Assembly (NCBI RefSeq): GCF_000971395.1
Contig: NZ_BBME01000012.1
Location: forward strand, 1 to 64,000
Source: Demequina iriomotensis
GTDB taxonomy: Bacteria; Actinomycetota; Actinomycetes; Actinomycetales; Demequinaceae
DNA length: 64,000 nucleotides
Direction of reading: 5' to 3'
The notes beneath the pieces are model-generated. The model worked only from the letters and a program-made list of their open reading frames with translations. It did not search any database and was not told where the DNA came from. Below, in pieces: positions 1 through 64,000 of the stretch. Each line of letters starts with the position of its first letter. Position 1 is the stretch's first letter. A program made the translations under genes and the position numbers.

Positions 1-36
1 GATCCCTTCCAGGACCTCGCTCGGGGCAACTTCTCC

Positions 37-66
37 ATGTTACTCGGGTCCGGGCTTCCTGTCCAA
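37..66 (-). promoter_or_regulatory. rRNA-operon-type promoter P2 (proximal)
   Basis: Read on the minus strand, a -35 TTGGAC (61-66) and a -10 TAACAT (37-42) are separated by 18 bp. The downstream sequence (positions 36 to 1), with GTTGCCCC and CCTGGAAGGGATC, resembles the leader that precedes 16S rRNA in Micrococcales. The rRNA gene itself would lie beyond position 1. The identical -35 and near-identical -10 in P1 support the call. The rRNA assignment is inference from leader resemblance. Confidence 0.6.
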
Positions 67-217
67 TCGCCTTGCGGCTTTCGGTCGGAGCTGCTCGACC
101 CGAGCGGCTCTCCATCTTACATCCTTTTGACCGGTTCGCTGACCGCTCTCCAGGACCCTGACGGAGCCTCCGTCGCCGCGTCTCGCCCTCCCGGGCTGCT
201 CGCTGGCAACTCGGAAC

Positions 218-247
218 AAGTTACACAGATGTTTCGGCGTTGTCCAA
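218..247 (-). promoter_or_regulatory. rRNA-operon-type promoter P1 (distal)
   Basis: On the minus strand -35 TTGGAC (242-247) and -10 TAACTT (218-223) are 18 bp apart, the same layout as P2 about 180 bp further downstream. Tandem promoters upstream of a long untranslated leader are usual for rRNA operons. No convincing protein gene lies between position 1 and 310. Confidence 0.55.
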
Positions 248-310
248 CCGAGACGGCCATAACTTGGTGACACCAGGTAGGTCGCTCGCACGCGGAGGGG
301 TGGCGCTCGG

Positions 311-1168
311 TCAGCCCACCTTCCGGTGCTCGACCGCACCCGCGAGCCAGTCCAAGAGATCGTCGGCGTGCAGCAGGACGGAGACGTGCCCGTCGCCCTC
401 GTACGCGCGCCAGCCCGCGCCGGGGATCGCCGCCGCCAGCCACTGGCCGTGGGTCATGGGCACCACGCGGTCGCGCCCGCCGTGCGCGATGAGCACCGGG
501 TTCGCGGCGGCGTCCGCAGGGTCGAACCCCCAGTCCGTCACATACGCGAGATCGTCATCGACCATCGCGTCCGGCCCGTGCGCCATGGCGGCCTTCACGA
601 TCCCGCCGAACCAGCTCCACGCCCCCGCGAGCACGCCGTGGTCCTCGTCGGTGAACATCTCGGGATCCCACTCCGCCTCGAGCTGCGCCCGCAGCGCGGC
701 GGGCCCGATGGCCGCGGCCTCGAGCTCGGCCCGCCCTCCCGCGCCCATGGCGCCGTACCAGTCGAGACCCGCCGCGCCGTAGGGAGCGAGGCTCGCGACC
801 GCCACGGTCGCCAGCACGCGGTCGGGCAGCATCGCGCCGCACGCGAGCGCGTGCGGGCCCCCGCCGGAGTGACCCGCCACCGCGAACCGCGCGATGCCGA
901 GCTCGTCCGCGACCGCGGCGACGTCCTCGGCGACGTCCGCGACGCATCGTCCCTCCCGACGGGTCGAGCCCCCGTACCCGGGCCGGTCGAGCGACACCCA
1001 CCGGAACCCCCGGTCCGCCGCCGGCGACATGAGCGGTCCGGGCGGCTGGCCGATGTTCGGGGTCCCGTGATGCCAGAAGAGCGGCACCCCGTCCGCGGGT
1101 CCGTCCTCGTACCAGTGCACGATGCGCCCGTCGGGTCGGCTCAGATCACCTTCACGTGCCATAGGCAT
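311..1168 (-). CDS. alpha/beta hydrolase fold protein
   Basis: This 285-residue protein has a complete alpha/beta hydrolase signature: an oxyanion-type HHGTP (33-37), the nucleophile elbow GHSGGG with Ser101, a GGRDRVV acid segment with Asp233 and a GDGH segment with His261. No signal peptide or membrane segment is seen, so it is probably a cytoplasmic serine hydrolase or esterase of unknown substrate. The ATG at 1168 follows a GGGGA Shine-Dalgarno by 7 nt; an ATG six bases downstream is an alternative. It is divergent from the first sigma gene, with about 80 bp between the two starts. Nothing in the sequence ties it to the sigma array. Confidence 0.85.
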   Translation of the reverse strand: MPMAREGDLSRPDGRIVHWYEDGPADGVPLFWHHGTPNIGQPPGPLMSPAADRGFRWVSLDRPGYGGSTRREGRCVADVAEDVAAVADELGIARFAVAGHSGGGPHALACGAMLPDRVLATVAVASLAPYGAAGLDWYGAMGAGGRAELEAAAIGPAALRAQLEAEWDPEMFTDEDHGVLAGAWSWFGGIVKAAMAHGPDAMVDDDLAYVTDWGFDPADAAANPVLIAHGGRDRVVPMTHGQWLAAAIPGAGWRAYEGDGHVSVLLHADDLLDWLAGAVEHRKVG

Positions 1169-1249
1169 GACGCTATCCCCGCGTGGCGGAGGCTCGGACC
1201 CAACACCCGCGCGCCACGATGCGTTGTCAGTGCCGACGGAGGGGGTCGA

Positions 1250-1810
1250 GTGAGCAGCTGGCGGGACACGCTCGAGGCGGTGATGCGCGAGCGCGGGGGC
1301 GCGCTCTTCGCGTATGCGTACGTGTTGACGGGCGACGGGGACGATGCGCAGGACCTGGTGCAGGAGGCGCTGGTGCGCGCGTTCCGACGGCGCGGCGCAC
1401 CCCAGGGCATCGACGCCGCGCATGTGTACGTGAAGCGCGCGATCCAGACCACGTTCATCGACACCCATCGACGCGCGCAGGCGCGACCCCAACGCGATCA
1501 CCGCGAGGCCGAGCGCATCGCGCCCGACCCGACCGCCGCGGCCGACACGCTGGACGCGCTCATGGACGCCGTGACCTCGCTGCCCCCGCGCGAGCGCACG
1601 TGCATCGTCATGCGCTATCTCGACGGCCTCAACGCCACCGCGATCGCGGAGGAGCTGGGGCTCGCGCCCGGATCGGTGCGCCGCTACCTGCATGACGGGA
1701 TCGCGACGCTGCGGCGCACCCACGGCGACTTCGGGCTCGATCCCTCCGATGCCGCTACGGGCGGCGGATCGTCCACGGTCATCATCACGTCGAACGGAGG
1801 CGCACGGTGA
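1250..1810 (+). CDS. SigE-family ECF sigma factor S1 (array gene 1)
   Basis: The product has 186 residues and reads as a two-domain ECF sigma factor. Region 2 spans about 16-78, with DLVQEALVRAF (35-45) and AIQTTFIDTHRR (64-75). Region 4 spans about 108-158, with LPPRERTCIVMRYLDGL followed by a helix-turn-helix AIAEELGLAPGSVRRYL. A C-terminal tail of about 28 residues (FGLDP..DA..GG..VIIT..GGAR) recurs in the other four array sigmas. The GTG start at 1250 follows a GGAGGGGG Shine-Dalgarno. Its stop overlaps the GTG of M1 as GTGA, which implies translational coupling. It should direct RNA polymerase to a private promoter set under control of M1; that partnership is inferred from gene order. 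Confidence 0.88.
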   Translation: MSSWRDTLEAVMRERGGALFAYAYVLTGDGDDAQDLVQEALVRAFRRRGAPQGIDAAHVYVKRAIQTTFIDTHRRAQARPQRDHREAERIAPDPTAAADTLDALMDAVTSLPPRERTCIVMRYLDGLNATAIAEELGLAPGSVRRYLHDGIATLRRTHGDFGLDPSDAATGGGSSTVIITSNGGAR

Positions 1811-3255
1811 GCAGCGAGCTGGAGAAGGCCATGGCGCGGCGCGCTGAGGCCGCGCATGCCGAGTACGGCGCGCGTGCGGATGCCATGATGAGCACCGCCG
1901 CACGGAAGGTGAGCCGCGCTCGGACGATGCGCACCGTGGGCACGGCGGGACTCGCGGCGCTCGTGGTCGGCGCGGTCGCGACGGTGGCGGTCGCGACGGG
2001 CGGCAGCGCCCCGGTCGCGCCGGCGAGCTCGTCACCCACGGCGACGGCGAGCGTCGCCGCGCCTGCCCATGGCGCCGCGGCGACCGCCGAGCAGCTCCTG
2101 AGCGAGTCGACCGTCGAGCAGCGGGACGCCGCGCAGATGGCGTGGCTGTGCACGCCGCTGCCCGAGCGGCGGTGCGATCAGCTCTGGATCGGCGACGCAC
2201 CGCTGGTCGAGATCGACCCGGCGCCGACCACGGTCGAGCTGGTCGAGGACGGAGCGGCCGCCGATGTGAGGTGGGGGGTGGCGAACGTGTCCGACGCCGA
2301 CCTCATGATCGTGCCATGGGCGGTTCTCCCGCTCATCGAGCCCACGGTGGACGTCGAAGAGACGGCGGCCGCGGCGCTCGCCGATCTCGCGGTCATGGGC
2401 GAGGCCCACAGCACGGTGCTCGCCGCGGGCGCGACCGAGAGCGGGACCACGCAGGTCGGGCTCGGTGCCGGCTCCGCCGTGGAGCCCGGGACGCGGGTCG
2501 GCCTGCGCGCGCTGGTGCGCGTGCCGTTCGCCGACGCGAGCGATGCGCGGGAGCTGTGGTTGCTCGCCGACGCGGGAGACGGCGCGGTCGCGGCCTTCCG
2601 CATCGATGCGACCAGCAGCGTCGACGCGCTCACGTCCGACGACCTGCGCGCCACCGCCGTCGCACGGCACCGGGAGGACTTCGACCGCGGATCGGCGCAG
2701 GCGGGCGTCGACTGCGCGCTGGAGGATCGTGCCAACCCCCGCACGGACCCGCAGGCCCAGGAGGCCATCGACCCGTTCTGCACGGCGGTCTGGCTCACCG
2801 ACGATGCGCCGCTGGTGTCCCTCGCCGACGTCACGTTCGCCGTCGACGAGGCCCACGACAACCTCACCGTCCGCTGGACGGCGAAGAACGCGGGCGAGCT
2901 CCCCCTCCAGCTCGACACCGGCGGGACCACGCTGGTGTTCGAGTGGCCGGCGGACACGGAGCCGCTCAACGACGGTGGCATCGTGTACGGCTCGGACGGG
3001 ACGGTCTTCGCGAACAGCATCTGGACCTCGGCGACCTCGCGTCACGCGGTGGTGCGCGCCGAGTCCGAGGTCGCCACCGTGATGCCCGGCATGCTCATCT
3101 CCGGTGAACGGGTGGTCCCCCTGTCCGAGATCGCGGAGCTCGGCCGGTTGCGGTTCAGCGTCCAGATCCGCGTGGCCGCCGTCGACGACGCGACCGGCGA
3201 TCGCGAGCTGTTCCTCGACATTCCGTGGAACGGCGAGATTCCCACCTCCGGATGA
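1807..3255 (+). CDS. single-pass membrane protein M1, putative sigma partner
   Basis: The 482-residue protein has a short Arg-rich cytoplasmic N-terminus (about 1-42), one transmembrane helix (about 43-64), a Ser/Thr/Pro/Ala linker and two related extracellular repeats. Each repeat begins with a two-cysteine block (Cys115/Cys123 and Cys303/Cys325, probably disulfides), continues with a VxWxxxN strand motif and ends in an REL(W/F)L segment. I recognise no named family; the beta-rich pattern suggests Ig-like domains. It starts inside the stop of S1. The position suggests a membrane-bound regulator of S1, but the HxxxCxxC anti-sigma zinc motif is absent, so the anti-sigma role is inference. Confidence 0.8.
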   Translation: MSSELEKAMARRAEAAHAEYGARADAMMSTAARKVSRARTMRTVGTAGLAALVVGAVATVAVATGGSAPVAPASSSPTATASVAAPAHGAAATAEQLLSESTVEQRDAAQMAWLCTPLPERRCDQLWIGDAPLVEIDPAPTTVELVEDGAAADVRWGVANVSDADLMIVPWAVLPLIEPTVDVEETAAAALADLAVMGEAHSTVLAAGATESGTTQVGLGAGSAVEPGTRVGLRALVRVPFADASDARELWLLADAGDGAVAAFRIDATSSVDALTSDDLRATAVARHREDFDRGSAQAGVDCALEDRANPRTDPQAQEAIDPFCTAVWLTDDAPLVSLADVTFAVDEAHDNLTVRWTAKNAGELPLQLDTGGTTLVFEWPADTEPLNDGGIVYGSDGTVFANSIWTSATSRHAVVRAESEVATVMPGMLISGERVVPLSEIAELGRLRFSVQIRVAAVDDATGDRELFLDIPWNGEIPTSG

Positions 3256-3273
3256 TGGCGGACCTCGATCGTG

Positions 3274-3286
3274 CCTGGCAGGATCG
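3274..3286 (+). promoter_or_regulatory. shared 13-bp upstream element of the sigma array (copy before S2)
   Basis: CCTGGCAGGATCG ends 24 bp before the S2 start. The identical 13-mer sits at 12086-12098 before M7, and relatives sit at 5322-5334 (before S3) and 8379-8391 (before S4), always 22-26 bp before the first start codon. TGG followed by (C/G/A)AGGAT resembles an extended -10 element. I see no good -35. Confidence 0.5.
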
Positions 3287-3309
3287 GCGACACGAGGGAC
3301 GGGGGCCCG

Positions 3310-3825
3310 ATGAGGCGATGGCAGCGCATGCTCGACGCGACCATGCAGGCGCATGGTGAGGCGCTCCTCGCGCATGCGCGCGAGCTCACCGGCGACGGCG
3401 AGCAGGCCGCCCGCCTGCTCGAGGACGCGCTGACCGCGGCGTTCTCCCGCGGCCACGTGCCCGAGCACGCGGACGCGGCGTTCGAGTCGGTGCGCAGGAC
3501 GATGCGGCACGCGGCCGTGCGCTCGGCCGTGCCTGCCGCTCCCCTGGCGCCGGCGGACGACCCGACCGAGGCATCGTCCCTCGCGCGGGCCGCGCTCGCG
3601 ACGCTGCCCGGGCGCGAGCGCGCGCTCGTGGTGCTGCGGTACGGCGCCGGGCTCGCGGTCGAGGCCATCGCGTCGGAGGTGGACCTCAAGGCCGCGGCGG
3701 TGCGTTCGGATCTCGCCCGTGCCGTCACCGCACTGCGCGAGGTCTACCCGGGCATCGGCGTGACCGTCGAGGACGCACTCGAGGGCGGCGTGCTCGAGAC
3801 CACCGCGGTGGGCGACGCACGGTGA
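3310..3825 (+). CDS. degenerate ECF sigma-like protein S2
   Basis: This 171-residue protein aligns along its length with S1, S4 and S5 but has lost key DNA-binding positions. The region 2 helix that reads YVKRAI..TFIDTHRR in S1 is here SVRRTMRHAAVRSA, without the Ile-Asp-x-His-Arg-Arg end. Region 4 keeps LPGRERALVVLRYGAGL, but its recognition helix (DLKAAAVRSDLARAV) differs. The C-terminal tail (DALEGG...VGDAR) is conserved. The ATG at 3310 follows a GAGGGACGGGGG purine tract. The stop overlaps the M2 GTG. It may be a weak sigma, a decoy or an adaptor; the frame is intact and there is no stop, so it is not an obvious pseudogene. Confidence 0.75.
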   Translation: MRRWQRMLDATMQAHGEALLAHARELTGDGEQAARLLEDALTAAFSRGHVPEHADAAFESVRRTMRHAAVRSAVPAAPLAPADDPTEASSLARAALATLPGRERALVVLRYGAGLAVEAIASEVDLKAAAVRSDLARAVTALREVYPGIGVTVEDALEGGVLETTAVGDAR

Positions 3826-5291
3826 GCGCGGCGCTCGAGCGCGCGATCGGCGCGGAGTCCGACGAGGGACGCGCGGCCGCGCCGCAGCTGCTCGACGCGG
3901 TGACGGCTCGGACCGCGACGACGGTCCATCGGCGGCGACGCATCCGCGCCGGCGGGCTCGGGGGCGGCGCACTCGCGGGGCTCGCCGCGGTCGCGGTCGC
4001 GCTGGGCGCCACGGGCCCCTCGGCGACCACCCTGCCCGCGAGCACGCCGAGCCCGACGGCGACCGCAGAGCCCGTCGCCCGCGCGGCCGGCATCCGCACC
4101 GCCGAGGAGCTGCTCGCCGAGGCCTCACCACGATTCCACGGCGCCGAGGTCGCGGGTCAGGCCGGGGTCATCTGCGCCGCGGACGCCGCACCCGAGGAGG
4201 TCGCCGAGTGCGCGGCGGTGGAGATCGACGCTCAACCGCTGCTGCGGGTCGACGAGTCGTCGTCGAGCGTCACCGCGTACATCGACGGCGATCGCGCTCG
4301 CCTGTCCGTGACGTTGGCCGTCCGCAACGCCTCGAGCCGAGGCCTGGACGCGTCCGTCGCCCTCGGTCCCGCCGCGGTCGAGCTCGCCCCGGATGCGAAG
4401 CCGGCCGGCGGACTCGAGGGCGACCGCGCCGAGTCCGCCTGGACCGGCCCGCTCACGCGCACGGCGATCGTGCCCCCGTCCGACGAGAGGTGGATGCTCG
4501 ACGGCCAGGGCTACGCGGTCACCCAGGTGACCTTCGACGCCGTCGCCCCCGAGCCCGGCGAGGAGCCCGACCCGGTGTGGGCTGTCGCGACGGGCGCCGC
4601 CGAGGCGGTCGACGCGCAGGTGACCGCGTGGCTCTCGGTCGGCTCCGCCCAGCCGGACTCCCGTCGTCAGCTGCTGCTCGAGGTGTCGATGCCGCTCGTG
4701 GTCGGAGAGGTCGGCATGGCCCCCGATGCGCTCGCGGCCACCTTCGAGCCCCGCGCCCGCGGCGACGAGGTGCCCGCGGGGTCCACCGCCGCGCTCCTGT
4801 GCGACCTGAGCGCACCCGCGTGGGCCCGACCCGCGAGCGTGTCGGGCTTCGACTACCAGAGCGTCCGGGCCTGCGAGCCCGGCACGATCGCGGGGACGCT
4901 CTTCGAGGTCCTCACCGAGGATGAGGTGTCCTCGGTCGACTCCGATACGCGCATCGTCTCCAATGTCCAGCGCGTGCCGGTGCAGGTCTACTCGTTCGCG
5001 ACCCTGATCGAGAGCGCGCCCGATGCGGAGGCCCGCGCGGAGGATCAACCGACCTGGACGGACACCGGCAGCACCGTGCTGCCCCGGAGCGCCTGGCTCG
5101 ACGACGGCTCGCGCCTCGTGGCGCTCCAGCACTGGGACGCGACGTTCGACTGGCCGGCCGACATGCACGCGTACTTCGACGCGTCCGAGGCGCGCCGGGA
5201 GGGCGGCACGGCCACCGCGCAGATCGCGCTGCCGCTGCTCGCGGATGACGACCTGCTGCTGGTGCTCGAGCTGCCGGTGCCGACGGGGTAG
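3822..5291 (+). CDS. single-pass membrane protein M2 of the sigma array
   Basis: The 489-residue protein has the array architecture: Arg-rich cytoplasmic segment (HRRRRIR at about 36-42), transmembrane helix about 43-63, a Thr/Pro/Ala linker and two extracellular repeats. Repeat A contains Cys118 and Cys130 and a VTLAVRN strand. Repeat B (after about residue 310) belongs to a second subtype that begins TAALLCDL, carries a run ending SAWLDDGSRLVALQ and finishes LLLVLELPV; the single domain of M3 and the B repeats of M4 and M7 are the same subtype. The GTG start overlaps the S2 stop as GTGA. Function unknown; a sensor or regulator for S2 is inferred. Confidence 0.78.
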   Translation: MSAALERAIGAESDEGRAAAPQLLDAVTARTATTVHRRRRIRAGGLGGGALAGLAAVAVALGATGPSATTLPASTPSPTATAEPVARAAGIRTAEELLAEASPRFHGAEVAGQAGVICAADAAPEEVAECAAVEIDAQPLLRVDESSSSVTAYIDGDRARLSVTLAVRNASSRGLDASVALGPAAVELAPDAKPAGGLEGDRAESAWTGPLTRTAIVPPSDERWMLDGQGYAVTQVTFDAVAPEPGEEPDPVWAVATGAAEAVDAQVTAWLSVGSAQPDSRRQLLLEVSMPLVVGEVGMAPDALAATFEPRARGDEVPAGSTAALLCDLSAPAWARPASVSGFDYQSVRACEPGTIAGTLFEVLTEDEVSSVDSDTRIVSNVQRVPVQVYSFATLIESAPDAEARAEDQPTWTDTGSTVLPRSAWLDDGSRLVALQHWDATFDWPADMHAYFDASEARREGGTATAQIALPLLADDDLLLVLELPVPTG

Positions 5292-5321
5292 GCGCCTCCC
5301 GCGATGCGCGCGCGCGACGCC

Positions 5322-5334
5322 GGTGGGAGGATCG
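5322..5334 (+). promoter_or_regulatory. shared upstream element of the sigma array (copy before S3)
   Basis: GGTGGGAGGATCG lies 22 bp before the S3 GTG and shares GG(N)AGGATCG with the elements before S2 and M7. It is the best promoter candidate in the 64 bp between M2 and S3. Confidence 0.4.
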
Positions 5335-5355
5335 AAGCGTCCTCGAGGGGGCGAT

Positions 5356-5880
5356 GTGAGCCGCTGGGAGAAGGTGCTCGACGCGACGATGCTCGCGCAT
5401 GGCGCGGGGCTGCTCGCGTACGCCCGCACGCTCACGGGTGACGGCGAGCTCGCGAGCACGGTGGTGGAGGACGCGCTGGCGGCGGTCTTCGGGCGCCGCG
5501 CATGCCCGCGCGACGTCGACGGCGCGCTCGCCGAGGTGCAGAGCGCGATCAGGCGGGCCGCGGTCCGGGTGGCCGCCGACGGCTCCGAGGCGGAGTCCGG
5601 CGCGCGCACCGCAAGCAGCGCCGCGCCGCGCGTCGAGGAGTCGCTCCGCGCGCTCCCGGTCCGCGAGCGCGCGCTGCTGGCGATGCGCTACATCGACGGG
5701 CTCGCCGTGCCGGCCATCTGCCGCGAGACCGCGCTGCACGCAGGCATGGTCGGGGACGCGCTCACCCACGCGGTCGAGTACCTCGACGCCGCGCACCCCG
5801 AGCTCCGGCTCGACGTGCACGATGCGCTCGCGGGGGGCGCGCTCGCGCGCGACGTGGTCACGATCGGCGACGGCTGGTGA
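5356..5880 (+). CDS. degenerate ECF sigma-like protein S3
   Basis: The product has 174 residues and is most similar to S2. Region 2.4 is again eroded: EVQSAIRRAAVRVAA replaces the YVKRAI..FIDTHRR helix of the canonical members. The region 4 core LPVRERALLAMRYIDGLAVPAICRE remains sigma-like, but the recognition helix (HAGMVGDALTHAVEYL) lacks the basic residues seen in S1. The tail DVHDALAGG...VTIGDGW matches the array tail and ends in Trp instead of Arg. The GTG start at 5356 follows a GAGGGGG Shine-Dalgarno and its stop overlaps the GTG of M3. Loss of promoter recognition is inferred, not shown. Confidence 0.73.
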   Translation: MSRWEKVLDATMLAHGAGLLAYARTLTGDGELASTVVEDALAAVFGRRACPRDVDGALAEVQSAIRRAAVRVAADGSEAESGARTASSAAPRVEESLRALPVRERALLAMRYIDGLAVPAICRETALHAGMVGDALTHAVEYLDAAHPELRLDVHDALAGGALARDVVTIGDGW

Positions 5881-6785
5881 GCGAGCCGCTCCGCGCCGCG
5901 CTCGGGGGCGACCGTGCGGCGTCGACCGCCACGACCGCCACCTCGGCCGCCGCCATCGCGCGCGGCGCACGGCGACGCATCGTCAGGACCCGGCGTCGCC
6001 GCGGCGCGATCACCGCGGCGTCGGCCGCGCTCCTGGTCACCGTCGCCGCGGCCGTCGTGACGTCGTCGCCGGGAGGGCGCGGCGCCGCACCGGACGCGGT
6101 CGCGCGCGTCGAGCGCAGCGTCCCCGCGGCCGAGCCGCGCGAGGCTGCGCTCACCGCGGACGCCCTGGTCGCCTCGTTCGAGGCCCGGACCGCGTCCTCC
6201 GAGGTCGTCGACGGCCGGCAGGCGGCGCTCCTGTGCGACCTCACGGGCACCGCCCAGGACGGGAAGGGATCCGCGTGGGGCGATGATGCCGCGTGCCGCG
6301 CCGGGTCCGTCGCGGGGCCCGTGCTCGAGGCGCGGAAGCAGGTCGCCGTGCTCGACGGGCCCCTAGGCACGCCCGATGCGGTGACGTGGGCGGTCGCCAA
6401 CGTCACCGGTGAGCGGCTCGCGACCACCGGGTGGTACCTCCTCCTCGAACGGGGCGTCGGGGACGCCGACGCCGCGGAGCCGCGCGCGAGCGTGCTCGGG
6501 AGGCTCGTGGTGGCGGATACGGCGTGGGCGGGCGAGGGCCTGCGCGGCGCGCTCATGAGGCCAGGGACGGCCACGGTCCGCCTCGAGCCGAGCATGACGC
6601 TGCTCGCCCGTGCCGAGCTCGCGCCGGACCAGCGCAGCGAGGGTCCGCCGATCCACGCGGACGGGCTGCGCCGCGCGCTCGCGGAGGGAGCCGTCGCGAC
6701 CGGCGCGGTGGTGGTGCCGTTCGAGGACGATGCCGCGCACGCCCTGGTGCTCGAGGTCCCCCTCACCGACGGGCAGGGGGCCTGA
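5877..6785 (+). CDS. single-pass membrane protein M3, one extracellular domain
   Basis: At 302 residues this is one of two short array members. It has a basic cytoplasmic segment (ARRRIVRTRRRR, about 31-42), a transmembrane helix (about 43-62) and one extracellular domain of the B subtype, with Cys120 and Cys140 and the terminal motif ALVLEVPL. It overlaps S3 at its start (GTGA) and M4 at its end (TGATG), so S3, M3 and M4 should be cotranslated. It may be the product of repeat loss, or an ancestral single-domain form. Function unknown. Confidence 0.75.
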   Translation: MSEPLRAALGGDRAASTATTATSAAAIARGARRRIVRTRRRRGAITAASAALLVTVAAAVVTSSPGGRGAAPDAVARVERSVPAAEPREAALTADALVASFEARTASSEVVDGRQAALLCDLTGTAQDGKGSAWGDDAACRAGSVAGPVLEARKQVAVLDGPLGTPDAVTWAVANVTGERLATTGWYLLLERGVGDADAAEPRASVLGRLVVADTAWAGEGLRGALMRPGTATVRLEPSMTLLARAELAPDQRSEGPPIHADGLRRALAEGAVATGAVVVPFEDDAAHALVLEVPLTDGQGA

Positions 6786-8338
6786 TGACGCCGGGGCTGG
6801 TCGAGGCCCTCGAGGCGGGCACAGCGCCCGGCCGCGAGGCCGATGATGCCGACGGGGTCGCCGAGCGTGCGCGGCGGCGCGCGCGGCGCGGACGGCGCAG
6901 CCGCACGGCAGCGTGGGCAGGTGCGGGCGTCGCCGTGGTCTGGGCGGCCGCCACGGTGCTGCCGGGCCTCGACCGCGGCGACCCGGCGCCGCCCGCGCCG
7001 GTGCAGACGGTGACCGCCACGATGTTCGCGGAGGACCTCACCGCGACCGTGGTCGAACGCGCCAGAGACGTCGCTGCGCGGGCGCCCGCGCAGCGGGCGG
7101 TGCTGTGCTCGGTGAGGGAGGGAGGAAACCCGTGGGCCGCATCGTCCGATCGCAACGATCTCCCGGTGCGTGCCACGTGCTCGGCGGCGTGGGCCGGGAG
7201 CGAGCCGCTGATCGCGATCGACCGCTCCTCCACCACGGTCACGACCTTCACGGGGGACGGCCGCGCCATCATCACCGTCGACTGGGCGGTCCGCAACCGC
7301 GGATCGGCCGCGCTCGCGCTGGACGCGGGCGGCGTGCTCGTCTCGCTCCTCACGGATCCCGGCGAGGTCACCACCGACCGCGGCTTCGATGAGGGGCGCT
7401 ACGCGGGCGGCTCGCTCTGGGCGTCCAACACGCAGCGCTACGCGACGCTCAGCGGCACCTCGCGTCCGGTGACCGTCGAGCCCGGCGAGTACGTGCAGGG
7501 CTCCACGCGGTTCATCGGCAGGGAGCCGGGGCGCGGCGAGCCGCGCGACGCGGTGTGGGACATCGCCACGGGCGCGGACGCGCCGACGGTCGGCGTGCAG
7601 GTGCGGGTGCAGCCGTTCGGGATCTCGGGCACGCGGGAGCTGTTCCTCGAGGCCGAGGCCGCCGTGCCCGAGCCGGCGGCGGGCGTGAGCGCGGACACGC
7701 TCGTCGCGGACCTCACGCCGAGGCTGCCGGGCGAGCGCCGGGACGGCGCGCAGGCGGCGCTGCTGTGCGAGGTGCCGCCGGACCTCCGGGCCGAACCGGG
7801 CGGCTCGTTCCCGTACGCCGCGGGCGAGGCGGCGTGCGAGGCGGGGTGGTTGCCTACGCGCATCGTCGCGGACGCGGGCACCCTGGGGATCACGGCGGGC
7901 GACGTCGCGCCGCTCGTCGGCTGGGGCGTGCTGACCGCGACCACGGGCTCGCTCGAGGTCGCCGGGTGGCGGCTGCTGGTCGAGCAGGCGCCGGACGACG
8001 TGCGCGATGCGGCCACGCCGCTGAGGCGGCTCGGCTCGAGCGTGGTCACGGCGCGCAACGCGTGGGCGGCGGACGGGCGCCGCATCGCGCTCCTGGACAA
8101 CGCCGACGTCGCGCGCGACATCGGTCCGGGCGAGGAGATCGGCGGTCACGACTCCCTGTTCCCCGCCATGCTCACCGACGGCGAGCCGATCGACGTCTCG
8201 AAGGTGGTCGCCGCGATTGAGGCGGGCGGCACGGTCACCGCCCAGGTCGACGTGCCGTTCCTGGGCGACCCGAGCCGCGTGCTCATCCTCGAGACTCCGC
8301 TCGCGCTCGCGGGCGCCGAGCCTGCCGCATCGCCGTAG
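6785..8338 (+). CDS. single-pass membrane protein M4, without its own sigma gene
   Basis: This 517-residue array member follows M3 directly, sharing one base in TGATG, and has no sigma gene in front of it. Layout: Arg-rich cytoplasmic region (about 28-40), transmembrane helix (about 42-60), repeat A with Cys108 and Cys132, a VDWAVRN strand and a GTRELFLEAEA end, then repeat B starting AQAALLCEV and ending RVLILETPL. M3 and M4 may form a heteromeric receptor on S3, or M4 may act with another sigma of the array. Both ideas are inference. No enzymatic motif is visible. Confidence 0.75.
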   Translation: MTPGLVEALEAGTAPGREADDADGVAERARRRARRGRRSRTAAWAGAGVAVVWAAATVLPGLDRGDPAPPAPVQTVTATMFAEDLTATVVERARDVAARAPAQRAVLCSVREGGNPWAASSDRNDLPVRATCSAAWAGSEPLIAIDRSSTTVTTFTGDGRAIITVDWAVRNRGSAALALDAGGVLVSLLTDPGEVTTDRGFDEGRYAGGSLWASNTQRYATLSGTSRPVTVEPGEYVQGSTRFIGREPGRGEPRDAVWDIATGADAPTVGVQVRVQPFGISGTRELFLEAEAAVPEPAAGVSADTLVADLTPRLPGERRDGAQAALLCEVPPDLRAEPGGSFPYAAGEAACEAGWLPTRIVADAGTLGITAGDVAPLVGWGVLTATTGSLEVAGWRLLVEQAPDDVRDAATPLRRLGSSVVTARNAWAADGRRIALLDNADVARDIGPGEEIGGHDSLFPAMLTDGEPIDVSKVVAAIEAGGTVTAQVDVPFLGDPSRVLILETPLALAGAEPAASP

Positions 8339-8378
8339 GGATCGACCCTGCGTTTCTCCCCCGCGGTGCGTCTTGTGC

Positions 8379-8391
8379 GGTGGAAGGATGC
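8379..8391 (+). promoter_or_regulatory. shared upstream element of the sigma array (copy before S4)
   Basis: GGTGGAAGGATGC ends 24 bp before the S4 GTG and is a diverged copy of the GG(N)AGGATCG element before S2, S3 and M7. The spacing is conserved more strictly than the sequence. Confidence 0.35.
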
Positions 8392-8414
8392 ACGCGACGG
8401 GATCGGGGGACGCG

Positions 8415-8972
8415 GTGAGCGCTTGGTCGGACACGCTGGATGCGCTGATGCGCGAGCGTGGCAGAGCCCTGTACGGGTACGCGTTCGTGCTGGCGGGATC
8501 CGCCGACGCGGCCGACGACCTGCTGCAGGAGGCGCTCGTCCGCGCGTTCAAGCGGGGCCGGGGTCCCGAGTCGCTCGAGGCGGCGCACGCCTACGTCAAG
8601 CGGGCGATGCAGACCGCGCTCATCGACGCCCACCGGCGCGCGAGCGCGCGTCCCCAACGCGACCACCGCGAGGCCGACCGCGTCGCGCCGGACCCGACGG
8701 GCGCATCGTCCACCCGCGACGCGCTGCTGCAGGCGGTGCAGTCGCTGCCTCCCCGCGAGCGCACCTGCGTGGTCATGCGGTACTTCGACGGGCTGTCCTC
8801 GACCGCGATCGCCGCGGACCTGGGCCTCTCGGCCGGCACGGTGCGCGGCTACCTGTCGACCGCGATCGCGACCCTCCAGCGCACGTACGGCGACTTCGGG
8901 CTCGACCCGGCGGACGCGCTGGAGGGCGGGGACGAGCACGTGGTGATCATGACGAAGGGAGGCACGCGATGA
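8415..8972 (+). CDS. SigE-family ECF sigma factor S4
   Basis: The 185-residue protein is a canonical array sigma, closest to S1. Region 2 has DDLLQEALVRAFKRG and AYVKRAMQTALIDAHRR. Region 4 has LPPRERTCVVMRYFDGLSSTAIAADL followed by GTVRGYL. The tail FGLDPADALEGG...VVIMTKGGTR is intact. The GTG at 8415 after GGGGA was chosen because it aligns with the S1 start; an in-frame ATG at 8388 would add nine residues. The stop overlaps the ATG of M5 as ATGA. It should recruit RNA polymerase to target promoters when released by its partner. Confidence 0.87.
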   Translation: MSAWSDTLDALMRERGRALYGYAFVLAGSADAADDLLQEALVRAFKRGRGPESLEAAHAYVKRAMQTALIDAHRRASARPQRDHREADRVAPDPTGASSTRDALLQAVQSLPPRERTCVVMRYFDGLSSTAIAADLGLSAGTVRGYLSTAIATLQRTYGDFGLDPADALEGGDEHVVIMTKGGTR

Positions 8973-10447
8973 GCAACGAGCTGATGGAGTCGCTCGCGCG
9001 CGGCGCCGAGGCGGGAGGCGAGCTGTTCGACGCCCGCGTCGCCGGGGTCGTCGGGCCGGCGCGGTCGCGAGTGCGGCGCGCGAGGACGATGCGCGGCGTG
9101 GGTGCCGCGGGGGTCGCCGCGATCGCGGTGGCCGGGGTGGCCATCGGCGCGTCCGCGTGGGGCGGCGACCGCACCGAGATCGCGCCCGCCGACCCGACGC
9201 CGACCGCGGCGGCCGTCACCGCCGAGGACCTGCGCTGGGACACCGCCCCGCGGGTGCGGGGCGAGGCCGGCACCGGCCAGGCCGCGCTCGTGTGCGAGTT
9301 CGACGCGGTGAGCGACAACCCGTGGGGCGAGCAGTTCGAGGGGTCCCTCGCGGACTCGTGCGGCGCGGTGTGGGTGGGCGACGCTCCCATGCTCGAGGTC
9401 AGCGCGGCGTCCGTCACCGTGGCGGGCGATGGTGCCGTCTCCGTGACGTGGCAGCTGACGAACACGACCGACGAGGCGCTGCTGGTCGACGAGGCGGGGA
9501 CGTCGCTCGCCTTCACCACCGATCCGGACGGCGAGGGGACGGGGATCGCGATGACGGACGGCGGCATCGTCGCGACGTCGCTGTGGTCGGGCGATACCGA
9601 GCGGACCGCGCACATGGAGGGAGAGTCGCGCATCGTGCGCCTCGCGCCGGGCGACTCCCTCACGGGAGCGTCGACGTTCGCGCCCGACCAGCTCGACGGT
9701 CCGGGCTTCGCCTCGCCCCTCGAGGAGCTGGCCGACGGCACGCTCGACGCGACGCTCGTCGTGCAGGTCCGCATCCCGCCCGCTGGCGCCGTGGGCACGC
9801 ACGAGCTGCTGCTCGAGGCCTCGGCGACCGTGCCCGCGACAGGCACGCTCGACCCGGTCACCCCGGCGTTCGACGGCCTCGAGGCACGCGCGCCCGGCGA
9901 GACCCGGGCCGATGCCCAGGCGGCCCTCGCGTGCCACATCGGGGATGCGGCCAACCCCCGCGTCAACGGCGCGCCCGACAACGACGGCGAGCCCGGCTGG
10001 TCCTCACCCCTGTGTCCCACCGTGTGGATCCCGGGCGGGCCGCAGATCGAGGTCACGGAGCTGAGCGCGAGCGGCGACACCGACTACCTCGACATCGCCT
10101 GGACGCTGCGCAACGTGTCGGACGGCACGCTCAGCCTCGACCGGGCGGCGATGGGCATCGCCGTCGAGATCGACGGCGCCGGCTGGATGTCGACGTCGGA
10201 GAACACCTCGGTCGGGTGGACCGGCGAGGGCGATCACTACGCCTTCCTCGCCTCCGAGACGGACGTGGTGGTGCTCCAGCCCGGCGAGACGCTCTCCGGA
10301 ATCGGCCACGCCTCGGGCAGGGAGCTCGCCGATGCCGACCGCGCGTTCATCACGATCCGGGTGGCGCGCGAGGACGACGCGAACGGCGCGCGCGAGCTGG
10401 TGCTCGAGGCGCAGTGGGACGGGCCGCCGACGCTCAGCGCCCCCTAG
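8969..10447 (+). CDS. single-pass membrane protein M5 of the sigma array
   Basis: The 492-residue protein pairs with S4 (start inside the S4 stop). Its first 42 residues resemble M1 closely (SxELxxSLARGAEAG.., RVRRARTMR), followed by a transmembrane helix at about 43-62 and two extracellular repeats with Cys109/Cys131 and Cys322/Cys349. Both repeats carry the WxLxN strand and a (R/H)EL(L/V)LEA end, so both are subtype A, as in M1. S1/M1, S4/M5 and S5/M6 thus form one subgroup with intact sigmas. A sensor and sigma-regulating role is inferred from order and topology. Confidence 0.78.
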   Translation: MSNELMESLARGAEAGGELFDARVAGVVGPARSRVRRARTMRGVGAAGVAAIAVAGVAIGASAWGGDRTEIAPADPTPTAAAVTAEDLRWDTAPRVRGEAGTGQAALVCEFDAVSDNPWGEQFEGSLADSCGAVWVGDAPMLEVSAASVTVAGDGAVSVTWQLTNTTDEALLVDEAGTSLAFTTDPDGEGTGIAMTDGGIVATSLWSGDTERTAHMEGESRIVRLAPGDSLTGASTFAPDQLDGPGFASPLEELADGTLDATLVVQVRIPPAGAVGTHELLLEASATVPATGTLDPVTPAFDGLEARAPGETRADAQAALACHIGDAANPRVNGAPDNDGEPGWSSPLCPTVWIPGGPQIEVTELSASGDTDYLDIAWTLRNVSDGTLSLDRAAMGIAVEIDGAGWMSTSENTSVGWTGEGDHYAFLASETDVVVLQPGETLSGIGHASGRELADADRAFITIRVAREDDANGARELVLEAQWDGPPTLSAP

Positions 10448-10467
10448 GACGCAGGACCCGCCGGAAA

Positions 10468-10501
10468 GCGTCCGCGCGTGCCCCATGGCGCGCGCGGACG
10501 C
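10468..10501 (+). terminator. hairpin after M5
   Basis: GCGTCCGCGCG (10468-10478) pairs perfectly with CGCGCGGACGC (10491-10501) across a 12-nt loop, 20 bp after the M5 stop. There is no U-tract. It would separate the S1-M5 block from S5/M6. Confidence 0.5.
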
Positions 10502-10547
10502 GGCACGGCCGGGCGGGCCCGTTCCCGCGCGGCACACCGCACTTTTG

Positions 10548-10576
10548 CTCCCCCGTACGTTCTCCTACGGGGGAGG
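10548..10576 (+). promoter_or_regulatory. hairpin masking the S5 ribosome binding site
   Basis: CTCCCCCGTA (10548-10557) and TACGGGGGAG (10566-10575) are perfect 10-bp inverted arms around an 8-nt loop. The right arm contains the S5 Shine-Dalgarno GGGGGAGG (10569-10576), eight bases before the ATG. In RNA the stem would hide the ribosome site; in DNA it could be a dimer operator. No other array sigma has this. Confidence 0.55.
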
Positions 10577-10583
10577 TACCACC

Positions 10584-11141
10584 ATGGCGACGTGGCCCGA
10601 GACGCTCGAAGCCCTCGTGCGGGAGCGCGGCCGAGCGCTCTTCGGGTACGCGTACCTGCTCGCGGGTGACGCGGATGTCGCGGAGGACCTGCTCCAGGAG
10701 GCGCTGGTGCGATCGTTCCGGCGCGACCGCGTCCCGGCCGGGCTCGCGGCCGCGCACGCGTACGTCAAGCGGGCCATTCAGACCGCGTTCATCGACACGC
10801 ATCGGCGCGAGGCGTCCCGACCGCGACGCGACGACCGGCAGGCGGACCTGCTCGAGCCCGACCCCGCTCAGGGGTCGGCGCTGCGCGGCGCCGTCAGGGA
10901 CGCCGTCCGCGCGCTGCCGCCACGCGAGCGGACGTGCCTGGTGATGCGCTACTACGACGGGCTCTCAGCCGCGGCGATCGCCCACGAGCTCGGTCTCGCG
11001 CCGGGCACGGTGCGCAAGTACCTGTCGCATGCCGTCGAGACGCTGCAGCGCACGTCGGGTGGCTTCGGGCTCGAGCCCGCGGACGCGACGGACGGCGGCA
11101 GCGACGCGGATGTCATCGTGATCGAAGGGGGCTCGCGATGA
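10584..11141 (+). CDS. SigE-family ECF sigma factor S5
   Basis: The 185-residue protein keeps all sigma landmarks: AEDLLQEALVRSFRRD and AYVKRAIQTAFIDTHRR in region 2, LPPRERTCLVMRYYDGLSAAAIAHEL and GTVRKYL in region 4, and the array tail FGLEPADATDGG...VIVIEGGSR. Start ATG at 10584 with a strong GGGGGAGG Shine-Dalgarno that lies inside a perfect hairpin. Unlike S2-S4 it is preceded by a longer intergenic region (136 bp) with a terminator-like stem, so it probably has its own transcription unit. Its stop overlaps the M6 ATG as ATGA. Confidence 0.87.
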   Translation: MATWPETLEALVRERGRALFGYAYLLAGDADVAEDLLQEALVRSFRRDRVPAGLAAAHAYVKRAIQTAFIDTHRREASRPRRDDRQADLLEPDPAQGSALRGAVRDAVRALPPRERTCLVMRYYDGLSAAAIAHELGLAPGTVRKYLSHAVETLQRTSGGFGLEPADATDGGSDADVIVIEGGSR

Positions 11142-12055
11142 GCGGTCCGGTGGAGCAGGTCTTCGAGGGAGAGATCGCCGAGGGCGAGGCGCTGTTCTCC
11201 TCGCGCGCCGCGTTCGTGGTCCCTCCCGTCATGCACCGAGTGAGGCGATCGCGCCGACGCCGCGCGGCGGGCATCGCCGTGGGTGCCCTCGCGACCGTCG
11301 GGGCGGTCGGCGTGGCGATCGCGCAGGTCCCCTCCGACGGGGTCGCGCCCGCACCTGCGGCACCCGCCCCCACGGCGTCGCCCGTGTCGGTCGCCACCGC
11401 CCCCACGACGCTCATCGGCCCGCCCACCGTGGAGGCCGCGGCCGAGCCGCGGACCTTCCATGACGCTCCTGACGGGCGGCAGGCGGGATTCCTGTGCGAC
11501 GTCGACGCGGAGGAGAACGTCGCGTTCGAGGGAGCCAACGTGGGCGCGTACGGCCTGAACTACTGGGTCTGCGACGCCGTGTGGCTCGAGGAGGGACCCG
11601 TGCTCGAACGCACCGGGCTCGTCGCGGCTCATGATGCCGCCTCGGGCAACCTCGACGTGACCTGGGAGGTCCGCAACTCCGGTGACGTCCCGGTCACGGT
11701 GGACCGTGCCGGCGCCGTGGTGAACGTGCAGACCGCGGCCGAGCCCGGCCCCGGCGCCCACTGGGCGTATGTGGGCTTCCCCGACACCGGGATCATGATG
11801 GGCGCGAGCCTGTGGAAGTCGGACTCGGTGCGGATGCTGGGGCTCGCGCACGTCTCCGCGCTCACGACCCTCGACCCCGGCGACACGATGCGCGGCACCG
11901 TCACCGTGAAGCAGCGCTGGGAGCCCAAGCAGGATCTCGACCGCGCGGACCTGCGGCTCACGGTGCCCATGGTGGCGACCACGGGCGACGGCTCGACCCT
12001 CGTGGTGCTCGAGGTGCCGTTGCGCGACACGTGGACCGGCGCCGCGACGCCGTAG
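11138..12055 (+). CDS. single-pass membrane protein M6, one extracellular domain
   Basis: This 305-residue protein is coupled to S5. The cytoplasmic segment ends in HRVRRSRRRR, the transmembrane helix is about 43-62 and a Pro/Ala linker leads to one extracellular domain of subtype A with Cys120 and Cys145, the strand VTWEVRNSG and the end VVLEVPL. As the only single-domain member with an intact sigma partner, S5/M6 is the simplest pair in the array. Function unknown beyond the inferred sigma partnership. Confidence 0.77.
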   Translation: MSGPVEQVFEGEIAEGEALFSSRAAFVVPPVMHRVRRSRRRRAAGIAVGALATVGAVGVAIAQVPSDGVAPAPAAPAPTASPVSVATAPTTLIGPPTVEAAAEPRTFHDAPDGRQAGFLCDVDAEENVAFEGANVGAYGLNYWVCDAVWLEEGPVLERTGLVAAHDAASGNLDVTWEVRNSGDVPVTVDRAGAVVNVQTAAEPGPGAHWAYVGFPDTGIMMGASLWKSDSVRMLGLAHVSALTTLDPGDTMRGTVTVKQRWEPKQDLDRADLRLTVPMVATTGDGSTLVVLEVPLRDTWTGAATP

Positions 12056-12085
12056 CCGCCGCGTTCCCGCGTCGGGCCCGTCGCA

Positions 12086-12098
12086 CCTGGCAGGATCG
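12086..12098 (+). promoter_or_regulatory. shared 13-bp upstream element (copy before M7)
   Basis: CCTGGCAGGATCG is identical to the element 24 bp before S2. Here it ends 26 bp before the ATG of a seven-codon ORF (12124-12147) rather than before a sigma gene, consistent with a sigma gene having been deleted between promoter and M7. Confidence 0.5.
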
Positions 12099-12123
12099 AT
12101 CGCACACGACCGCCGGGGGGACG

Positions 12124-12147
12124 ATGCACGCGAGGACCACGCGATGA
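12124..12147 (+). pseudogene. seven-codon ORF, possible scar of a deleted sigma gene before M7
   Basis: ATGCACGCG at 12124 opens an ORF encoding MHARTTR whose TGA overlaps the M7 ATG as ATGA, exactly as full sigma genes overlap their membrane partners. Its first codons match the ATGCACGCG at 8388 upstream of S4, and its last bases (CACGCGATGAGC) match the S4/M5 junction. It follows GGGGGGA as a ribosome site. The simplest reading is an in-frame internal deletion of a sigma gene that preserved translational coupling of M7. Confidence 0.5.
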
Positions 12148-13652
12148 GCGCCCCGCTCGTGCGCGCGCTCGGGGCCGAGGACGATGCGGGTGCCCAGGAG
12201 TCGCTGGGCGGGCTCGCCACGCGCGCGGCCGCGCGGGTGCGCTCGCGACGTCGCCGGCGGCTCGGCGCGTCCGCCGCCGGGGGCATCGGCGTGCTGGCGG
12301 TCGCCGCGCTCGCCGTGAGCGCCGCGCGGGTGCCCGGCACCGACACACCGGCGCCTGCCGCGCCCTCGCCCTCCGCGACCGAGGCGCAGTACATCCCCAG
12401 CACGCATGCGGGTCCGTTGTCCGCGGCCTCGCTCATCGCGAGCGCGACGCCGCGGCACGCGGGCGAGAGCGGCGACCGCCAGGAGGCGCTCGTGTGCGAC
12501 GCGTCCCAGGCCACGGGCGCCCTGGTCGACTGCGCGGCCGTATGGGTCGGCGACCGGCGGCTGGTCGGGATCGACCCCATGTCGCAGGTGACCGCCTTCG
12601 TGGGCGCGGAGCGGGCGCGGCTCGACTTCGACGTGACCTTCGCCGCGACCGGCGGCGTGCCGGTGCAGATCACGTGGGGAAGCGGGCTCACCGCGCTCCT
12701 CAGCGACCCGGACGCGCCGCAGGGCGAGGGCGCGGCGCACGACTTCCTCCAGTACGACGGCACGTCGCTGTGGGTCGAAGGCTCGCGACGCACGGCGTTG
12801 CTGGAGCCCTCCGAGGATCCGGGGATGACCGTCGAGCCCGGCACCTCGCTCGGGACGGGCTTCACCTTCGCCGCTGAGGCGCCGGCGCCCGGCGCGGAGG
12901 CCTCGCCGACGTGGGCGATCGCGCACGGCGCCGCCTCCGGCGCGATCACGTTCCAGATGCGCGTGCCCGGCGCGTCCGAGGACGGGTTCAGCGTGCTGCT
13001 GCTCGAGGTCACCATGCCGATCGCGACCCCGAGGCCCGGGCTCACCGCAGACGCGTTGGCCACCGGCTTCGTGCCCCGGGCGCGGAGCGAGGCTCCGCGC
13101 GACGATGCGCAGGCGGCGCTGCTGTGCACCATCCCGCGACGCGTCCTCCACGGGAGTGCGTGGTCGGCCGTGGTCGCCTGCGACGCGGGGTGGGTCGACG
13201 GCGCGCTGGTCTCGGGAGCCGGCGCCGGCGCCGTCGGCGAGGGCACGTACGGGCCGACGTTCGAGTGGGCTGTCGACGCGGTCGCCGACCGCCCGATCCT
13301 CGCCGACCACCCCCGCCTGCTGATCGAGGGCGACGTCGGCGCGCAGGCGGCTCCGCGGGACACGCTCGCGCTCACCGGCTACGACGACCTGGTGACCGAG
13401 GGCACCGCATGGCTTCCCGACGGCCGCCGTGCGGCCGTCGTGTTCGGCTATGACGGCGGCTATCCCCTGGGCCCCGGGACGCAGGGCGGCTACTCGGAGC
13501 TCACGCCCGGACCCCTGTGGGCGAGCCACCCGATCGACCTCGACGCGCTCGCCACGTCCATCGGCGGCACGGGCGCCGCGACCGCGAGGGTGTCGATGCC
13601 GTTCGTCGACGACCCGTCCCGCGTGCTGATCCTCGAGGCGCCGCTCGACTAG
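12144..13652 (+). CDS. single-pass membrane protein M7, orphan last member of the array
   Basis: The 502-residue protein has the array layout: RVRSRRRRR basic stretch (about 31-39), transmembrane helix about 41-60, repeat A with Cys118/Cys130 and the CAAVWVGD block, and repeat B of the second subtype ending RVLILEAPL. It has no sigma gene in front, only the seven-codon ORF whose stop overlaps its ATG. Its TAG stop is shared with the CTAG of the convergent metallopeptidase gene (4-bp overlap, 13649-13652). It may cross-talk with another array sigma; function unknown. Confidence 0.75.
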   Translation: MSAPLVRALGAEDDAGAQESLGGLATRAAARVRSRRRRRLGASAAGGIGVLAVAALAVSAARVPGTDTPAPAAPSPSATEAQYIPSTHAGPLSAASLIASATPRHAGESGDRQEALVCDASQATGALVDCAAVWVGDRRLVGIDPMSQVTAFVGAERARLDFDVTFAATGGVPVQITWGSGLTALLSDPDAPQGEGAAHDFLQYDGTSLWVEGSRRTALLEPSEDPGMTVEPGTSLGTGFTFAAEAPAPGAEASPTWAIAHGAASGAITFQMRVPGASEDGFSVLLLEVTMPIATPRPGLTADALATGFVPRARSEAPRDDAQAALLCTIPRRVLHGSAWSAVVACDAGWVDGALVSGAGAGAVGEGTYGPTFEWAVDAVADRPILADHPRLLIEGDVGAQAAPRDTLALTGYDDLVTEGTAWLPDGRRAAVVFGYDGGYPLGPGTQGGYSELTPGPLWASHPIDLDALATSIGGTGAATARVSMPFVDDPSRVLILEAPLD

Positions 13653-14188
13653 TCGACGGCGCGCCCGTTGAGCTCAGCGCGATGCTCGCGCCAGCCGGGC
13701 AGATGCCGGTCCATGACGGCGTAGAAGCCTGGACCGTGGTTGGGCTCGAGCAGATGGGCCAGCTCGTGCACCACCACGTACTCGACCAGGTGGTACCCGT
13801 GACGCGCGAGCTCCACGTTGAAGGTCAGCGAGCGCCGCGTCGTGTTGCAGCTGCCCCAGCGGGTGCGCATGATCCGCATGCCCCAGGTGGGCTCCGGAAC
13901 CCCCATCACCGGCACCCACTCCGCGATGAGCGCCGCGAGGACCGGGCGCAGCGCCCGTCGCAGGGCGTCGGCCTCGGGGCCGGGTGCGAGCGCCGCGGGC
14001 TGAGCGGCCGCCTCGGCCTGCTTGGCCTCGATCCACGCCGCCTTGGACCGCACCCACGCGTCGATCTCACGCTGCGGGGTGCGCAGCGGCGCGCTCACCG
14101 CCACCTCGCCCGTGCCCGGCCGCACCACCATCCGCAGGTTCTTCATGCGTCGCCGCGTGAGGGTGTAGGCGGGGATCGGGCCGGACAT
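13649..14188 (-). CDS. YgjP/DUF45-type (M48-like) metallopeptidase
   Basis: The 179-residue protein carries the zinc site HELAH at 141-145 and a downstream HGPGF with His151 as likely third ligand, plus the WGSC motif (111-114) that precedes the active site in this family. The N-terminus RRRMKNLRM..RP is also typical. Family members are cytoplasmic putative metalloproteases of uncertain substrate. The ATG at 14188 was preferred because MSGP..YTL..RR is the usual beginning; an ATG at 14233 would add 15 residues, and neither has a clear Shine-Dalgarno. It follows the aminotransferase on the same strand and converges on M7. Confidence 0.8.
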   Translation of the reverse strand: MSGPIPAYTLTRRRMKNLRMVVRPGTGEVAVSAPLRTPQREIDAWVRSKAAWIEAKQAEAAAQPAALAPGPEADALRRALRPVLAALIAEWVPVMGVPEPTWGMRIMRTRWGSCNTTRRSLTFNVELARHGYHLVEYVVVHELAHLLEPNHGPGFYAVMDRHLPGWREHRAELNGRAVD

Positions 14189-14247
14189 GCGAACACTGTA
14201 GGCGCGCCCACCGACACGCTCGGGACTGTCCACAGGCCGAATGCGGG

Positions 14248-15363
14248 TCAGCCTTCGGGCGCGTCGACCACCTTGCGCATCCAGCCGTGGGGGTCCTCCG
14301 CGCGGCCGTACTGGAGGTCGGTGAGGCGGGCGAGCACCGCATCGGCCACCGACTCGCCTTCCCGCGACGGCACCGCGACGTCGAAGTCGTCGGAGACCAG
14401 GCGCGCGATCGGCGTGACCACCGCGGCGGTGCCGCAGGCGAACAGCTCGACGATCGCGCCCGACTCGAGCCCCTCGAGGATCTCCGTCAGCGCGAGGTCG
14501 CGCTCCTCGACCTCGCGGCCCTCGTCGCGCAGCAGCGTGAGGATCGAGTCGCGCGTGACGCCCGGGAGGATCGTGCCGGTCAGGCGCGGGGTCACGATGC
14601 CCCCGTCGGCGCGCACCGCGATGACGTTCATGCCGCCGAGCTCCTCGACGTACGTGTCCTCCTTGGCGTCGAGGAACAGCACCTGCTGGCAGCCGTGCTC
14701 CTTCGCCTCACGCTGGGGAAGCATGCTCGCTGCATAGTTGCCCGCCGTCTTCGCCTCGCCCGTGCCGCCGGGGTTGGCGCGGTGGTAGCCGCGCGACACC
14801 CAGATGGCGACGCCGTCGCCCTCGGTGGACAGGTAGGCGCCGACGGGGCTCGCGGTCACCAGGAAGTCGACCTCGTGCGCGGGCTGCACCAGCAGGCTCG
14901 GCTCCGTCGCGATGACGAACGGCCGCAGGTACAGGCTCGCCCCCGGCGTGCCGGGCACCCAGTTCTGGTCCGCGGCGATCACACCCTCGATCGCGGCGAG
15001 GAAGTCCTGCTCGCTCACCTCGGGAAGCGCCATGCGGCGGCAGCTCGCGGCCAGGCGTGCCGCGTTGGCCTCGGGGCGGAACAGCCAGATCGAGCCGTCC
15101 TCGTGACGGTAGGCCTTGAGCCCCTCGAAGGCCTGCTGCGCGTAGTGCAGCACCGCCGCACCGGGGTGCATGGGCAGCGGCGACAGGGCGACGATGCGGC
15201 GGTCGGCCCACCCCTCGCCGTCGCGCCACGTCGCGCGCGCCATGTGATCCGTGAAGACCTTGCCGAAGACGGGGTTCTCCATCGCGATCCACCGCTCCTC
15301 GGCGGACGCCGGGTGGCGGTTCGGGATGACGGTGAACGATGCGGTGAGGGCCTGCGTCTCCAT
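14248..15363 (-). CDS. branched-chain amino acid aminotransferase (paralogue 1)
   Basis: This 371-residue PLP enzyme of fold type IV transfers amino groups between branched-chain amino acids and 2-oxoglutarate. The lysine that binds PLP is Lys205 in GGTGEAKTAGNYA, and YAQQAFEGLKAY and EELGGMNVIAV are characteristic. It is about 50 percent alike by eye to the second copy at 28754-29863, which sits beside leuB. The ATG at 15363 follows -10 TAGGCT (15370-15375) by 6 nt, so the transcript is probably leaderless. Which of the two copies is the main biosynthetic IlvE cannot be told from sequence; this one may serve catabolism or another 2-keto acid. Confidence 0.85.
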   Translation of the reverse strand: METQALTASFTVIPNRHPASAEERWIAMENPVFGKVFTDHMARATWRDGEGWADRRIVALSPLPMHPGAAVLHYAQQAFEGLKAYRHEDGSIWLFRPEANAARLAASCRRMALPEVSEQDFLAAIEGVIAADQNWVPGTPGASLYLRPFVIATEPSLLVQPAHEVDFLVTASPVGAYLSTEGDGVAIWVSRGYHRANPGGTGEAKTAGNYAASMLPQREAKEHGCQQVLFLDAKEDTYVEELGGMNVIAVRADGGIVTPRLTGTILPGVTRDSILTLLRDEGREVEERDLALTEILEGLESGAIVELFACGTAAVVTPIARLVSDDFDVAVPSREGESVADAVLARLTDLQYGRAEDPHGWMRKVVDAPEG

Positions 15364-15372
15364 GCGCCGAGC

Positions 15373-15744
15373 CTAGCCCCGCGGGACCAGCGGGAGCCGC
15401 GCGGCGATGTCGGCGACCGCGTCGAGGGTGCCGTCGGCGATCGCCCACACCAAGTCGAACGCCTGGGCTTGGCTCAGCTGGACGCGCTGTCCGTTGAACC
15501 CGATGAATACGACCGTCGCGAGCCATCCGAGACGCTTGTTTCCGTCCGCCAATGCGTGGTTCTTCACGATCGAGTGCAGGAGGGCCGCGGCCTTGAGCTC
15601 AAGCGATGGGTATGCGTCGACGCCCATCAGCGTTGTCGCGGGTCGCGCAAGCGCGGATTCGAGCAGTCCCGCGTCCCGCACCGGGCCGAGTCCCGCGAGG
15701 CGCCCCATCTCGAGGAGCTCATCGAGCTCGATGTAGCCGGTCAC
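15373..15744 (-). CDS. Doc-family (Fic fold) toxin
   Basis: The 123-residue protein has the Doc signature HALADGNKR at 63-71 (Fic core HxFx(D/E)GNxR with Ala in place of Phe). Doc proteins phosphorylate EF-Tu and stop translation. The GTG start at 15744 lies 3 bp after the stop of the small RHH gene, the usual antitoxin-then-toxin order. Its stop overlaps the -10 of the downstream aminotransferase gene. The family call is firm; toxicity is inferred from pairing and motif. Confidence 0.82.
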   Translation of the reverse strand: MTGYIELDELLEMGRLAGLGPVRDAGLLESALARPATTLMGVDAYPSLELKAAALLHSIVKNHALADGNKRLGWLATVVFIGFNGQRVQLSQAQAFDLVWAIADGTLDAVADIAARLPLVPRG

Positions 15745-15747
15745 CGG

Positions 15748-15954
15748 TCACTCCCGGCCCAGGCGCTCGAGGGTCTCGCTCCACTCGCTCAACGCCTCAT
15801 CGGTCAAGTTCGCGAGCCGCTGGCGCCGCGTCAGCTTGTCAGCACGCTCGAGCACCGCACGCCGAACGACCTCCTGCCGCGACAGACCCTCCTCCCGTGC
15901 GAGGAGTTCGAGGGCTGCTTCAAGTGCTGAATCCGTACGCAATGTCATCGCCAT
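15748..15954 (-). CDS. ribbon-helix-helix antitoxin for Doc
   Basis: The small protein (68 residues from the ATG at 15954) begins MAMTLRTDSALEAALELLAREEGLSRQEVVRRAV, a ribbon-helix-helix DNA-binding domain with a short beta strand and two helices, followed by an acidic-amphipathic C-terminal part likely to wrap the toxin. A GTG at 15963 or an ATG at 15948 are alternative starts; there is no Shine-Dalgarno. It should neutralise Doc and repress its own promoter through the repeat at 15959-15982. Confidence 0.78.
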   Translation of the reverse strand: MAMTLRTDSALEAALELLAREEGLSRQEVVRRAVLERADKLTRRQRLANLTDEALSEWSETLERLGRE

Positions 15955-15958
15955 GCGC

Positions 15959-15982
15959 ACCACGGTATCACCGTGGTATCAC
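15959..15982. promoter_or_regulatory. operator of the Doc toxin-antitoxin operon
   Basis: Perfect inverted repeat ACCACGGT (15959-15966) / ACCGTGGT (15970-15977) and a direct repeat GGTATCAC at 15964-15971 and 15975-15982, an 11-bp period that puts both on one DNA face. It covers the antitoxin start region, as expected for RHH autorepression. Confidence 0.65.
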
Positions 15983-16326
15983 GGCGACGAGGGCGGATCC
16001 TCGATGGGCCAGCGCACGGCGATGGGGGTGCCGATCGCCCACGCCGCCGTGTGGACCCACAGCATGATCCCGGCGCCCAGCGAGGCGTAGAGGAGCGAGC
16101 CGGCGGCGAGCAGCAGCGTGCGCGCGACGAGCGTCGGGACCGACCCGAGGGGTCGGCGGGCCTTGGGCGAGAGGAACGTGAACCACAGCGATCCCACGGC
16201 GATCGGCAGTGCGATGGCGAGCACCCAGCCCACCGCGCCGCCGATGGCCGCGACCGGCCACCACACGAGCACGGCGTAGAGCGTGAGCTCCGCGAGGAAG
16301 ACGAACCCGCCGCCGAGCCACCTCAT
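15979..16326 (-). CDS. small multi-pass membrane protein, DUF2568-like
   Basis: The 115-residue protein is almost entirely hydrophobic with four predicted membrane segments (FVFLAELTLYAVLVWW, AIGGAVGWVLAIALPIAVGSLWF, TLVARTLLLAAGSLLYASLG, LWVHTAAWAIG). Length and pattern fit the YrdB/DUF2568 family of unknown function. Its ATG shares the base at 16326 with the stop of the preceding gene (TGATG), so the two are translationally coupled. The C-terminus is WPIEDPPSSP. Role unknown. Confidence 0.7.
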   Translation of the reverse strand: MRWLGGGFVFLAELTLYAVLVWWPVAAIGGAVGWVLAIALPIAVGSLWFTFLSPKARRPLGSVPTLVARTLLLAAGSLLYASLGAGIMLWVHTAAWAIGTPIAVRWPIEDPPSSP

Positions 16327-17204
16327 CAGAGCTGGATCCTGCCGGGGCGTGCGGCGGCGCCGGGGGTCTGCTCCGGATGCGGCGCGTTCGCGGCGGCAGG
16401 TGGCGCGGCGGGAGCGGCATCGGCCACCTCGGCCAGCGCGATGCCGTGATCGATGCGCGCCCAGTTGCGCGCGAAGTCCGCCGCGATCGCCTCCGCGAGC
16501 TCCCGCTCGAGCGCTTTGGCCGCGCGGCGGCCGTTCTCCCCCTGCTCGTGGCGCGCCGTCGCGAGCCGCGTCTCGGAGGCGAGGCGCAGGTCGCGCACCG
16601 TCCACCAATGATCGACGAACGCATCGCGCGCCTCGTGGAGCAGCTGTTGCGCGCGGCGGTAGCGGATGACCTCCGCCACCAGCGCCGGGTCGCCCTCGAA
16701 GGCCGCCTGCGCCTCGGGGTTCTCGATGCGCGGGATGACGTCGCCGGGGACCGGGTCCTTCTGGACGGCCTGGGTCGCGAGGCGCAGCACCAGGCGCTGC
16801 TCGAGCGTCTGGGGCGCCGCCGCCATGACGATCGCGAGCCGGCCGTCGAGGGCACGGCCGCGCACCGCGAGGTCCTCGAGCGCTCGGTCGATCTCGAGCA
16901 CCATGTCGATCGCAGGCACCCCGGCGCGCTGGCGCTCGGTGCCGCGCGTGAGGCGCACGGCCTGCTCGCGCACGCCGCGGGTGAGGCTCTCGGGCGGCAC
17001 CAGGGAGGAGGGATCCTTCGCGAGAGGCGGGATCAGCAGGTCGTGCGCGCTCGACAGCGCGACCGGCGCCTCGTCCGCGAACGCGCGCCGGCGGGTACGG
17101 CGCTCCTCGACGCGGCGGGAGAGGTCGAGGAACCCGCCCACCGCCGCACCCGCCACGATGGCGATGATGAGGCCCGGGACCAGGATCGACCAGTCGACTG
17201 ACAT
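16326..17204 (-). CDS. membrane-anchored protein of unknown function
   Basis: The 292-residue protein has an N-terminal transmembrane helix (about 7-27, ILVPGLIIAIVAGAAVGGFL) and then a long, charged, mainly helical cytoplasmic region rich in Arg, Glu and Ala (for example RRVEERRTRRRAF). It ends in an Ala/Pro-rich tail. There are no cysteine motifs, nucleotide sites or repeats. It is coupled to the downstream DUF2568-like gene by TGATG. I do not recognise the family. Confidence 0.65.
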   Translation of the reverse strand: MSVDWSILVPGLIIAIVAGAAVGGFLDLSRRVEERRTRRRAFADEAPVALSSAHDLLIPPLAKDPSSLVPPESLTRGVREQAVRLTRGTERQRAGVPAIDMVLEIDRALEDLAVRGRALDGRLAIVMAAAPQTLEQRLVLRLATQAVQKDPVPGDVIPRIENPEAQAAFEGDPALVAEVIRYRRAQQLLHEARDAFVDHWWTVRDLRLASETRLATARHEQGENGRRAAKALERELAEAIAADFARNWARIDHGIALAEVADAAPAAPPAAANAPHPEQTPGAAARPGRIQL

Positions 17205-17267
17205 GACTCGAATCTAGGGCAGGCCGCGGGCGCCGACCAGGGACCCTGGGAGGAGGGACGATGCGTG

Positions 17268-17681
17268 TCAGGCGACCGGCTGGACGCCCAGCTCCTCGAG
17301 CAGGGTGAGGATGCGGCCCTTGATCTCGTCGCGGATGGGACGGACGGAGTCGATGCCCTGGCCCGCAGGGTCCTCGAGCTTCCAGTCCTCGTAGCGCTTG
17401 CCGGGGAAATACGGGCACACGTCGCCGCACCCCATGGTGATGACCACGTCGGAGGCCTCGACGGCCTCGGCGGTGAGCACCTTGGGGCTCTCCTCGCGGA
17501 TGTCGATGCCGTCCTCGAGCATCGCCTCGACCGCGACGGGGTTGATCTGGTCCGCGGGCATCGAGCCCGCAGAGCGGACCTCGACGGCGCCGCCGGAGAG
17601 GTGCCGGAGGTAGCCGGCGGCCATCTGGGAGCGGCCCGCGTTGTGGACGCAGACGAAGAGGGCGGAGGGCTTGACGGTCAT
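17268..17681 (-). CDS. arsC: arsenate reductase, LMW-phosphatase type
   Basis: This 137-residue enzyme has the phosphatase loop CVHNAGRS with Cys11 as nucleophile and a later ITMGCGDVCP segment supplying the two cysteines of the disulfide relay found in thioredoxin-coupled ArsC. It should reduce arsenate to arsenite. Its ATG overlaps the stop of the ArsR-ArsC fusion gene (ATGA). No arsenite exporter (acr3/arsB) is visible in the window, so efflux must be encoded elsewhere if present. Confidence 0.85.
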   Translation of the reverse strand: MTVKPSALFVCVHNAGRSQMAAGYLRHLSGGAVEVRSAGSMPADQINPVAVEAMLEDGIDIREESPKVLTAEAVEASDVVITMGCGDVCPYFPGKRYEDWKLEDPAGQGIDSVRPIRDEIKGRILTLLEELGVQPVA

Positions 17682-18706
17682 GCGGATGCCTTTCGGATCG
17701 GGGGGAGGGTGAGGTCGGGAAGGAGGTCGGACAGGAGCGTGCGCACGCGCGCGTCGAGGTCGTCGACGATGGCGTCGACGCCTGCGGCGCTGGCGAGGGC
17801 CGGGTCGCCGACCTGCCAGTCCTCGTAGCGCGTGCCGGCATAGACGGGGCAGACGTCGCCGCAGCCCATGGTGACCACCACGTCGGAGGCGCGCACCGCA
17901 TCGTCCGTCAGTGGCTTGGGGAAGGCCGCCTCGCCCGCGCCGAGCGCCTCGAGGCGCGGGCGGACGCTCGCGTGGACCTGCGGCGCCGGCGCCGAGCCGG
18001 CGGAACGCACCACCACCCGGTCCCCCGCGTAGTGCTGGAGGAGCGCGGCGGCGATCTGCGAGCGGCCCGCGTTCTGCACGCACACGAACAGCACCTGGGG
18101 CGGATGGACCGCGGCGGCCGACTCGGCCTTGCGGACGTCCTCGAGGCGCTGACGCGCGAAGTGCCGCGTGAGCGGCACCAGGTGCTGGTGGATGGTCGCG
18201 CGACGCGCGAGAGCGGCGTAGGACTCGCGGACGATGCGCGCGACCTCCTTCGCTCCGATCTCCGGGAAGACCCCGGTGAGGCCGGCCTCGACCTCGGCGA
18301 GCGCGCGGCTCACGTCCTCGAGCTCGACGACCTCGTGCGCGGCGCTGCGAGCGGCGCTCGCCGGCACGAGCGTCTCGAGGAGCGCCCTCACCGTCGGCAC
18401 GTAGGCCGCGGCGACGCGGTAGTACACCCAGGTTCCGCGACGCTCGGCGACCACCACCCCGGCTTCCTTGAGCGTCTTGAGGTGGTGCGACACCGTGGGG
18501 CCCGAGACGTCCCCGAGCTCGGTGAGGTCGCACACGCACACCTCGCCGTCCGGCGCCTGCGCCATGAGCGCGATCATCCGCAGACGCAACGGGTCGGCCA
18601 CCGCCTTGAGGATGGCCGCCGCGGCTGTCGCGAGCTCGGGCGCGATGGTGCAGGCGTCGATGTTGCCGATGCACGTCTCCCGTGCCGGGTGGGTCGCGGT
18701 GGACAT
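17678..18706 (-). CDS. ArsR repressor fused to an arsenate reductase-like phosphatase
   Basis: The 342-residue protein has three parts. Residues about 20-115 are an ArsR/SmtB winged helix with metal cysteines Cys57/Cys59 in EVCVCDLTE and further cysteines at 12 and 19; the recognition helix is SGPTVSHHLKTLKEAG. Residues about 125-195 form a helical linker domain. Residues about 204-342 are an LMW-phosphatase with CVQNAGRS (Cys209) and ITMGCGDVCP-like VTMGCGDVCP. Such fusions combine arsenite sensing with arsenate reduction. It probably represses the operon through the site at 19695-19720. It lies 21 bp after trxB and overlaps arsC. Confidence 0.85.
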   Translation of the reverse strand: MSTATHPARETCIGNIDACTIAPELATAAAAILKAVADPLRLRMIALMAQAPDGEVCVCDLTELGDVSGPTVSHHLKTLKEAGVVVAERRGTWVYYRVAAAYVPTVRALLETLVPASAARSAAHEVVELEDVSRALAEVEAGLTGVFPEIGAKEVARIVRESYAALARRATIHQHLVPLTRHFARQRLEDVRKAESAAAVHPPQVLFVCVQNAGRSQIAAALLQHYAGDRVVVRSAGSAPAPQVHASVRPRLEALGAGEAAFPKPLTDDAVRASDVVVTMGCGDVCPVYAGTRYEDWQVGDPALASAAGVDAIVDDLDARVRTLLSDLLPDLTLPPIRKASA

Positions 18707-18727
18707 GGCACGTGCTCCTTCGCCGGG

Positions 18728-19696
18728 TCAGACCTGCGCGGCGAGCGCGAGCCCGGCGTCGGGATCCGCGAGACCGTCGAGGAAGTGTTGGGCGTCGAGG
18801 GCGGCGGCGCAGCCCGAGCCGGCGGCGGTGATGGCCTGGCGGTAACGGTTGTCGACCAGGTCGCCGCACGCGAACACACCGGAGACGTTGGTCGCGGTGG
18901 TGCGGCCGATGACCTGGACGTAGCCCTCGGTGTCGGTGTCGACCACACCCTTGACCAGCTCGCTGCGCGGCTCATGACCGATCGCGACGAACATGCCGGT
19001 CGCGGCCAGCGTCGACTCCTCACCGGTGACCCGGTTGCGCACCCGCACCCCGGCGAGCTTGTCCTCACCGTCGAGGCCGACCACCTCGGAGTCCCACACG
19101 AACTCGATCTTCGGATCCGCATGGGCACGGTCGGCCATGATCTTCGACGCCCGCAGCTCACCGCGGCGGTGCACCAGATACACCTTGGACGCGAACCGGG
19201 TCAGGAACGTCGCCTCCTCCACCGCGGAGTCGCCACCACCGACGACCACCACCGCCTGGTCACGGAAGAAGAACCCGTCGCACGTGGCGCACCACGACAC
19301 ACCCTTGCCCGACAGCCGCTTCTCATCGTCCAGCCCCAGCTCCCGGTACGCCGACCCGGTCGCGAGGATCACCGCCTGCGCGGTGTAGGTGCCCGACATG
19401 CCCGTCACCACCGTCTTGACCGGACCCTCAAGATCCAGCGACACCGCATCGTCGAACAGCACCTCGGCACCGAAACGCTCCGCCTGCGCCTGCAACGTCT
19501 CCATCAGCTCCGGACCCTGCACCCCCTCGACGAAGCCCGGGAAGTTCTCCACCTCCGTGGTGTTCATCAACGCCCCACCCGCCGTGATCGACCCCGCCAC
19601 CACCAACGGCGCAAAACCCGCACGCGCCGCATAGATAGCCGCCGTATACCCGGCAGGACCAGAACCGACGATGATGAGAGCACGCTGATTCGACAT
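18728..19696 (-). CDS. trxB: thioredoxin-disulfide reductase
   Basis: The 322-residue flavoprotein uses NADPH to reduce thioredoxin. It shows the FAD motif [10 protein letters not shown] (11-20), the redox pair Cys136/Cys139 in WCATC, the NADPH motif [12 protein letters not shown] and the FAD-closing ACGDLVD. It is the first gene of the arsenic operon, where it would supply electrons to the ArsC enzymes. Whether it is also the housekeeping TrxB is unknown. The ATG at 19696 is about 6 nt from a TAAATA -10 and lies inside a palindrome, so the transcript is probably leaderless. Confidence 0.88.
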
Positions 19697-19720
19697 GTCT
19701 CTATTTAGACATACCTCTAA
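19695..19720. promoter_or_regulatory. ArsR-type operator and promoter of the arsenic operon
   Basis: Two nested dyads: ATGTCT-N6-AGACAT (19695-19712), covering the trxB start codon, and TTAGA-N6-TCTAA (19705-19720). On the minus strand TTGCAG, an 18-bp spacer and TAAATA form a plausible promoter ending 5 nt before the ATG. Binding here would block both promoter and start. Confidence 0.6.
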
Positions 19721-19766
19721 TCAGACTGCAAGCGGCCATGTGCGCCTGCGCATGGCTGCGCGGCGG

Positions 19767-20348
19767 CTACTCCCCCGCGTCGAAGCGGACCACGCCGGCG
19801 AGCTCGGCTCCCAGGTCCGCGAGATCGCTCGCGTACTGGGCCTCGGCGTAGTACGCCGGCGGCGTCACGGTCCAGTCGCCCTCGCTCGTCGAGACGCGGA
19901 CCACGGCAGCATCGTCCACGCAGGAGACGGCGGTCACGCCGTCCTGGGGCCAGTCGATGGGGCTGCAGCCGTCGGTCGCGGCCGCGTCGCCGGCGATCGC
20001 GATGTCGAACGCGGTGCCGCTGAGCGCGTTGCGCGGCGTCGCGTCCGAGACGAACAGGCGGAAGCCGTCTCCTCGCACCGAGACCGTGACATCGTCCGTC
20101 GCGTCGTCCGCGATGGTTGCTCCGGCCCCCGCGAGCGCCGTGCGTGCCGCATCGTCGCCCTTGTCGGAGATCGCGTTCCAGCCGACGACCGCGGCGCCGA
20201 CCACCACGGCCATGGCGACGAAGGCGATCCACGTGCGGTTCGGCTCCGGGGGTGCGGCACCGTCGCCGTGCTCGGACACCCCCGCCTGCTGCGGGTCGCG
20301 CCCCTCGCTGTTGCGGTGGTCCGCATTCGCCTGCTGGCCTGGAATCAT
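19767..20348 (-). CDS. membrane-anchored extracytoplasmic protein of unknown function
   Basis: The 193-residue protein has a polar N-terminus (about 1-38), one membrane helix (about 41-58, WIAFVAMAVVVGAAVVGW) and an extracytoplasmic domain with two cysteines (GCSPIDW and AVSCVDD) likely to form a disulfide. The ATG at 20348 follows a GGGGG tract in CCAGGGGGCG. I do not recognise the family; topology resembles the sigma-array membrane proteins only in having one helix and a paired-cysteine ectodomain. No neighbour explains it. Confidence 0.6.
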   Translation of the reverse strand: MIPGQQANADHRNSEGRDPQQAGVSEHGDGAAPPEPNRTWIAFVAMAVVVGAAVVGWNAISDKGDDAARTALAGAGATIADDATDDVTVSVRGDGFRLFVSDATPRNALSGTAFDIAIAGDAAATDGCSPIDWPQDGVTAVSCVDDAAVVRVSTSEGDWTVTPPAYYAEAQYASDLADLGAELAGVVRFDAGE

Positions 20349-20425
20349 GCCGGTCGCCCCCTGGTGTTCAGGCCAGCCTAGCGCCGAGCCGCATCCGGCC
20401 CCGGCGACATGCGGCGGCAGCGCCG

Positions 20426-21073
20426 CTAGACCTGCTGCACGCGCTCCACGGTGGGAAGGATGGCCGCGAGCTCGCTCGCCGTGGTGCGCTTGCCGTAGGC
20501 GGGCGTGTCGCGCTCGACGCGCCACGACTCGGCGAGCGGCCCCAGGTCCACGGCGTCGAAGCCGATCGCGTCGAGGAAGCTCGCGACGAGGCTCTTCGCG
20601 GCCTCGTCGTTACCCGCGATGGGCAGCGCGCGACGGCCCTCGGTGCCCGTGGGCGAGGCGTCGGCAGGGATCTCGTGCGCGTAGATGTTGTTGAACGCCT
20701 TGACGATGCGGGCGCCGGGCGCGAGCGCCTGCAGCAGGTCGCTCGTGGTGCTCTCGTTGCCGTCGAGCGCGGCGATGCGGCCGTCGCGCTGGGGGTAGTA
20801 GTTGTTGGCGTCCATGACGACCTTGCCGGTCAGCGCCTCGGCCGGAAGCTGGTCGATCTTCCCGAGCGGGACGGCGACGAGGACAAGGTCGCCGCGGCGC
20901 GCGGCCTCCTCCGGAGTGGCGGCGCTCGCATGATCGCCGAGCTCCGCGACCAGCTCGCCCAGCGTGGCCGGGCCGCGCGAGTTGGAGAGGACGACGTCGT
21001 ATCCCGCCGCGGTGGCGGCGCGAGCGACGTTGGAACCGATGCGGCCGGAGCCGATGATGCCGAGGGTGGTCAT
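20426..21073 (-). CDS. NADP-dependent oxidoreductase, F420-reductase-like (NAD-binding F420 family)
   Basis: The 215-residue protein begins TTLGIIGSGRIGSNVARAA, a Rossmann dinucleotide motif, and continues with VLSNSRGP, VAVPLGKI and VKAFNNIYAHEI segments found in the F420-dependent NADP reductase/NADP oxidoreductase family. It lacks a membrane segment and should be cytoplasmic. Substrate and true cofactor partner are not evident. It is divergent from the HNH nuclease gene, with about 100 bp between the starts. Start at 21073 is the first residue of the Rossmann fold. Confidence 0.75.
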   Translation of the reverse strand: MTTLGIIGSGRIGSNVARAATAAGYDVVLSNSRGPATLGELVAELGDHASAATPEEAARRGDLVLVAVPLGKIDQLPAEALTGKVVMDANNYYPQRDGRIAALDGNESTTSDLLQALAPGARIVKAFNNIYAHEIPADASPTGTEGRRALPIAGNDEAAKSLVASFLDAIGFDAVDLGPLAESWRVERDTPAYGKRTTASELAAILPTVERVQQV

Positions 21074-21174
21074 GGTGGCGGCAACCCTCGTAGGGGCGCG
21101 GGTATTCCTGGACGATGCGCATGCAGGTGCGTCGCTCGGACGCGGGCGGCGTTCGCCGTGCCAAGCTGCTCTCC

Positions 21175-22200
21175 ATGACACCCCCGGGCCCGCGCGCCTG
21201 GCTGCTGATGGCCGCCGGCGAGAATCGCGGCCACGCAGGCAACGACGGCTACGACGACCAGGTCGACGCGTACTACTCGTGGGACAGCAATGTTCCGAAC
21301 TCGAAGGGCCTCGCAGTTGGGGACCCCGTCGCCGTGTGGGACAAGGAACGGCTGCTCGGCGTCTCGGTCATCGAGGAGATCGACACGACTCGGGGACCCA
21401 AGATGCTGAACCGCTGCCCCCGGTGTCGCACGACGCGGGTCAGCGAACGGAAGACCAAGCTTCCCCGCTACCGGTGCATGAAGCCGGACTGCCATCTCGA
21501 GTTCGACCGACCCCTCGTCGACATCGTCGAGGTCGATCTCTATCAAGCCCGCTACGACGCAGGCTGGACCGCGCTCGACGGCGTCCTCACCGGCGACGAG
21601 GTTCGTGCCCTGATGGTGCATGACGGCGACTTCAACGCGATGCGACCAATCGATTGGTCGGCTCTGCAGGCCGCGCTCATGGAGAAGCGGGCGCTGCGCG
21701 CTCTCGCGCGGCTGACGGGTCGCATGCCCGAGGTGGTTCGCCCGCCCACCTCCGGGCTCGTCGTCGCGATCCCCCACGGCTTCAGGCATGCGCTCGTGCG
21801 GGTGCGCCGGGGCCAGCGCCAGTTCCGCGACCAGATCCTCGCCCAGCAGGGCAACGTCTGCGCATTCACCGGACGTGCACCGGAACGCGTGCTCGACGCC
21901 GGGCACCTCTACAGCTACGCAGCCCTCGGCGAGCACCGGCCCCATGGCGGGCTCATGCTCCGACGGGACATCCATCGGTTGTTCGACGACGGCCTGCTCG
22001 CCGTCGATCCCGCCCGGCTCAGGGTCGACGTCGCACCGGAGCTCGCGACATACCCGCAATACGCGAAGCTGCATGCCGAACCGCTCTCGGTGACCCTCAA
22101 GGATGCACAGGTCGACTGGCTGGGCAAGCACTGGGACGAGCATCGGAGCACTCTGCAGGCCGTCGCGCCACGATCGCACAGGGATACCGTCGACAGATGA
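21175..22200 (+). CDS. HNH endonuclease with N-terminal PUA/EVE-like domain and zinc ribbon
   Basis: The 341-residue protein has three parts. Residues 8-70 (AWLLMAAGENRG...GDPVAVW...LLGVSVIEEI) look like a PUA/EVE-type fold, a class that can bind modified bases. Residues 81-106 are a zinc ribbon (CPRC...CMKPDC). Residues about 218-280 are an HNH_2-type nuclease with AGHL (His244) and RDIHRLFDDG (His267). The ATG at 21175 starts at the fold; no Shine-Dalgarno is seen. The stop overlaps the vsr start (ATGA). A modification-dependent restriction role is inferred from this architecture. Confidence 0.72.
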   Translation: MTPPGPRAWLLMAAGENRGHAGNDGYDDQVDAYYSWDSNVPNSKGLAVGDPVAVWDKERLLGVSVIEEIDTTRGPKMLNRCPRCRTTRVSERKTKLPRYRCMKPDCHLEFDRPLVDIVEVDLYQARYDAGWTALDGVLTGDEVRALMVHDGDFNAMRPIDWSALQAALMEKRALRALARLTGRMPEVVRPPTSGLVVAIPHGFRHALVRVRRGQRQFRDQILAQQGNVCAFTGRAPERVLDAGHLYSYAALGEHRPHGGLMLRRDIHRLFDDGLLAVDPARLRVDVAPELATYPQYAKLHAEPLSVTLKDAQVDWLGKHWDEHRSTLQAVAPRSHRDTVDR

Positions 22201-22652
22201 CTCCTGGCGATTCCTGGGCCTCCACCCCAGGAGTCGCGCGCTCGATGCGAGCCAACAAGAAGCGCGACACCGGCCCCGAGCTCGCCGTGCGCCGCATCGT
22301 CCACGCCGCCGGGCTGCGGTACCGGGTCGCCGCCGCCCCCATCAAGGGCGTCCGGCGCACCGCGGACCTCCTCTTCCGTCCCACCGCGGTCGCCGTGTTC
22401 ATCGACGGCTGCTTCTGGCACTCGTGCCCGGTGCACGGCACGAGGCCCCAGGCGCACAGCGACTACTGGCTGCCCAAGCTCGAGCGCAACCGCGAGCGCG
22501 ATCGTGAGACCACCGCCGCGCTCGAGGAAGCAGGCTGGCTGGTGCTCCGGTTCTGGGAGCACCAGGACCCAGAAGATGTCGCCGCGACCATCATCGCCAC
22601 GGTCACCGCGCGGCGAGCACCCACGCGCCGACCGCGAGGCACCCCGCCGTGA
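22197..22652 (+). CDS. vsr: very short patch repair-type (Vsr) endonuclease
   Basis: The 151-residue protein matches Vsr: RSMRANKKRDTGPELAVRR at the N-terminus, catalytic Asp in TADLLF (57), the FIDGCFWHSCPVHG block (68-81) with histidines at 75 and 80 and zinc-type cysteines, and WLPKLERNRERD. Vsr nicks beside T:G mismatches made by deamination of 5-methylcytosine. It normally sits next to a cytosine methyltransferase; none is present here. It is coupled to the HNH gene by ATGA, and its 3' end overlaps the convergent M50 gene by 50 bp. Confidence 0.85.
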   Translation: MTPGDSWASTPGVARSMRANKKRDTGPELAVRRIVHAAGLRYRVAAAPIKGVRRTADLLFRPTAVAVFIDGCFWHSCPVHGTRPQAHSDYWLPKLERNRERDRETTAALEEAGWLVLRFWEHQDPEDVAATIIATVTARRAPTRRPRGTPP

Positions 22653-23313
22653 TCAGCCAGAAGATCCCCACCCAGACGCCGCCCGGCACGTACGTGAGGC
22701 GGGCCAGCGCATCGGCGTCCGACCCGCGCGCCCCTCGCGCCCGCGCCGTCTGGAGCTCGACCACCGCCCGCACCGCCCCGACCAGCAGCAGCCACGCGAG
22801 GCCGCATGCGAGGCCGATGCGCCACGAATCGGGGAGCGCCCGCGCGGCCCACGCCAGCCCCGCACCGATCGCGACGACCACGAGCAGGCCGTAGACGTTG
22901 CGCACCCGGACGATCACCAGCATCGTCAGCACGACCGCCGCCCACAGCACCGCGATCCCGTGCCCGGCGCCCACGCCCCACGCCGCCGCGACGCCGGCGA
23001 CGCCCGGCGCGGGATAGCCGGCGAACGCCTTGAGCGCGAGCGGGAGCCGGCGCGCGTCGCCGCGGGAGACCGTCTCGCCCGACGTATCCGCATGCAGGCG
23101 GATGCTGCGCACCTCGCGCCCGAGCAGCGTCGCGATCAGCGCATGCCCGGCCTCGTGCACCAGGGTCACCACGTGGCGGACCGCGTGCCAGAGCATGGGC
23201 ACCGCGACGCACGCGAGCACCGCTGCCAACGCGATCCACACCGCGGCCGGAGGTGCCTCGACCACAGACGTGGCGTCCGCCCAGATGCGGTCCCACGCCT
23301 CGCCGATGCCCAT
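22603..23313 (-). CDS. M50-type membrane metallopeptidase
   Basis: The 236-residue integral membrane protein has the zinc motif HEAGH (53-57) within a hydrophobic segment and several further membrane helices (AAVVLTMLVIV, GLLVVVAIGAGLAW, IGLACGLAWLLLVGAV, IFWLITAGCLAVGAWVLAA). It fits the M50B-like family of actinobacterial intramembrane peptidases. The second zinc ligand region (NPDG in classic site-2 proteases) is not obvious, so activity is uncertain. The ATG at 23313 has a GGGGG ribosome site. It is divergent from the next membrane gene. Confidence 0.75.
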   Translation of the reverse strand: MGIGEAWDRIWADATSVVEAPPAAVWIALAAVLACVAVPMLWHAVRHVVTLVHEAGHALIATLLGREVRSIRLHADTSGETVSRGDARRLPLALKAFAGYPAPGVAGVAAAWGVGAGHGIAVLWAAVVLTMLVIVRVRNVYGLLVVVAIGAGLAWAARALPDSWRIGLACGLAWLLLVGAVRAVVELQTARARGARGSDADALARLTYVPGGVWVGIFWLITAGCLAVGAWVLAAR

Positions 23314-23408
23314 AGGCCCCCGACCCTAGCCGCCCGCGCCGCGCACCGTGCCTGAACCGTGACCCGCGCACCGTAGCGGAAGCGCTCTCCACCAGCGACG
23401 ATGAGCCC

Positions 23409-23936
23409 ATGAGCATCGCCTCGCGCCTCATGTCGGCGGCATCGCTGGCGCTGCGCATCGTCCTCGCGCTCGGCGCGCTGTTCGTGGCGTCCGCAGCCCC
23501 AGAGCAGCTCGACACGTGGCGCGATCCCGCCGCCTCCACCCTGCCGACCGAGCACACGATGCCCTACGCGGCCAACTACCTGCTTCCCATCCTCATGCTC
23601 GCCACCGCCGGCGCGCTGATCGCCGGGTGGTGGGTGCGACGCGGGCGGATGGACGATGCGGCGGGCGACCGCGCGGTGGGCCGTCGCCTCTGGCGCGCGA
23701 GCGCTTGGATCGCGGCGATCGGGATGGTGCCGTGGATCGCGGCGCTCGCGACGTCCCAGTGGATCGCATCGCAGCCCGACGACGGCGTGATCGGCATGGG
23801 GTTCCCCGGGCCGTTCGTCGACGCCGCGGCCGCGATCCCGGCGGTCGCCGCGCTCGTGATCCTCGCGAGGGATCTCCGCACCGCGCCCCGGCCTGATCGG
23901 CTGAGCGACAGTCGGGCTCACGCGCTGCGCGCCTGA
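23409..23936 (+). CDS. integral membrane protein of unknown function
   Basis: The 175-residue protein has four likely membrane segments (ALRIVLALGALFVASAA, YLLPILMLATAGALIAGWW, ASAWIAAIGMVPWIAALA, AAAIPAVAALVILA) and a short polar C-terminus. It has no recognised motif. The ATG at 23409 was taken as the start; no strong Shine-Dalgarno is present. It is divergent from the M50 peptidase. Confidence 0.62.
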   Translation: MSIASRLMSAASLALRIVLALGALFVASAAPEQLDTWRDPAASTLPTEHTMPYAANYLLPILMLATAGALIAGWWVRRGRMDDAAGDRAVGRRLWRASAWIAAIGMVPWIAALATSQWIASQPDDGVIGMGFPGPFVDAAAAIPAVAALVILARDLRTAPRPDRLSDSRAHALRA

Positions 23937-23982
23937 CACCGGCACCCGGCGCGGGACGGTCGGCGCGACCTATCCTGGCCGC

Positions 23983-24543
23983 GTGGGTCGCCTCATCATC
24001 GAGCAGATCGTGACCGCGGACGGCTTCGCCGCCGGTCCCGACGGCGGGCTCGACTTCGTGGTGCCGCCCGACGACCCGATCGACCCCGGCCAGCTCGCGC
24101 TACTCGCGCGCGTGGACGCGATCGTGCTCGGGCGGCGCACCTACGAGCTCTTCGAGGCCTACTGGCCCGGTCGTACCACCGCCGAGGAGCCGCTCGCCGA
24201 CTTCATCAACGGCGCCCCCAAGCACGTCATCAGCAACACCCTGAGCCGGGCGCCGTGGGGCGACTACTCGTCTGCCACCGTCGAGTCGGGCGAGCCGCGC
24301 GACAGCGTCCGCCGGCTCAAGCAGCGCTACCCCGGCGACGTCATCGTGTGGGGCAGCCTCATGCTCGCGGGCGCGCTGCTCCAGGCCGAGCTGGTCGACC
24401 ACGTGCGGCTGCGCATCGTGCCCGTCCTCCTGGGTGAGGGACGCCCGTCGACCCCGGGGCTGCGGCACCCGCGCAGCCTGCGACTCAGCGCGGTCGAGAC
24501 GTTCCCGAGCGGCCACGTCACGCTCGACTACGAGGTCCTTTAG
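23983..24543 (+). CDS. dihydrofolate reductase-like (RibD C-terminal domain) protein
   Basis: The 186-residue protein reads as a RibD-C/DHFR-fold reductase: VTADGFAAGPDGGLDF near the start, AIVLGRRTYELFEAYWP in the middle, then VIVWGSLMLAGALLQAELVDHVRLRIVPVLLGEGRP. Members bind NADPH, but substrates are mostly unknown. The GTG at 23983 lies 7 nt after -10 TATCCT (23971-23976), so the mRNA is probably leaderless. Confidence 0.8.
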   Translation: MGRLIIEQIVTADGFAAGPDGGLDFVVPPDDPIDPGQLALLARVDAIVLGRRTYELFEAYWPGRTTAEEPLADFINGAPKHVISNTLSRAPWGDYSSATVESGEPRDSVRRLKQRYPGDVIVWGSLMLAGALLQAELVDHVRLRIVPVLLGEGRPSTPGLRHPRSLRLSAVETFPSGHVTLDYEVL

Positions 24544-24564
24544 CGACGCGCCCGGACATGGAAG

Positions 24565-24619
24565 GACTCCGAGATCGGGAACCCGGAACTGGAAGGAAAG
24601 GGCACCCGACCTCGGAGTC
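24565..24619. repeat. long-loop inverted repeat between convergent genes
   Basis: GACTCCGAG (24565-24573) and CTCGGAGTC (24611-24619) are perfect 9-bp arms around a 37-nt purine-rich loop. It lies between the stops of the convergent DHFR-like and zinc-ribbon genes and may be a bidirectional terminator, though the loop is long. Confidence 0.35.
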
Positions 24620-24648
24620 GGTTCAATTATCGGGTATGAGAGGCGGGA

Positions 24649-25077
24649 CTAGTCGCAGTAGTCGCAGCGGCCGGTCGACGGCAGGTTGGTGAAGCACGAG
24701 GCGCACGTCGGGACGACCGCCTCCTGCACCTTCTCGACCACCGCGGTGAAGCCCTTCGCGCTCGCCTGATGCGCGGGCAGCTCGACCCAGTAGTTCTGTC
24801 CGTCCTCGGGGTGGACGGCGATGTAGCCGTGCGCGATGAAGGCGACCGGGCTGCCCCCGCCTGTGGGCTCGAGGGCGATGAAGGCGCGCGACTCGGGGAT
24901 GTACACGTGCTCGTAGCGGAGGCCGCGGACGGTCTCGACGATCTGATCGATGTTCTCGGCGGGCGGCTTGAAGTCCGCGAGCGCCGACTCGAAGGATCGG
25001 AAGTAGGTCCGGGGCTCGATGTCCTGGGCGATTGTCACCGGAAGATTATTCAGCATCCCAATAGCACCGAGTGCCAC
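24649..25077 (-). CDS. small protein with C-terminal zinc ribbon, unknown function
   Basis: The protein (142 residues from GTG 25077) has an alpha/beta N-terminal part and ends in a four-cysteine ribbon CASC...CDYC in its last 20 residues. It has no membrane segment. Start choice is uncertain: GTG 25077 has a weak CGGGA ribosome site; ATG 25056 and GTG 25038 are alternatives, the last just after an AT-rich TAATCT stretch. I do not recognise the family; zinc binding is the only inference. Confidence 0.6.
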   Translation of the reverse strand: MALGAIGMLNNLPVTIAQDIEPRTYFRSFESALADFKPPAENIDQIVETVRGLRYEHVYIPESRAFIALEPTGGGSPVAFIAHGYIAVHPEDGQNYWVELPAHQASAKGFTAVVEKVQEAVVPTCASCFTNLPSTGRCDYCD

Positions 25078-25107
25078 CGTTGGTCCCGGCGCGGGCGAGA
25101 TGCCTGA

Positions 25108-25947
25108 TCAACGCGGGTCGCGGTACTTCCACATCGTGAGCGAGCCGAACACCGCGACCAGGCCTGCGGACCATGCGAGGGAGATCGCGACCTCGCCGCC
25201 CGGCGAGATGCCGTCCATGAGCGCGCGCACCGCCGTCACCAGGTCGGACACCGGGTTGACGTCCACCCAGGCTTGGAGCCAGCCCGGCATGGTCGACGGG
25301 TCGACGAAGATGTTCGAGCCGAACAGCAGCGGCATGAGGGTGAACCCGGCGACGCCCATGATCGCCTGCGGAGTCCGCAGGATCAGCGACAGGAAGGTCC
25401 AGATCCAGCCGAGCGAGAACGCGAAGACGAGCACCAGCGCGATCCCGGCAGCGACCCCTGCGACGCCGCCCGCCGGCCGCCACCCGATCGCGAGGCACAC
25501 CAGCGCGGTGATGATCGACGCCACCATGAAGCGGACCGCATCGCCGAGCAGCATCCCGACCAGCGGGGACGGCCGCCAGATGGGCAGGGAGCGGAACCGA
25601 TCGAACACTCCGCGGTCGATGTCGGTGCGCAGGTTCGACCCCGTGTACATGGTGATGAACAGCACCGACTGCACCAGCACGCCCGGCGCGATGTACGCGA
25701 TGTAGTCGGCCGGCGACCCCGCGATGGCACCGCCGAACAGGTACGTGAACAGCAGCGTCATCATCACGGGGAACACGGTGACGTCGAAGAGCTGCTCGGG
25801 AACGTGCTTGATCTTCAGCAGCGCCCGCCATCCGAAGGTCACCGATGTCGCGAGCGCCGAGGGTCGCGCAGGGCGGGTCACGCTCGTGAGCGCCGATGCG
25901 ATGGCATCGGTCCTCAGCTCCGCCTCCTGCGCCGTCGTGGTGCTCAT
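25108..25947 (-). CDS. ABC transporter permease, DrrB-like
   Basis: The 279-residue protein is an ABC-2 type permease with about six membrane segments, a cytoplasmic N-terminus of about 60 residues and the family segments [12 protein letters not shown] and [15 protein letters not shown] (the last typical of drug exporters of the DrrB/daunorubicin resistance group). It forms an exporter with the ATPase encoded just upstream. Its ATG overlaps the ATPase stop (ATGA). Substrate unknown. Confidence 0.85.
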
Positions 25948-26903
25948 GCCGCCTCCTCCTCGTCCTCTGCAGGCCGGCCCGTGAGCGCGAGGAACACCTC
26001 GTCCAGCGTCGGCTGTCCGAGCGAGAACTGCGCGAGCTCGATGTGCGCCTGCTCGAGCGCGGCAAGCGCCCGGGTCACGCCCGAGCGGTCCTCGAGACCC
26101 GCGACGAGCGCCTGGGGGTCGTGGGTGGTGCCGAGCTCGATGCCGAGCTCGCGGGCGAGGATGTCGCGTGCCGCGTCACGGTCCTGGCGACGCATCACGC
26201 GCACGTGCAGCGTCCCCGACCCGACGGAAGCCTTGAGCTCGCTGGACGTGCCCTCCGCGATGATCCGGCCGTGGTCGATCACCGAGATGCGGTCCGCAAG
26301 CTGGTCGGCCTCGTCCAGGTATTGCGTGGTGAGCATCACCGTGGTGCCGTGCCTCACCAGGGCACGGATGATGTCCCACACCTCGTTGCGTGCGCGCGGG
26401 TCCAGCCCGGTGGTGGGCTCGTCGAGGAACAGCAGCTCGGGGCTCACCACGAGCGACGCGGCGATGTCGATGCGCCGCCGCATGCCGCCGCTGTACTTCT
26501 TCACCTGCCGGTCCGCGGCATCGTCGAGACCGAAGGCCCCCAGGAGCTCGTCCGCGCGGCGGGTCGCGGCGGCGCCGCGGAAGCCGAAGAGCTTGGCGAT
26601 GAGCCGGAGGTTCTCCCGACCCGAGAGGTCCTCGTCCACCGAGGCGAACTGCCCCGTGAGGCTGACCTTGCTGCGGACCTCGTCAGCCGCGCGGACGATG
26701 TCGTGGCCCAGCACCCGCGCATGCCCGGCGTCGGGGCGGATGAGGGTCGCGAACATCCGGATCGCCGTCGTCTTGCCGGCGCCGTTCGGGCCGAGGAAGC
26801 CGTGCACGCCCCCGCGCGGGATCGCGAGGTCGATGCCGTCGACCGCGCGTGTGTCCCCGTAGACCTTGGTCAGCCCCGCGGTCTCGATCACCAGCTCCGT
26901 CAT
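25944..26903 (-). CDS. ABC transporter ATP-binding protein, DrrA-like
   Basis: The 319-residue ATPase has Walker A GPNGAGKT (38-45), signature YSGGM (137-141), Walker [14 protein letters not shown] (157-169) and a C-terminal domain with the DrrA-type [17 protein letters not shown]. It powers the DrrB-like permease. The ATG at 26903 follows GGGGAGGG, a good ribosome site. The tail is acidic (EDEEEAA). The pair probably exports a hydrophobic compound, but no substrate or regulator is evident next to it. Confidence 0.87.
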
Positions 26904-26989
26904 CGTCGCCCTCCCCTGGGCTCGTCGCGACCCCGTCAGGGTACGTCCGCCCGCCGACACGCGTCAGGCCCCACTTCTGGGGGGCGAGC

Positions 26990-27961
26990 TCAGCGCGCGA
27001 CAGCCTCCGCGCGCGCCCACCACCGCGCGATGGTGCGGGCCTGGCCGGACGCATCGTCCAACCAGGGCTGATGCCCGGTCCCACGGACGATGCGCACCGT
27101 GGAGCCGCGCGCATGGCGTGCCCAGGCCTCGACACGCGCGGGCGTCGCGAACGGGTCGCGATCCCCCACCACCCACAGGGACCGCGCCTCGATCGCCTCG
27201 AGCGTGTCGCGTCCGACCACCCATTCCGGGCGCAGCCCGCGCCACGTCGCGGCGCGGCTCATGAGCGCGAGCTCGTGGCGATAGGTGTCGGTGCACCTGC
27301 TGAGCGCGTAGCGCCACTCGAGGTCGGGGCGGGAGACGCGGCCGGCCTCGATCAGCCCGCCATGCCCCATGGCCGCGAACGAGCGCCGCAGGTCGCGCTC
27401 GTTGAGCGCATGGCGCTCCACGAGGCGCGCCACGGCCGGGATCGCGCTCGCCCTTACCGCGCGCGGCAGCCGCATGCCCCGAATCGCCGGCACCCCCTCG
27501 ACGACCACGCTCCGCACCAGGTCGGGCCGCCGCGCCGCCAGCACCAGCACCGCCATGCCGCCGGCGCTGTTGCCCACCAGGTCGACCGGACCGGCGCCGC
27601 TCTGCTCGACCACCGCGGCGAGCGACCGCGCGATCGCGTCCATGAGAGCGGCCGGGGTCATGTCGGAGTAGTCGAGCGGATCGCTCAGGCCGCATCCGGG
27701 CCGGTCGACCACGATCGCCCTGATCCCCTCCATCGCGCCCACGAGCGGAACCAGGTTGGCGCCCGCCGTCGGGTTGCCGTGGACGAACACCACGGGCCGG
27801 CCCTCACCGTGCTCCATCGACCTCACGCGGATGCCGAGGCCGGCGACGTCGCTCCAGCGCTCTGTCGGATCGGGCATGCCGTGCTGCCGCCACACGGCGG
27901 CCTCGGCCTCCCGGTAGCGCGCATCGTCCCGGCGGGACCCGTGGGTGGCGGTCCAGGGCAT
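26990..27961 (-). CDS. alpha/beta hydrolase fold protein
   Basis: The 323-residue protein carries an oxyanion HGNPTAG (61-67), nucleophile elbow GNSAGG with Ser132, an acid in VVGDRDPFATP and a terminal GTGHQPWLDD with the catalytic His. It has no signal peptide. The ATG at 27961 has a GGAGGAGG ribosome site. Substrate unknown; haloalkane dehalogenase-like and epoxide hydrolase-like enzymes share this layout. It stands alone between the exporter genes and an intergenic inverted repeat. Confidence 0.82.
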   Translation of the reverse strand: MPWTATHGSRRDDARYREAEAAVWRQHGMPDPTERWSDVAGLGIRVRSMEHGEGRPVVFVHGNPTAGANLVPLVGAMEGIRAIVVDRPGCGLSDPLDYSDMTPAALMDAIARSLAAVVEQSGAGPVDLVGNSAGGMAVLVLAARRPDLVRSVVVEGVPAIRGMRLPRAVRASAIPAVARLVERHALNERDLRRSFAAMGHGGLIEAGRVSRPDLEWRYALSRCTDTYRHELALMSRAATWRGLRPEWVVGRDTLEAIEARSLWVVGDRDPFATPARVEAWARHARGSTVRIVRGTGHQPWLDDASGQARTIARWWARAEAVAR

Positions 27962-28062
27962 TCGCGGCCTCCTCCTCCGATGGGCGCGGTGGTCATCCCT
28001 CAGGATGCGCCCGGCCTGAGCCGCGCGCCACCGCGCGGCACGGCCCAGCCCGTGTCACGCCG

Positions 28063-28148
28063 CTCCGCGGATTCACGCGTCTTGCGTCACCCGCATCGCG
28101 CGCCTCGCACCCCGCGCCCCGCGTCGCAAGACGCATGAATCCGCGGAG
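28063..28148. repeat. 24-bp-arm inverted repeat, member of an intergenic repeat family
   Basis: The left arm 28063-28086 and right arm 28125-28148 are inverted copies with a single mismatch (at 28076) around a 38-nt loop. Arms start CTCCGCGGATTCA. It is downstream of the PEBP gene and could terminate it. The outer sequence recurs at 42072-42243 (CTCCGCG..TTCATGC), so it looks like a dispersed element. Confidence 0.6.
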
Positions 28149-28221
28149 GATGCCAAGGCGACACAGGTGACACCCAGTCGCCGGCCAAGGACCTGGAGGC
28201 GCCGATCAGCGCGCGGGACAC

Positions 28222-28665
28222 CTACCGCGAGTAGGTCGCGACCAGACGTGCCTGCTCGAGCACCGCGTCGTCGTAGGCGTGGAGGAACGCGTCGCGCGAG
28301 GGCTCGCCGATCACGGGCCGCGCCATCGCGTACACCCAGAAGTAGTAGCGGTGGTCGCCATGGCCGAAGGGCGGGAACGGGCCGACGTAGCCGACGCCGC
28401 CGTCGTCGTTCGGCCCCGGCCGGGCCGCCGCGACGTCGATCTCGCCCTCACGCGCCGGGATGCCGTACAGCGTCCAGTGCGTGAAGCCGTGGGCCAGGGG
28501 CGCATCCGGGTCATGGCACACGAGCGCGAGCTCGACCGCGCCGGCGGGCACGCCCGACACCACGAGGCGAGGGGTCTGCGCACCCGTCTGGCCGGCGAAC
28601 CGGTCCTCGATGCGTGCGCCCCCGACGATGTCGGGGCTGGTCAGGGCGAGATCCTTCACGGGCAC
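28222..28665 (-). CDS. YbhB/YbcL-type phosphatidylethanolamine-binding (PEBP) protein
   Basis: The 147-residue protein has the PEBP signatures LALVCHDPDAP, FTHWTLYGIP and GYVGPFPPFGHGDHRYYFWVYA. Bacterial members are small cytoplasmic proteins with an anion-binding pocket and unclear function. The GTG at 28665 follows AAGGAGG by 5 nt; a second GTG two codons later is an alternative. It has its own region between ilvE and a terminator-like inverted repeat. Confidence 0.85.
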   Translation of the reverse strand: MPVKDLALTSPDIVGGARIEDRFAGQTGAQTPRLVVSGVPAGAVELALVCHDPDAPLAHGFTHWTLYGIPAREGEIDVAAARPGPNDDGGVGYVGPFPPFGHGDHRYYFWVYAMARPVIGEPSRDAFLHAYDDAVLEQARLVATYSR

Positions 28666-28753
28666 GGGCGCCTCCTTGCGGCTCGGGTGCGTTGCAGCAC
28701 CCATCTTGCGCGAGCCGCGCCGCCGACGCGAGCGGTGCCCCCGCATCGTCCCG

Positions 28754-29863
28754 TCAGAGGATGCGGTGCATCCAGCCGTACGTGTCCTCGGCGCGGCCGT
28801 ACTGGATGTCGAGCAGGCGCTGGCGGGTCGCGAGGGTGATCGGGCCAGCGTCGCCCGAGCCGACCGTGATGTCAAACTCCTCCGCGCCGATGCGGCCGAC
28901 CGGCGTGATGAGCGCCGCCGTGCCGCACGCGAAGATCTCCGCGATCTCGCCGGACTCGATGCCCTCGCGCAGCTCGGCGAGGGTGATGTCGCGCTCGACC
29001 ACCTTGAGGTTCTGGTCCTCGAGCAGCTGGATGATCGACGAGCGCGTCACGCCCTCGAGGATGTTGCCGTTGATGATCGGCGTGAGCACGGTGCCGTCCT
29101 GCTGGACCGCGAAGACGTTCATGCCGCCCAGCTCCTCGAGCACCGTGTTGGTGCGCGCGTCCAGGAAGAGCACCTGGTCGTAGCCCCGCTCGGACGCGCC
29201 GATCTGCGGGCGCAGCGCCGCGGCGTAGTTGCCGCCGCACTTGGCCGCGCCGGTGCCGCCGGGGCCCGCGCGGTGGAAGTCACGCTCGACCCAGATCGAC
29301 ACAGGCTTGACGCCGCCCTTGAAGTAGGGGCCGGACGGCGACGCGATGAGCAGGTACTCGACGCGCTTGGAGGGGCGCAGGCCGAGGAACACGTCGGTCG
29401 CGATGAGGAACGGGCGCAGGTAGAGCGAGGTCTCGGGCTCGGTGGGCGTCCAGGCGTGGTCGAGCTCGACCAGGGCGTGGAGCGAGGCCATGAAGTCCTC
29501 GGTCGGCAGCTCGGGGAGTGCCAGGCGCCACGCGGAGCGCTGGAGGCGCTCGGCATTCTTCTCGGGACGGAACGTGCGCACGGAGCCATCGGCCCAGCGG
29601 TACGCCTTGAGGCCCTCGAAGACCTCCTGCGCGTAGTGCAACACCGAGGCGGCGGGGTCGAGCAGGAGCGGGCCGTAGGGCTCGACGCGGCGGTCGGTCC
29701 AGCCCTCGTCGGCGGTCCACGTGACGCGGGCCATGTGGTCGGTGAAGCGCGTGCCGAAGGCGAGGTCCTTGAGCCGCTCGGCGCGCTCGGCGTCGGTGGC
29801 GGGGTCGGGGTTGCGGACGACGCGGAAGGCCTCCGCGGTGGACGATGCAGCGGTGTCGGTCAC
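28754..29863 (-). CDS. ilvE: branched-chain amino acid aminotransferase (paralogue 2, beside leuB)
   Basis: The 369-residue PLP enzyme catalyses the last step of valine, leucine and isoleucine synthesis. The PLP lysine is Lys208 in GGTGAAKCGGNYA; LHYAQEVFEGLKAY and EELGGMNVFAV are family hallmarks. The GTG start at 29863 follows AGGAAGG. It lies downstream of leuB, separated by a strong hairpin (29903-29947). Its place next to leuB makes it the better candidate for the biosynthetic IlvE than the copy at 14248-15363. Confidence 0.88.
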   Translation of the reverse strand: MTDTAASSTAEAFRVVRNPDPATDAERAERLKDLAFGTRFTDHMARVTWTADEGWTDRRVEPYGPLLLDPAASVLHYAQEVFEGLKAYRWADGSVRTFRPEKNAERLQRSAWRLALPELPTEDFMASLHALVELDHAWTPTEPETSLYLRPFLIATDVFLGLRPSKRVEYLLIASPSGPYFKGGVKPVSIWVERDFHRAGPGGTGAAKCGGNYAAALRPQIGASERGYDQVLFLDARTNTVLEELGGMNVFAVQQDGTVLTPIINGNILEGVTRSSIIQLLEDQNLKVVERDITLAELREGIESGEIAEIFACGTAALITPVGRIGAEEFDITVGSGDAGPITLATRQRLLDIQYGRAEDTYGWMHRIL

Positions 29864-29902
29864 GTCTGGGCCTTCCTGCGGGTGTTGTGGGTGCGTCCTG
29901 CG

Positions 29903-29947
29903 AGGTGCTGAGCGCTCAGAATCGACGGATTCGGGCGCTCAGCACCT
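29903..29947. terminator. terminator after leuB
   Basis: AGGTGCTGAGCGC (29903-29915) and GCGCTCAGCACCT (29935-29947) are perfect 13-bp arms, and inside them GAATC and GATTC extend the stem around a GACG loop. It sits 24 bp beyond the leuB stop and before ilvE. There is no U-tract. Confidence 0.7.
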
Positions 29948-29970
29948 CCCAGCTTGCTTAGGGATGGAGC

Positions 29971-31029
29971 CTAGCCGCGGATGCGGGCGGCGATCGCGTC
30001 GCCCACCTCGGAGGTGGAGCGCGGGCCGTTGCCTTCGGCTCCGGAGGCGACCTTGGCGGCGGCATCGGCGGCGACCGCGTCCTCGACCTTCTGGGCGAGG
30101 TCCTTGTGACCGAGGAAGTCGAGCATCATGCCGACGGACAGGACGGTCGCGGACGGGTCCGCGATGCCCTGACCCGCGATGTCGGGAGCCGATCCGTGCA
30201 CGGGCTCGAACATCGACGGTCCGGTCTTGTCGGGGTTGACGTTGCCGGACGCCGCGAGGCCGATGCCGCCGGAGATCGCCGCTGCCTCGTCGGTGAGGAT
30301 GTCTCCGAAGAGGTTGTCGGTGACGATGACGTCGAACGATGCGGGGGCCGTGACGAGCTTGATGGTCGCCGCGTCGACGTGCAGGTAGTCCCACGTGACG
30401 TCCGGGAACTCGGGTGCGACGGCCTCGACCGTGCGGCGCCACAGGTGGCCGGCGTGGACCAGCACGTTGTGCTTGTGCACCAGCGTGACGTGCTTGCGCG
30501 CGCGGCCCTGGGCGACGGAGAACGCGTAGCGGACCACGCGCTCGACGCCGTGGCGGGTGTTGACCGAGACCTCGGTCGCGATCTCGTGCGGGGTGTCGAC
30601 GCGCAGCGCGCCGCCGTTGCCCACGTACGGACCCTCGGTGCCCTCGCGGACCACCACGAAGTCGATGTCGCCGGGCTCGCTCAGCGGCGAGACCTCGCCC
30701 GGGTACAGGCGCGACGGACGCAGGTTGACGTACTGGTCGAGCTCGAAGCGGAGCTTGAGCAGCAGGCCGCGCTCGAGGACGCCGGACGGCACGGTCGGGT
30801 CGCCGATCGCGCCCAGCAGGATGACGTCGTGGCCCTTGATCGCCTCGAGGTCCGCGTCGGTGAGCGTCTCCCCCGTCGCGTGCCAGCGCTTCGCACCGAG
30901 GTCGAACTCGGTGGTCTCGAACGTGATGTCGGTGCCCTCGGTCGCGGCGGCGAGGCACTTGAGCCCCTGCGCGACGACCTCCGGGCCGATGCCGTCGCCG
31001 GCGACTACTGCGAGGCGGTAGGTGGTCAT
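29971..31029 (-). CDS. leuB: 3-isopropylmalate dehydrogenase
   Basis: The 352-residue enzyme oxidatively decarboxylates 3-isopropylmalate with NAD in leucine synthesis. It begins [15 protein letters not shown] and has the substrate-loop arginines in [20 protein letters not shown], the Lys in TLVHKHNVL, the metal aspartates in [15 protein letters not shown] and the NAD-site [17 protein letters not shown] at 31029. leuC and leuD are not nearby. Expression may extend weakly into ilvE past the terminator. Confidence 0.92.
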
Positions 31030-31117
31030 CGGTTCTCCCTCGGTGGATCGGTGGCGCCGCGCCCGTCGTCGGGTCCGGCGGCTCTCCGCTCATCCTAGGG
31101 GAAGTGTCCACATGTTG

Positions 31118-31150
31118 GGGAATCCGTCTCGCATCGCGAGACGGATTCCC
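31118..31150. terminator. strong hairpin terminator
   Basis: GGGAATCCGTCTCGC (31118-31132) and GCGAGACGGATTCCC (31136-31150) are perfect 15-bp arms with only a 3-nt loop. It lies 8 bp past the stop of the minus-strand exported protein gene and before leuB. Confidence 0.75.
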
Positions 31151-31158
31151 TCGGGTGG

Positions 31159-31932
31159 CTACTCCTCGACGTCGAATGCCAACGACTCAACCACCGGCGC
31201 GACGAGCGCCATGTAGTCGTCGTAGGCGACCCGCTCCACCGGGACGGCCGCCTCGACGGCGATCACTCCGGCGGGACCATCAAGCAGGTACAGCCTGACG
31301 GGCGACCTCGCCGTGATGGTTCGATGGAGATGCGTCCCGTGGTCGTCGATGAGGTAGGCGACGCCTGGCACCCCCGCACTGGCCGGGCACGTGTCCGTCC
31401 ATCCTTCCGCGAGCGCGAGGTCGAGCCGGTAGCCCGACAGGCCCCCGAGCTCGACCCGCTCGTCGGAGACCACGCCGACGCCGTCCTGTGCGACCAACGC
31501 GCCACGGATCGAGGCGAGGTCCTTGCCGACCTCGGGATCTGCGGTGTCGCCGCACGGCAGGGTCGGGATCAGAGGCTCCGCGAAGACGGTGATCGTGGGC
31601 CGCACCGGTGCCCCCGGCGCGATCCACTCGGGCAGACGCAGGATGACGTCCCCCTCGGGCAACCGCGTGGTCGACCAGCCGTCGGGGAGCTCGTACGAGA
31701 CCCCTAGCGCGCCCCGTTCCGACGCGACCACGCCGGCGGCGTCAGGAGGCACGGGGACGACGTAGCCGGTCGACGGGTCCCACAGCCCGACGCAGATCGC
31801 AGCCGGTTCGCACGGCGGGTGCGGCACCGTGCCCGCGGCGGCACACGCACCGGACACCACGACGATGCCGCCGATGGCGGTCACGAGGAGCATGGCGTCG
31901 CGTACGCCTCGCGCGGAACAGAGGATGGACAT
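31159..31932 (-). CDS. secreted or lipid-anchored protein of unknown function
   Basis: The 257-residue protein has an N-terminal hydrophobic signal (about 13-32, DAMLLVTAIGGIVVVSGACAAAG). The cysteine after SGA could be a weak lipobox, otherwise it is a signal peptide or anchor. The mature part contains further cysteines (PPCEPAAICVG, PCGD, TCPAS) and no recognised domain. ATG at 31932 with a strong AAGGAGA ribosome site. It is divergent from the SARP-NTPase gene with GTATG direct repeats between them, so it is a likely target of that regulator. Confidence 0.68.
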   Translation of the reverse strand: MSILCSARGVRDAMLLVTAIGGIVVVSGACAAAGTVPHPPCEPAAICVGLWDPSTGYVVPVPPDAAGVVASERGALGVSYELPDGWSTTRLPEGDVILRLPEWIAPGAPVRPTITVFAEPLIPTLPCGDTADPEVGKDLASIRGALVAQDGVGVVSDERVELGGLSGYRLDLALAEGWTDTCPASAGVPGVAYLIDDHGTHLHRTITARSPVRLYLLDGPAGVIAVEAAVPVERVAYDDYMALVAPVVESLAFDVEE

Positions 31933-31973
31933 GGCGGTCTCCTTTCAGATCGCCGCCAGTACACCCGCCCGCC

Positions 31974-32021
31974 GTATGGACACGGTATGTGCGCCCGAGA
32001 GCGCGGTATGCGCGCGGTATG
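31974..32021. promoter_or_regulatory. GTATG direct repeats, candidate SARP binding site
   Basis: GTATG occurs at 31974, 31985, 32006 and 32017: spacings of 11, 21 and 11 bp, on the same DNA face. Three copies extend to CGGTATG. SARP-type winged-helix regulators bind direct repeats with about 11-bp period, and the divergent 4.2-kb gene encodes such a domain. Confidence 0.6.
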
Positions 32022-32038
32022 CGTCGCGACCTCCGTCC

Positions 32039-32067
32039 TTGACCCGCCTTGGGGCGCCGCCGACACT
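32039..32067 (+). promoter_or_regulatory. leaderless promoter of the SARP-NTPase gene
   Basis: TTGACC (32039-32044), a 17-bp spacer and GACACT (32062-32067) end 6 nt before the ATG at 32074, so transcription should start at or next to the A of the start codon. Confidence 0.55.
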
Positions 32068-32073
32068 CGAGGG

Positions 32074-35000
32074 ATGAGGGTCACGGTCCTCGGGGGAAGG
32101 GGCGTCTCGGACGAACCGAGAGTCAGCCCACGCGAACGCGCCGTGCTCGAGGCGCTCCTCGTGAGCCGGCCCAGCGAGGCGAGCGCCGCCTCTCTCGCCG
32201 AGGCGCTCTGGGCTGATGCGCCGCCATCAACATGGGCCAAGCAGCTCCAGGCGTCGATCAGCCGCCTCCGCAAGGCGTATGGCTCCGATGCGATCGTGAC
32301 CGTGGCTCACGGGTACCGCATCGTCCCGCGGCGATCCGGCGGTGGGCTCGAGGTGGACGCGGACGAGTTCGAGGAGGCGATCGAGCGCGCGCGCGAGCTG
32401 GCGGCCGGGCACGAGCATCCGCGCGCCGCGACCATGCTCGAACGCGCCCTCGGTCTGTGGCAGGGCCGGCCGTACGCCGCGCTCGAGGAGTGGCCTCCGG
32501 CGCACGGCGAGGCCGAGCGGCTCAGCGAGCTCCGCGCGGCGGCGGAGGACGACCTGCTCGAGGCGCGGCTGGCTGCCGGGGATCACCGCGCGGTCGCCGA
32601 GCAGGCCGCCGCATTGTGCGCCACCGAGCCGTACCGCGAGCGCCGCTGGCACGCGCTCGCTCTGGCCCAGTACCGCTGCGAGCGCCAGGCCGACTCGCTG
32701 TCCACGGTCCGTCGCGCCCAGCGCCTGCTCATCGAGGAGCTCGGCATCGACCCCGGTGCCTCGCTAGTGAACCTCGAGCAGGCGATCCTTCGGCACGACG
32801 AGGCGCTCCTCGCGGCACCGGCCGCTCGCCCGCCGAGCCCCGACTGCCCGTACAAGGGGCTCGCGGAGTACGAACCCGAGGACGCGGAGCTGTTCTTCGG
32901 ACGCGACGACGACGTCTCGGCCGTCCTCGACACGCTCGAACGCACGCGGTTCGCCACCGTCACAGGACCATCGGGCATCGGAAAGTCCTCGATCCTCCGC
33001 GCAGGCCTGATCCCCGCGTTACGTCGTCGCGGGCTCGCGCCCGTGCTCCTCGATGCGGACGCGACGGCCGCGCGGGCCGTCGAGACCGCCGGCTCGAGGC
33101 CGATCATCGTGGACGACCTCGGCGCTGCCCTGGGCGACCCGGACACCGCAAGCGAGCTGTGCCTCGCGCTCGCGGCGGCCCACGCCGCCGGCGCCCTGGT
33201 ATGCGTCGCGATCCAGTCACGGCACCTCGACGGGTGCGCCGCGCTGCCGTCCCTCGGGCCCCTGGTGACCTCCGGGCTGCACCTGGTCGCTCCCCCGTCC
33301 GCCGACGCCATCAGAGAGGTGATCGAGCAGCCCGCGGTGCAGAGCGGCCTCTCGATCGAGCACGGGCTGGTCGACGTCGTGCTCCACGATGCGTCCCGCG
33401 TGGACTCGGCGCTACCGCTGCTGTCGCACGCACTCGCGGCCACGTGGGAGCGGCGTGACGGCACGACGTTGACGATCGAGGCTTACGAGGCGACCGGCGG
33501 GCTCGCGGGCGCGGTGGCGCGGTCGGCCGAGCGCGTGTTCGGCAACCTCACAGCCGGGCAACGTGAGGAGTGCCGTGCGGTGATGCGGCGGCTCGTCGAC
33601 GTCGACGCCGCGGGCACCGTCGCGCTCCACGCGGCGGACGCCTCCGCCGTCGATGCGACCCAGGCGCGCGCCGAGGCGGTGGCGCGGCTGGTCGCGGCCC
33701 GCCTGCTGGTGGCACGCGCCGACGACTTCCTGCTCGCGCACGAGGCGCTCACACGCGAGTGGCCGCGCCTCAGCACGTGGCTCGACGAGGACGCCGAGAC
33801 GCACCGCCTGGTCGCGCACCTCGCCGCCAGCGCTCGCTCGTGGGATGCGAGCGGCAGGCACGTCGACGACCTCTACCGCGGGTCGCGGCTCGCGGCGGCG
33901 CTCGCCTGGCACGAGGCTACGGCCGACGCGCTCGCGGACGTCGAACGGGACTTCCTCGCGGAGTCCATCGCGCATCGTGACCGGGAGGCCTCTGCCCTCG
34001 CGGAGTCCGCGGCGCGCGACCACCGTGCGCGCCGGTGGGCGCGGGTGCTCGGCGCGGTGGGCGTGGTCGCGGCGATCGCCGCCGTCGTGCTCGGCGGCAT
34101 GGCGATCGCATCGCATCGGGATGCCTCGCGGCAGGCGCACGATGCGATGGTCCAGACCCTCGCGGACGCGGTCTCCGGCCTCGTCGGCTCCTCGCGCGAA
34201 ACCGCCGCGCTGGTCGCGGTCGAGCTCGGCAACACCTGGCCGGACGATCCGCGCACGCGGGCCGCGCTCTTCGACGTGGCCGCCTCGCATCCCGACCTCG
34301 TGCAGGCCGTCGTCACCCCGGGCTCCTCGGGCATCGCGGGGGCGACGGACGGTGCCGGGCGGATCGTCGTCGCCACCGCGGCGGGGCTTGAGGTCCGGGA
34401 TCCGGCGGACCTCACGGTGACGGCGTCCATCGCGGATCCCTCCCCCACGCGCGCCGATCGCGCCGTCGCGGTCGCGGACGACGGCGCCGTCGCGGTGGTG
34501 CTGGCACAGGCCTCCGGCTGCGCCACCGCGACGACCTGCGGGCGTCTGACCTCCTACGACGTCGCGAGCGAAGCCGTGCTCGGCACGGCGGACGCAACGG
34601 TGCCGGGCAGCGCGGATGTCCCGCTCGCGCTCGCGATCTCGCCCGGCGGCGAGGTGGTGGCGACGGTCGGCCAGGGCTCCGGTTCGGTCGAGCTGAGGGA
34701 CGCCACCACGCTCGACGTGCTCCGGACCGTTCCGGGCATCGTCGCATCCGGCGACGATGCCGTGCTCGCGGTCGCCGCGGACGGCTCGTTCCTCGTCGGC
34801 TCGGGCGGCACGATCCGGTCCGTCGATCCCGCCACCGGCCGCATCGTCGCGGCGTGGACCGTCGACCCCGCCGCGACGGGCCTCGGGATCGCGGCGATGA
34901 GCGACGGGCGTGTGCTGACCTCGGGCCCGCTTCACGTCGCGCTGCTCGATCCCGAGAACGGGGAGATCGCCTGGACCGTCACGATCCCATCGGACCAGGA

Positions 35001-36240
35001 GGGCGCGTGCGCCACGATGGCGGCACACCCCTCGACCGGCTTGTACTACTGCGGCGGCTACTTCGGCGAGGTGCAGGAACGGACCCTCGAGCTGGGCGGG
35101 CCCACGCCTCACAGGCTCGACGTCCAGCACGGAGCGACAGGGACCCTCATGACCGCAGGAGGCGACCTGTTCGCGTTCTCCCGCCGCAGCCCCGTGCTCA
35201 CACGCTGGTCGCTCGACCGGGACGGTCCGGTGCACCGGGTGATCGGCACCCCCGGCGACATCATCGGCGACGGCTACCGCTCGGATGGCCAGGCGCTGCT
35301 GCTGTGCCACCTGGAGCAGCCCGACGGGCCGTGCGACTGGAAGGTACGGAACGTCGCACGGGACCGTGTCGAGCGCCACATCGACCTCGTGACGGAAGGC
35401 ACACCCGGCTGGGCGTCGGACGATGCGCTCCTCGCCTACTTCCCCCAGACGAACGACTTCGGGCGCTACGACCTCACCCAGCAGCGCCGGACCCTGACGT
35501 ACCCGATGGGACCGGAGGTGGACGAGAACTTCCGCAGCGGCTCCGGCACGCTGCAGCTCGCCGCCGACCCCGACGGAACCGTGTGGGCCTTCGACCTCGC
35601 GACCGGCGAGCGCGTGGGCCCGACCATCGACGTCGAGGGAGTGGCGTCGCACATCACGACCACTCCGGACGACTCGCTCGTCGCTGTGTCCTCCCACCTC
35701 GCGGGCGGCGGCGTCGGCGCCCAGGTCTTCGATCTCCGGACGGGCGAGGCAGTCTCGCCGTTCGTCGAAGGGCTCGAGAACGCCTCGATCAACGGCGACG
35801 GCCTTGTGGTCGCTCTGGTGGGCCAGATGATCGGCCGCTACACGCAGAAGCTCGAGCCGCTCGACACCTTCGAGGGCTCGCGTGCCGAGATCGGGGCCTT
35901 CCTGTTCGCCGCGGACGGGGATGTGTTCGTCTCGGAAGACCTCGACCAGCACAGCACGATGTACGAGTCTGCGACAGGCGAGCGTGTGGCTGGCCCCTTC
36001 GACTCGAGCGCGCCGTTCGCCTGGCCCGCCTGGCCGCGCCAGGATGGGCTCGAGGTGGCAGTGGACGAGGCGGACGGCATCGGCATCTGGACCCTCGAGC
36101 CCGATGCCCTGCGCGACGCCGCCTGCGCCTCGGCGGGCAGGGACCTCACCGCCGACGAGTGGGACACCTACCTCGCCCCGCTCGGCGACTGGCGCTCGAC
36201 CTGCGGCTTCGGCGACGAGCCGTGCGTCGCGTCGTCCTGA
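32074..36240 (+). CDS. SARP/BTAD-nSTAND NTPase-propeller transmembrane regulator
   Basis: The 1388-residue protein begins with an OmpR/SARP-like winged helix (about 1-90, MRVTVLGGRG..SPRERAVLEALL), a BTAD helical domain (about 95-235) and an NTPase domain with PYKGLAEYEPEDAELFFGRDD and Walker A GPSGIGKSS (about 297-305). After a helical region there is one transmembrane helix (about 655-678) and a C-terminal beta-propeller-like domain (about 700-1388) with repeated GxxVxxxDxxTG motifs and late cysteines. This predicts DNA binding inside and sensing outside the cell. The ATG at 32074 fits a leaderless promoter; longer upstream starts lack support. Confidence 0.82.
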   Translation: MRVTVLGGRGVSDEPRVSPRERAVLEALLVSRPSEASAASLAEALWADAPPSTWAKQLQASISRLRKAYGSDAIVTVAHGYRIVPRRSGGGLEVDADEFEEAIERARELAAGHEHPRAATMLERALGLWQGRPYAALEEWPPAHGEAERLSELRAAAEDDLLEARLAAGDHRAVAEQAAALCATEPYRERRWHALALAQYRCERQADSLSTVRRAQRLLIEELGIDPGASLVNLEQAILRHDEALLAAPAARPPSPDCPYKGLAEYEPEDAELFFGRDDDVSAVLDTLERTRFATVTGPSGIGKSSILRAGLIPALRRRGLAPVLLDADATAARAVETAGSRPIIVDDLGAALGDPDTASELCLALAAAHAAGALVCVAIQSRHLDGCAALPSLGPLVTSGLHLVAPPSADAIREVIEQPAVQSGLSIEHGLVDVVLHDASRVDSALPLLSHALAATWERRDGTTLTIEAYEATGGLAGAVARSAERVFGNLTAGQREECRAVMRRLVDVDAAGTVALHAADASAVDATQARAEAVARLVAARLLVARADDFLLAHEALTREWPRLSTWLDEDAETHRLVAHLAASARSWDASGRHVDDLYRGSRLAAALAWHEATADALADVERDFLAESIAHRDREASALAESAARDHRARRWARVLGAVGVVAAIAAVVLGGMAIASHRDASRQAHDAMVQTLADAVSGLVGSSRETAALVAVELGNTWPDDPRTRAALFDVAASHPDLVQAVVTPGSSGIAGATDGAGRIVVATAAGLEVRDPADLTVTASIADPSPTRADRAVAVADDGAVAVVLAQASGCATATTCGRLTSYDVASEAVLGTADATVPGSADVPLALAISPGGEVVATVGQGSGSVELRDATTLDVLRTVPGIVASGDDAVLAVAADGSFLVGSGGTIRSVDPATGRIVAAWTVDPAATGLGIAAMSDGRVLTSGPLHVALLDPENGEIAWTVTIPSDQEGACATMAAHPSTGLYYCGGYFGEVQERTLELGGPTPHRLDVQHGATGTLMTAGGDLFAFSRRSPVLTRWSLDRDGPVHRVIGTPGDIIGDGYRSDGQALLLCHLEQPDGPCDWKVRNVARDRVERHIDLVTEGTPGWASDDALLAYFPQTNDFGRYDLTQQRRTLTYPMGPEVDENFRSGSGTLQLAADPDGTVWAFDLATGERVGPTIDVEGVASHITTTPDDSLVAVSSHLAGGGVGAQVFDLRTGEAVSPFVEGLENASINGDGLVVALVGQMIGRYTQKLEPLDTFEGSRAEIGAFLFAADGDVFVSEDLDQHSTMYESATGERVAGPFDSSAPFAWPAWPRQDGLEVAVDEADGIGIWTLEPDALRDAACASAGRDLTADEWDTYLAPLGDWRSTCGFGDEPCVASS

Positions 36241-36247
36241 GGCACGG

Positions 36248-36281
36248 CGAAGGGGAGGCCCCGGGCGGGACCTCCCCTTCG
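36248..36281. terminator. bidirectional terminator between the SARP gene and ilvC
   Basis: CGAAGGGGAGG (36248-36258) and CCTCCCCTTCG (36271-36281), perfect 11-bp arms, 12-nt loop, between two convergent genes. Confidence 0.7.
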
Positions 36282-36302
36282 CGTCGGCTCAGGTGAGCGG
36301 GA

Positions 36303-37901
<1,599 letters not shown>

Positions 37902-39773
37902 TCAGTCCTCCCGGTCCCACTCGGGCGCGATGCCCTTGGCGTACTGGATCTCGTCGTTCGACTTGCCGGCGGCGACCATCGGCCACACCATCGCGTCGCG
38001 CGAGACGGTGAAGTCCACCACCACGGGCTGGTCGTCGATCTCGTTCGCGCGCTTGATGGTCGCGTCGACGTCCGCGTCGGACTCGCAGCGCAGGCCCACG
38101 CAGCCCATCGCGTCGGCGAGCTTGACGAAGTCGGGGACGCGGCGCGTGCCGTGGCCGGTGTGAAGGTCGGTGTTGGAGTAGCGGCCCTCGTAGAACAGCG
38201 TCTGCCACTGGCGCACCATGCCGAGCGACGAATTGTTGATGATCGCGACCTTGATCGGGATCTCGTTGATCGCGCAGGTGACCAGCTCCTGGTTGGTCAT
38301 CTGGAAGCAGCCGTCGCCGTCGATCGCCCACACCTGTTTGTCGGGCACGCCCACCTGGGCACCCATCGCGCCGGGCACCGAGAAGCCCATGGTGCCGAGA
38401 CCGCCCGAGTTGATCCACGTGTTGGGGTGCTCGTACTTGATGAACTGGCTTGCCCACATCTGGTGCTGGCCCACGCCGGCCGTGTAGATGGTCCGATCCG
38501 GGTCGTTGAGCTCGCCGAGGCGCTGGATCACGTGCTGAGGGCTCGACAGCTTGTCCTGCGTGGGCGTGTAGCCGAGCGCGAACGTGGTGCGCCAGTCGTC
38601 CAGCTGCGCCCACCAGGCCTCGAGGTCCGGCTTGCCGTGACGCTCGTGCTCCGCGGCGAGCGCGGGGACCAGGGCCTCGAACACGTCCTTGAGGTCGCCG
38701 ACGATCGGCACGTCGACGGCGCGGTTCTTGCCGATCTCCGCGGGGTCGATGTCGGCATGGACGATGGTCGCGTGCGGGGCGAACGAGTTGAGCGCGCCCG
38801 TGACGCGGTCGTCGAAGCGCGCACCGAGCGAGACCACCAGGTCCGCCTTCTGCATCGACGCGACGGCCGCGACCGTGCCGTGCATGCCGGGCATGCCCAG
38901 GTGCTGCGGGTGCGAGTCGGGCAGCGCACCGCGCGCCATCAGCGTGGTCACCACCGCGGCGCCCGACAGGTCGACCAGCTTGCGCAGACCGGCCGATGCG
39001 CCCGAACGGATCACGCCGCCGCCCACGTACAGCACGGGGCGGCGCGCGGTGGCGAGCAGGCGCGCGGCCTCCTGGATGGTCTTCTGGTGCGGCCGGGCGC
39101 CCGCGTTGAAGCCGGGCAGCTCGATGCGGCCGGGCCACTGGAACGTGGTGGTCGCCTGCTGCGCCGACTTGGCGATGTCCACCAGCACGGGGCCGGGACG
39201 GCCGTGGCTCGCGATGTAGAAGGCCTCGGCGATGGCCCGCGGGATCTCGGCCGGGTCCGTCACCAGCACGTTGTGCTTGGTGATGGGCGCCGTGATGCCG
39301 ACGATGTCCGCCTCCTGGAAGGCGTCCGTGCCGATCATCGCGGCGCCGACCTGCCCGGTGATGGCGACCATCGGGATCGAGTCCATGTTCGCGTCCGCGA
39401 TCGGGGTGACCAGGTTGGTGGCACCCGGCCCCGAGGTCGCGATGCACACGCCGACCTTGCCGGTCGCGTGGGCGTAGCCCTGCGCCGCATGGCCCGCGCC
39501 CTGCTCGTGGCGGACCAGGATGTGGCGCAGCTTCTGCGAGTCCATGAGCGGGTCGTAGGTCGGGAGGATCGCGCCGCCCGGGATCCCGAAGACGTCGGTC
39601 GCGCCGGCGCACTCGAGCGCACGGATGATCGCCTCGGCGCCGGTCATCTGGACGCCGTTGAGGGCGGGATCCGGATTCGACTGCGGCGTGGGGCGCGCCA
39701 GCGTGGACGCACCGGGCGCCTGGCGGGCGATGCGGGCCGCGGGCACGCCCGGCTTGGCCTGAACCTGAGCCAT
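37902..39773 (-). CDS. ilvB: acetolactate synthase large subunit
   Basis: The 623-residue thiamine diphosphate enzyme condenses two pyruvates, or pyruvate with 2-oxobutyrate. Landmarks: catalytic Glu in [40 protein letters not shown], and the ThDP motif [15 protein letters not shown]...[12 protein letters not shown]. The first 40 or so residues are an Ala/Pro-rich extension. ATG at 39773 follows GGAGAGA. Upstream lies an attenuator with a leader peptide at 39885-39926. Confidence 0.95.
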
Positions 39774-39828
39774 CTTCTCTCCTGGGGGTCGGGGTGAGGC
39801 GGTCCTCGCGTCCGCCTCGCATGAAAGA

Positions 39829-39854
39829 ACCCCTCCGCCTGGCGGCTTCGGGGT
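39829..39854 (-). terminator. ilvB attenuator terminator
   Basis: On the minus strand ACCCC (39850-39854) pairs with GGGGT (39829-39833), with CCGCC/GGCGG inside, followed by TTCTTTC (39823-39829), the only U-rich run of this kind near a stem in the ilv region. It lies between the leader peptide stop and the ilvB start. Confidence 0.65.
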
Positions 39855-39884
39855 CGGCGCGCGGACGATGCGTGGGTCTCGGGG

Positions 39885-39926
39885 CTAGTCCGCGCGCCCG
39901 ATAACTCGTACGAGGATCGTCTGCAT
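39885..39926 (-). CDS. ilvB leader peptide (attenuation)
   Basis: The 13-codon ORF encodes MQTILVRVIGRAD: Ile, Leu, Val, Val and Ile make up five of the first nine codons. Such leaders sense charged branched-chain tRNAs: stalling lets an antiterminator form, smooth translation lets the downstream stem at 39829-39854 end transcription. The ORF is about 110 bp before ilvB on the same strand. No strong ribosome site is visible, so it may be translated from a leaderless transcript. Length and composition are direct evidence; the mechanism is by analogy with ilvB leaders of other actinobacteria. Confidence 0.8.
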   Translation of the reverse strand: MQTILVRVIGRAD

Positions 39927-40030
39927 GGATGCGACTCTACGCCCGGGTCCGGGCGGGTGTCACCACAGGGGCACCTAATCTCACATCGTGGTTCACCATC
40001 TTGAAATATGAGACGCAAGCGTGCGGTGCC

Positions 40031-40075
40031 GGGTCCCAGTGCGCCGGGTCACAGTGCGCCGGGTCACAGTGCGCC
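40031..40075. repeat. three 15-bp tandem repeats
   Basis: GGGTC(C/A)CAGTGCGCC occurs three times head to tail (40031, 40046, 40061), the first differing by one base. Confidence 0.8.
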
Positions 40076-40080
40076 GCGCT

Positions 40081-40161
40081 CACAAGTCACGCGCCACCGC
40101 TCCCCCGATCCGGATGCACACGGAGCCTCGTGAGCGAGCAGCCCGGAATCCGTGACTTGTG
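40081..40161. repeat. 11-bp inverted repeat
   Basis: CACAAGTCACG (40081-40091) and CGTGACTTGTG (40151-40161) are perfect inverted arms around 59 bp, directly following the 15-bp tandem repeats. Role unknown. Confidence 0.6.
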
Positions 40162-40180
40162 CTGGCGCGGCGGCCCGAAA

Positions 40181-40234
40181 GCCCGGGAGGCCCCGCACCA
40201 TTCCCCCGAGGGGACGATGCGGGGCCTCCCGGGC
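40181..40234 (-). terminator. ilvD terminator
   Basis: GCCCGGGAGGCCCCGCA (40181-40197) and TGCGGGGCCTCCCGGGC (40218-40234) form a perfect 17-bp stem 14 bp beyond the ilvD stop. No U-tract. The right arm contains one of the GGACGATGC 9-mers next to it (40212-40220). Confidence 0.8.
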
Positions 40235-40247
40235 GTCTCCGCGCGGC

Positions 40248-41945
40248 TCAGCTGAGGACGGCACCCTTCGAGGCCGAGCCCACGAGCTTCTGGTACTTGC
40301 CGAGCACGCCCTTGGTGAAGCGCGCCGGGATGGGCTCCCAGCCCTCCTGGCGGGCGGCGAGCTCCTCGTCGGAGACGTGCAGCTCGAGCGTGCCGTGGGC
40401 GACGTCGAGCGTGATCCTGTCGCCGTCCCGCACGAACGCGATGGGGCCGCCGTCGACCGCCTCGGGGGCGATGTGACCCACGCACAGACCGGTGGTGCCG
40501 CCGGAGAAGCGACCGTCGGTCACCAGGAGCACGTCCTTGCCCAGGCCGGCGCCCTTGATGGCCGCGGTGATGGCGAGCATCTCGCGCATGCCGGGGCCGC
40601 CCTTGGGGCCCTCGTAGCGGATGACGACGCAGTCGCCCTTCTGGATCTCGCCGGCCTCGAGGGCGTCGAGCGCGGCACGCTCCCGGTCGAACACGCGCGC
40701 GGTGGCCTCGAACACGTCGTCGTCGAAGCCGGCCGACTTCACCACGGCGCCCTCGGGGGCGAGCGAACCGTGCAGGATGGTGATTCCACCGGACTTGTGG
40801 ATCGGGTTGTTGAGCGCACGCACCACGCGGCCGTCGATCTTCGCCGGCTTGAGCTCGTCCATGTTCTCGGCGAGGGTCTTGCCGGTGACGGTCATGACGT
40901 CGCCGTGCATGAGGCCGGCGTCGAGCAGGGTCTTCATGACGGCGGGCACGCCGCCCACGCGGTCGACGTCGTTCATGACGAACTGGCCGAACGGCTTGAG
41001 ATCGCCCAGATGCGGGACCTTCGCGGCGACTCGCGCGAAGTCGTCGAGCGTAAGGTCGACCTCGGCCTCGTTCGCGATCGCGAGCAGGTGGAGCACCGCG
41101 TTGGTCGAGCCGCCGAAGGCCATGACCACGGCGATCGCGTTCTCGAACGCCTCCTTGGTCATGATCTGCCGCGCCGTGATGCCGAGGCGCAGCATGTTCA
41201 CCACGGCCTCGCCCGACTTGTGCGCGTAGTAGTCGCGGCGGCGGTCGGCGCTCGGCGGGGCGGCGGAGCCGGGGATCGACATGCCGAGGGCCTCGCCCAC
41301 GGACGCCATCGTGTTCGCGGTGTACATGCCGCCGCACGCGCCTTCGCCCGGGCAGATCGCCTTCTCGATCGCGAGGCGGTCCTCCTCGGACATGAGGCCC
41401 GCGGCGCACGCGCCCACCGCCTCGAACGCGTCGATGATGGTGACGTCCTTCTCGGTGCCGTCCGAGAGCTTCACGTGGCCCGGCATGATCGAGCCCGCAT
41501 AGAGGAACACGCTCGCGAGGTCCAGGCGCGCGGCGGCCATGAGCATGCCTGGAAGCGACTTGTCGCAACCGGCGAGCAGGACGCTGCCGTCGAGCCGCTC
41601 CGCCATCATCACGGTCTCGACGGAGTCCGCGATCAGGTCGCGCGAGACGAGCGAGTAGTGCATGCCCTCATGGCCCATCGAGATGCCGTCGGAGACGGAG
41701 ATGGTGCCGAACTCGAGCGGGTAGCCGCCGCCCGCGTGGACGCCGTTCTTCGACGCGGCCGCGAGGCGCTGCAGCGAGAGGTTGCAGGGGGTGATCTCGT
41801 TCCACGACGAGGCGATGCCGATCTGCGGCTTCGCGAAGTCGTCGTCACCGAGACCGACCGCACGGAGCATGCCGCGCGACGCGGTCGCCTCCAGGCCATC
41901 GGTGACCTGGCGCGAGCGGGGCTTGATGTCGGGAGTCTGCGTCAT
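40248..41945 (-). CDS. ilvD: dihydroxy-acid dehydratase
   Basis: The 565-residue iron-sulfur enzyme dehydrates dihydroxy acids in valine/isoleucine synthesis. Cluster cysteines lie in [23 protein letters not shown] and [29 protein letters not shown] and [14 protein letters not shown] are also typical. ATG at 41945; TAGACT lies 7 nt before it, so the mRNA may be leaderless. It is transcribed separately from ilvBNC and ends at a strong terminator. Confidence 0.94.
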
Positions 41946-42071
41946 ACGCGCGAGTCTAGGGCGCCTGCGTGGGACGTGGTGCCCGCATCGTGGACAGGGA
42001 CGATGCGAGAACGGGGCCGGCACGGCGAGGCGAGGTCGCGGCGTGCCGGCATGGCCATGGTCGCGTGGACG

Positions 42072-42243
42072 TCCTCCGCGTTTTCATGCATGTCGCGACA
42101 GCCGGCACCTCGCGCGACAGCCGGCACGTCACGACAGCCCGCACGCCGCGACAGTCGGCACCTCGCGCGACAGCCGGTACGCCGCGCCAGGCATTGCGCC
42201 ACGCGACGTGACGCTGTCGCATCCCGCATGAATTCGCGGAGGA
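42072..42243. repeat. inverted repeat enclosing a tandem array, same family as 28063-28148
   Basis: The 30-nt arms 42072-42101 and 42214-42243 match in blocks TCCTCCGCG, TTCATGC and GCGACAG, with short mismatched stretches between. The outer block CTCCGCG..TTCATGC also starts the arms at 28063-28148. Downstream of the acetyltransferase gene it could also act as terminator. Confidence 0.55.
42095..42183. repeat. five imperfect 17-19 bp tandem repeats
   Basis: Unit (GC)GCGACAGCCGGCACCTC, copies starting at 42095, 42112, 42131, 42148 and 42165, with substitutions. There are no unique spacers, so it is not a CRISPR array. Confidence 0.7.
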
Positions 42244-42272
42244 GCCGTGGAGGGACCACGTCACCCCTCGCG

Positions 42273-42674
42273 TCACGCTCCCTGGGGGAGCTCCATGCCC
42301 GGCGCATCCGGCGGCCGCGACACGAAGCCGTGGCGCGTGTAGAACGGCGCTCGACCCCGCGCGGCGAACAGCTGCACCTGGGTGATCCCCGCGCAGCGTG
42401 CGGTCTCGACGAGCCGGGCCAGGATCTCCGTCCCGACCCCGGATCCCCGGAGGTCCTCACGCACGATCATCTCGTTGACATACGCGTGCAGCGCGCCATC
42501 GGAGACGAGCCGCCCGACGCCGACGAGCACCCCCTCCGGGTCGCGCGCGCTGCACACCGCCCAGCTGCCCGCGAGAGCGCGGGCGCAATGGTCCTCCGTG
42601 GGCGCACCCCACCCGGTGGCGAGGTACAGCGCACGGAACTCGTCGGCCCGAGGCGCAGACATGGCGTAGTCCAT
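42273..42674 (-). CDS. GNAT-family N-acetyltransferase
   Basis: The 133-residue protein has the acetyl-CoA motif VREDLRGSGVGTEILARLVETAR and a closing ARGRAPFYTRHGFV segment typical of GNAT enzymes. Substrate unknown. ATG at 42674; an ATG four codons later is an alternative. It is divergent from the MerR gene, and the 75 bp between them carry the palindrome at 42718-42732, so it may share that regulator. Confidence 0.82.
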   Translation of the reverse strand: MDYAMSAPRADEFRALYLATGWGAPTEDHCARALAGSWAVCSARDPEGVLVGVGRLVSDGALHAYVNEMIVREDLRGSGVGTEILARLVETARCAGITQVQLFAARGRAPFYTRHGFVSRPPDAPGMELPQGA

Positions 42675-42711
42675 GGACCGACGTTACGTGGCCCGGACCG
42701 CGAAACGGCGC

Positions 42712-42740
42712 TTGACGTTGACGTGGCGTCAACTCCTACC
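42712..42740 (+). promoter_or_regulatory. promoter and palindromic operator of the MerR gene
   Basis: TTGACG occurs twice (42712-42717, 42718-42723); the second copy with CGTCAA (42727-42732) makes a perfect 6-3-6 palindrome. CCTACC (42735-42740) is a possible -10, ending 9 nt before the ATG at 42750. Confidence 0.5.
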
Positions 42741-42749
42741 GTGGTCGGC

Positions 42750-43499
42750 ATGGACCTCGACATCGCCTCCGTCGCCCGCGCCACGGGCCTCACGAGCCGC
42801 ACCCTGCGTCACTACGACGCGATCGGCCTGCTGCCGCCCGCGTGGACGGCGCACGACGGACGGCGCCGCTACGGCGAGGCCGAGCTCCTGAGACTGCAGC
42901 ACATCCTGGTGCTGCGCGAGCTCGGCGTGCCCCTCGAGACCATCGCGCGCATCGTCGACACCGACGATGCACAGGTCACCGCCGCGCTCATGCGCGAGCA
43001 CCACACCGCGCTCCTGGCGGAGCGCGATCGCTTCGCCGCGCTCGCCGCCACCGTCGAGCGCTCCCTCACCCGCATCGAGAAGGGACTGCCCATGACCGCC
43101 GACGACATGTTCGAGGGTTTCGACCACGCCGCCTACGAGCCCGAGGCGCGGGAGCGCTGGGGGGACGATGCGGTGGCGCGGTCGAACGCCGCGTGGAAGC
43201 GCCTGGCCCCCGACGGGCAGCGCGCGCACCTCGCGGAGCACGAGGCGATCGCCGAGGCACTGGCACGCCTCGCGACCGCGGACGCGGACCCGGCCGCCGC
43301 CGAGGTGCAGGCGCTGGTCGCGCGCCACCACGCCTGGGTGTCGCTGTTCTGGACGCCCGGCCGCGAGGCGTACGCGGGCCTGGGCCGGATGTACGTCGAC
43401 GACCCTCGGTTCCGCGCGACCTACGACAAGAACGGGGACGGCACCGCCGCGCTCCTGCGCGACGCGATCGCGATCCACGCGGAGACGCTTCCCGACTGA
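42750..43499 (+). CDS. MerR-family regulator with TipAS ligand domain
   Basis: The 249-residue protein has a MerR winged helix (IASVARATGLTSRTLRHYDAIGLLPPA, 5-31), a coiled-coil linker (about 75-112) and a C-terminal TipAS domain (DMFEGFDHAAYEPEARERWGDDA...YVDDPRFRATYDKN). TipA-type regulators bind thiopeptides or other multidrug ligands and activate promoters. It probably autoregulates through TTGACGTGGCGTCAA-like DNA. A similar half-site upstream of the second FMN reductase (44345-44378) suggests a local regulon. Confidence 0.87.
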   Translation: MDLDIASVARATGLTSRTLRHYDAIGLLPPAWTAHDGRRRYGEAELLRLQHILVLRELGVPLETIARIVDTDDAQVTAALMREHHTALLAERDRFAALAATVERSLTRIEKGLPMTADDMFEGFDHAAYEPEARERWGDDAVARSNAAWKRLAPDGQRAHLAEHEAIAEALARLATADADPAAAEVQALVARHHAWVSLFWTPGREAYAGLGRMYVDDPRFRATYDKNGDGTAALLRDAIAIHAETLPD

Positions 43500-43601
43500 C
43501 CGCGAGACTCTCCTGTCGCCACCAGGTGCATCGCGGCGATCGGACGCCTACGGTGGCGACAGGGGCACGGCGGTCCGGCGACCGTGCGGGGAGGGGCAGC
43601 G

Positions 43602-44288
43602 ATGGTGACGGTCGGCCTGCTTGTCGGCCATCTGCCCCAGGCGCGCGCCGCGTCCCTGCTCGCGGGCCTGCTCCGCGAATCCGCCCCCGACGGCGCCACG
43701 ATCGTCGAGCTGGAGCCGACCGCGCTGCCGGCCCACGCGCCGTTCGCCGACACGCCCCTGCCCGAGGCCGGCGTCGCGTGGCGGCAACGGATCGAGGAGG
43801 TCGACGGCCTGCTGGTGGTCGCACCGACGCATGGGCGCTCGGTGCCCGGCTCGCTCAAGCACCTCATCGACTGGGCCTGCGCCGAACCGTCGACGCTCGA
43901 GGGCAAGCCTGTCGTGATCGCAGGCGCCGCGGCGCCCGGCGCCGGGACCTTCCTCGCGATGGTGCGACTGCGGAGCTTCCTCACCGACGCGGGCGCCGCC
44001 GTCATGGGCCAGCCCGAACGTCAGCTCACCGTCAGCGCCGAGGACTTCGAGTCGAGCGGCGCGTGCCGGACCCCCGATCTCGCGGCGCAGGCGAGCGTGC
44101 TGGCCCACGCCGCGGCCGAGTACGTCACGCATGTGGCGCGCGTCGGCGCCTCAGGCCCGATCCCGGTGGTGCCGTCGGACCCGGTCGCGCGTGTGCGCGC
44201 CGCGACGCCCGGACCGGCGAGCCCCGCCGCAGGAATGCCCTCGCTCGTGGACACGGTGGCGCTCGCCCCGCCCGTCGACCAGCAGTAG
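43602..44288 (+). CDS. NADPH-dependent FMN reductase-like flavoprotein
   Basis: The 228-residue protein has the flavodoxin-like fold of FMN reductases: VGLLVGHLP at the start, LLVVAPTHGRSVPGSLKHLIDWA as the flavin loop and GKPVVIAGAAAPGAGTFLA. The phosphate loop lacks the usual GSxRxxS. A C-terminal Pro/Ala-rich tail of about 50 residues is unusual. ATG at 43602 with GGGAGGGG. It precedes a more canonical FMN reductase by 157 bp. Confidence 0.75.
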   Translation: MVTVGLLVGHLPQARAASLLAGLLRESAPDGATIVELEPTALPAHAPFADTPLPEAGVAWRQRIEEVDGLLVVAPTHGRSVPGSLKHLIDWACAEPSTLEGKPVVIAGAAAPGAGTFLAMVRLRSFLTDAGAAVMGQPERQLTVSAEDFESSGACRTPDLAAQASVLAHAAAEYVTHVARVGASGPIPVVPSDPVARVRAATPGPASPAAGMPSLVDTVALAPPVDQQ

Positions 44289-44344
44289 GCCGGCCGCGCC
44301 GTCGCATCGTGACTGCGCGAGGGCATCGTCACCCTCGACTTGGT

Positions 44345-44378
44345 TGATACGTCATCATCTGGAATAGTTGACGTGTCA
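44345..44378. promoter_or_regulatory. inverted repeat upstream of the second FMN reductase
   Basis: TGATACGTCA (44345-44354) and TGACGTGTCA (44369-44378) are inverted with one mismatch, centred 24 bp apart. TTGGTT and AATAGT nearby could be -35 and -10. The half-site resembles the palindrome upstream of the MerR gene. Confidence 0.45.
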
Positions 44379-44445
44379 CCGTCGTTGCGATGACCGTCCG
44401 ACGCCGTTGTCGGCGCCTCCCACCCACTCTGAACAGGAGACTCCC

Positions 44446-45009
44446 ATGACCCGCATCGGAATCATCGTCGGCTCCATCGCCGACGCGTCCATCAACCGCC
44501 AGGTCGCCAACGTGCTGCCCGGTCTCGCCGCGAGCGACGACGTCGAGTTCGTCTTCCTCGAGTACAAGGACCTGCCGTTCTACGACTACGCGCAGGATGC
44601 CGACTACCCGCAGGTCGCGCGCGACTGGAAGCAGGCCATCGCCGACGTCGACGGCGTCATCATCGTGACCCCGGAGTACTCGCGCTCCATCCCCGGCGTA
44701 CTCAAGAACGCCCTCGACTGGTCGGCCCGCCCGTGGGGCCAGGGCTCGTTCGCGGGCAAGCCGGTCGCGATCATGGGCGCGTCGATCGGTGCAGCCGGGA
44801 CCGCCGCGGCGCAGCAGCACCTCCGCGCGATCCTCGGCCACTACGACGCCCCGACCATGGGCCAGCCGGAGACCTTCTTCCACTACCGCGCCGACGCCTT
44901 CGGCACCGACGGCTCGCTCCAGGACGAGGCCTCGGCCGCGGTCCTCAGCGGCTTCGTCAACGCGGCTGTCGCGCACGTCGAGAAGCACGCGCCGGTCGCC
45001 GTCGCGTAA
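44446..45009 (+). CDS. NADPH-dependent FMN reductase
   Basis: The 187-residue flavoprotein shows IGIIVGSIADASINRQVA (phosphate loop), VIIVTPEYSRSIPGVLKNALDWSARP (flavin loop) and KPVAIMGASIGAAGTAAAQQHLR, canonical for the ArsH/SsuE/ChrR-like FMN reductases that reduce quinones, azo dyes or metals. ATG at 44446 with AGGAG. It ends at a strong terminator (45028-45061). Regulation by the TipA-like protein is inferred from the operator-like repeat. Confidence 0.87.
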   Translation: MTRIGIIVGSIADASINRQVANVLPGLAASDDVEFVFLEYKDLPFYDYAQDADYPQVARDWKQAIADVDGVIIVTPEYSRSIPGVLKNALDWSARPWGQGSFAGKPVAIMGASIGAAGTAAAQQHLRAILGHYDAPTMGQPETFFHYRADAFGTDGSLQDEASAAVLSGFVNAAVAHVEKHAPVAVA

Positions 45010-45027
45010 CGCCTCGCACCGCCTCGC

Positions 45028-45061
45028 AGGGTCCCGTCCGGCATGTGCCGGGCGGGACCCT
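45028..45061 (+). terminator. terminator after the FMN reductase
   Basis: AGGGTCCCGTCCGGC (45028-45042) and GCCGGGCGGGACCCT (45047-45061) form a 15-bp stem with one G-U pair and an ATGT loop, followed by TCGCTTG. Confidence 0.75.
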
Positions 45062-45140
45062 TCGCTTGCGTGACGGGGAGCCGCCGGGCGCACCCGACCG
45101 CCTCGCCCTCAGTAGCATGCGCACACGACAGGAGGCCCCC

Positions 45141-45977
45141 ATGACGCGACGCACCATCCTCATCACCGGCGCATCCGACGGGATCGGCGCCGCGACCGCG
45201 CGCGCCCTGGCGCGGCGCGGGGACAGGGTGCTGCTCACCGGCCGCTCCCCCGCGAAGCTCGCGCGCGTGGCGCACGACACGGGGGCCGAGGCGTACGCCG
45301 CCGACTTCGCCCAACTCACCGACGTGCGCGCCCTCGCAGACTGGGTGCGCGACCGCACCGATCGGCTCGACGTCCTCGCCAACAACGCGGGCGGGATCTT
45401 CGCGGACCGAACCGTCACCGAGGACGGCAACGAGCTCACGATGCAGGTGAACCACTTCGCGGGGTTCCTCCTCACGCGCCTGCTCGAGGACGAGCTCGTC
45501 GCGGGCGGCGCCACCGTCGTGAACACCGCGAGCGCGGCCGCCGACAAGTACGGCAGCCTCGACCTGAGCGATCTCGACGCGACGGGCGCCTACAAGGCCA
45601 CGAAGGCGTACGGGGACGCGAAGCTCGCGACGATGCTGTTCGCGCGCTCCCTCCACACGCGCCTCCGCGACCGCGGGGTGACCGCCCTCGCGATCTACCC
45701 GGGGGACATCGCATCGAACTTCGCCAAGGACACCGGCACGGCGTCGATGAAGCTCTTCTACAAGGGCCCGATGGCACGGTTCCTGCGCACCCCCGACTTC
45801 GGCGCCGCGAACCTCATGTGGGCGATGGACGGCGCGGACGGGACCACGTGGCGCTCCGGCGAGACGTACACGGAGCGCCGGGTCCTCCCCCGCCGGCCGC
45901 ACCCGCAGCTCGGTGACGACGCGCTCGGCGACGCGCTCTGGCGCGAGAGCGAGCGCCGGGTCGGGCTGGCGCCGTAG
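45141..45977 (+). CDS. short-chain dehydrogenase/reductase
   Basis: The 278-residue protein has the SDR cofactor motif TGASDGIGAATA, LANNAGG and the catalytic Tyr-Lys in the segment YKATKAYGDAKLA, preceded by VVNTASAAA supplying Ser. It resembles the retinol dehydrogenase-like/oxidoreductase group. ATG at 45141 with GGAGG. Substrate unknown. It lies between the FMN reductase terminator and the photolyase gene. Confidence 0.83.
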   Translation: MTRRTILITGASDGIGAATARALARRGDRVLLTGRSPAKLARVAHDTGAEAYAADFAQLTDVRALADWVRDRTDRLDVLANNAGGIFADRTVTEDGNELTMQVNHFAGFLLTRLLEDELVAGGATVVNTASAAADKYGSLDLSDLDATGAYKATKAYGDAKLATMLFARSLHTRLRDRGVTALAIYPGDIASNFAKDTGTASMKLFYKGPMARFLRTPDFGAANLMWAMDGADGTTWRSGETYTERRVLPRRPHPQLGDDALGDALWRESERRVGLAP

Positions 45978-46021
45978 CGAACCGCCGGAATCAGCCACCG
46001 CTCCCGTCGCGTTGAGCGGGC

Positions 46022-47347
46022 ATGACGTCGGTGTGGTGGGTACGGCGCGACGCGCGCCTCGCGGACAACCCGGCGCTGCTCGCCGCGCAGGCGGACGGCC
46101 CTGCCGCCGCGGTATTCGCGTGGTCCCCCGCAGTCCATCTGTGGTCGGGGCGGCGTCGCGCGCACCTCGCGCGCGTGCTCTGGAGCCTCCGCGAGGACAC
46201 GGCAGGCGCACTCGGGGTGAGGCGCGGAGAGGCGGCCGATGCGGTCCTCGCCGTCGCGCGCGAGCACGGCGCGACGGTGGTGCACGCCGCGCGGGAGGCG
46301 TCGCCCGCCGGCATCGGCGCACAGCGGGACGTCGCGGCCGCGCTCGAGGCCGACGGTCGCGAGCTCCGCCTCACCGGGACGCCCTACGCGGTGGCGCCGG
46401 GCCGCGTGCGCAAGGCCGACGGATCGGAGTACCGCGTCTTCACCCCGTTCTCGCACGCCTGGCGCGAGCATGGCTGGCCCTCCCCGGCGCCCGACGCGGA
46501 CCCGGATGCCTTCACCCCGGTGAGCTCCGACGTCGACCTCGACCAGCGCGCCGCCCACGGCGACGCCGACGACCCTCTCGCCGCGCGCCACGAGTTCCGC
46601 GAGCGCCGCATCGTCCAGGCCTGGGAGGACTACGCGGCGTCGGGGCTGCACCGCTACGCCGCGGAGCGGGACCGGCCGGACCTCGACTCGACGTCGCACC
46701 TGTCCGTCCCGCTCGCGTTCGGCCAGATCCACCCGCGCACGGTGCTCGCGGCGACGGCCGCGGTCGCCGGGGAGGCGGCCCGCAAGCTCGAGAGCGAGCT
46801 GGCCTGGCGCGACTTCCACGCCGATGTCCTGTTCCGCCACCCCCGGGCGCAACGCGAGTCCCTGACCGCCGTGCTGCCGGAGGACTCGTGGCTCACGGGG
46901 CCGGAGGCCGACGAGGCGTTCATGGCATGGCGCGACGGCCGCACGGGCTTCCCCCTGGTCGACGCCGGGATGCGCCAGCTCGCCGCGACGGGCACGATGC
47001 ACAACCGGGTCCGCATGGTGGTCGCCAGCTTCCTGGTCAAGGATCTGCATCTCCCGTGGCAGAGAGGCGCGGACCATTTCCGCCGCGCGCTGCTCGACTA
47101 CGACCACGCCCAGAACCAGCTCAACTGGCAGTGGGTGGCCGGCACCGGACGCGACGCCGCTCCGTTCTTCAGGATCTTCAACCCGGCGTCGCAGGCGACG
47201 CGCCACGACCCTGACCGGCGCTACGTCGAGCGCTGGGTGCCCGAGGTCGACACCCCGGCCTACCCCGAGCCCATCGTCGATCACGGGACCGAGCGCGCCG
47301 CCGCGCTCGCCGCCCTCCGCCGAGGCCGGGAGGCCGCGCGCGGGTGA
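46022..47347 (+). CDS. phrB: deoxyribodipyrimidine photolyase
   Basis: The 441-residue flavoprotein belongs to the photolyase/cryptochrome family: N-terminal alpha/beta domain (WWVRRDARLADNPAL), FAD-binding helical domain with ESELAWRDFHADVLFRHP, DAGMRQLAATGTMHNRVRMVVASFLVKDLHLPW and LDYDHAQNQLNWQWVAGTG. These match class I CPD photolyases. It repairs pyrimidine dimers using light. ATG at 46022; ribosome site weak (GTTGAGCGG). It sits about 600 bp upstream of the Ada/AlkA and Ogt genes. Confidence 0.9.
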   Translation: MTSVWWVRRDARLADNPALLAAQADGPAAAVFAWSPAVHLWSGRRRAHLARVLWSLREDTAGALGVRRGEAADAVLAVAREHGATVVHAAREASPAGIGAQRDVAAALEADGRELRLTGTPYAVAPGRVRKADGSEYRVFTPFSHAWREHGWPSPAPDADPDAFTPVSSDVDLDQRAAHGDADDPLAARHEFRERRIVQAWEDYAASGLHRYAAERDRPDLDSTSHLSVPLAFGQIHPRTVLAATAAVAGEAARKLESELAWRDFHADVLFRHPRAQRESLTAVLPEDSWLTGPEADEAFMAWRDGRTGFPLVDAGMRQLAATGTMHNRVRMVVASFLVKDLHLPWQRGADHFRRALLDYDHAQNQLNWQWVAGTGRDAAPFFRIFNPASQATRHDPDRRYVERWVPEVDTPAYPEPIVDHGTERAAALAALRRGREAARG

Positions 47348-47510
47348 GCCGTTCGCAACCCGTGCGAAACGTACATCTTTCCCATCCGACATCCTGTCGA
47401 CACATGCGCGCCGTAGCGTGAGTCCCGCCAGCGAGGGCGCCCACCCGGGCGCACGGCCCATGCCGAAGCCCACGCCGGCGCGGCGCCCTCCCGAGGGGGA
47501 AGGAGCGGCC

Positions 47511-47825
47511 ATGACGTCCGCGACGAGCGAGTACCTGGGATACGTGGGGCATCCCGAGCTGCCCCACGGCTACTACCCCTACCGCGGCCGCCGGCCCGAT
47601 CAGCGCAAGGACTGGGTCGGCACCGCGGCGGTGGTCGCCGGCGCCGTCCTCCTGTTCCCCGCCGCGATCGCGCTCGGGCATGTGAGCCGCCGCGCGATAC
47701 GCCGCGGCGAGTCCGGCGCGGTGCGACGCGCCCGCGCGAGCCTCGCGCTGGGATACGGCGTGGCGCTCGCCGCGCACGCCGCCTACTTCGCGCATGCCGT
47801 GCATGCCGCCGTGATGCGAGCCTGA
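47511..47825 (+). CDS. small membrane protein of unknown function
   Basis: The 104-residue protein has a Tyr/Pro/His-rich N-terminus (HPELPHGYYPYRGRRPDQ) and two membrane segments (TAAVVAGAVLLFPAAIALG and LALGYGVALAAHAAYFAHAVH) separated by a basic loop. ATG at 47511 follows GGAAGGAG. I do not recognise the family. It lies between two DNA repair genes with no visible link. Confidence 0.62.
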   Translation: MTSATSEYLGYVGHPELPHGYYPYRGRRPDQRKDWVGTAAVVAGAVLLFPAAIALGHVSRRAIRRGESGAVRRARASLALGYGVALAAHAAYFAHAVHAAVMRA

Positions 47826-47934
47826 CCCCCACGTCCGATGCGCGCGGAGCGCCGCCGAGGGGCGGTCCGCACGCCTCACCCCCATGTCCGATCGCCGCCA
47901 GCGGCATGGTCGCGCATGCGTCATGCTCGAGGGC

Positions 47935-49407
47935 ATGTGGGACGACGACACACGGTATGCCGTGATCCATAGCAGGGACGCGCGCTACGACGGCCAGTTC
48001 GTCACCGCGGTGCGGACCACGGGGATCTACTGTCGACCGTCGTGCCCCGCACGGACCCCCGCGCGTGCGAACGTGTCGTTCTTCCCGAGCGCGGCGGCCG
48101 CGCAGCGCGCCGGCTACCGCTCGTGCCGGCGGTGCTTCCCCGACGACTCGCCCGGATCGCCGCGGTGGCGCGTCGGCGCGGACGTCGCGAGCCGGGCGAT
48201 GCGGCTCATCGACGACGGCGTGGTGGAGCGCGAGGGCGTGGCGGGGCTCGCGCTCAGGCTCGGCTACACGGAGCGGCACGTCACGCGGGTGCTCACCGAG
48301 GAGCTCGGCGCCGGACCGCAGGCGCTCGCGATCGCGCATCGTCTCCATCATGCGCGCGCGCTGCTCGAGTCCACGGCCATGCCCATGGCCGAGGTCGCGT
48401 TCGCGGCGGGCTTCGGCTCGGTGCGCCAGTTCAACGACGCCGCGCGGACGGCGTGGGGCCTCACGCCGACGGCGGTGCGCGGGCGTTCGCGGCAGGCGGG
48501 CGCACCCGCGCCGGGCGGCTGGGTCCGCGTGGACCTCCGGCTCACGCATCGGCTACCCGCGGGGGTCGAGCAGGCCCTCGCGTTCGTGGGGGCGCGCACG
48601 GTCACGAGCGTCGAGACCTGGGACGGTGGCGCGTACGTGCGGACGATGCGCCTGCCGCACGGCGGCGCCCACGTGACCCTGCGCGCGGCGCCCGATGCCG
48701 TCCATGCGGCGCTCGAGCTCGAGGACGTCCGGGACCTCGGCACCGCCGTCGCGCGCTGCCGGCGGCTGCTCGACCTCGACGCCGACCCTGTCGCCGTGGA
48801 CGATGCGCTGTCCGCCGACGCGTTGCTCGCACCTCTGGTGGCTGCGGCGCCGGGGCTGCGCGTGCCCGGCGCGGTGGAACCGTTCGAGATGGTGGTGCGC
48901 GCGATCGTCGGGCAGCAGGTGAGCGTCGTGGGCGCGCGGCGGACGCTCGGAGCGATCGCCGCGAGGTTCGGGGCGGAACTGAGCATCCCGACCGCGCCAG
49001 GCGCCGCAGGAGACCCCGGCGTCCCGAGCCGCGCGTTCCCGGATCCCGAGGCGCTCGCCGAGGTCGATCCGGCCATCGGCCTGATCCCTCAGGCGCGCTG
49101 GCGCGCGATCTCCGCGGCCGCGCGCGCGATGCTCGACGGCGCGCTCGACCTCGGCCCCGGAGCCGACCGCGACGCCGCGCGCGCGGCGCTCCTGGCCGTC
49201 CCCGGCATCGGCCCGTGGACCGCGGAGTACGTGGCGCTCAGGGCGCTGGGCGACCCCGATGCGTTCCCGGCGGGCGACCTGGTGCTCCAGAAGGCGGCTC
49301 GGCTCGATGGGAAGGCGCTCGCCGCGGCCGCCGAACGGTGGCGGCCGTGGCGGGCCTACGCTGCCATGCACCTGTGGACAGCGACGACGGAAGGACGGAT
49401 CTCATGA
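47935..49407 (+). CDS. Ada-AraC-AlkA fusion: DNA-3-methyladenine glycosylase and methyl-phosphotriester sensor
   Basis: The 490-residue protein joins an Ada zinc domain (Cys33, Cys37, Cys64, Cys67 in GIYCRPSCPAR and RSCRRCFPD; Cys33 corresponds to the methyl acceptor), an AraC-type double helix-turn-helix (about 80-185) and an AlkA glycosylase domain with HhH-GPD (VPGIGPWTAEYVALRALGDPDAFPAGD, the last Asp being catalytic). It should sense and excise alkylated bases. ATG 47935 was chosen because the family starts at this point; ATG 47884 and 47923 are in frame. It overlaps ogt (ATGA). Confidence 0.88.
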   Translation: MWDDDTRYAVIHSRDARYDGQFVTAVRTTGIYCRPSCPARTPARANVSFFPSAAAAQRAGYRSCRRCFPDDSPGSPRWRVGADVASRAMRLIDDGVVEREGVAGLALRLGYTERHVTRVLTEELGAGPQALAIAHRLHHARALLESTAMPMAEVAFAAGFGSVRQFNDAARTAWGLTPTAVRGRSRQAGAPAPGGWVRVDLRLTHRLPAGVEQALAFVGARTVTSVETWDGGAYVRTMRLPHGGAHVTLRAAPDAVHAALELEDVRDLGTAVARCRRLLDLDADPVAVDDALSADALLAPLVAAAPGLRVPGAVEPFEMVVRAIVGQQVSVVGARRTLGAIAARFGAELSIPTAPGAAGDPGVPSRAFPDPEALAEVDPAIGLIPQARWRAISAAARAMLDGALDLGPGADRDAARAALLAVPGIGPWTAEYVALRALGDPDAFPAGDLVLQKAARLDGKALAAAAERWRPWRAYAAMHLWTATTEGRIS

Positions 49408-49883
49408 CCCCCATGGTGAGGCGCGACATCGCCACGCCGCTCGGCCCCCTCACGCTGATCGCGGATGACTCCGCGCTGCTCGGCGCGTACTTCGCCGACC
49501 ACCGGCGCCGGCCGGACCTCGACCGCTGGGACGCGCCCGCCGCGCACGGCGTGCTCGACCGCGCGGAGCGCGGCTTCGGCGCCTACTTCTCGGGCGCGGC
49601 CAGCGACGTCCCGGTGGGCGCGGTCGCGCCCGGCACGCCGTTCCAACGCGAGGTGTGGCGCGCGCTGCTGGCCATCCCTGCGGGCGAGACGTGGACGTAT
49701 GCGCAGGTCGCGGGAGCGATCGGACGCCCGAGCGCGGTCCGGGCCGTCGCGGCGGCCATCGGACGGAACCCGCTCACGATCGCGGTTCCGTGCCACCGCG
49801 TGATCGGCGCGGATGGCGCCCTGACCGGCTACGCGGGCGGCATCGAGCGCAAGCGCTGGCTGCTCGCGCACGAGGGCATCTGA
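49404..49883 (+). CDS. ogt: methylated-DNA-protein-cysteine methyltransferase
   Basis: The 159-residue protein removes methyl groups from O6-methylguanine to its own cysteine. Active site PCHRVIG with Cys130, DNA-binding helix motif ETWTYAQVAGAIGRPSAVRAVAAAIGRNP and PFQREVWRAL are intact. ATG overlaps the Ada/AlkA stop, so the two form an alkylation-damage operon. Confidence 0.92.
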   Translation: MTPMVRRDIATPLGPLTLIADDSALLGAYFADHRRRPDLDRWDAPAAHGVLDRAERGFGAYFSGAASDVPVGAVAPGTPFQREVWRALLAIPAGETWTYAQVAGAIGRPSAVRAVAAAIGRNPLTIAVPCHRVIGADGALTGYAGGIERKRWLLAHEGI

Positions 49884-49999
49884 GCTCCAGGTCACATTAT
49901 GGTCACGGTCGCCGCGCGCGCGGTCGTGCTTGGTCGTAGCCTGAGCCAGGTGAGGCGCCGCGCGGCACATCTGCGCGTGATCCGCCCAGGCTGAGGGGC

Positions 50000-50041
50000 G
50001 GTGCCTTCCCCGCGCAGGTGGGGCTACGCGGGGAAGGCGCC
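50000..50041. terminator. bidirectional hairpin overlapping the end of the dehydrogenase gene
   Basis: GGTGCCTTCCCCGCG (50000-50014) and CGCGGGGAAGGCGCC (50027-50041), one wobble pair, 12-nt loop. The right arm encodes the last codons of the minus-strand dehydrogenase, whose stop is in the loop. Confidence 0.7.
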
Positions 50042-50974
50042 CATCATCACGGCGTTGACGGGCGCGTCGCCACGCACGAGCGCCTCGATCTGACGTCGGA
50101 CCAGGTCCGTGTAGCGCCGATCGGTCAGCCGCTCCGTCCCCGCGACGTGAGGGACCACGATGCATCCCGGGGCCGCGAACAGCGGGTGCCCGTCGGGCAG
50201 GGGCTCCGGATCGGTCACATCGAGCGCGGCGCGGAGGCGGCCCGACTCGAGCTCCGCCAACAAGGCGTCGGTGTCGACCACCCTGCCGCGACCCACGTTG
50301 ACCAGCAGCGCATCGTCCTTCATCGCGGCGAGGAAGCCCGCGTCGACCAGCCGGTCCGTCTCCTCGGTGTGGGGCGTGACGATGATGACCAGATCGAAGC
50401 CCGAAAGCACGTCGCGCACGTCGGCGATCGCGTGGATGCGCGTGCCGTCCGGCGCCGTGCGGCCCGTGCGCGCGACCCCCTCGACGTGCACCTCGCTCGC
50501 GCGCAGCCGCACCGCGATGGCCTCGCCGATGCTGCCGTAGCCGACGATCAGCGCGCGCGAGTCGGCGAGCGAGGGCGCGCCCTGGTCCGGCTCCCACATG
50601 CCGCGCCGCTGCGCGTCGAGGAACCGCGGCAGCCAGCGCTGCGACGCGAGCGCGAGCAGCAGGGTCATCTCCGCGACGCGCGTGTCGTGGACCCCGCGCG
50701 CGTTCGCGAGCACGACCCCCGGCGGGACGAACGGCGCGGCGTGCTCGAAGCCCGCCGACGCGATCTGGATCACGCGGAGATCCGGGCACGCCGCGAGGCG
50801 CCCGAACACCCTCCGGCCGCCGGTCCAGTGCGCCAGGCACACGAGCGCGAGCCCGTCACGCTCCCCCTCCGGAAGGTCGCCGTCCGCGGGGTTCCAGACG
50901 ATGACGCGCGCATCCGGCCCGGGATCGCCGAGCGCCTCGGCCACCTCGGCGGAGGGCACCGCGACGGTGATCAT
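50024..50974 (-). CDS. D-2-hydroxyacid dehydrogenase
   Basis: The 316-residue NAD(P)-dependent enzyme of the D-2-hydroxyacid family has the Rossmann motif IVGYGSIGEAIAVRL, the catalytic Arg region NVGRGRVVDTDALL, the Glu region DVTDPEPLP and the catalytic His in VPHVAG. It is probably a glyoxylate/hydroxypyruvate-type reductase. Its ATG overlaps the stop of the ROK regulator gene (ATGA). Why it is coupled to a sugar repressor is unknown. Confidence 0.87.
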   Translation of the reverse strand: MITVAVPSAEVAEALGDPGPDARVIVWNPADGDLPEGERDGLALVCLAHWTGGRRVFGRLAACPDLRVIQIASAGFEHAAPFVPPGVVLANARGVHDTRVAEMTLLLALASQRWLPRFLDAQRRGMWEPDQGAPSLADSRALIVGYGSIGEAIAVRLRASEVHVEGVARTGRTAPDGTRIHAIADVRDVLSGFDLVIIVTPHTEETDRLVDAGFLAAMKDDALLVNVGRGRVVDTDALLAELESGRLRAALDVTDPEPLPDGHPLFAAPGCIVVPHVAGTERLTDRRYTDLVRRQIEALVRGDAPVNAVMMGAFPA

Positions 50975-52140
50975 GCGAGCGACACCAGGGGGATCCCGGC
51001 GGGGTCCTGCAGCAGCGGCGCGAAGGCGCGCTCCGCGGCGCCGATGAGCAGCCGGTTGCCGCCGAGCGCGGCGCGGGCGATCACCACGTCCTCGACGTCG
51101 GGGCGGAACGCGAGCGCCTTGACGCGCTCGGTCACCAGCGACCGGCGCACGTCGAACAAGGCGCCCAGGTAGCCCGCGAGGAGCACCGCATCGGGGTCGA
51201 ACGCGCACTCGAGGTTCGCGATGGCCGCCGCGAGGGTCTCGGCGTAGCCGTCGAGCGCCGTTGCGTCGTGCGCGGCGGCGTCGAGCCGCGGCGCGTTCAC
51301 CTCGGTCTCGAGGCACCCGGAGCGCCCGCACGAGCAGCGCTCGCCGTCGGAGCGGATCATCATGTGGCCGAACTCGCCGCCGTAGCCTCGCCCGCCGCGC
51401 AGCATGCGTCCGCCGACGAGCGCGGCGCCGCCGATGCCCGACGCCGAGCCGTTGAGGTAGACCACCGTGTCGACGCCCTTCGCGGCGCCGAAGCTCCACT
51501 CCGCTCGCAGGCCCATGTTGGCGTCGTTGCCCACGGTCGCCGGGATCCCGAGGGCGTCGCCGAGCGCGTCGCCCAGCACCACATCGCGCCAGCCCAGGTG
51601 CGGGGCGTCGACCACCGTCGCGCCGTCGGCGTCGACCAGGCCCGGCACCGCGGCGCCGATGCCGACCACGCGGGCGCCGCCGAGCTCGGCCGCGACCTCG
51701 CGGGCGGCCTCCCACGCGAACGCGACCGTGTCTGCGGGCGTCGGCGGGACCTCGAGCGAGGCGCGCCGCCGCGCGAGCACCGTGCCGTCGATCGCGACCG
51801 CGCCGAGCTCGAGCGCGTCGACGTCGGGGTGCAGCGCGAGCGCGACCACATCCGTCCGCGGACGCACGATGAGGCTCGGCCGCCCCACGGCGCCGGTCTC
51901 CGCGGCGGCGTCCTCGAGCACGAGCCCGAGCTCCGCGAGCTCGGCGACCAGGCCGCCGATCGTCGACCGGTTGAGACCGGTGTCGCGCGTGAGCTGGGCG
52001 CGGGTCAGCGGCCCGCCGTAATGCACGGCGGTGAGCAGCGCGGACAGGTTGTGGCGGCGCGTGTGGTCGTTGCGGCTGCCGCGCGCGGCGGCGATCCGCG
52101 CCTCCGCGGGCGCGTCTCCGCTCGCCTGCTCGTCGTCCAT
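50971..52140 (-). CDS. xylR: ROK-family transcriptional repressor, XylR-like
   Basis: The 389-residue protein has an N-terminal winged helix (about 35-75, LTRAQLTRDTGLNRSTIGGLVAELAELGL) and a ROK domain with the phosphate segment, GNDANMGLRAEW and the zinc motif CSCGRSGCLE. ATG at 52140 with GGAGGAGG. It is divergent from xylA, and the TTCTCCGAGAA palindrome abutting the xylA -10 is a plausible operator. The symbol rests on context; sugar specificity is not shown by sequence. Confidence 0.83.
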   Translation of the reverse strand: MDDEQASGDAPAEARIAAARGSRNDHTRRHNLSALLTAVHYGGPLTRAQLTRDTGLNRSTIGGLVAELAELGLVLEDAAAETGAVGRPSLIVRPRTDVVALALHPDVDALELGAVAIDGTVLARRRASLEVPPTPADTVAFAWEAAREVAAELGGARVVGIGAAVPGLVDADGATVVDAPHLGWRDVVLGDALGDALGIPATVGNDANMGLRAEWSFGAAKGVDTVVYLNGSASGIGGAALVGGRMLRGGRGYGGEFGHMMIRSDGERCSCGRSGCLETEVNAPRLDAAAHDATALDGYAETLAAAIANLECAFDPDAVLLAGYLGALFDVRRSLVTERVKALAFRPDVEDVVIARAALGGNRLLIGAAERAFAPLLQDPAGIPLVSLA

Positions 52141-52250
52141 CGCACCTCCTCCGTGCCCGCCAGTATGCCGGGCCGCGCGGCCGCGCGCGGGCCGCCGGGC
52201 CGCGACCCGCCGCATCGTCACCAGGGACGATGCGCGGCGCGCCGGCCGCT

Positions 52251-52279
52251 TTGACGGAGACACGTCGCGGGTATATGTT
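52251..52279 (+). promoter_or_regulatory. xylA promoter
   Basis: TTGACG (52251-52256), 17-bp spacer, TATGTT (52274-52279), about 48 bp before the xylA ATG. Confidence 0.6.
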
Positions 52280-52290
52280 TTCTCCGAGAA
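52280..52290. promoter_or_regulatory. xyl operator
   Basis: TTCTCCGAGAA is a perfect 5-1-5 palindrome directly after the xylA -10, with ATGTT and AACAT extending it imperfectly. Position fits repression by the divergent ROK protein. Confidence 0.55.
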
Positions 52291-52326
52291 CATTTTAACC
52301 CGCTCAATGACGAATGGAGCTCTCGC

Positions 52327-53517
52327 ATGTCGTTCACCCCCACCCCGGCCGACCGTTTCACGTTCGGCCTCTGGACCATCGGCTGGCCGGCGGCGGACCC
52401 GTTCGGCACCGCGACGCGCGCGCCGCTCGACCCGGTCGAGGCGATCCACAAGCTCTCCGAGCTGGGCGCCTACGGCATGACCTTCCACGACGACGACCTG
52501 TTCCCGTTCGGCTCCACCGACGCCGAGCGCCGGGCCGCGATCGACGCGCTCAAGAAGGCATGCGACGAGACGGGGATGACCATCCCCATGATCACCACGA
52601 ACACCTTCACCCACCCGGTGTTCAAGGACGGCGGCGTCACGTCGAACGACCGCGCGGTGCGCCGCTTCACGCTGCGCAAGGTGCTGCGCAACATCGACCT
52701 GGCCGCCGAGCTGGGCGCGAAGACGTTCGTCATGTGGGGCGGCCGCGAGGGCGCCGAGTACGACTTCTCCAAGGACATCCGCGTCGCCCTCGAGCGCTAC
52801 CGCGAGGCCGCGAACGTCCTGGGCGCCTACGTCCTCGAGAAGGGCTACGACCTCAAGTTCGCGATCGAGCCCAAGCCCAACGAGCCCCGCGGCGACATCC
52901 TGCTGCCGACGGTCGGCCACGCGATGGCGTTCATCAACACGCTCGACCACCCCGAGCTCGTGGGCCTCAACCCCGAGGTGGGCCACGAGCAGATGGCCGG
53001 GCTCAACTTCACCGCGGGCATCGCCCAGGCGCTCGACCACGGCAAGCTCTTCCACATCGACCTCAACGGCCAGCGCGGCATCAAGTACGACCAGGACCTG
53101 GTGTTCGGCCACGGCGACCTGCAGAACGCGTTCGCGCTCGTCGACCTCCTCGAGAACGGCGGCCCGAACGGCGGCGAGTCCTACGCGGGCCCGCGCCACT
53201 TCGACTACAAGCCCTCGCGCACCGAGGACTTCGACGGCGTGTGGGAGTCCGCGAAGGCCAACATGCGGATGTACCTCATCCTCAAGGAGCGCGCGGCAGC
53301 CTTCCGCGCCGACCCGGAGGTCCAGGAGGCCATCGCCGCGACCAAGCAGCACGAGCTCGCGCAGACCACGCTCGGCGCCGGCGAGACCGTCGCGGACCTG
53401 CTCGCCGACACCTCCGCCTACGAGGACTTCGACGCCGACGCGTACTACGACGGCAAGGGCTTCGGCTTCGTCCGGCTCCAGCAGCTCGCCGTCGAGCACC
53501 TCATGGGCGCCCGCTGA
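52327..53517 (+). CDS. xylA: xylose isomerase
   Basis: The 396-residue enzyme interconverts xylose and xylulose. The actinobacterial class I pattern is clear: [30 protein letters not shown] with the catalytic His, [49 protein letters not shown] and [18 protein letters not shown], including metal-binding Glu, His and Asp residues. ATG at 52327 with a GGAG ribosome site 10 bp upstream. It heads the xylA-xylB unit. Confidence 0.96.
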
Positions 53518-53533
53518 TCGTTCCTCCCACCTC

Positions 53534-53573
53534 GCGCCCCGCCCGCTCTGCCTCCTTGGAGCGGGCGGGGCGC
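53534..53573 (+). terminator. strong hairpin between xylA and xylB
   Basis: GCGCCCCGCCCGCTC (53534-53548) and GAGCGGGCGGGGCGC (53559-53573) form a perfect 15-bp stem with a 10-nt loop in the 98 bp between the two genes. It may lower xylB expression relative to xylA or stabilise the xylA mRNA. Confidence 0.7.
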
Positions 53574-53615
53574 ACCTCCTTCTCGCCCCAGAACTTCGCC
53601 TGAAAGGCCCGCGCC

Positions 53616-55043
53616 ATGACGCTCGTCGCCGGAGTCGACTCCTCCACGCAGTCCTGCAAGGTCGTGATCCGCGACCTCGACACCGGAGCGGTGGTGCGCA
53701 CCGGGCGCGCGCCGCATCCCGACGGCACCTCCGTGGACCCGGAGCGCTGGTGGGACGCCCTGCTCGCCGCCCTCGCGGAGGCGGGCGGTCTCGCGGACGT
53801 GGCCGCGATCTCGGTGGGCGGCCAGCAGCACGGCATGGTCGCGCTGTCCTCCGCGGGCGAGGTGGTGCGCGACGCGCTGCTGTGGAACGACACCCGCTCG
53901 GCGGGTGCGGCGGCGGATCTCATCGCGGAGGTCGGCGCGATCGAGCTGGCTGAGCGGACCGGCCTGGTGCCCGTCGCATCGTTCACCTCGACCAAGCTGC
54001 GGTGGCTGCGCGACGCCGAGCCGGAGAATGCCGCGCGCGTCGCCGCGGTCGCCCTCCCCCACGACTGGCTGACGTGGCGCCTGCGCGGCTATGGCCCTGA
54101 CGGCTCGTCCCCGCTGGGCCCGGTGCTGTCCGAGCTGACCACGGACCGCTCGGACGCGTCCGGGACCGGCTACTGGAGCGCCGTCACGGGCGAGTACGAC
54201 CGCGACCTGCTGATCGCCGCGCTGGGGCACGATGCGGTGGTCCCGCGCGTGCTCGGGCCGGGCGAGAGCGCGGGCGCCGTCCACGCCTCGGTCGCGGGTC
54301 GCGAGGACTGCATCGTCGGTCCTGGTGCCGGCGACAACGCGGCCGCCGGCCTGGGTCTGGGCGCGACCGTGGGCGACGTGGTGATCTCGCTCGGCACCTC
54401 GGGAACCGTGTTCGCGGTGACCGAGACCTCCGTGCCGGACGCGACCGGCACCGTGGCGGGATTCGCCTCGGCCTCGGGCGAGTTCCTGCCGCTCGTGTGC
54501 ACGCTCAACGCGTCCCGCGTGCTCGACGCGTTCGCGCGCGTGCTAGGCGTGGGCTACGACGAGCTCGGCGCCTTGGCGCTCGAGGCCGAGCCCGGCGCGG
54601 GCGGCCTCACGCTGGTCCCCTACTTCGAGGGCGAGCGCACCCCCAACCTGCCGGACGCCACGGCGACGCTGTCCGGCATGACCCTCGCGAACACGACTCG
54701 CGAGAACATGGCGCGCGCCGCGATCGAGGGCATGCTCGCGGCGCAGGCGGTGGGCATGGAGGCAATCCTGTCCGCGGGGGTGGTGGCGCACCGCGCCCTC
54801 CTGGTCGGGGGCTCGGCCCAGAACCCTGCGGTGCAGGCGATCGCGGCGCAGGTGTTCGGCATCCCCGTCGAGGTGCCGGAGCCCGGCGAGTACGTGGCCG
54901 CCGGCGCCGCGGTGCAGGCCGCGTGGGCGCTCACCGGCGCGCGGCCCGACTGGCCGCTCGCGGTGGTGGCGGCACCCGCCGTCGACACGCGACCCGAGAT
55001 CCGCGCGGCGTACGACGCGGCCGCCGCGGCCTTCCTCGCGTAG
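53616..55043 (+). CDS. xylB: xylulokinase
   Basis: The 475-residue FGGY kinase phosphorylates xylulose. It begins [12 protein letters not shown] (phosphate 1 motif) and has [50 protein letters not shown] and [30 protein letters not shown] at 53616 with GAAAGG. It follows xylA across a strong hairpin. No sugar transporter lies nearby. Confidence 0.93.
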
Positions 55044-55051
55044 CGCCGCGC

Positions 55052-55834
55052 TCAGTCCTCGAGCGACGCGAAGTACTCCAGGGCGGTACGCGTCTTGGTC
55101 TGCTGCGGCGCGCCCATGTCGACCCCGTGCCCGGCGAGGAACGCGCGGGTCTCGGTCGCGACGTTGAACGCCTCGATGGGCGCGCACTTGGTCGACAGCT
55201 CGAGGATCTGCGAACCGTCCGGATAGGACCAGAGCTCGGCGACCATCGGGCGGTCGTAGCCGTCGGGTGAGAACGTCAGCTTGAGCGTGGTGACCGGTCC
55301 GAGCACACGGAGCGCGTCCCAGTCGACCCCGCCCGGCGTGTACCGATCGACGAGCGCGCGCTGCGCCCTGGTGAACAGCTTCCTGATGGGCCGATCGCGA
55401 CGGAGCACGCGGTGGACCTGCGTGTCGTCGGCCGGAGCCTTCATGCTCGCCGAGCACACGAATCGGCCCGGCATCGCGTCGATCTCGACGCCGAAGCCGC
55501 GAGCGCCACGCACGTCGTCGTCGAGGTGCGCGGGGTCGACCGGGCGGAGCTTCACCACCACGTCGCCCGGCCGGCGCTGGATGCGCCGTGCCCGCGCCAC
55601 CACGCCGTGCGAGTTGAGGTGCAGGTCGGGGGTGTCGAAGAACGCGACCTGCCTCAGCTCCGCCTGGAGCGGATCCATCCCCAGGCGGTCCATGACGCGC
55701 GAGCGGTCCACGCCCGGCACCGTGGCCTTGAGCTCGACCGAGTCGGTCACGGGCAGCAGCGTGAGCAGCTCGGCCAGCTGCTCGGCTGTGAACGAGGTCG
55801 CGGGTGTGCTCGCGGTCGATGAGGCGCTCATCAT
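55052..55834 (-). CDS. CYTH-like domain protein
   Basis: The 260-residue protein contains SVELKATV near the start of the domain (an ExK variant of the CYTH EXEXK signature), FFDTPDLHLNSHGVVARAR, VVVKLRP, basic VHRVLRRDRPIRKLF and a late LELSTKC. These alternating charged beta strands suggest a CYTH/triphosphate tunnel fold that binds polyphosphate-like substrates; the match is partial, so activity is uncertain. ATG 55834 with GGGAG was chosen; ATG 55885 is an alternative. Converges on xylB. Confidence 0.6.
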   Translation of the reverse strand: MMSASSTASTPATSFTAEQLAELLTLLPVTDSVELKATVPGVDRSRVMDRLGMDPLQAELRQVAFFDTPDLHLNSHGVVARARRIQRRPGDVVVKLRPVDPAHLDDDVRGARGFGVEIDAMPGRFVCSASMKAPADDTQVHRVLRRDRPIRKLFTRAQRALVDRYTPGGVDWDALRVLGPVTTLKLTFSPDGYDRPMVAELWSYPDGSQILELSTKCAPIEAFNVATETRAFLAGHGVDMGAPQQTKTRTALEYFASLED

Positions 55835-55992
55835 CGTGCTCCCGTCGGCCGGCGCCGCCGGTGGCGCCGACACCCTGTCGAGCATACGTGCGAGGCGCCT
55901 CCTACGCCCGGCATCGTCCCTCGACGGGCGCCTGTCGGAGCGCGCGCGTAATGTCCGTATTCAGGGCCCCGGCGGCCCCGGAGGGGCGGACC

Positions 55993-57339
55993 ATGACCAT
56001 CAGCTTCGTGCTCGAGGCCATCGTGGTGCTCGGCTCGATCGTGCTCGGCACGCGCGCCGGAGGGGTAGGCGTCGGCATCTGGGGCGGCGTCGGCACGTTC
56101 GTGCTGGTGTTCGTCTTCGGCGAGGCCCCCGGCGCACCACCGGCGTCGGCGATCGCGATCATCCTGGGGGTGGTCACCGCAGCCGCGCTCATGCAGGCGG
56201 CGGGAGGGATCGACTGGATGGTCGCGATGGCCGCCCGCGTGATCGAGAAGCGCCCGAAGCAGATCACCGTCATCGCCCCGCTCACCGCCTTCCTGTTCTG
56301 CGCGGGCGCCGGCACGGGCAACATCGTCTTCCCGCTGCTGCCCGTGGTCTACGACCTGTCGGTGAAGAACGGGATCCGGCCCGCGCGCCCGCTCACCGTC
56401 ACCGTGGTGCAGTCCGGGATCGCGCTCGCCGCGTCACCCGTGTCCGCAGCGATGGCGGCGATGCTCACCTTCACCGATGTCGCGCCCTACAACTTGGGGC
56501 TCGCGCAGATCCTCGCGATCACGTTCCCCGCGTGCGTCATCGGCATCGTGGTGACCTCGCTCGTGGTCAACCGCATGTGGAAGGACATGGACGACGATCC
56601 GGAGATCCAGGCGCGCATCGAGGCGGGCGCGGTCGCCGCGCTGCGCCACGATGCCGGCGGCAGCTCGACGGCGCACCTCACCTACACCTCGCGCGGGCGC
56701 AATGCTGCGATCACCTTCCTGCTCGGCGTCCTGGCGATCGTGATGTTCGGCATCTTCGAGGGCCTGCGGCCCACGTACACGGTCGACGGCGAGAGCGTGC
56801 GCGTCGACATGACCACCACGATCGTGCTCGTCATGCTCGTGGTGAGCGCGGTCATCATCTTCGTGGGGAGGCCCAAGGTGGGCTCGGTACCCGACCAGTC
56901 GGTGTTCAAGGCGGGCATGGTCGCGGCGATCGCCCTGTTCGGGATCGCATGGCTGACCGCGACCTTCATCCAGGCGCACGAGGAGTACATCGTGTCGACC
57001 GTCGGCGAGTGGGTCACCGATGTGAGGTTCATCTTCGCCCTCGCGGTGTTCCTGGTCGCGGCGATGACCACCAGCCAGTCGACCGCCACCAACACCATCG
57101 TGCCCATCGGGCTTGCGGCCGGGCTGCCCGTCGGTACGGTCGCCGGCATGTGGGCGGGCGGCCTCGGCGGCGTGTACACGCTCCCGGCGAACGGCCCGCA
57201 GATCGCGGCCGCCAACTTCGACGAGACCGGGTCGACCAAGCTGGGCACCAAGCTGCTCGACCACAGCTTCTTCGTGCCGATGGCGATCCTCTCGGTCACT
57301 ACGATCATCGCCGGAGCCGTGATCGGCGCGTTCTTCTAG
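55993..57339 (+). CDS. Dcu-family C4-dicarboxylate transporter
   Basis: The 448-residue protein has about ten to twelve membrane segments and Dcu features: GIDWMVAMAARVIEKRPKQITVIAPL, GAGTGNIVFPLLPVVYDLSVKNGIRPARPLTV, SPVSAAMAAM and TSQSTATNTIVPIGLAAGLPVG. DcuA/DcuB carriers exchange fumarate, succinate, malate or aspartate, usually under oxygen limitation. ATG at 55993 with GGAGGGG. It is followed after 26 bp by an M20 peptidase. Confidence 0.85.
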   Translation: MTISFVLEAIVVLGSIVLGTRAGGVGVGIWGGVGTFVLVFVFGEAPGAPPASAIAIILGVVTAAALMQAAGGIDWMVAMAARVIEKRPKQITVIAPLTAFLFCAGAGTGNIVFPLLPVVYDLSVKNGIRPARPLTVTVVQSGIALAASPVSAAMAAMLTFTDVAPYNLGLAQILAITFPACVIGIVVTSLVVNRMWKDMDDDPEIQARIEAGAVAALRHDAGGSSTAHLTYTSRGRNAAITFLLGVLAIVMFGIFEGLRPTYTVDGESVRVDMTTTIVLVMLVVSAVIIFVGRPKVGSVPDQSVFKAGMVAAIALFGIAWLTATFIQAHEEYIVSTVGEWVTDVRFIFALAVFLVAAMTTSQSTATNTIVPIGLAAGLPVGTVAGMWAGGLGGVYTLPANGPQIAAANFDETGSTKLGTKLLDHSFFVPMAILSVTTIIAGAVIGAFF

Positions 57340-57365
57340 TCCCCCCTCCCGAAAGGCGATTGCTC

Positions 57366-58709
57366 ATGCCCGCAGCTGAGATGCAGGACAAGGTCAGGGC
57401 GCTCATGCCCGGCGTCATCGAGGATCTCAAGGAGCTCATCTCGATCCCGTCGATCGCGTTCCCCGGCTACCCCGAGGAGCCGGTGCACGCGATGGCGCAG
57501 CGCACGCTCGAGCTGGTCAAGGAGGCCGGCTTCGCGGACGCGCGGCTCATGGAGGTGCCGTGGGGCTACCCGCCCATCTACGGCGAGATCGCCGGCCCGC
57601 CCGGGTCCCCGGTGGTGGTGCTCTACGCGCATTACGACGTGCAGCCGGCCGCGATGACGCAGGGCTGGACCACCGAGCCCTTCACGCCCACGGTCAAGGA
57701 CGACGGCCGCATCTACGGCCGCGGCGCCGCCGACGACAAGTCCGGCATCGCGACCCACCTGGGCACCCTGCGCGCGTTCGACGGGAAGCCGCCCGTCACT
57801 CTGCGGCTCATCCTCGAGGGCATGGAGGAGACGGAGAGCAACCTCGAGGAGTTCGTCGAGGCCCACCCCGACCTGTTCCAGTGCGACCTGTTCGTCGTGT
57901 GCGACATGGGCAACCTGGTCGCCGGGGAGCCCGTGCTCACCACCGCGCTGCGCGGCGACGTCTCCTGCACCGTCACGGTGCGCACCCTCGACCACCCGCT
58001 CCACTCGGGCGTGTTCGGCGGCGCCGCACCTGACGCGATGATGGCGCTCGCGCGCCTGCTCTCGTCGCTGGTCGACGATGCGGGCGAGGTGGCGGTCGAG
58101 GGCGTGTCCACGGGCACGTGGGAGGGTGCGGTGCAGAGCGAGGAGAGCTTCCGCGACGGCGCTCCCCTGCTCGACGGGGTCGCGCTCATCGGCACCGGCT
58201 CGATCTCGGACCGGCTCTGGGCCAAGCCGTCGATCAACGCGATCGGCGTCGACATCACCTCGATCAAGGACTCCTCGAACGTCATCCACCCGGCCGCGAG
58301 CGCGAAGATCTCCATGCGCATCGTCCCCGGCTCGAACCCCGAGGCCGAGCTCGACGCGCTGGTCGCGCACCTCGAGACCCACGCGCCGTGGGGCGCGCAG
58401 GTCGAGGTGAAGCGCGTCAAGGCGGCGCCGGCCTTCCTGGTTCCCGGCGGCGGGCCCGCGGAGGCGGCCGCGCGCGAGGCGCTCGCGGAGGCCTTCGGCA
58501 TGGAGGTCAGCGAGGTCGGCTCCGGCGGCTCGATCCCGCTGCTCCAGACCCTGCACGAGGCCTGCCCGGCCGCGGAGTTCGCGCTCTGGGGTCCCGAGGA
58601 CATGGAGAAGTCGCGCATCCATGCCTCGGACGAGTCGGTGGACCCTGCGGAGATCGAGCGCATGGTGGTGGCGCAGGCGCTGCTGCTGGAGAAGCTCGCG
58701 GCGCGCTGA
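57366..58709 (+). CDS. M20-family dipeptidase/metallopeptidase
   Basis: The 447-residue enzyme has the M20 metal sites: VVLYAHYDVQP (His and catalytic Asp), YGRGAADDKSG (bridging Asp), EGMEETES (catalytic and metal Glu), DMGN (metal Asp) and a late RIHASDESV (His). It resembles cytosolic dipeptidases (CNDP/PepV-like). ATG at 57366 with AAAGG. The link to the Dcu carrier 26 bp upstream suggests combined dicarboxylate/peptide use, for example of aspartyl peptides; that is inference. Confidence 0.87.
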   Translation: MPAAEMQDKVRALMPGVIEDLKELISIPSIAFPGYPEEPVHAMAQRTLELVKEAGFADARLMEVPWGYPPIYGEIAGPPGSPVVVLYAHYDVQPAAMTQGWTTEPFTPTVKDDGRIYGRGAADDKSGIATHLGTLRAFDGKPPVTLRLILEGMEETESNLEEFVEAHPDLFQCDLFVVCDMGNLVAGEPVLTTALRGDVSCTVTVRTLDHPLHSGVFGGAAPDAMMALARLLSSLVDDAGEVAVEGVSTGTWEGAVQSEESFRDGAPLLDGVALIGTGSISDRLWAKPSINAIGVDITSIKDSSNVIHPAASAKISMRIVPGSNPEAELDALVAHLETHAPWGAQVEVKRVKAAPAFLVPGGGPAEAAAREALAEAFGMEVSEVGSGGSIPLLQTLHEACPAAEFALWGPEDMEKSRIHASDESVDPAEIERMVVAQALLLEKLAAR

Positions 58710-58755
58710 CCCCTCCCCCGCGCGCCCTCGCTGACACTGCCAACGGAGTTGACGG

Positions 58756-58803
58756 CGACACGCCGCGTCGGGAGCCGATATCGCCTCCCGACGCGGCGTG
58801 TCG
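58756..58803. terminator. bidirectional terminator between the M20 and copper ATPase genes
   Basis: CGACACGCCGCGTCGGGAG (58756-58774) and CTCCCGACGCGGCGTGTCG (58785-58803) are perfect 19-bp arms around a 10-nt loop with a GATATC core. Outer sequences CAACGGA and TCCGTTG extend the dyad to about 58741-58819. Confidence 0.75.
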
Positions 58804-58831
58804 CGGCGAGATCCGTTGCCACTGTCCGGGG

Positions 58832-60943
58832 TCAGTCCTCCTCCGGCCGGAGGTTCACCCGCCTCAGCAGCTGGGCGTTGAGCGCGACGACGATGGTCGA
58901 CAGGCTCATCGCGATCGCCGCGACCGCGGGCGGCATGATGAGGCCCGCCCACTGGAACGCGCCCGCCGCCACCGGGATCGCGATCGCGTTGTAGCCCGTC
59001 GCCCAGACGAGGTTCTGGCGCATCTTGCGGTAGCTCGCGCGGGACAGCTCGATCACGCCGACGACGCCGCGCGGGTCCGAGCTCGCGAGGACCACGCCCG
59101 CCGCCTCCATCGCGACGTCGGTGCCTGCACCGATCGCGAGACCGACGTCCGCGCGGGCGAGGGCGGGAGCGTCGTTGACCCCGTCGCCGACCATCGCGAC
59201 CTTCGCCCCCCGCGACTGGAGGTCGGCGACCGCCTTGTCCTTGTCGTCGGGGAGGACCTCGGCGAAGACGTCATCGATGCCGAGCTCGCTCGCCACCGCA
59301 TCGGCGACGGCCTGCGAGTCGCCCGTGATGAGCGCGACGCCGATGCCGCGGGCATGGAGCGCATCGACCACCTGGCGCGACTCCTCGCGCACCGGATCGG
59401 CGGTGGTGAACGCACCGGCCACCTCGCCGTCGACCACCACGTGCAGGACGGCGCCGCCCTTATCGCGCCACCCGGCCGCCGCATCGTCCAGCCGTGCCGG
59501 CGCCTCGACGCCGATCTCCTGGAGGAGCGCGGGGCCGCCGACGGCGACGTCCTTGCCGTCGATGCGCGCGCGGACGCCCTTGCCGGGGACCGTGTCGATC
59601 CGGTCGGCGCTCGGGACGTCGAGGCCGCGGTCCGCCGCGGCCGCGACCACGGCACGCCCGATGGGGTGCTCCGAGTCGGACTCGGCGGCGGCGGCGAGGA
59701 CCAGCATGCGGTCCTCGTCCCAGCCGTCGACCGCGACGGCCTCGGTCAGCCGGTGCTCGCCGCGGGTCAGGGTGCCCGTCTTGTCGAAGAGCACCGTGTC
59801 GACGGTACGCATCGCCTCGAGAGCCGCCGTGTCCTTGACGAGGATGCCGTGCTTCGCCGACGTCGAGGTCGCGATCGCGATGACCAGCGGGATCGCGAGG
59901 CCCAGCGCATGCGGGCACGCGATCACCAGCACCGACACCGCGGCGCTGAGCCCCTGCGCGGGATCGCCGAGCGCCAAGTGGACCGCGAACGTGAGCGCGG
60001 CCGCCGCGAGCGCGATCCAGAACAGCCACGCCGCCGCCCTGTCCGCGAGCCTGCGGGTGCCCGAGCGGCTGTCCTGCGCGTCCTGGACCATGCGCTGGAT
60101 GCCCGCGAGCGCGGTGTCGTCGCCGGTCGCCGTGATCTCGACGCGGAGCGAGCCGTCGGTGGCGACCGTGCCGGCCACCACGCGGTCGCCCTGCTTCTTC
60201 GGCACCGGCGCGGACTCGCCCGTGATCATCGACTCGTCGAGGCTCGCCTCGCCCTTGACGATGCTGCCGTCCGCGGGGATGCGACCGCCGGGGCGGACCA
60301 CCACGGTGTCGCCCGTCTCGAGGTCGCCGATGCACACGTGCTCCGTCCCGCCGCCCTCGGGGACGCGCTCCGCATCGTCCGGCAGGAGCTCGGCGAGCGC
60401 GGCGAGGGCGCCCCTCGCCTGCCCGACCGCCTTCATCTCCTGCCAGTGCCCGAGCAGCATCACCACGATCAGCGCGGCGAGCTCCCACCAGAAGCTGAGA
60501 TCGCCGATGCCGAGCGTGGCCGCTGCGGAGGCGAGGAACGCGACCGTGATCGCGAGGCTGATGAGCGTCATCATGCCGGGCTTGCGCGCGGTGATCTCAT
60601 CGCGCCAGGCCATGCTGAGGAAGGGCCAGCCGCCCCACACGTAGATCACGGTGCCGAGCACCGGCGGGATCCATGCGCTGCCGGGGAGGTCGTAGCCCAG
60701 CCAGCCCTCGACCATCTCCGACGTCGCGATCACCGGGACCGCGAGGAGGAGGTTCCACCAGAAGAGCCGCTTGAAGAGCATCGCGTGGCCGCTGTGGTCG
60801 GTGCCGTGGTGGGCGTGGGCGGTTCCGTGGCCGCTGTGGCCGCTGTGGTCGGTGCCGTGGTAGGCGTGGGCGGCGTGGTGCTGGGTCTGGTCGTCGTGGG
60901 GCGCGTGCTCGTCGTGAGCGACCGTCGCGTGATCGTGCGGCAT
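58832..60943 (-). CDS. copB: CopB-type copper-exporting P-type ATPase
   Basis: The 703-residue P1B ATPase has a His-rich cytoplasmic N-terminus (about 1-53) with HGTDHSGH repeated, then membrane segments, the actuator TGES (241-244), the transport motif CPH (343-345), the phosphorylation site DKTGT with Asp387 and [13 protein letters not shown] with a His-rich tail is the CopB (P1B-3) subgroup, which exports Cu(II)/Cu(I) or silver. ATG at 60943 with AGGAGG. A MerR-type promoter lies directly upstream (60977-61007). Confidence 0.9.
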
Positions 60944-60976
60944 GGGGACCTCCTCAGGAGTGCCAACACCTCAGGA

Positions 60977-61007
60977 CGGTAATCCTTCCATTCGACTGGA
61001 AGGTCAA
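60977..61007 (-). promoter_or_regulatory. MerR/CueR-type promoter of copB
   Basis: On the minus strand TTGACC (61002-61007) and TTACCG (60977-60982) are 19 bp apart, the long spacer typical of MerR-activated promoters. The spacer contains the perfect dyad CCTTCCA-N6-TGGAAGG (60984-61003). No CueR-like gene is in the window. Confidence 0.7.
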
Positions 61008-61107
61008 GGCCGCGGTGCAGCGCGTTCGACGGCATCTGGCGCGCGAAGCCGCGCGCCGAGCGCACCATGCCCACGAGGCGATGTCCACAGGCCTCGATGG
61101 AGGCCGT

Positions 61108-61116
61108 TTATCCACA
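61108..61116 (+). other. single DnaA-box-like 9-mer
   Basis: TTATCCACA matches the DnaA box consensus. It stands alone in the 229 bp between copB and the HNH gene, so it is not an origin; it may be chance or a titration site. Confidence 0.35.
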
Positions 61117-61172
61117 TCTACCAGGAGGGATGACGGGCGCGCACTGTCAGACCCACGTGGTGGAATGAATCC

Positions 61173-62690
61173 ATGGACGCCTCGTACCTGTTCGATGCCG
61201 ATCCCGACGGCGCCGCCACCGGGTTCGACGCGTTCGGTCGCGCGTGCCTGGAGGCGAGGGCGTCGGTGGGGACGATGCGCCGGTTGGCCGCTGCGGACGG
61301 GGTACCGGATGCGGTGGAGCGCCTGCGCGACACTGCGCGGCTGGCCCGCGAGGTCGACATGGTGCTCGCCCGCACCGCCCGCGAGATCGAGACCAGGTCG
61401 GACGTCGCGGGCGGCGGGCTCGCCAAGCATCACGGCCATCGCAGCGCGGCGGACCTCGTCGCCGCGACGATGGGCACCACGCGGGCGGAGGCGTTCCGGC
61501 TGCTCGAGGTCGGGCATGCGCTGGAAGAGCTCGACGGTGGTGGGCAGTCGCTTGACCCGCCGGCGGACGATCCACGCGGGGAGGATCCCGCCGACGACCC
61601 CGACGATCCCGCACCGAGCGAGGCCCCGGAGGCCAGCCCGCCGCCGCCTCGCCAGCCCACGCCGGCGCCCCGGTACCCGGCGGTCGCCACGGCGCTTGAC
61701 CGGGGCGAGATCTCGGCCGACTGCGGCGCCCAGATCATCACCATGCTCGACTCGCTCTCCCCCGACGTGGCCGCAGAGTCCATGCATGACGCCGCGTCGC
61801 GACTGGTGGAGCGCGCCAAGGGATTGGATGCGTCCCGCTTCGCCAAGATCGTCTCGCGCTTCAAGGCAGCCCTCGACGTGGAGCAGCACGAACGCTCGCA
61901 AGCCCAGATGCGTCGCCAGCGGGCGCTGCGGATGTGGGAGAACCGTGCGGGGATGCTCGTCCTTCAGGGTGAGCTCGACCCCGAGACCGCGGCACCCCTC
62001 AGGGCCGCGCTGGACAAGCTCGTCGGGGACGCGATGCGCGCGAGCCGCGACGTACCCGGCCTGGACCAGCGCACCACCGACCAGATGCGCGCCGACGCGC
62101 TCGCCGATCTAGCCCGGCACGCCCTGGGCTGCGAGACCACCACCGCGTTGTTCGGTACCACCACCGTCGTCGTCCGCGCCACCGCCACCGACCTGGAGCA
62201 GGGCACGGGACTGGGTGAGGTCGACGGCTGCAGCCAGCCCCTCGGCATGACCACCACGCACCGCATGATCACGAGCGCGATCCTCACCCCCGCCCTCATC
62301 GGCGACAAGGGCCAGGCGTTGAAGCTCGGACGGAGGATCTACCCGTTCTCCCCCGCCCAGCGCATCGCCCTCGGCGAACGCGACGGCGGCTGCGCGAGAT
62401 GCGGAGCCCCGCCGGCGTGGGCCGAGGCCCACCACGTCGTGTTCTGGGGCAAAGGCGGCCGCACCGACCTGTCGAACGGCGCGCTGCTCTGCTCCCATTG
62501 CCATCACGTCATACACGATCAAGGCTGGCAGATCCGCGCCACCGACACCGAGATCTGGTTCATACCCCCAGCATCGGTGGATCCCGAACGGACACCCTGG
62601 CAAGGCGGACGAGCGCGCTTCGGCGCCCCCCGACCCTGGAACGACGTCGCCACCGGGCCCGAGGACGCCTGCCCGCCCACGCCCACGTAG
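61173..62690 (+). CDS. DUF222/HNH endonuclease-domain protein (13E12 family)
   Basis: The 505-residue protein has the N-terminal DUF222 helical region (RACLEARASVGTMRRLAAADGVPDAVERL...), an acidic Pro/Asp-rich linker (about 120-165) and a C-terminal HNH domain with CARCGAPPAWAEAHHVVFWGKGGRTDLSNGALLCSHCHHVIH, where two CxxC pairs and HH/N/H residues are intact. Such genes are common and multicopy in actinobacteria and are often linked to mobile DNA; function is unsettled. ATG at 61173, ribosome site weak. Followed by a strong hairpin. Confidence 0.85.
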   Translation: MDASYLFDADPDGAATGFDAFGRACLEARASVGTMRRLAAADGVPDAVERLRDTARLAREVDMVLARTAREIETRSDVAGGGLAKHHGHRSAADLVAATMGTTRAEAFRLLEVGHALEELDGGGQSLDPPADDPRGEDPADDPDDPAPSEAPEASPPPPRQPTPAPRYPAVATALDRGEISADCGAQIITMLDSLSPDVAAESMHDAASRLVERAKGLDASRFAKIVSRFKAALDVEQHERSQAQMRRQRALRMWENRAGMLVLQGELDPETAAPLRAALDKLVGDAMRASRDVPGLDQRTTDQMRADALADLARHALGCETTTALFGTTTVVVRATATDLEQGTGLGEVDGCSQPLGMTTTHRMITSAILTPALIGDKGQALKLGRRIYPFSPAQRIALGERDGGCARCGAPPAWAEAHHVVFWGKGGRTDLSNGALLCSHCHHVIHDQGWQIRATDTEIWFIPPASVDPERTPWQGGRARFGAPRPWNDVATGPEDACPPTPT

Positions 62691-62702
62691 CTCGCCCGCC
62701 CC

Positions 62703-62730
62703 GCGGCGCCTCCCCGAATGGAGGCGCCGC
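62703..62730 (+). terminator. terminator after the HNH gene
   Basis: GCGGCGCCTCC (62703-62713) and GGAGGCGCCGC (62720-62730), perfect 11-bp arms around CCGAAT, 12 bp past the stop. Confidence 0.75.
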
Positions 62731-62788
62731 GCAGCCATGTCCCGGCACCCGCAACGCACGCCCATGTGCCGGGCATGTGCGAGGACAC

Positions 62789-62860
62789 GTGTGGCCGTGT
62801 GGCCGTGTGGCCGTGTGGCCGTGTGGCCGTGTGGCCGTGTGGCCGTGTGGCCGTGTGGCA
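62789..62860. repeat. 8-bp microsatellite, eight perfect copies plus one imperfect
   Basis: GTGTGGCC is repeated eight times from 62789 to 62852, then GTGTGGCA. It lies between convergent genes. The unit length is not a multiple of three, and the long ORFs crossing it read VAVWPCGR in every frame, which shows they are artefacts of the repeat. Slippage-prone. Confidence 0.9.
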
Positions 62861-62951
62861 GGACGACCGTCTGGCCCTGGGGCCGCGGAGCTGCGGAGCC
62901 GTCAAGACGTGTGCCCGGAGTGCACGAGGGCCCTCGTGCCAGCCGAGAGCC

Positions 62952-63611
62952 TCAGGGCATCTCGGGGAGCACGAAGCTCCAGCCCTCGGCGAGCCGCTCG
63001 GCGACCACCTCGATGACGGCGTCGACCGTCCCGGATCGGTTGCCGCCGCCATCGTGCAGCAGCACCAGCTCGCCCGGGACCATCGCGAGCCTCAGCCGCG
63101 AGGCGAGCACCGCGGGGTCCTGCTCGACCCAGTCCTCGATCGTGTTGACCACGTCGAGAGGCTGCATCCCCAGCCGCACCGCGACGGGCGCGGTGACGCC
63201 CCACGCGCCGTTCGGGGCGCGCCAGTAGGGCACCGGCACCTCGTCGCCCACCACGGACTCGATGATCGCGAGGTTCCGCAGCATGTCGTCCCGCACGTCG
63301 AGCGCGTTCCACTCCCCCATCGACTCGTACGACGTCGAGTGGTTGCACAGCACGTGACCGTCGGCAACGATGCGCCGCAGCACGTCCGCGCCCGACGGGA
63401 TCGGGGTGCCGTCGCCGCCGACGTCGGTCGGCTTCTCGATCTGCGACCCGACCACCGCGAACACCGCGCGAATCCCCCGCGACTTGAGGAAGTCGAGCAG
63501 GCGCATCGTGTCGAGGCCGTTGGGGCCGTCGTCGAAGGTGAGCGCGCAGGCGGGGCCGGAGAGCGCGAGACCCCCGCTCGCGACGCGGCGAACGGGGGTC
63601 TCGCTGAGCAT
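62952..63611 (-). CDS. polysaccharide deacetylase (NodB homology) protein with altered metal site
   Basis: The 219-residue protein has the NodB motif 1 TFDDGPN (Asp27, Asp28) and a late LLHDGGGNRS typical of carbohydrate esterase family 4. Motif 2, usually HSxxH, reads HSTSY at 91-95, so the second metal His is Tyr. No signal peptide is visible, so it may be cytoplasmic or the start may be further upstream. Deacetylation of peptidoglycan or chitin-like substrates is the family role; activity here is uncertain. Confidence 0.75.
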   Translation of the reverse strand: MLSETPVRRVASGGLALSGPACALTFDDGPNGLDTMRLLDFLKSRGIRAVFAVVGSQIEKPTDVGGDGTPIPSGADVLRRIVADGHVLCNHSTSYESMGEWNALDVRDDMLRNLAIIESVVGDEVPVPYWRAPNGAWGVTAPVAVRLGMQPLDVVNTIEDWVEQDPAVLASRLRLAMVPGELVLLHDGGGNRSGTVDAVIEVVAERLAEGWSFVLPEMP

Positions 63612-63626
63612 CCTCGGGTTCCCGCC

Positions 63627-64000
63627 TCAGCCCTCGACGCCGGCGCGCTGCAGGATGATCTCCCGCACGCGGCCCGCATCGGCCTGACCCCGCGTCGCCT
63701 TCATGACGGCGCCGACGATCGCACCGGCGGCCTGGACCTTGCCGTCCTGGATCTTGGCGAGGACGTCGGGCTGGGCGGCCAACGCCTCGTCCACCGCCTT
63801 CTCGAGCGCCGAGTCGTCGGAGACGACCGCGAGGCCGCGCGACGCGACCACCTCGGACGGCGATCCCTCGCCCGCGAGGACGCCCTCGAGCGCCTGGCGC
63901 GCGAGCTTGTCGTTGATCTTGCCGTCGTCGACCAGGCCCTGCAGCTCGGCGATCGCGGCGGGGGTCACCGGAAGCTCCGGTAGCGATACCTCACGATCGT
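63627..64000 (-). CDS. gatB: Asp-tRNA(Asn)/Glu-tRNA(Gln) amidotransferase subunit B, 3' end
   Basis: The frame is open to the right edge of the window and lacks its start. The visible 123 or so residues are the C-terminal YqeY-like tail domain: [34 protein letters not shown], then a terminal [22 protein letters not shown]. GatB is the transamidation subunit that binds tRNA. The rest of the gene, and probably gatA and gatC, lie beyond position 64000. It is followed after 15 bp by the deacetylase on the same strand. Confidence 0.88.

Follow-up and report, generated by a model that had tools for sequence, protein, structure and literature searches.

Introduction

The SigI/RsgI systems of cellulolytic clostridia are expanded, autoregulated sets of paralogous sigma/membrane anti-sigma pairs whose sensory modules lie outside the cell; C. 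thermocellum has eight SigI/RsgI and P. cellulosolvens 16 SigI (PMC6056542). The locus described here, a tandem array of sigma-like and membrane genes in a 64,000-nucleotide stretch of Demequina iriomotensis DNA (the window), resembles them in these respects. It belongs to another sigma family and another phylum, and RsgI, unlike the membrane proteins of the array, is a recognised anti-sigma family. Degenerate sigmas, present in the array, are not mentioned in the passages on these clostridial sets.

The SigE-family sigmas of Actinomycetota (TIGR02983), with the single-pass membrane gene downstream of them, have in common with the array the best-scoring sigma model (although the window sigmas stay under its curated cut-off), a 4-bp overlap of the paired genes, a short basic cytosolic tail, a transmembrane (TM) helix at about residues 40–60 and a CAAC...CGT-type promoter. 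Across the order, the 4-bp overlap was found at 22 of 30 SigE-family loci and an N-terminal TM helix at 24 of 30; the membrane partners examined fell into no Pfam family. Up to 32 strong SigE-family matches occur in a single actinobacterial genome. A sigma gene with an overlapping membrane partner is the ordinary layout of this family; the array is unusual in being expanded, in its ectodomain and in its degenerate sigmas. SigE-family pairs in the other genera sampled were single, whereas the array strings together as many as five sigmas and seven paralogous sensors, the sigmas in part degenerate and the sensors with an ectodomain specific to the genus. The premise of an earlier note on this DNA, that sigma/anti-sigma pairs are usually single, holds for these SigE-family pairs but not for the expanded SigI/RsgI sets.

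Two further systems bear on the parts of the array. In PhyR, a sigma-like fold binds an anti-sigma factor instead of transcribing. In CnrY-type (class II) anti-sigma proteins the cytosolic segment, two helices that wrap the sigma ahead of a TM helix, is shorter than 50 residues, which leaves no room for a class I domain (PMC7406223); the likeness of the array's tails to it is one of length, and the ectodomains are unrelated as far as compared.

Array layout and distribution

The array occupies positions 1250–13652, adjoins an rRNA operon and consists, as first described, of five SigE-family sigma-like genes (S1–S5) and seven paralogous single-pass membrane genes (M1–M7), head to tail and all on the + strand. 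S1 (1250–1810; canonical, 186 aa) is followed by M1 (1807–3255), S2 (3310–3825; degenerate, 171 aa) by M2 (3822–5291) and S3 (5356–5880; degenerate, 174 aa) by M3 (5877–6785). M4 (6785–8338) lacks a sigma partner, and its first base is the last one of M3. Then come S4 (8415–8972; canonical, 185 aa) with M5 (8969–10447), S5 (10584–11141; canonical, 185 aa) with M6 (11138–12055), and the sigma-less unit M7 (12144–13652). The proposed 4-bp start/stop overlap is exact (RTGA) in S1/M1, S2/M2, S3/M3, S4/M5 and S5/M6. The pairing is conserved elsewhere: the same overlap occurs in 43 of 43 assigned S/M pairs across Demequina when an in-frame RTGA start, where one exists, is taken as the gene start.

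The array occurs in 19 of 44 Demequina genomes, with one to seven membrane genes each. S4 belongs to the most conserved and most widespread unit in the genus, and S5 is missing from the arrays of the two nearest relatives. Outside the genus, the array ectodomain was searched for in two sets of 396 genomes, one from the order and one from the phylum; both yielded partial matches only (E 6e-4 to 9e-4), which we took as chance; within this search the array is specific to Demequina.

Canonical sigma factors

Homology to the SigE family extends to all of S1–S5. TIGR02983 is the best NCBIfam model for each (E 8e-12 to 3e-34), with bit scores of 45–118 that all lie under the curated cut-off of 141.55. 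S1, S4 and S5 match Sigma70_r2 and Sigma70_r4 above cut-off and carry D35, Q38, Y60, D71, R74 and R75; by sequence they have both regions and the core-binding and -10-recognition residues of a functional ECF sigma. The six residues are invariant in 28 canonical sigmas, bar one Phe at position 60. The solved structure nearest in sequence to S4 is M. tuberculosis SigL (6dv9, E 3e-13), whose Trp68 contacts the flipped -11 base (PMC6372665). The corresponding residue is Tyr60 in S4, whereas S2 and S3 have Ser or Glu there.

A bipartite promoter-like motif, [AC]CCC(AA/TG)C-N15-TGCGT, lies upstream of canonical sigma genes and has 5–8 exact matches per genome. In the window it takes the form ACCCAAC-N15-TGCGTT upstream of S1 (1198–1225, +), which is one of 5 genome-wide matches and stands in the same place in orthologues, and ACCCTGC-N15-TGCGTC upstream of S4 (8345–8372, +). 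S5 has a diverged promoter-like sequence only, with no exact match to the motif. As expected for ECF sigmas, this arrangement would fit autoregulation. We also considered protease sensing through a serpin regulon. A similar promoter-like motif does stand at serpin and lipoprotein genes, but array-less Demequina have it there too, so that it has no specific tie to the array, and the idea was dropped.

Degenerate sigma-like proteins

S2 and S3 fall into a degenerate class that makes up 21 of the 49 aligned sigmas. Neither has a Sigma70_r2 match in the Pfam scan; the region-2 functional residues are missing and the linker is shortened. An 8-residue deletion in region 2.4, suggested by a small alignment, resolved in a larger one into a motif substitution and the shorter linker. 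With the core-binding and -10-recognition residues lost, S2 and S3 probably do not direct transcription. The five ECF sigma-like genes of the earlier note thus stand as homologues, but two of them are degenerate and unlikely to encode transcription factors.

The changes follow a pattern. D35, Q38, Y60, D71, R74 and R75 are mostly lost across the 21 degenerate sigmas, with Q38 replaced by E in 20/21 and D71 by R in 17/21; A40, R122, L147 and a GG in the tail are kept in 21/21. The predicted model of S3 retains the sigma2–sigma4 fold, with the helices of both regions, and its fold-search matches include PhyR structures. S2 and S3 differ from PhyR in being too short for a receiver domain, and the NCBIfam PhyR match is weak (E ~1e-3).

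The autoregulatory-type motif is absent upstream of the degenerate sigma genes. By inspection, an extended -10-like element, TGGCAGGAT, lies upstream of S2 (3276–3284, +) and another, TGGGAGGAT, upstream of S3 (5324–5332, +), and similar forms occur in other degenerate units. TGGCAGGAT is found again upstream of M7 (12088–12096, +), inside a stretch that resembles the S2 upstream region with a score reached by 0 of 200 shuffles. The M7 start is coupled not to a sigma but to a leader ORF of seven codons (MHARTTR, then stop; 12124–12147, +), with a 4-bp ATGA overlap. This ORF is likely the remnant of a deleted degenerate sigma.

Such a remnant would be at home in an array under birth-and-death turnover, in which units multiply by duplication and functions are lost, S2 and S3 being decaying duplicates with no role. 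The number of units does differ between Demequina genomes, and the degenerate sigmas evolve faster than the canonical ones (60–61% against 84–89% identity, window versus locus L060). We nevertheless think this reading unlikely, as every one of the 21 degenerate ORFs is intact, overlaps an M gene in a coupled pair and bears the coherent signature above, and dN/dS of the class in close-species comparisons is 0.23–0.40 (0.23 for S2), not near 1. The degenerate sigmas appear to have lost the residues needed for transcription, yet the fold is kept in the S3 model, and by its dN/dS values the class is under purifying selection.

Membrane proteins

All-by-all BLASTP with single linkage joins the seven M proteins into one family, so that the earlier claim of paralogy stands. 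E values include 8e-42 for M4–M7, 7e-33 for M4–M5, 1e-28 for M1–M5 and 6e-26 for M2–M7; M6 joins at 1e-9, and some direct pairs fall below significance despite the common family. Each protein has one clear TM helix at residues 40–63, flanked on the cytosolic side by a strongly basic stretch; the first cysteine comes at 108–120, in close agreement with the helix (about 42–62) and cysteine positions noted before. The cytosolic segment before the helix is 39–44 residues long, within the class II length of less than 50. Class I features are lacking: neither Pfam (seven M proteins) nor NCBIfam (four) recognises an anti-sigma domain, and since no cysteine precedes residue 108 the tails have no zinc-type anti-sigma motif.

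M3 and M6 carry one ectodomain copy and M1, M2, M4, M5 and M7 two, the first copy of M1 being diverged. There are exactly two cysteines per copy in the window, and they are invariant across 38 aligned copies. Copy 1 of M5 (9212–9844) gave a predicted structure with a mean pLDDT of 92; in this confident model the ectodomain is an Ig-like beta-sandwich that holds the two invariant cysteines. The earlier description of one or two copies of a domain that fits no family also held: searches of Pfam with seven M proteins, of NCBIfam with four and of the PDB by sequence profile returned nothing specific, and a Pfam scan of the 38 copies gave none above a curated cut-off (best E 0.02, DUF4232, in one member). 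Foldseek/VIA-align matches were generic beta-sandwiches only (FlaF/FlaG, BsuPI inhibitor, GH2/GH3 modules; best Z 6.4), and we claim no relationship from them.

The cytosolic tail is linked to sigma genes beyond the arrays. When a tail profile was searched outside arrays, with sigma presence not a criterion, the tail stood directly behind a SigE-type sigma ORF at all loci that showed it again, and the matches carried other, unrelated ectodomains. A pair next to the array likewise has a different ectodomain, of the YceG/MltG kind (E 3e-34). Judged from these loci, the ~40-residue tail with its helix is a portable sigma-linked module with swapped ectodomains. Sigma divergence follows tail divergence (Mantel r 0.77) more closely than ectodomain divergence (0.61), either value being reached by 0 of 2000 within-locus shuffles, a covariation that reflects in part the common ancestry of linked genes. 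Furthermore, at locus L073 a natural fusion joins a sigma2-like segment to tail, TM helix and ectodomain.

These results bear on whether the membrane proteins are anti-sigma sensors at all. They could be positive partners of the sigmas, or structural proteins of the envelope that have nothing but an operon in common with a sigma; the Pfam and NCBIfam scans above recognise no anti-sigma domain in them, and M4 and M7 lack a sigma. Linkage of the tail to sigmas across loci, whatever the ectodomain, together with the tighter sigma–tail than sigma–ectodomain covariation, makes this decidedly improbable.

Proposed mechanism

We consider it likely that the array consists of tandemly expanded SigE-type ECF sigma/membrane anti-sigma-like sensor pairs, with S2 and S3 as a derived class of sigma-derived accessory proteins. 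The idea of a paralogous sensor set with diversified ectodomains is supported by the expanded sensor-like paralogues, each coupled to a sigma gene in the paired units, the fast-diverging ectodomains and the arrays in other genomes. Against sigma/anti-sigma pairs speak the lack of an anti-sigma domain recognised in the scans, the missing sigmas of M4 and M7 and the merely diverged promoter-like sequence of S5. The envelope or competitor signals of the earlier note are a conjecture; the sole hints at them are the YceG/MltG ectodomain next door and the related promoters of the lipoprotein and serpin genes, and the latter occur in array-less species too.

In S1/M1, S4/M5 and S5/M6, the membrane protein would most likely keep the sigma inactive through its ~40-residue basic cytosolic tail. 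The putative trigger lies in the Ig-like ectodomain with its two cysteines: a change there would free the sigma, probably by way of intramembrane proteolysis or a conformational switch. The genome does encode M50 proteases. The freed sigma would then transcribe its own operon and other genes, and translational coupling would hold sigma and sensor in step. In the S2 and S3 units a sigma scaffold, its fold kept and paired with an M protein, may act on or with the membrane tails as an adaptor or decoy. We suggest tentatively, as a possibility somewhat short of an even chance, that the degenerate sigmas are selected, non-transcribing sensor partners. In competition with true sigmas for the anti-sigma tails, they would determine the threshold of the expanded array or cross-wire it. 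That they are instead half of a split sigma, with region 4 on the -35 element and region 2 from another protein as in the two-part SigO/RsoA type, is very improbable: S2 region 4 does score (Sigma70_r4_2, E 5e-9) where its region 2 does not, but S3 region 4 lies under the Pfam cut-off, its 4.2 segment has lost its former net positive charge, and the window array contains no lone region-2 partner.

A set of conserved sigma-like proteins for which transcription seems to have been abandoned suggests a new regulatory role, and a series of arrays with one to seven sensors is natural material for asking how paralogous sigma/sensor pairs stay separate.

Tandem sigma/membrane protein pairs in Demequina

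The tandem array of sigma-like and paralogous single-pass membrane genes described in the earlier note is real: twelve plus-strand genes run from 1250 to 13652 in the order S1-M1-S2-M2-S3-M3-M4-S4-M5-S5-M6-M7 (S, SigE-family sigma-like; M, membrane protein), and BLASTP joins all seven M proteins. In five S/M pairs the two genes share a 4-bp overlap. Each of the seven M proteins combines a basic cytosolic tail of 39–44 residues with a single TM helix at 40–63 and an ectodomain in which a ~200-residue module occurs once or twice. Two cysteines are invariant across 38 ectodomain copies, and an AlphaFold2 model shows a beta-sandwich (mean pLDDT 92, pTM 0.90), for which fold comparison returned generic Ig-like matches only. 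We found no applicable Pfam family, and no convincing match outside Demequina in 396 genomes of the order (109 genera) or 396 genomes of the phylum (237 genera). Divergence of the ectodomain between species is fast: between the window and L060, a D. gelatinilytica locus, the M1 ectodomain is 47% identical vs 84% for S1.

The M family is present in 19/44 Demequina genomes, the smallest set being one unit with one ectodomain copy and the largest the window's seven. Its array-bearing relatives, on contigs of D. gelatinilytica, D. subtropica and D. phytophila, place the window in Demequina (Micrococcales). The array flanks are conserved, with a hydrolase gene on one side; on the other, several relatives have a peptidase of YgjP type, another sigma pair and ilvE. 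In L060 (11155-12683) a SigE-type sigma and a membrane protein with a YceG/MltG-like ectodomain lie between peptidase and ilvE; this pair is missing at the corresponding place in the window genome, where ilvE directly follows the peptidase. Beside ilvE the window also carries a small Fic/Doc-like ORF with an HxxADGNKR motif (15373-15744, minus strand; from translation only). In G026, the one complete array genome examined, an rRNA operon (L075:4301-9528) adjoins the array, which is why the contigs of draft assemblies, that of the window among them, break off ~1.2 kb upstream of S1. S1 to M5 are common to the window and its two nearest relatives, while S5-M6-M7 are extra in the window. The first membrane gene of another locus (L068, reverse strand 4752-6256) is split across two overlapping frames, by a frameshift or an assembly error.

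When weak tail-only matches to the M profile from other parts of these genomes were fetched irrespective of their neighbours, a SigE-type sigma ORF lay directly ahead of the tail in every locus where it was re-found, and the ectodomains differed among these loci. The partner of S6, a relative of the array sigmas, has a YceG/MltG ectodomain (E 3e-34). Among 30 SigE-family loci in other families of the order, the sigma gene overlaps its downstream neighbour by 4 bp in 22 and the partner has an N-terminal TM in 24; the sigma/membrane pair is therefore ordinary, and the array is a conserved, genus-specific expansion of this known kind of pair. Sigma-sigma distances correlate more strongly with tail distances (r 0.77) than with ectodomain distances (0.61). 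Most likely, the tails in S1/M1, S4/M5 and S5/M6 would sequester their sigmas as anti-sigmas, and an ectodomain signal would release them. M50 proteases, which could serve intramembrane cleavage, are present; as they are universal, this is weak support.

A selected class of degenerate sigmas

The most interesting part of the array is a selected class of degenerate sigmas (S2 and S3 in the window), defined by absence of the region 2.4 motif [IV]D..R, which is missing from 21/49 sequences from 15 loci. Positions outside this definition separate the classes just as cleanly: D35 is found in 28/28 canonical and 3/21 degenerate sequences, Q38 in 28/28 and 0/21 (Glu in 20 degenerate), and an aromatic residue 60 in 28/28 and 0/21. 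Residue 60 aligns with Trp68 of M. tuberculosis SigL, which touches the flipped -11 base (PMC6372665). The region 2-4 linker spans 32–38 residues in canonical sigmas and 9–31 in 19/21 degenerate ones. All 21 degenerate sigmas retain A40, R122, L147 and the C-terminal GG. Between close species dN/dS is 0.23–0.40 for degenerate vs 0.04–0.14 for canonical sigmas, these being simple Nei-Gojobori estimates at high GC in which the contrast between classes is what counts. An S3 model, whose input alignment included canonical rows, retains the sigma2 and sigma4 helices (mean pLDDT 84); its top fold matches, with modest scores, are PhyR and sigma factors, several of the latter from structures with an anti-sigma bound. 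The degenerate sigmas fit sigma-derived proteins still working with membrane tails, not promoters, a role that we infer. The region ahead of M7 resembles the S2 upstream region (0/200 shuffles); at its end lies an ORF of seven codons that overlaps M7, which would fit the deletion of a degenerate sigma from this unit. Elsewhere, a 375-residue ORF (L073, reverse strand 5817-6944) fuses a sigma2-like segment to a tail, TM and array-type ectodomain.

Promoter motifs

The motif [AC]CCC(AA/TG)C-N15-TGCGT lies upstream of S1-, S4- and S6-type canonical genes in a register conserved across species, the variants being CCCCAC in two S4-type genes and TACGT in one; S5 has it in diverged form only. The motif is absent upstream of degenerate units, which on inspection appear to carry an extended -10-like TGN-NANNNT sequence instead. 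Exact genome-wide searches of six genomes gave 4–8 matches each vs 1–5 for a reversed control pattern; a large share of the matches belongs to the array, to S6 and to a further SigE-type sigma gene. The genome-wide matches also recur at a small lipoprotein and, in some species, at a lipoprotein serpin, and in many cases the start codon follows 8 nt past the motif. Further SigE-type sigmas of Demequina have related CAAC...CGT sequences. In many Demequina species (L184-L195) a conserved promoter-like motif precedes the start codon of a ~157-aa lipoprotein by exactly 8 nt, a spacing that suggests leaderless transcription by a SigE-type sigma. Species without the array share the lipoprotein promoter, so this promoter class predates the array.

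Follow-up and report, generated by a model that had tools for sequence, protein, structure and literature searches.

Four copies of GTATG lie on one strand between a gene for a large regulator of the SARP type and a divergent gene for an exported protein in Demequina iriomotensis. Which protein reads these repeats, and which of the two genes is controlled through them? Work on SARPs has treated them as cytoplasmic switches of antibiotic clusters, and to our knowledge it is mostly unknown what they sense. We analyzed a stretch of 64,000 nucleotides (contig NZ_BBME01000012.1, referred to as the window; its genome is coded G000). We consider it probable that the repeats serve as operator for the adjacent large SARP, which would cross the membrane and act on the exported gene and on itself. 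The elements concerned are, in window coordinates:

31159..31932, minus strand: divergent gene for an exported protein of 257 aa with a weak PsbP/LpqN-like fold
31958..31963, minus strand: TGTACT, putative -10 hexamer of the divergent exported gene; a gap of exactly 8 bp separates it from the repeat 1 heptamer (CATACGG-8-TGTACT)
31974..31978, plus strand: repeat 1, within CCGTATG; as CATACGG, the repeat closest to the divergent gene
31985..31989, plus strand: repeat 2, within CGGTATG, 11 bp after repeat 1
32006..32010, plus strand: repeat 3, within CGGTATG, 21 bp after repeat 2
32017..32021, plus strand: repeat 4, within CGGTATG, 11 bp after repeat 3
32039..32044, plus strand: -35 element of the regulator, TTGACC; 21 of 25 homologues have TTGAC at precisely -35 relative to the start codon
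32062..32067, plus strand: -10 element GACACT of the regulator; NANNNT stands at -12 in 22 of 25 homologues, and the leaderless start follows 6 bp on
32074..36240, plus strand: regulator of 1388 aa, with wHTH, BTAD, nSTAND1 NTPase, transmembrane helix and double propeller
32353..32790, plus strand: BTAD domain, residues 94-239 (E 1.7e-31)
32848..33861, plus strand: nSTAND1 NTPase, residues 259-596 (E 2.2e-81)
34054..34110, plus strand: transmembrane helix predicted from hydropathy, residues 661-679
34297..36093, plus strand: predicted extracytoplasmic tandem WD40-type propeller, about residues 742-1340, from a structure model, Foldseek and cysteine pairs

The four repeat starts (31974, 31985, 32006 and 32017, plus strand), their spacing of 11/21/11 bp, the 1388-codon regulator gene (32074-36240, plus) and the divergent open reading frame (31159-31932, minus) are as the original prediction had described them. 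By itself, the pentamer GTATG is not enriched in the window (22 copies versus 24.6 expected). The paired form GTATG-N6-GTATG occurs twice at <=1 mismatch (0.31 expected), both times in the array and both times perfect. The genome search for this pair that had been proposed as a check returned three exact pairs in 3.16 Mb, two in the array and one on contig 17, and GGTATG-N5-GGTATG with one mismatch led, across the whole genome, to the same three places and nothing more. A DNA hairpin in the intergenic region was also considered and dropped, as its folding is no better than that of shuffles (z 1.90, in the direction of weaker folding).

A GGTAT pair with 11-bp spacing is also contained in the 16-mer GGTATCACCGTGGTAT at window positions 15964-15979, just upstream of a gene pair (15373-15979, minus strand) that we take to be an RHH antitoxin gene and a Doc-like gene. 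The same 16-mer occurs in G005, G010, G016, G022, and G030. As candidate sites of the regulator these pairs were set aside, being probable operators of the RHH-Doc operon, and their origin is apparently unrelated to that of the array.

The set of regulator homologues was drawn from 59 relatives, from 248 genomes of the order, and from 59 genomes of family f17 and 150 of family f19; it comprises 25 genes, which belong to six families. Homologues with poorer scores (E above 1e-60 in the order, above 1e-90 in f17 and f19, and weak matches among the 59 relatives) were not aligned; the set represents those homologues of the order that have the best E-values rather than the whole phylum. Among the genomes compared, the closest named one is Demequina maris NBRC 109392, whose regulator is 69% identical. 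Within the upstream regions (112 bp each), identical 6-mers exactly 11 bp apart were found in 22 of 25 cases, against a mean of 0.9 and a maximum of 6 of 25 for the same test on shuffles; spacings foreign to the array yield at most 3 of 25. Identical-pentamer triads spaced 21 or 22 and then 11 occur in 15 of the 25 regions, and none was found at 13 other gaps. The most common form of the array is repeat-21/22-repeat-11-repeat above a leaderless TTGAC-N17-NANNNT promoter, where the distal repeat was picked by eye and a degenerate copy was accepted for G030c. In G064, for which an abnormal start codon (AGG) was used, the array is missing from its expected position; a single clear repeat is seen in G247b. 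According to excerpts of PMC10936776, the repeats of SARP sites are 11 or 22 bp apart, with the 3' repeat 8 bp from the -10 element. The original prediction had recognized this spacing as that of SARP binding sites, in good agreement with the excerpts of PMC10936776 and PMC5930380; it is kept before homologous regulators in other families, with a middle gap of 21 instead of 22 bp in the window.

Sequence comparison makes it very probable that the array serves as SARP operator for the regulator itself: the letters of the repeats drift together and track changes in the recognition helix. The two proximal repeats of an array have an identity of 0.906, versus 0.748 for permuted partners (maximum of 2000 permutations: 0.833). 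Their letters read GGTATG in most Demequina, GATATC in G115a, GGTGTC in G191a/b and GGTACTC in G115b and mostly also in G344. In the AfsR structure, as described in excerpts of the publication, residue 88 contacts a base and residue 92, an arginine, reads a T. The co-variation, which was spotted post hoc and is based on a small number of changes, concerns the position of base-contacting AfsR-T88, where Thr is present only in G115b and G344, those with arrays ending in C (GGTAC). The position of AfsR-R92 is occupied by Arg in 23 of 24 homologues, and the third repeat base is T in every tabulated array; residues were mapped to AfsR numbering by hand from the regulator-AfsR alignment. If the T of GGTAT is the one read by AfsR-R92, the analogy suggests that the SARP domain faces the regulator gene; so mapped, and unlike AfsR on afsS, it would be reversed relative to the exported gene.

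Sites of this kind are not confined to the array. The contig-17 pair, the only other GTATG-N6-GTATG of the genome, precedes a gene for a 216-residue secreted protein. Homologues of this protein in G010 and G019 have the pair as well, and the one in G053 (46%) is encoded by the divergent neighbor of the G053 regulator. A second secreted family with paired sites was found in G030 and G016. At L090 and L069 (G019 and G016), paired repeats stand before secreted-protein genes and the regulator is missing. Neither G016 nor G019 yielded a regulator homologue (E <= 0.001) or a strong nSTAND1 match; strong matches alone were used, since the nSTAND1 family search is noisy and at a loose threshold was positive in 13 of 14 control genomes. 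In these two genomes the regulator may have been lost, or another SARP may be used.

The sited secreted genes of G016 and G019, together with the GGTAT pair at 11-bp spacing in a probable antitoxin operator, would fit a different reading, in which the array is bound by some transcription factor other than the adjacent regulator. However, the array stays with the regulator across families, and its letters shift in step with the recognition helix; we thus regard a foreign binder as quite improbable. Even less can be said for a chance or low-complexity artefact, to which we assign next to no weight: the lack of enrichment of the pentamer in the window is what it would lead one to expect, but it is contradicted by the 22 of 25 promoters with spaced 6-mers where shuffles predict 0.9.

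Which gene the operator controls can be approached through promoter geometry. The leaderless promoter that had been proposed for the regulator is real, running from TTGACC over 17 bp to GACACT and, 6 bp on, to the ATG at 32074. TTGACC-N17-GACACT is the sole match of its kind in the window at <=1 mismatch (0.03 expected), and such strong -35 and -10 elements suggest that this promoter could fire without an activator. The 8-bp SARP rule does not hold here; the array stands above the -35 element, in homologues at distances that fall into classes approximately one helical turn apart. In having CGGTATG-N4 repeats upstream of the regulator's -35, the array resembles that of PimR-type SARP-LAL regulators, for which excerpts of PMC5930380 describe CGGCAAG heptamers, 4-bp spacers and an operator upstream of the -35 without overlap. 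PimR differs in its other ATP-binding half and its reported target, a separate PAS-LuxR regulator gene, and those excerpts do not describe it as membrane-bound.

In the exported direction, by contrast, the SARP rule holds: 8 bp separate the 3' repeat from a -10-like hexamer. The 26 sites compared in this direction consist of five separate sites and 21 of the 25 regulator promoters, all except those of G064, G247b, G191a, and G191b. NANNNT stands at offset 8 in 10 of the 26, whereas none of the 25 other offsets has it in more than 3, and T1, A2, and T6 sum to 40 at offset 8 versus at most 22 elsewhere. For G260, G167, and G379, the position of the -10 element is fixed because the sequence shows the divergent exported gene to be leaderless; here the gap equals 8. 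G344 has the same 8-bp arrangement before a 57-codon open reading frame that does not look exported. The rule fails in G030b, G024, G025, and most f17 members.

Might the array serve the divergent exported gene only, the regulator's strong leaderless promoter being constitutive and merely adjacent? The gap on the exported side is fixed at 8 bp where recognizable, further secreted genes with such sites lie apart from the regulator, and the -35 of the regulator promoter is near consensus in 21 of 25 homologues, all of which would suit this idea. Yet in G191a, G191b, and G247b no divergent partner was found, and the repeats (three clear ones in G191a/b, one clear pentamer in G247b) are positioned as elsewhere with respect to the regulator's -35; of these loci, G191a and G247b are arranged head-to-tail behind another regulator gene. 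Since repeats are kept in these partnerless loci, an effect on the regulator is likely, and the spacing of the -35 distances by one helical turn likewise speaks against sole service of the exported gene. We rate the latter as unlikely, albeit the most serious competitor among the alternatives, and autoregulation via the repeats as likely. The original prediction had called both autoregulation and control of the divergent gene plausible; the partnerless loci and the 8-bp placement argue for both, with the amendment that the tightest geometry belongs to the divergent exported gene and not to the regulator.

The regulator itself shows a BTAD domain, over the cut-off, after an N-terminal wHTH homologous to AfsR. 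The AfsR chain matches its N-terminal SARP domain at E 1e-26, while Trans_reg_C scores 20.8 bits, below the cut-off of 26.2. A Walker A sequence, GPSGIGKS, is present. All of 24 homologues have one transmembrane helix with more positive charge on its N side, as expected from the positive-inside rule; G053 was left out of this count and of the tree, its regulator frame being broken near residue 50 in the assembly (L043, near 6031). The C-terminal part folds as a tandem propeller in the structure model (pLDDT 88, pTM 0.85), and its Foldseek matches include WD40 double propellers and Apaf-1 (3shf/3sfz), the latter at low TM-scores of 0.33-0.36. Cysteines 979 and 993 are both present in 17 of 17 alignment rows, Cys 1351 is found in 16 of 16 and Cys 1377 in 17 of 17 (all rows with a residue there), and Cys 1078 and 1087 occur together in the same three rows; Cys 816 and 822 are less strict (6 and 8 of 17). 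Such pairs are the pattern that extracytoplasmic disulphides would be expected to give. Both the charge distribution around the helix and the modeled propeller with its cysteines are consistent with the claimed transmembrane helix and extracellular propeller, and the regulator is predicted to span the membrane. A plasmid search gave no match to it.

We therefore read the repeats as a real, conserved operator of a predicted membrane-spanning SARP with a cognate exported partner. This reading draws on operator conservation, concerted drift, recognition-helix co-variation, promoter geometry, predicted topology and frequent pairing with exported proteins, all of them comparative evidence; DNA binding, activation rather than repression, the nucleotide switch and the signal or ligand are what we infer from it. 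The extracytoplasmic double propeller would sense an outside signal, which would shift the nucleotide state of the cytoplasmic nSTAND1 switch; the switch would then free or oligomerize the N-terminal SARP domains. These may occupy neighboring 11-bp repeats along a single face of the DNA and from this position act on two promoters: that of the divergent exported gene, whose -10-like hexamer is 8 bp from the end of the array (the distance seen at known SARP promoters), and the leaderless one of the regulator. A SARP whose sensor apparently lies outside the cell, with a defined operator and a single cognate exported gene, would be a small testable system for how a STAND NTPase carries a signal across the membrane to DNA. 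The conserved operator offers a direct route to the regulator's targets, and candidate ligands are found in the repeat-type exported proteins.

In the open-access literature, a scope that excludes most subscription journals, we found no membrane-bound or propeller-bearing SARP. Apaf-1 consists of a STAND NTPase followed by a double WD40 propeller, an order that the regulator shares; Apaf-1 is eukaryotic, whereas here the membrane is predicted to lie between NTPase and propeller. In its predicted topology the regulator resembles transmembrane transcription regulators of the ToxR/CadC type, which have a cytoplasmic wHTH, a single transmembrane helix and an extracytoplasmic sensor, but it carries a BTAD and an NTPase between wHTH and helix. 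A term search in the main text of a survey of such regulators (PMC10269533) returned no SARP, Actinobacteria or propeller. AfsR of Streptomyces coelicolor (PDB 8hvr, 8k60, 8jke), a large SARP, has a homologous N-terminal SARP domain, followed as here by a nucleotide-binding STAND-type module, and binds 11-bp direct repeats with the 3' repeat 8 bp from the -10 (excerpts of PMC10936776). Large SARPs carry NB-ARC/NOD plus TPR, or a LAL half, according to excerpts of PMC10972967. The AfsR architecture is not that of our regulator: AfsR has NOD and TPR, and no propeller is described in the excerpts, whereas nSTAND1, a predicted transmembrane helix and a predicted extracytoplasmic double propeller are combined here with a paired exported protein.

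The exported partners are diverse. "Exported" denotes a hydropathy call (plus a Shine-Dalgarno match in the first pass) and not the output of a signal-peptide predictor; Pfam and NCBIfam gave no usable family for these proteins. That of the window (model pLDDT 57; PsbP/LpqN matches at E 1e-4 to 7e-4) has no clear internal repeat, its score being reached by 6 of 120 shuffles. A divergent exported open reading frame was found for 19 of the 25 regulators, and 10 of these 19 proteins are made of short tandem peptide repeats, unmatched by any shuffle (e.g., YEPMxGGVPxYA and PYRDFAERLTPADLAP). Repeat-type proteins lie beside regulators at L038:16861-17412, L039:8824-9336, L042:5756-6265, L099:5811-6152, and L097:923-1270. 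Directly downstream of a repeat-type gene and on the same strand, L042:4842-5486 (G024) encodes a protein like the exported one of the window.

Within Demequina, the regulators form three clades (support 100/100), each with its own exported family, and the repeat families of clades B and C have a common peptide motif. The slot between leuB and ilvC holds the module in 7 of the 7 Demequina genomes where the module was found, with type A in G000 and G265, type B in G024 and G025, and type C in G022 and G010; in G030 (D. maris) all three types stand side by side in tandem. In a speculative extension, which we rate as unlikely, the module would be a self-contained signalling locus: the exported protein, or a product derived from it, would be the ligand of the propeller, and the SARP array would close a feedback loop. 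The short tandem peptides of ten of the 19 partners would fit this idea, as would the alternation of three module types in one slot, resembling interchangeable signal-receptor types; a literature search for pheromone precursors with tandem repeats brought nothing relevant. The slot corresponds to positions 29971-37334 of the window and to the loci L038, L039, L040, L041, L042, and L092 of relatives. The window further contains two genes of similar kind, 14248-15363 and 28754-29863 (-), presumably branched-chain aminotransferases.
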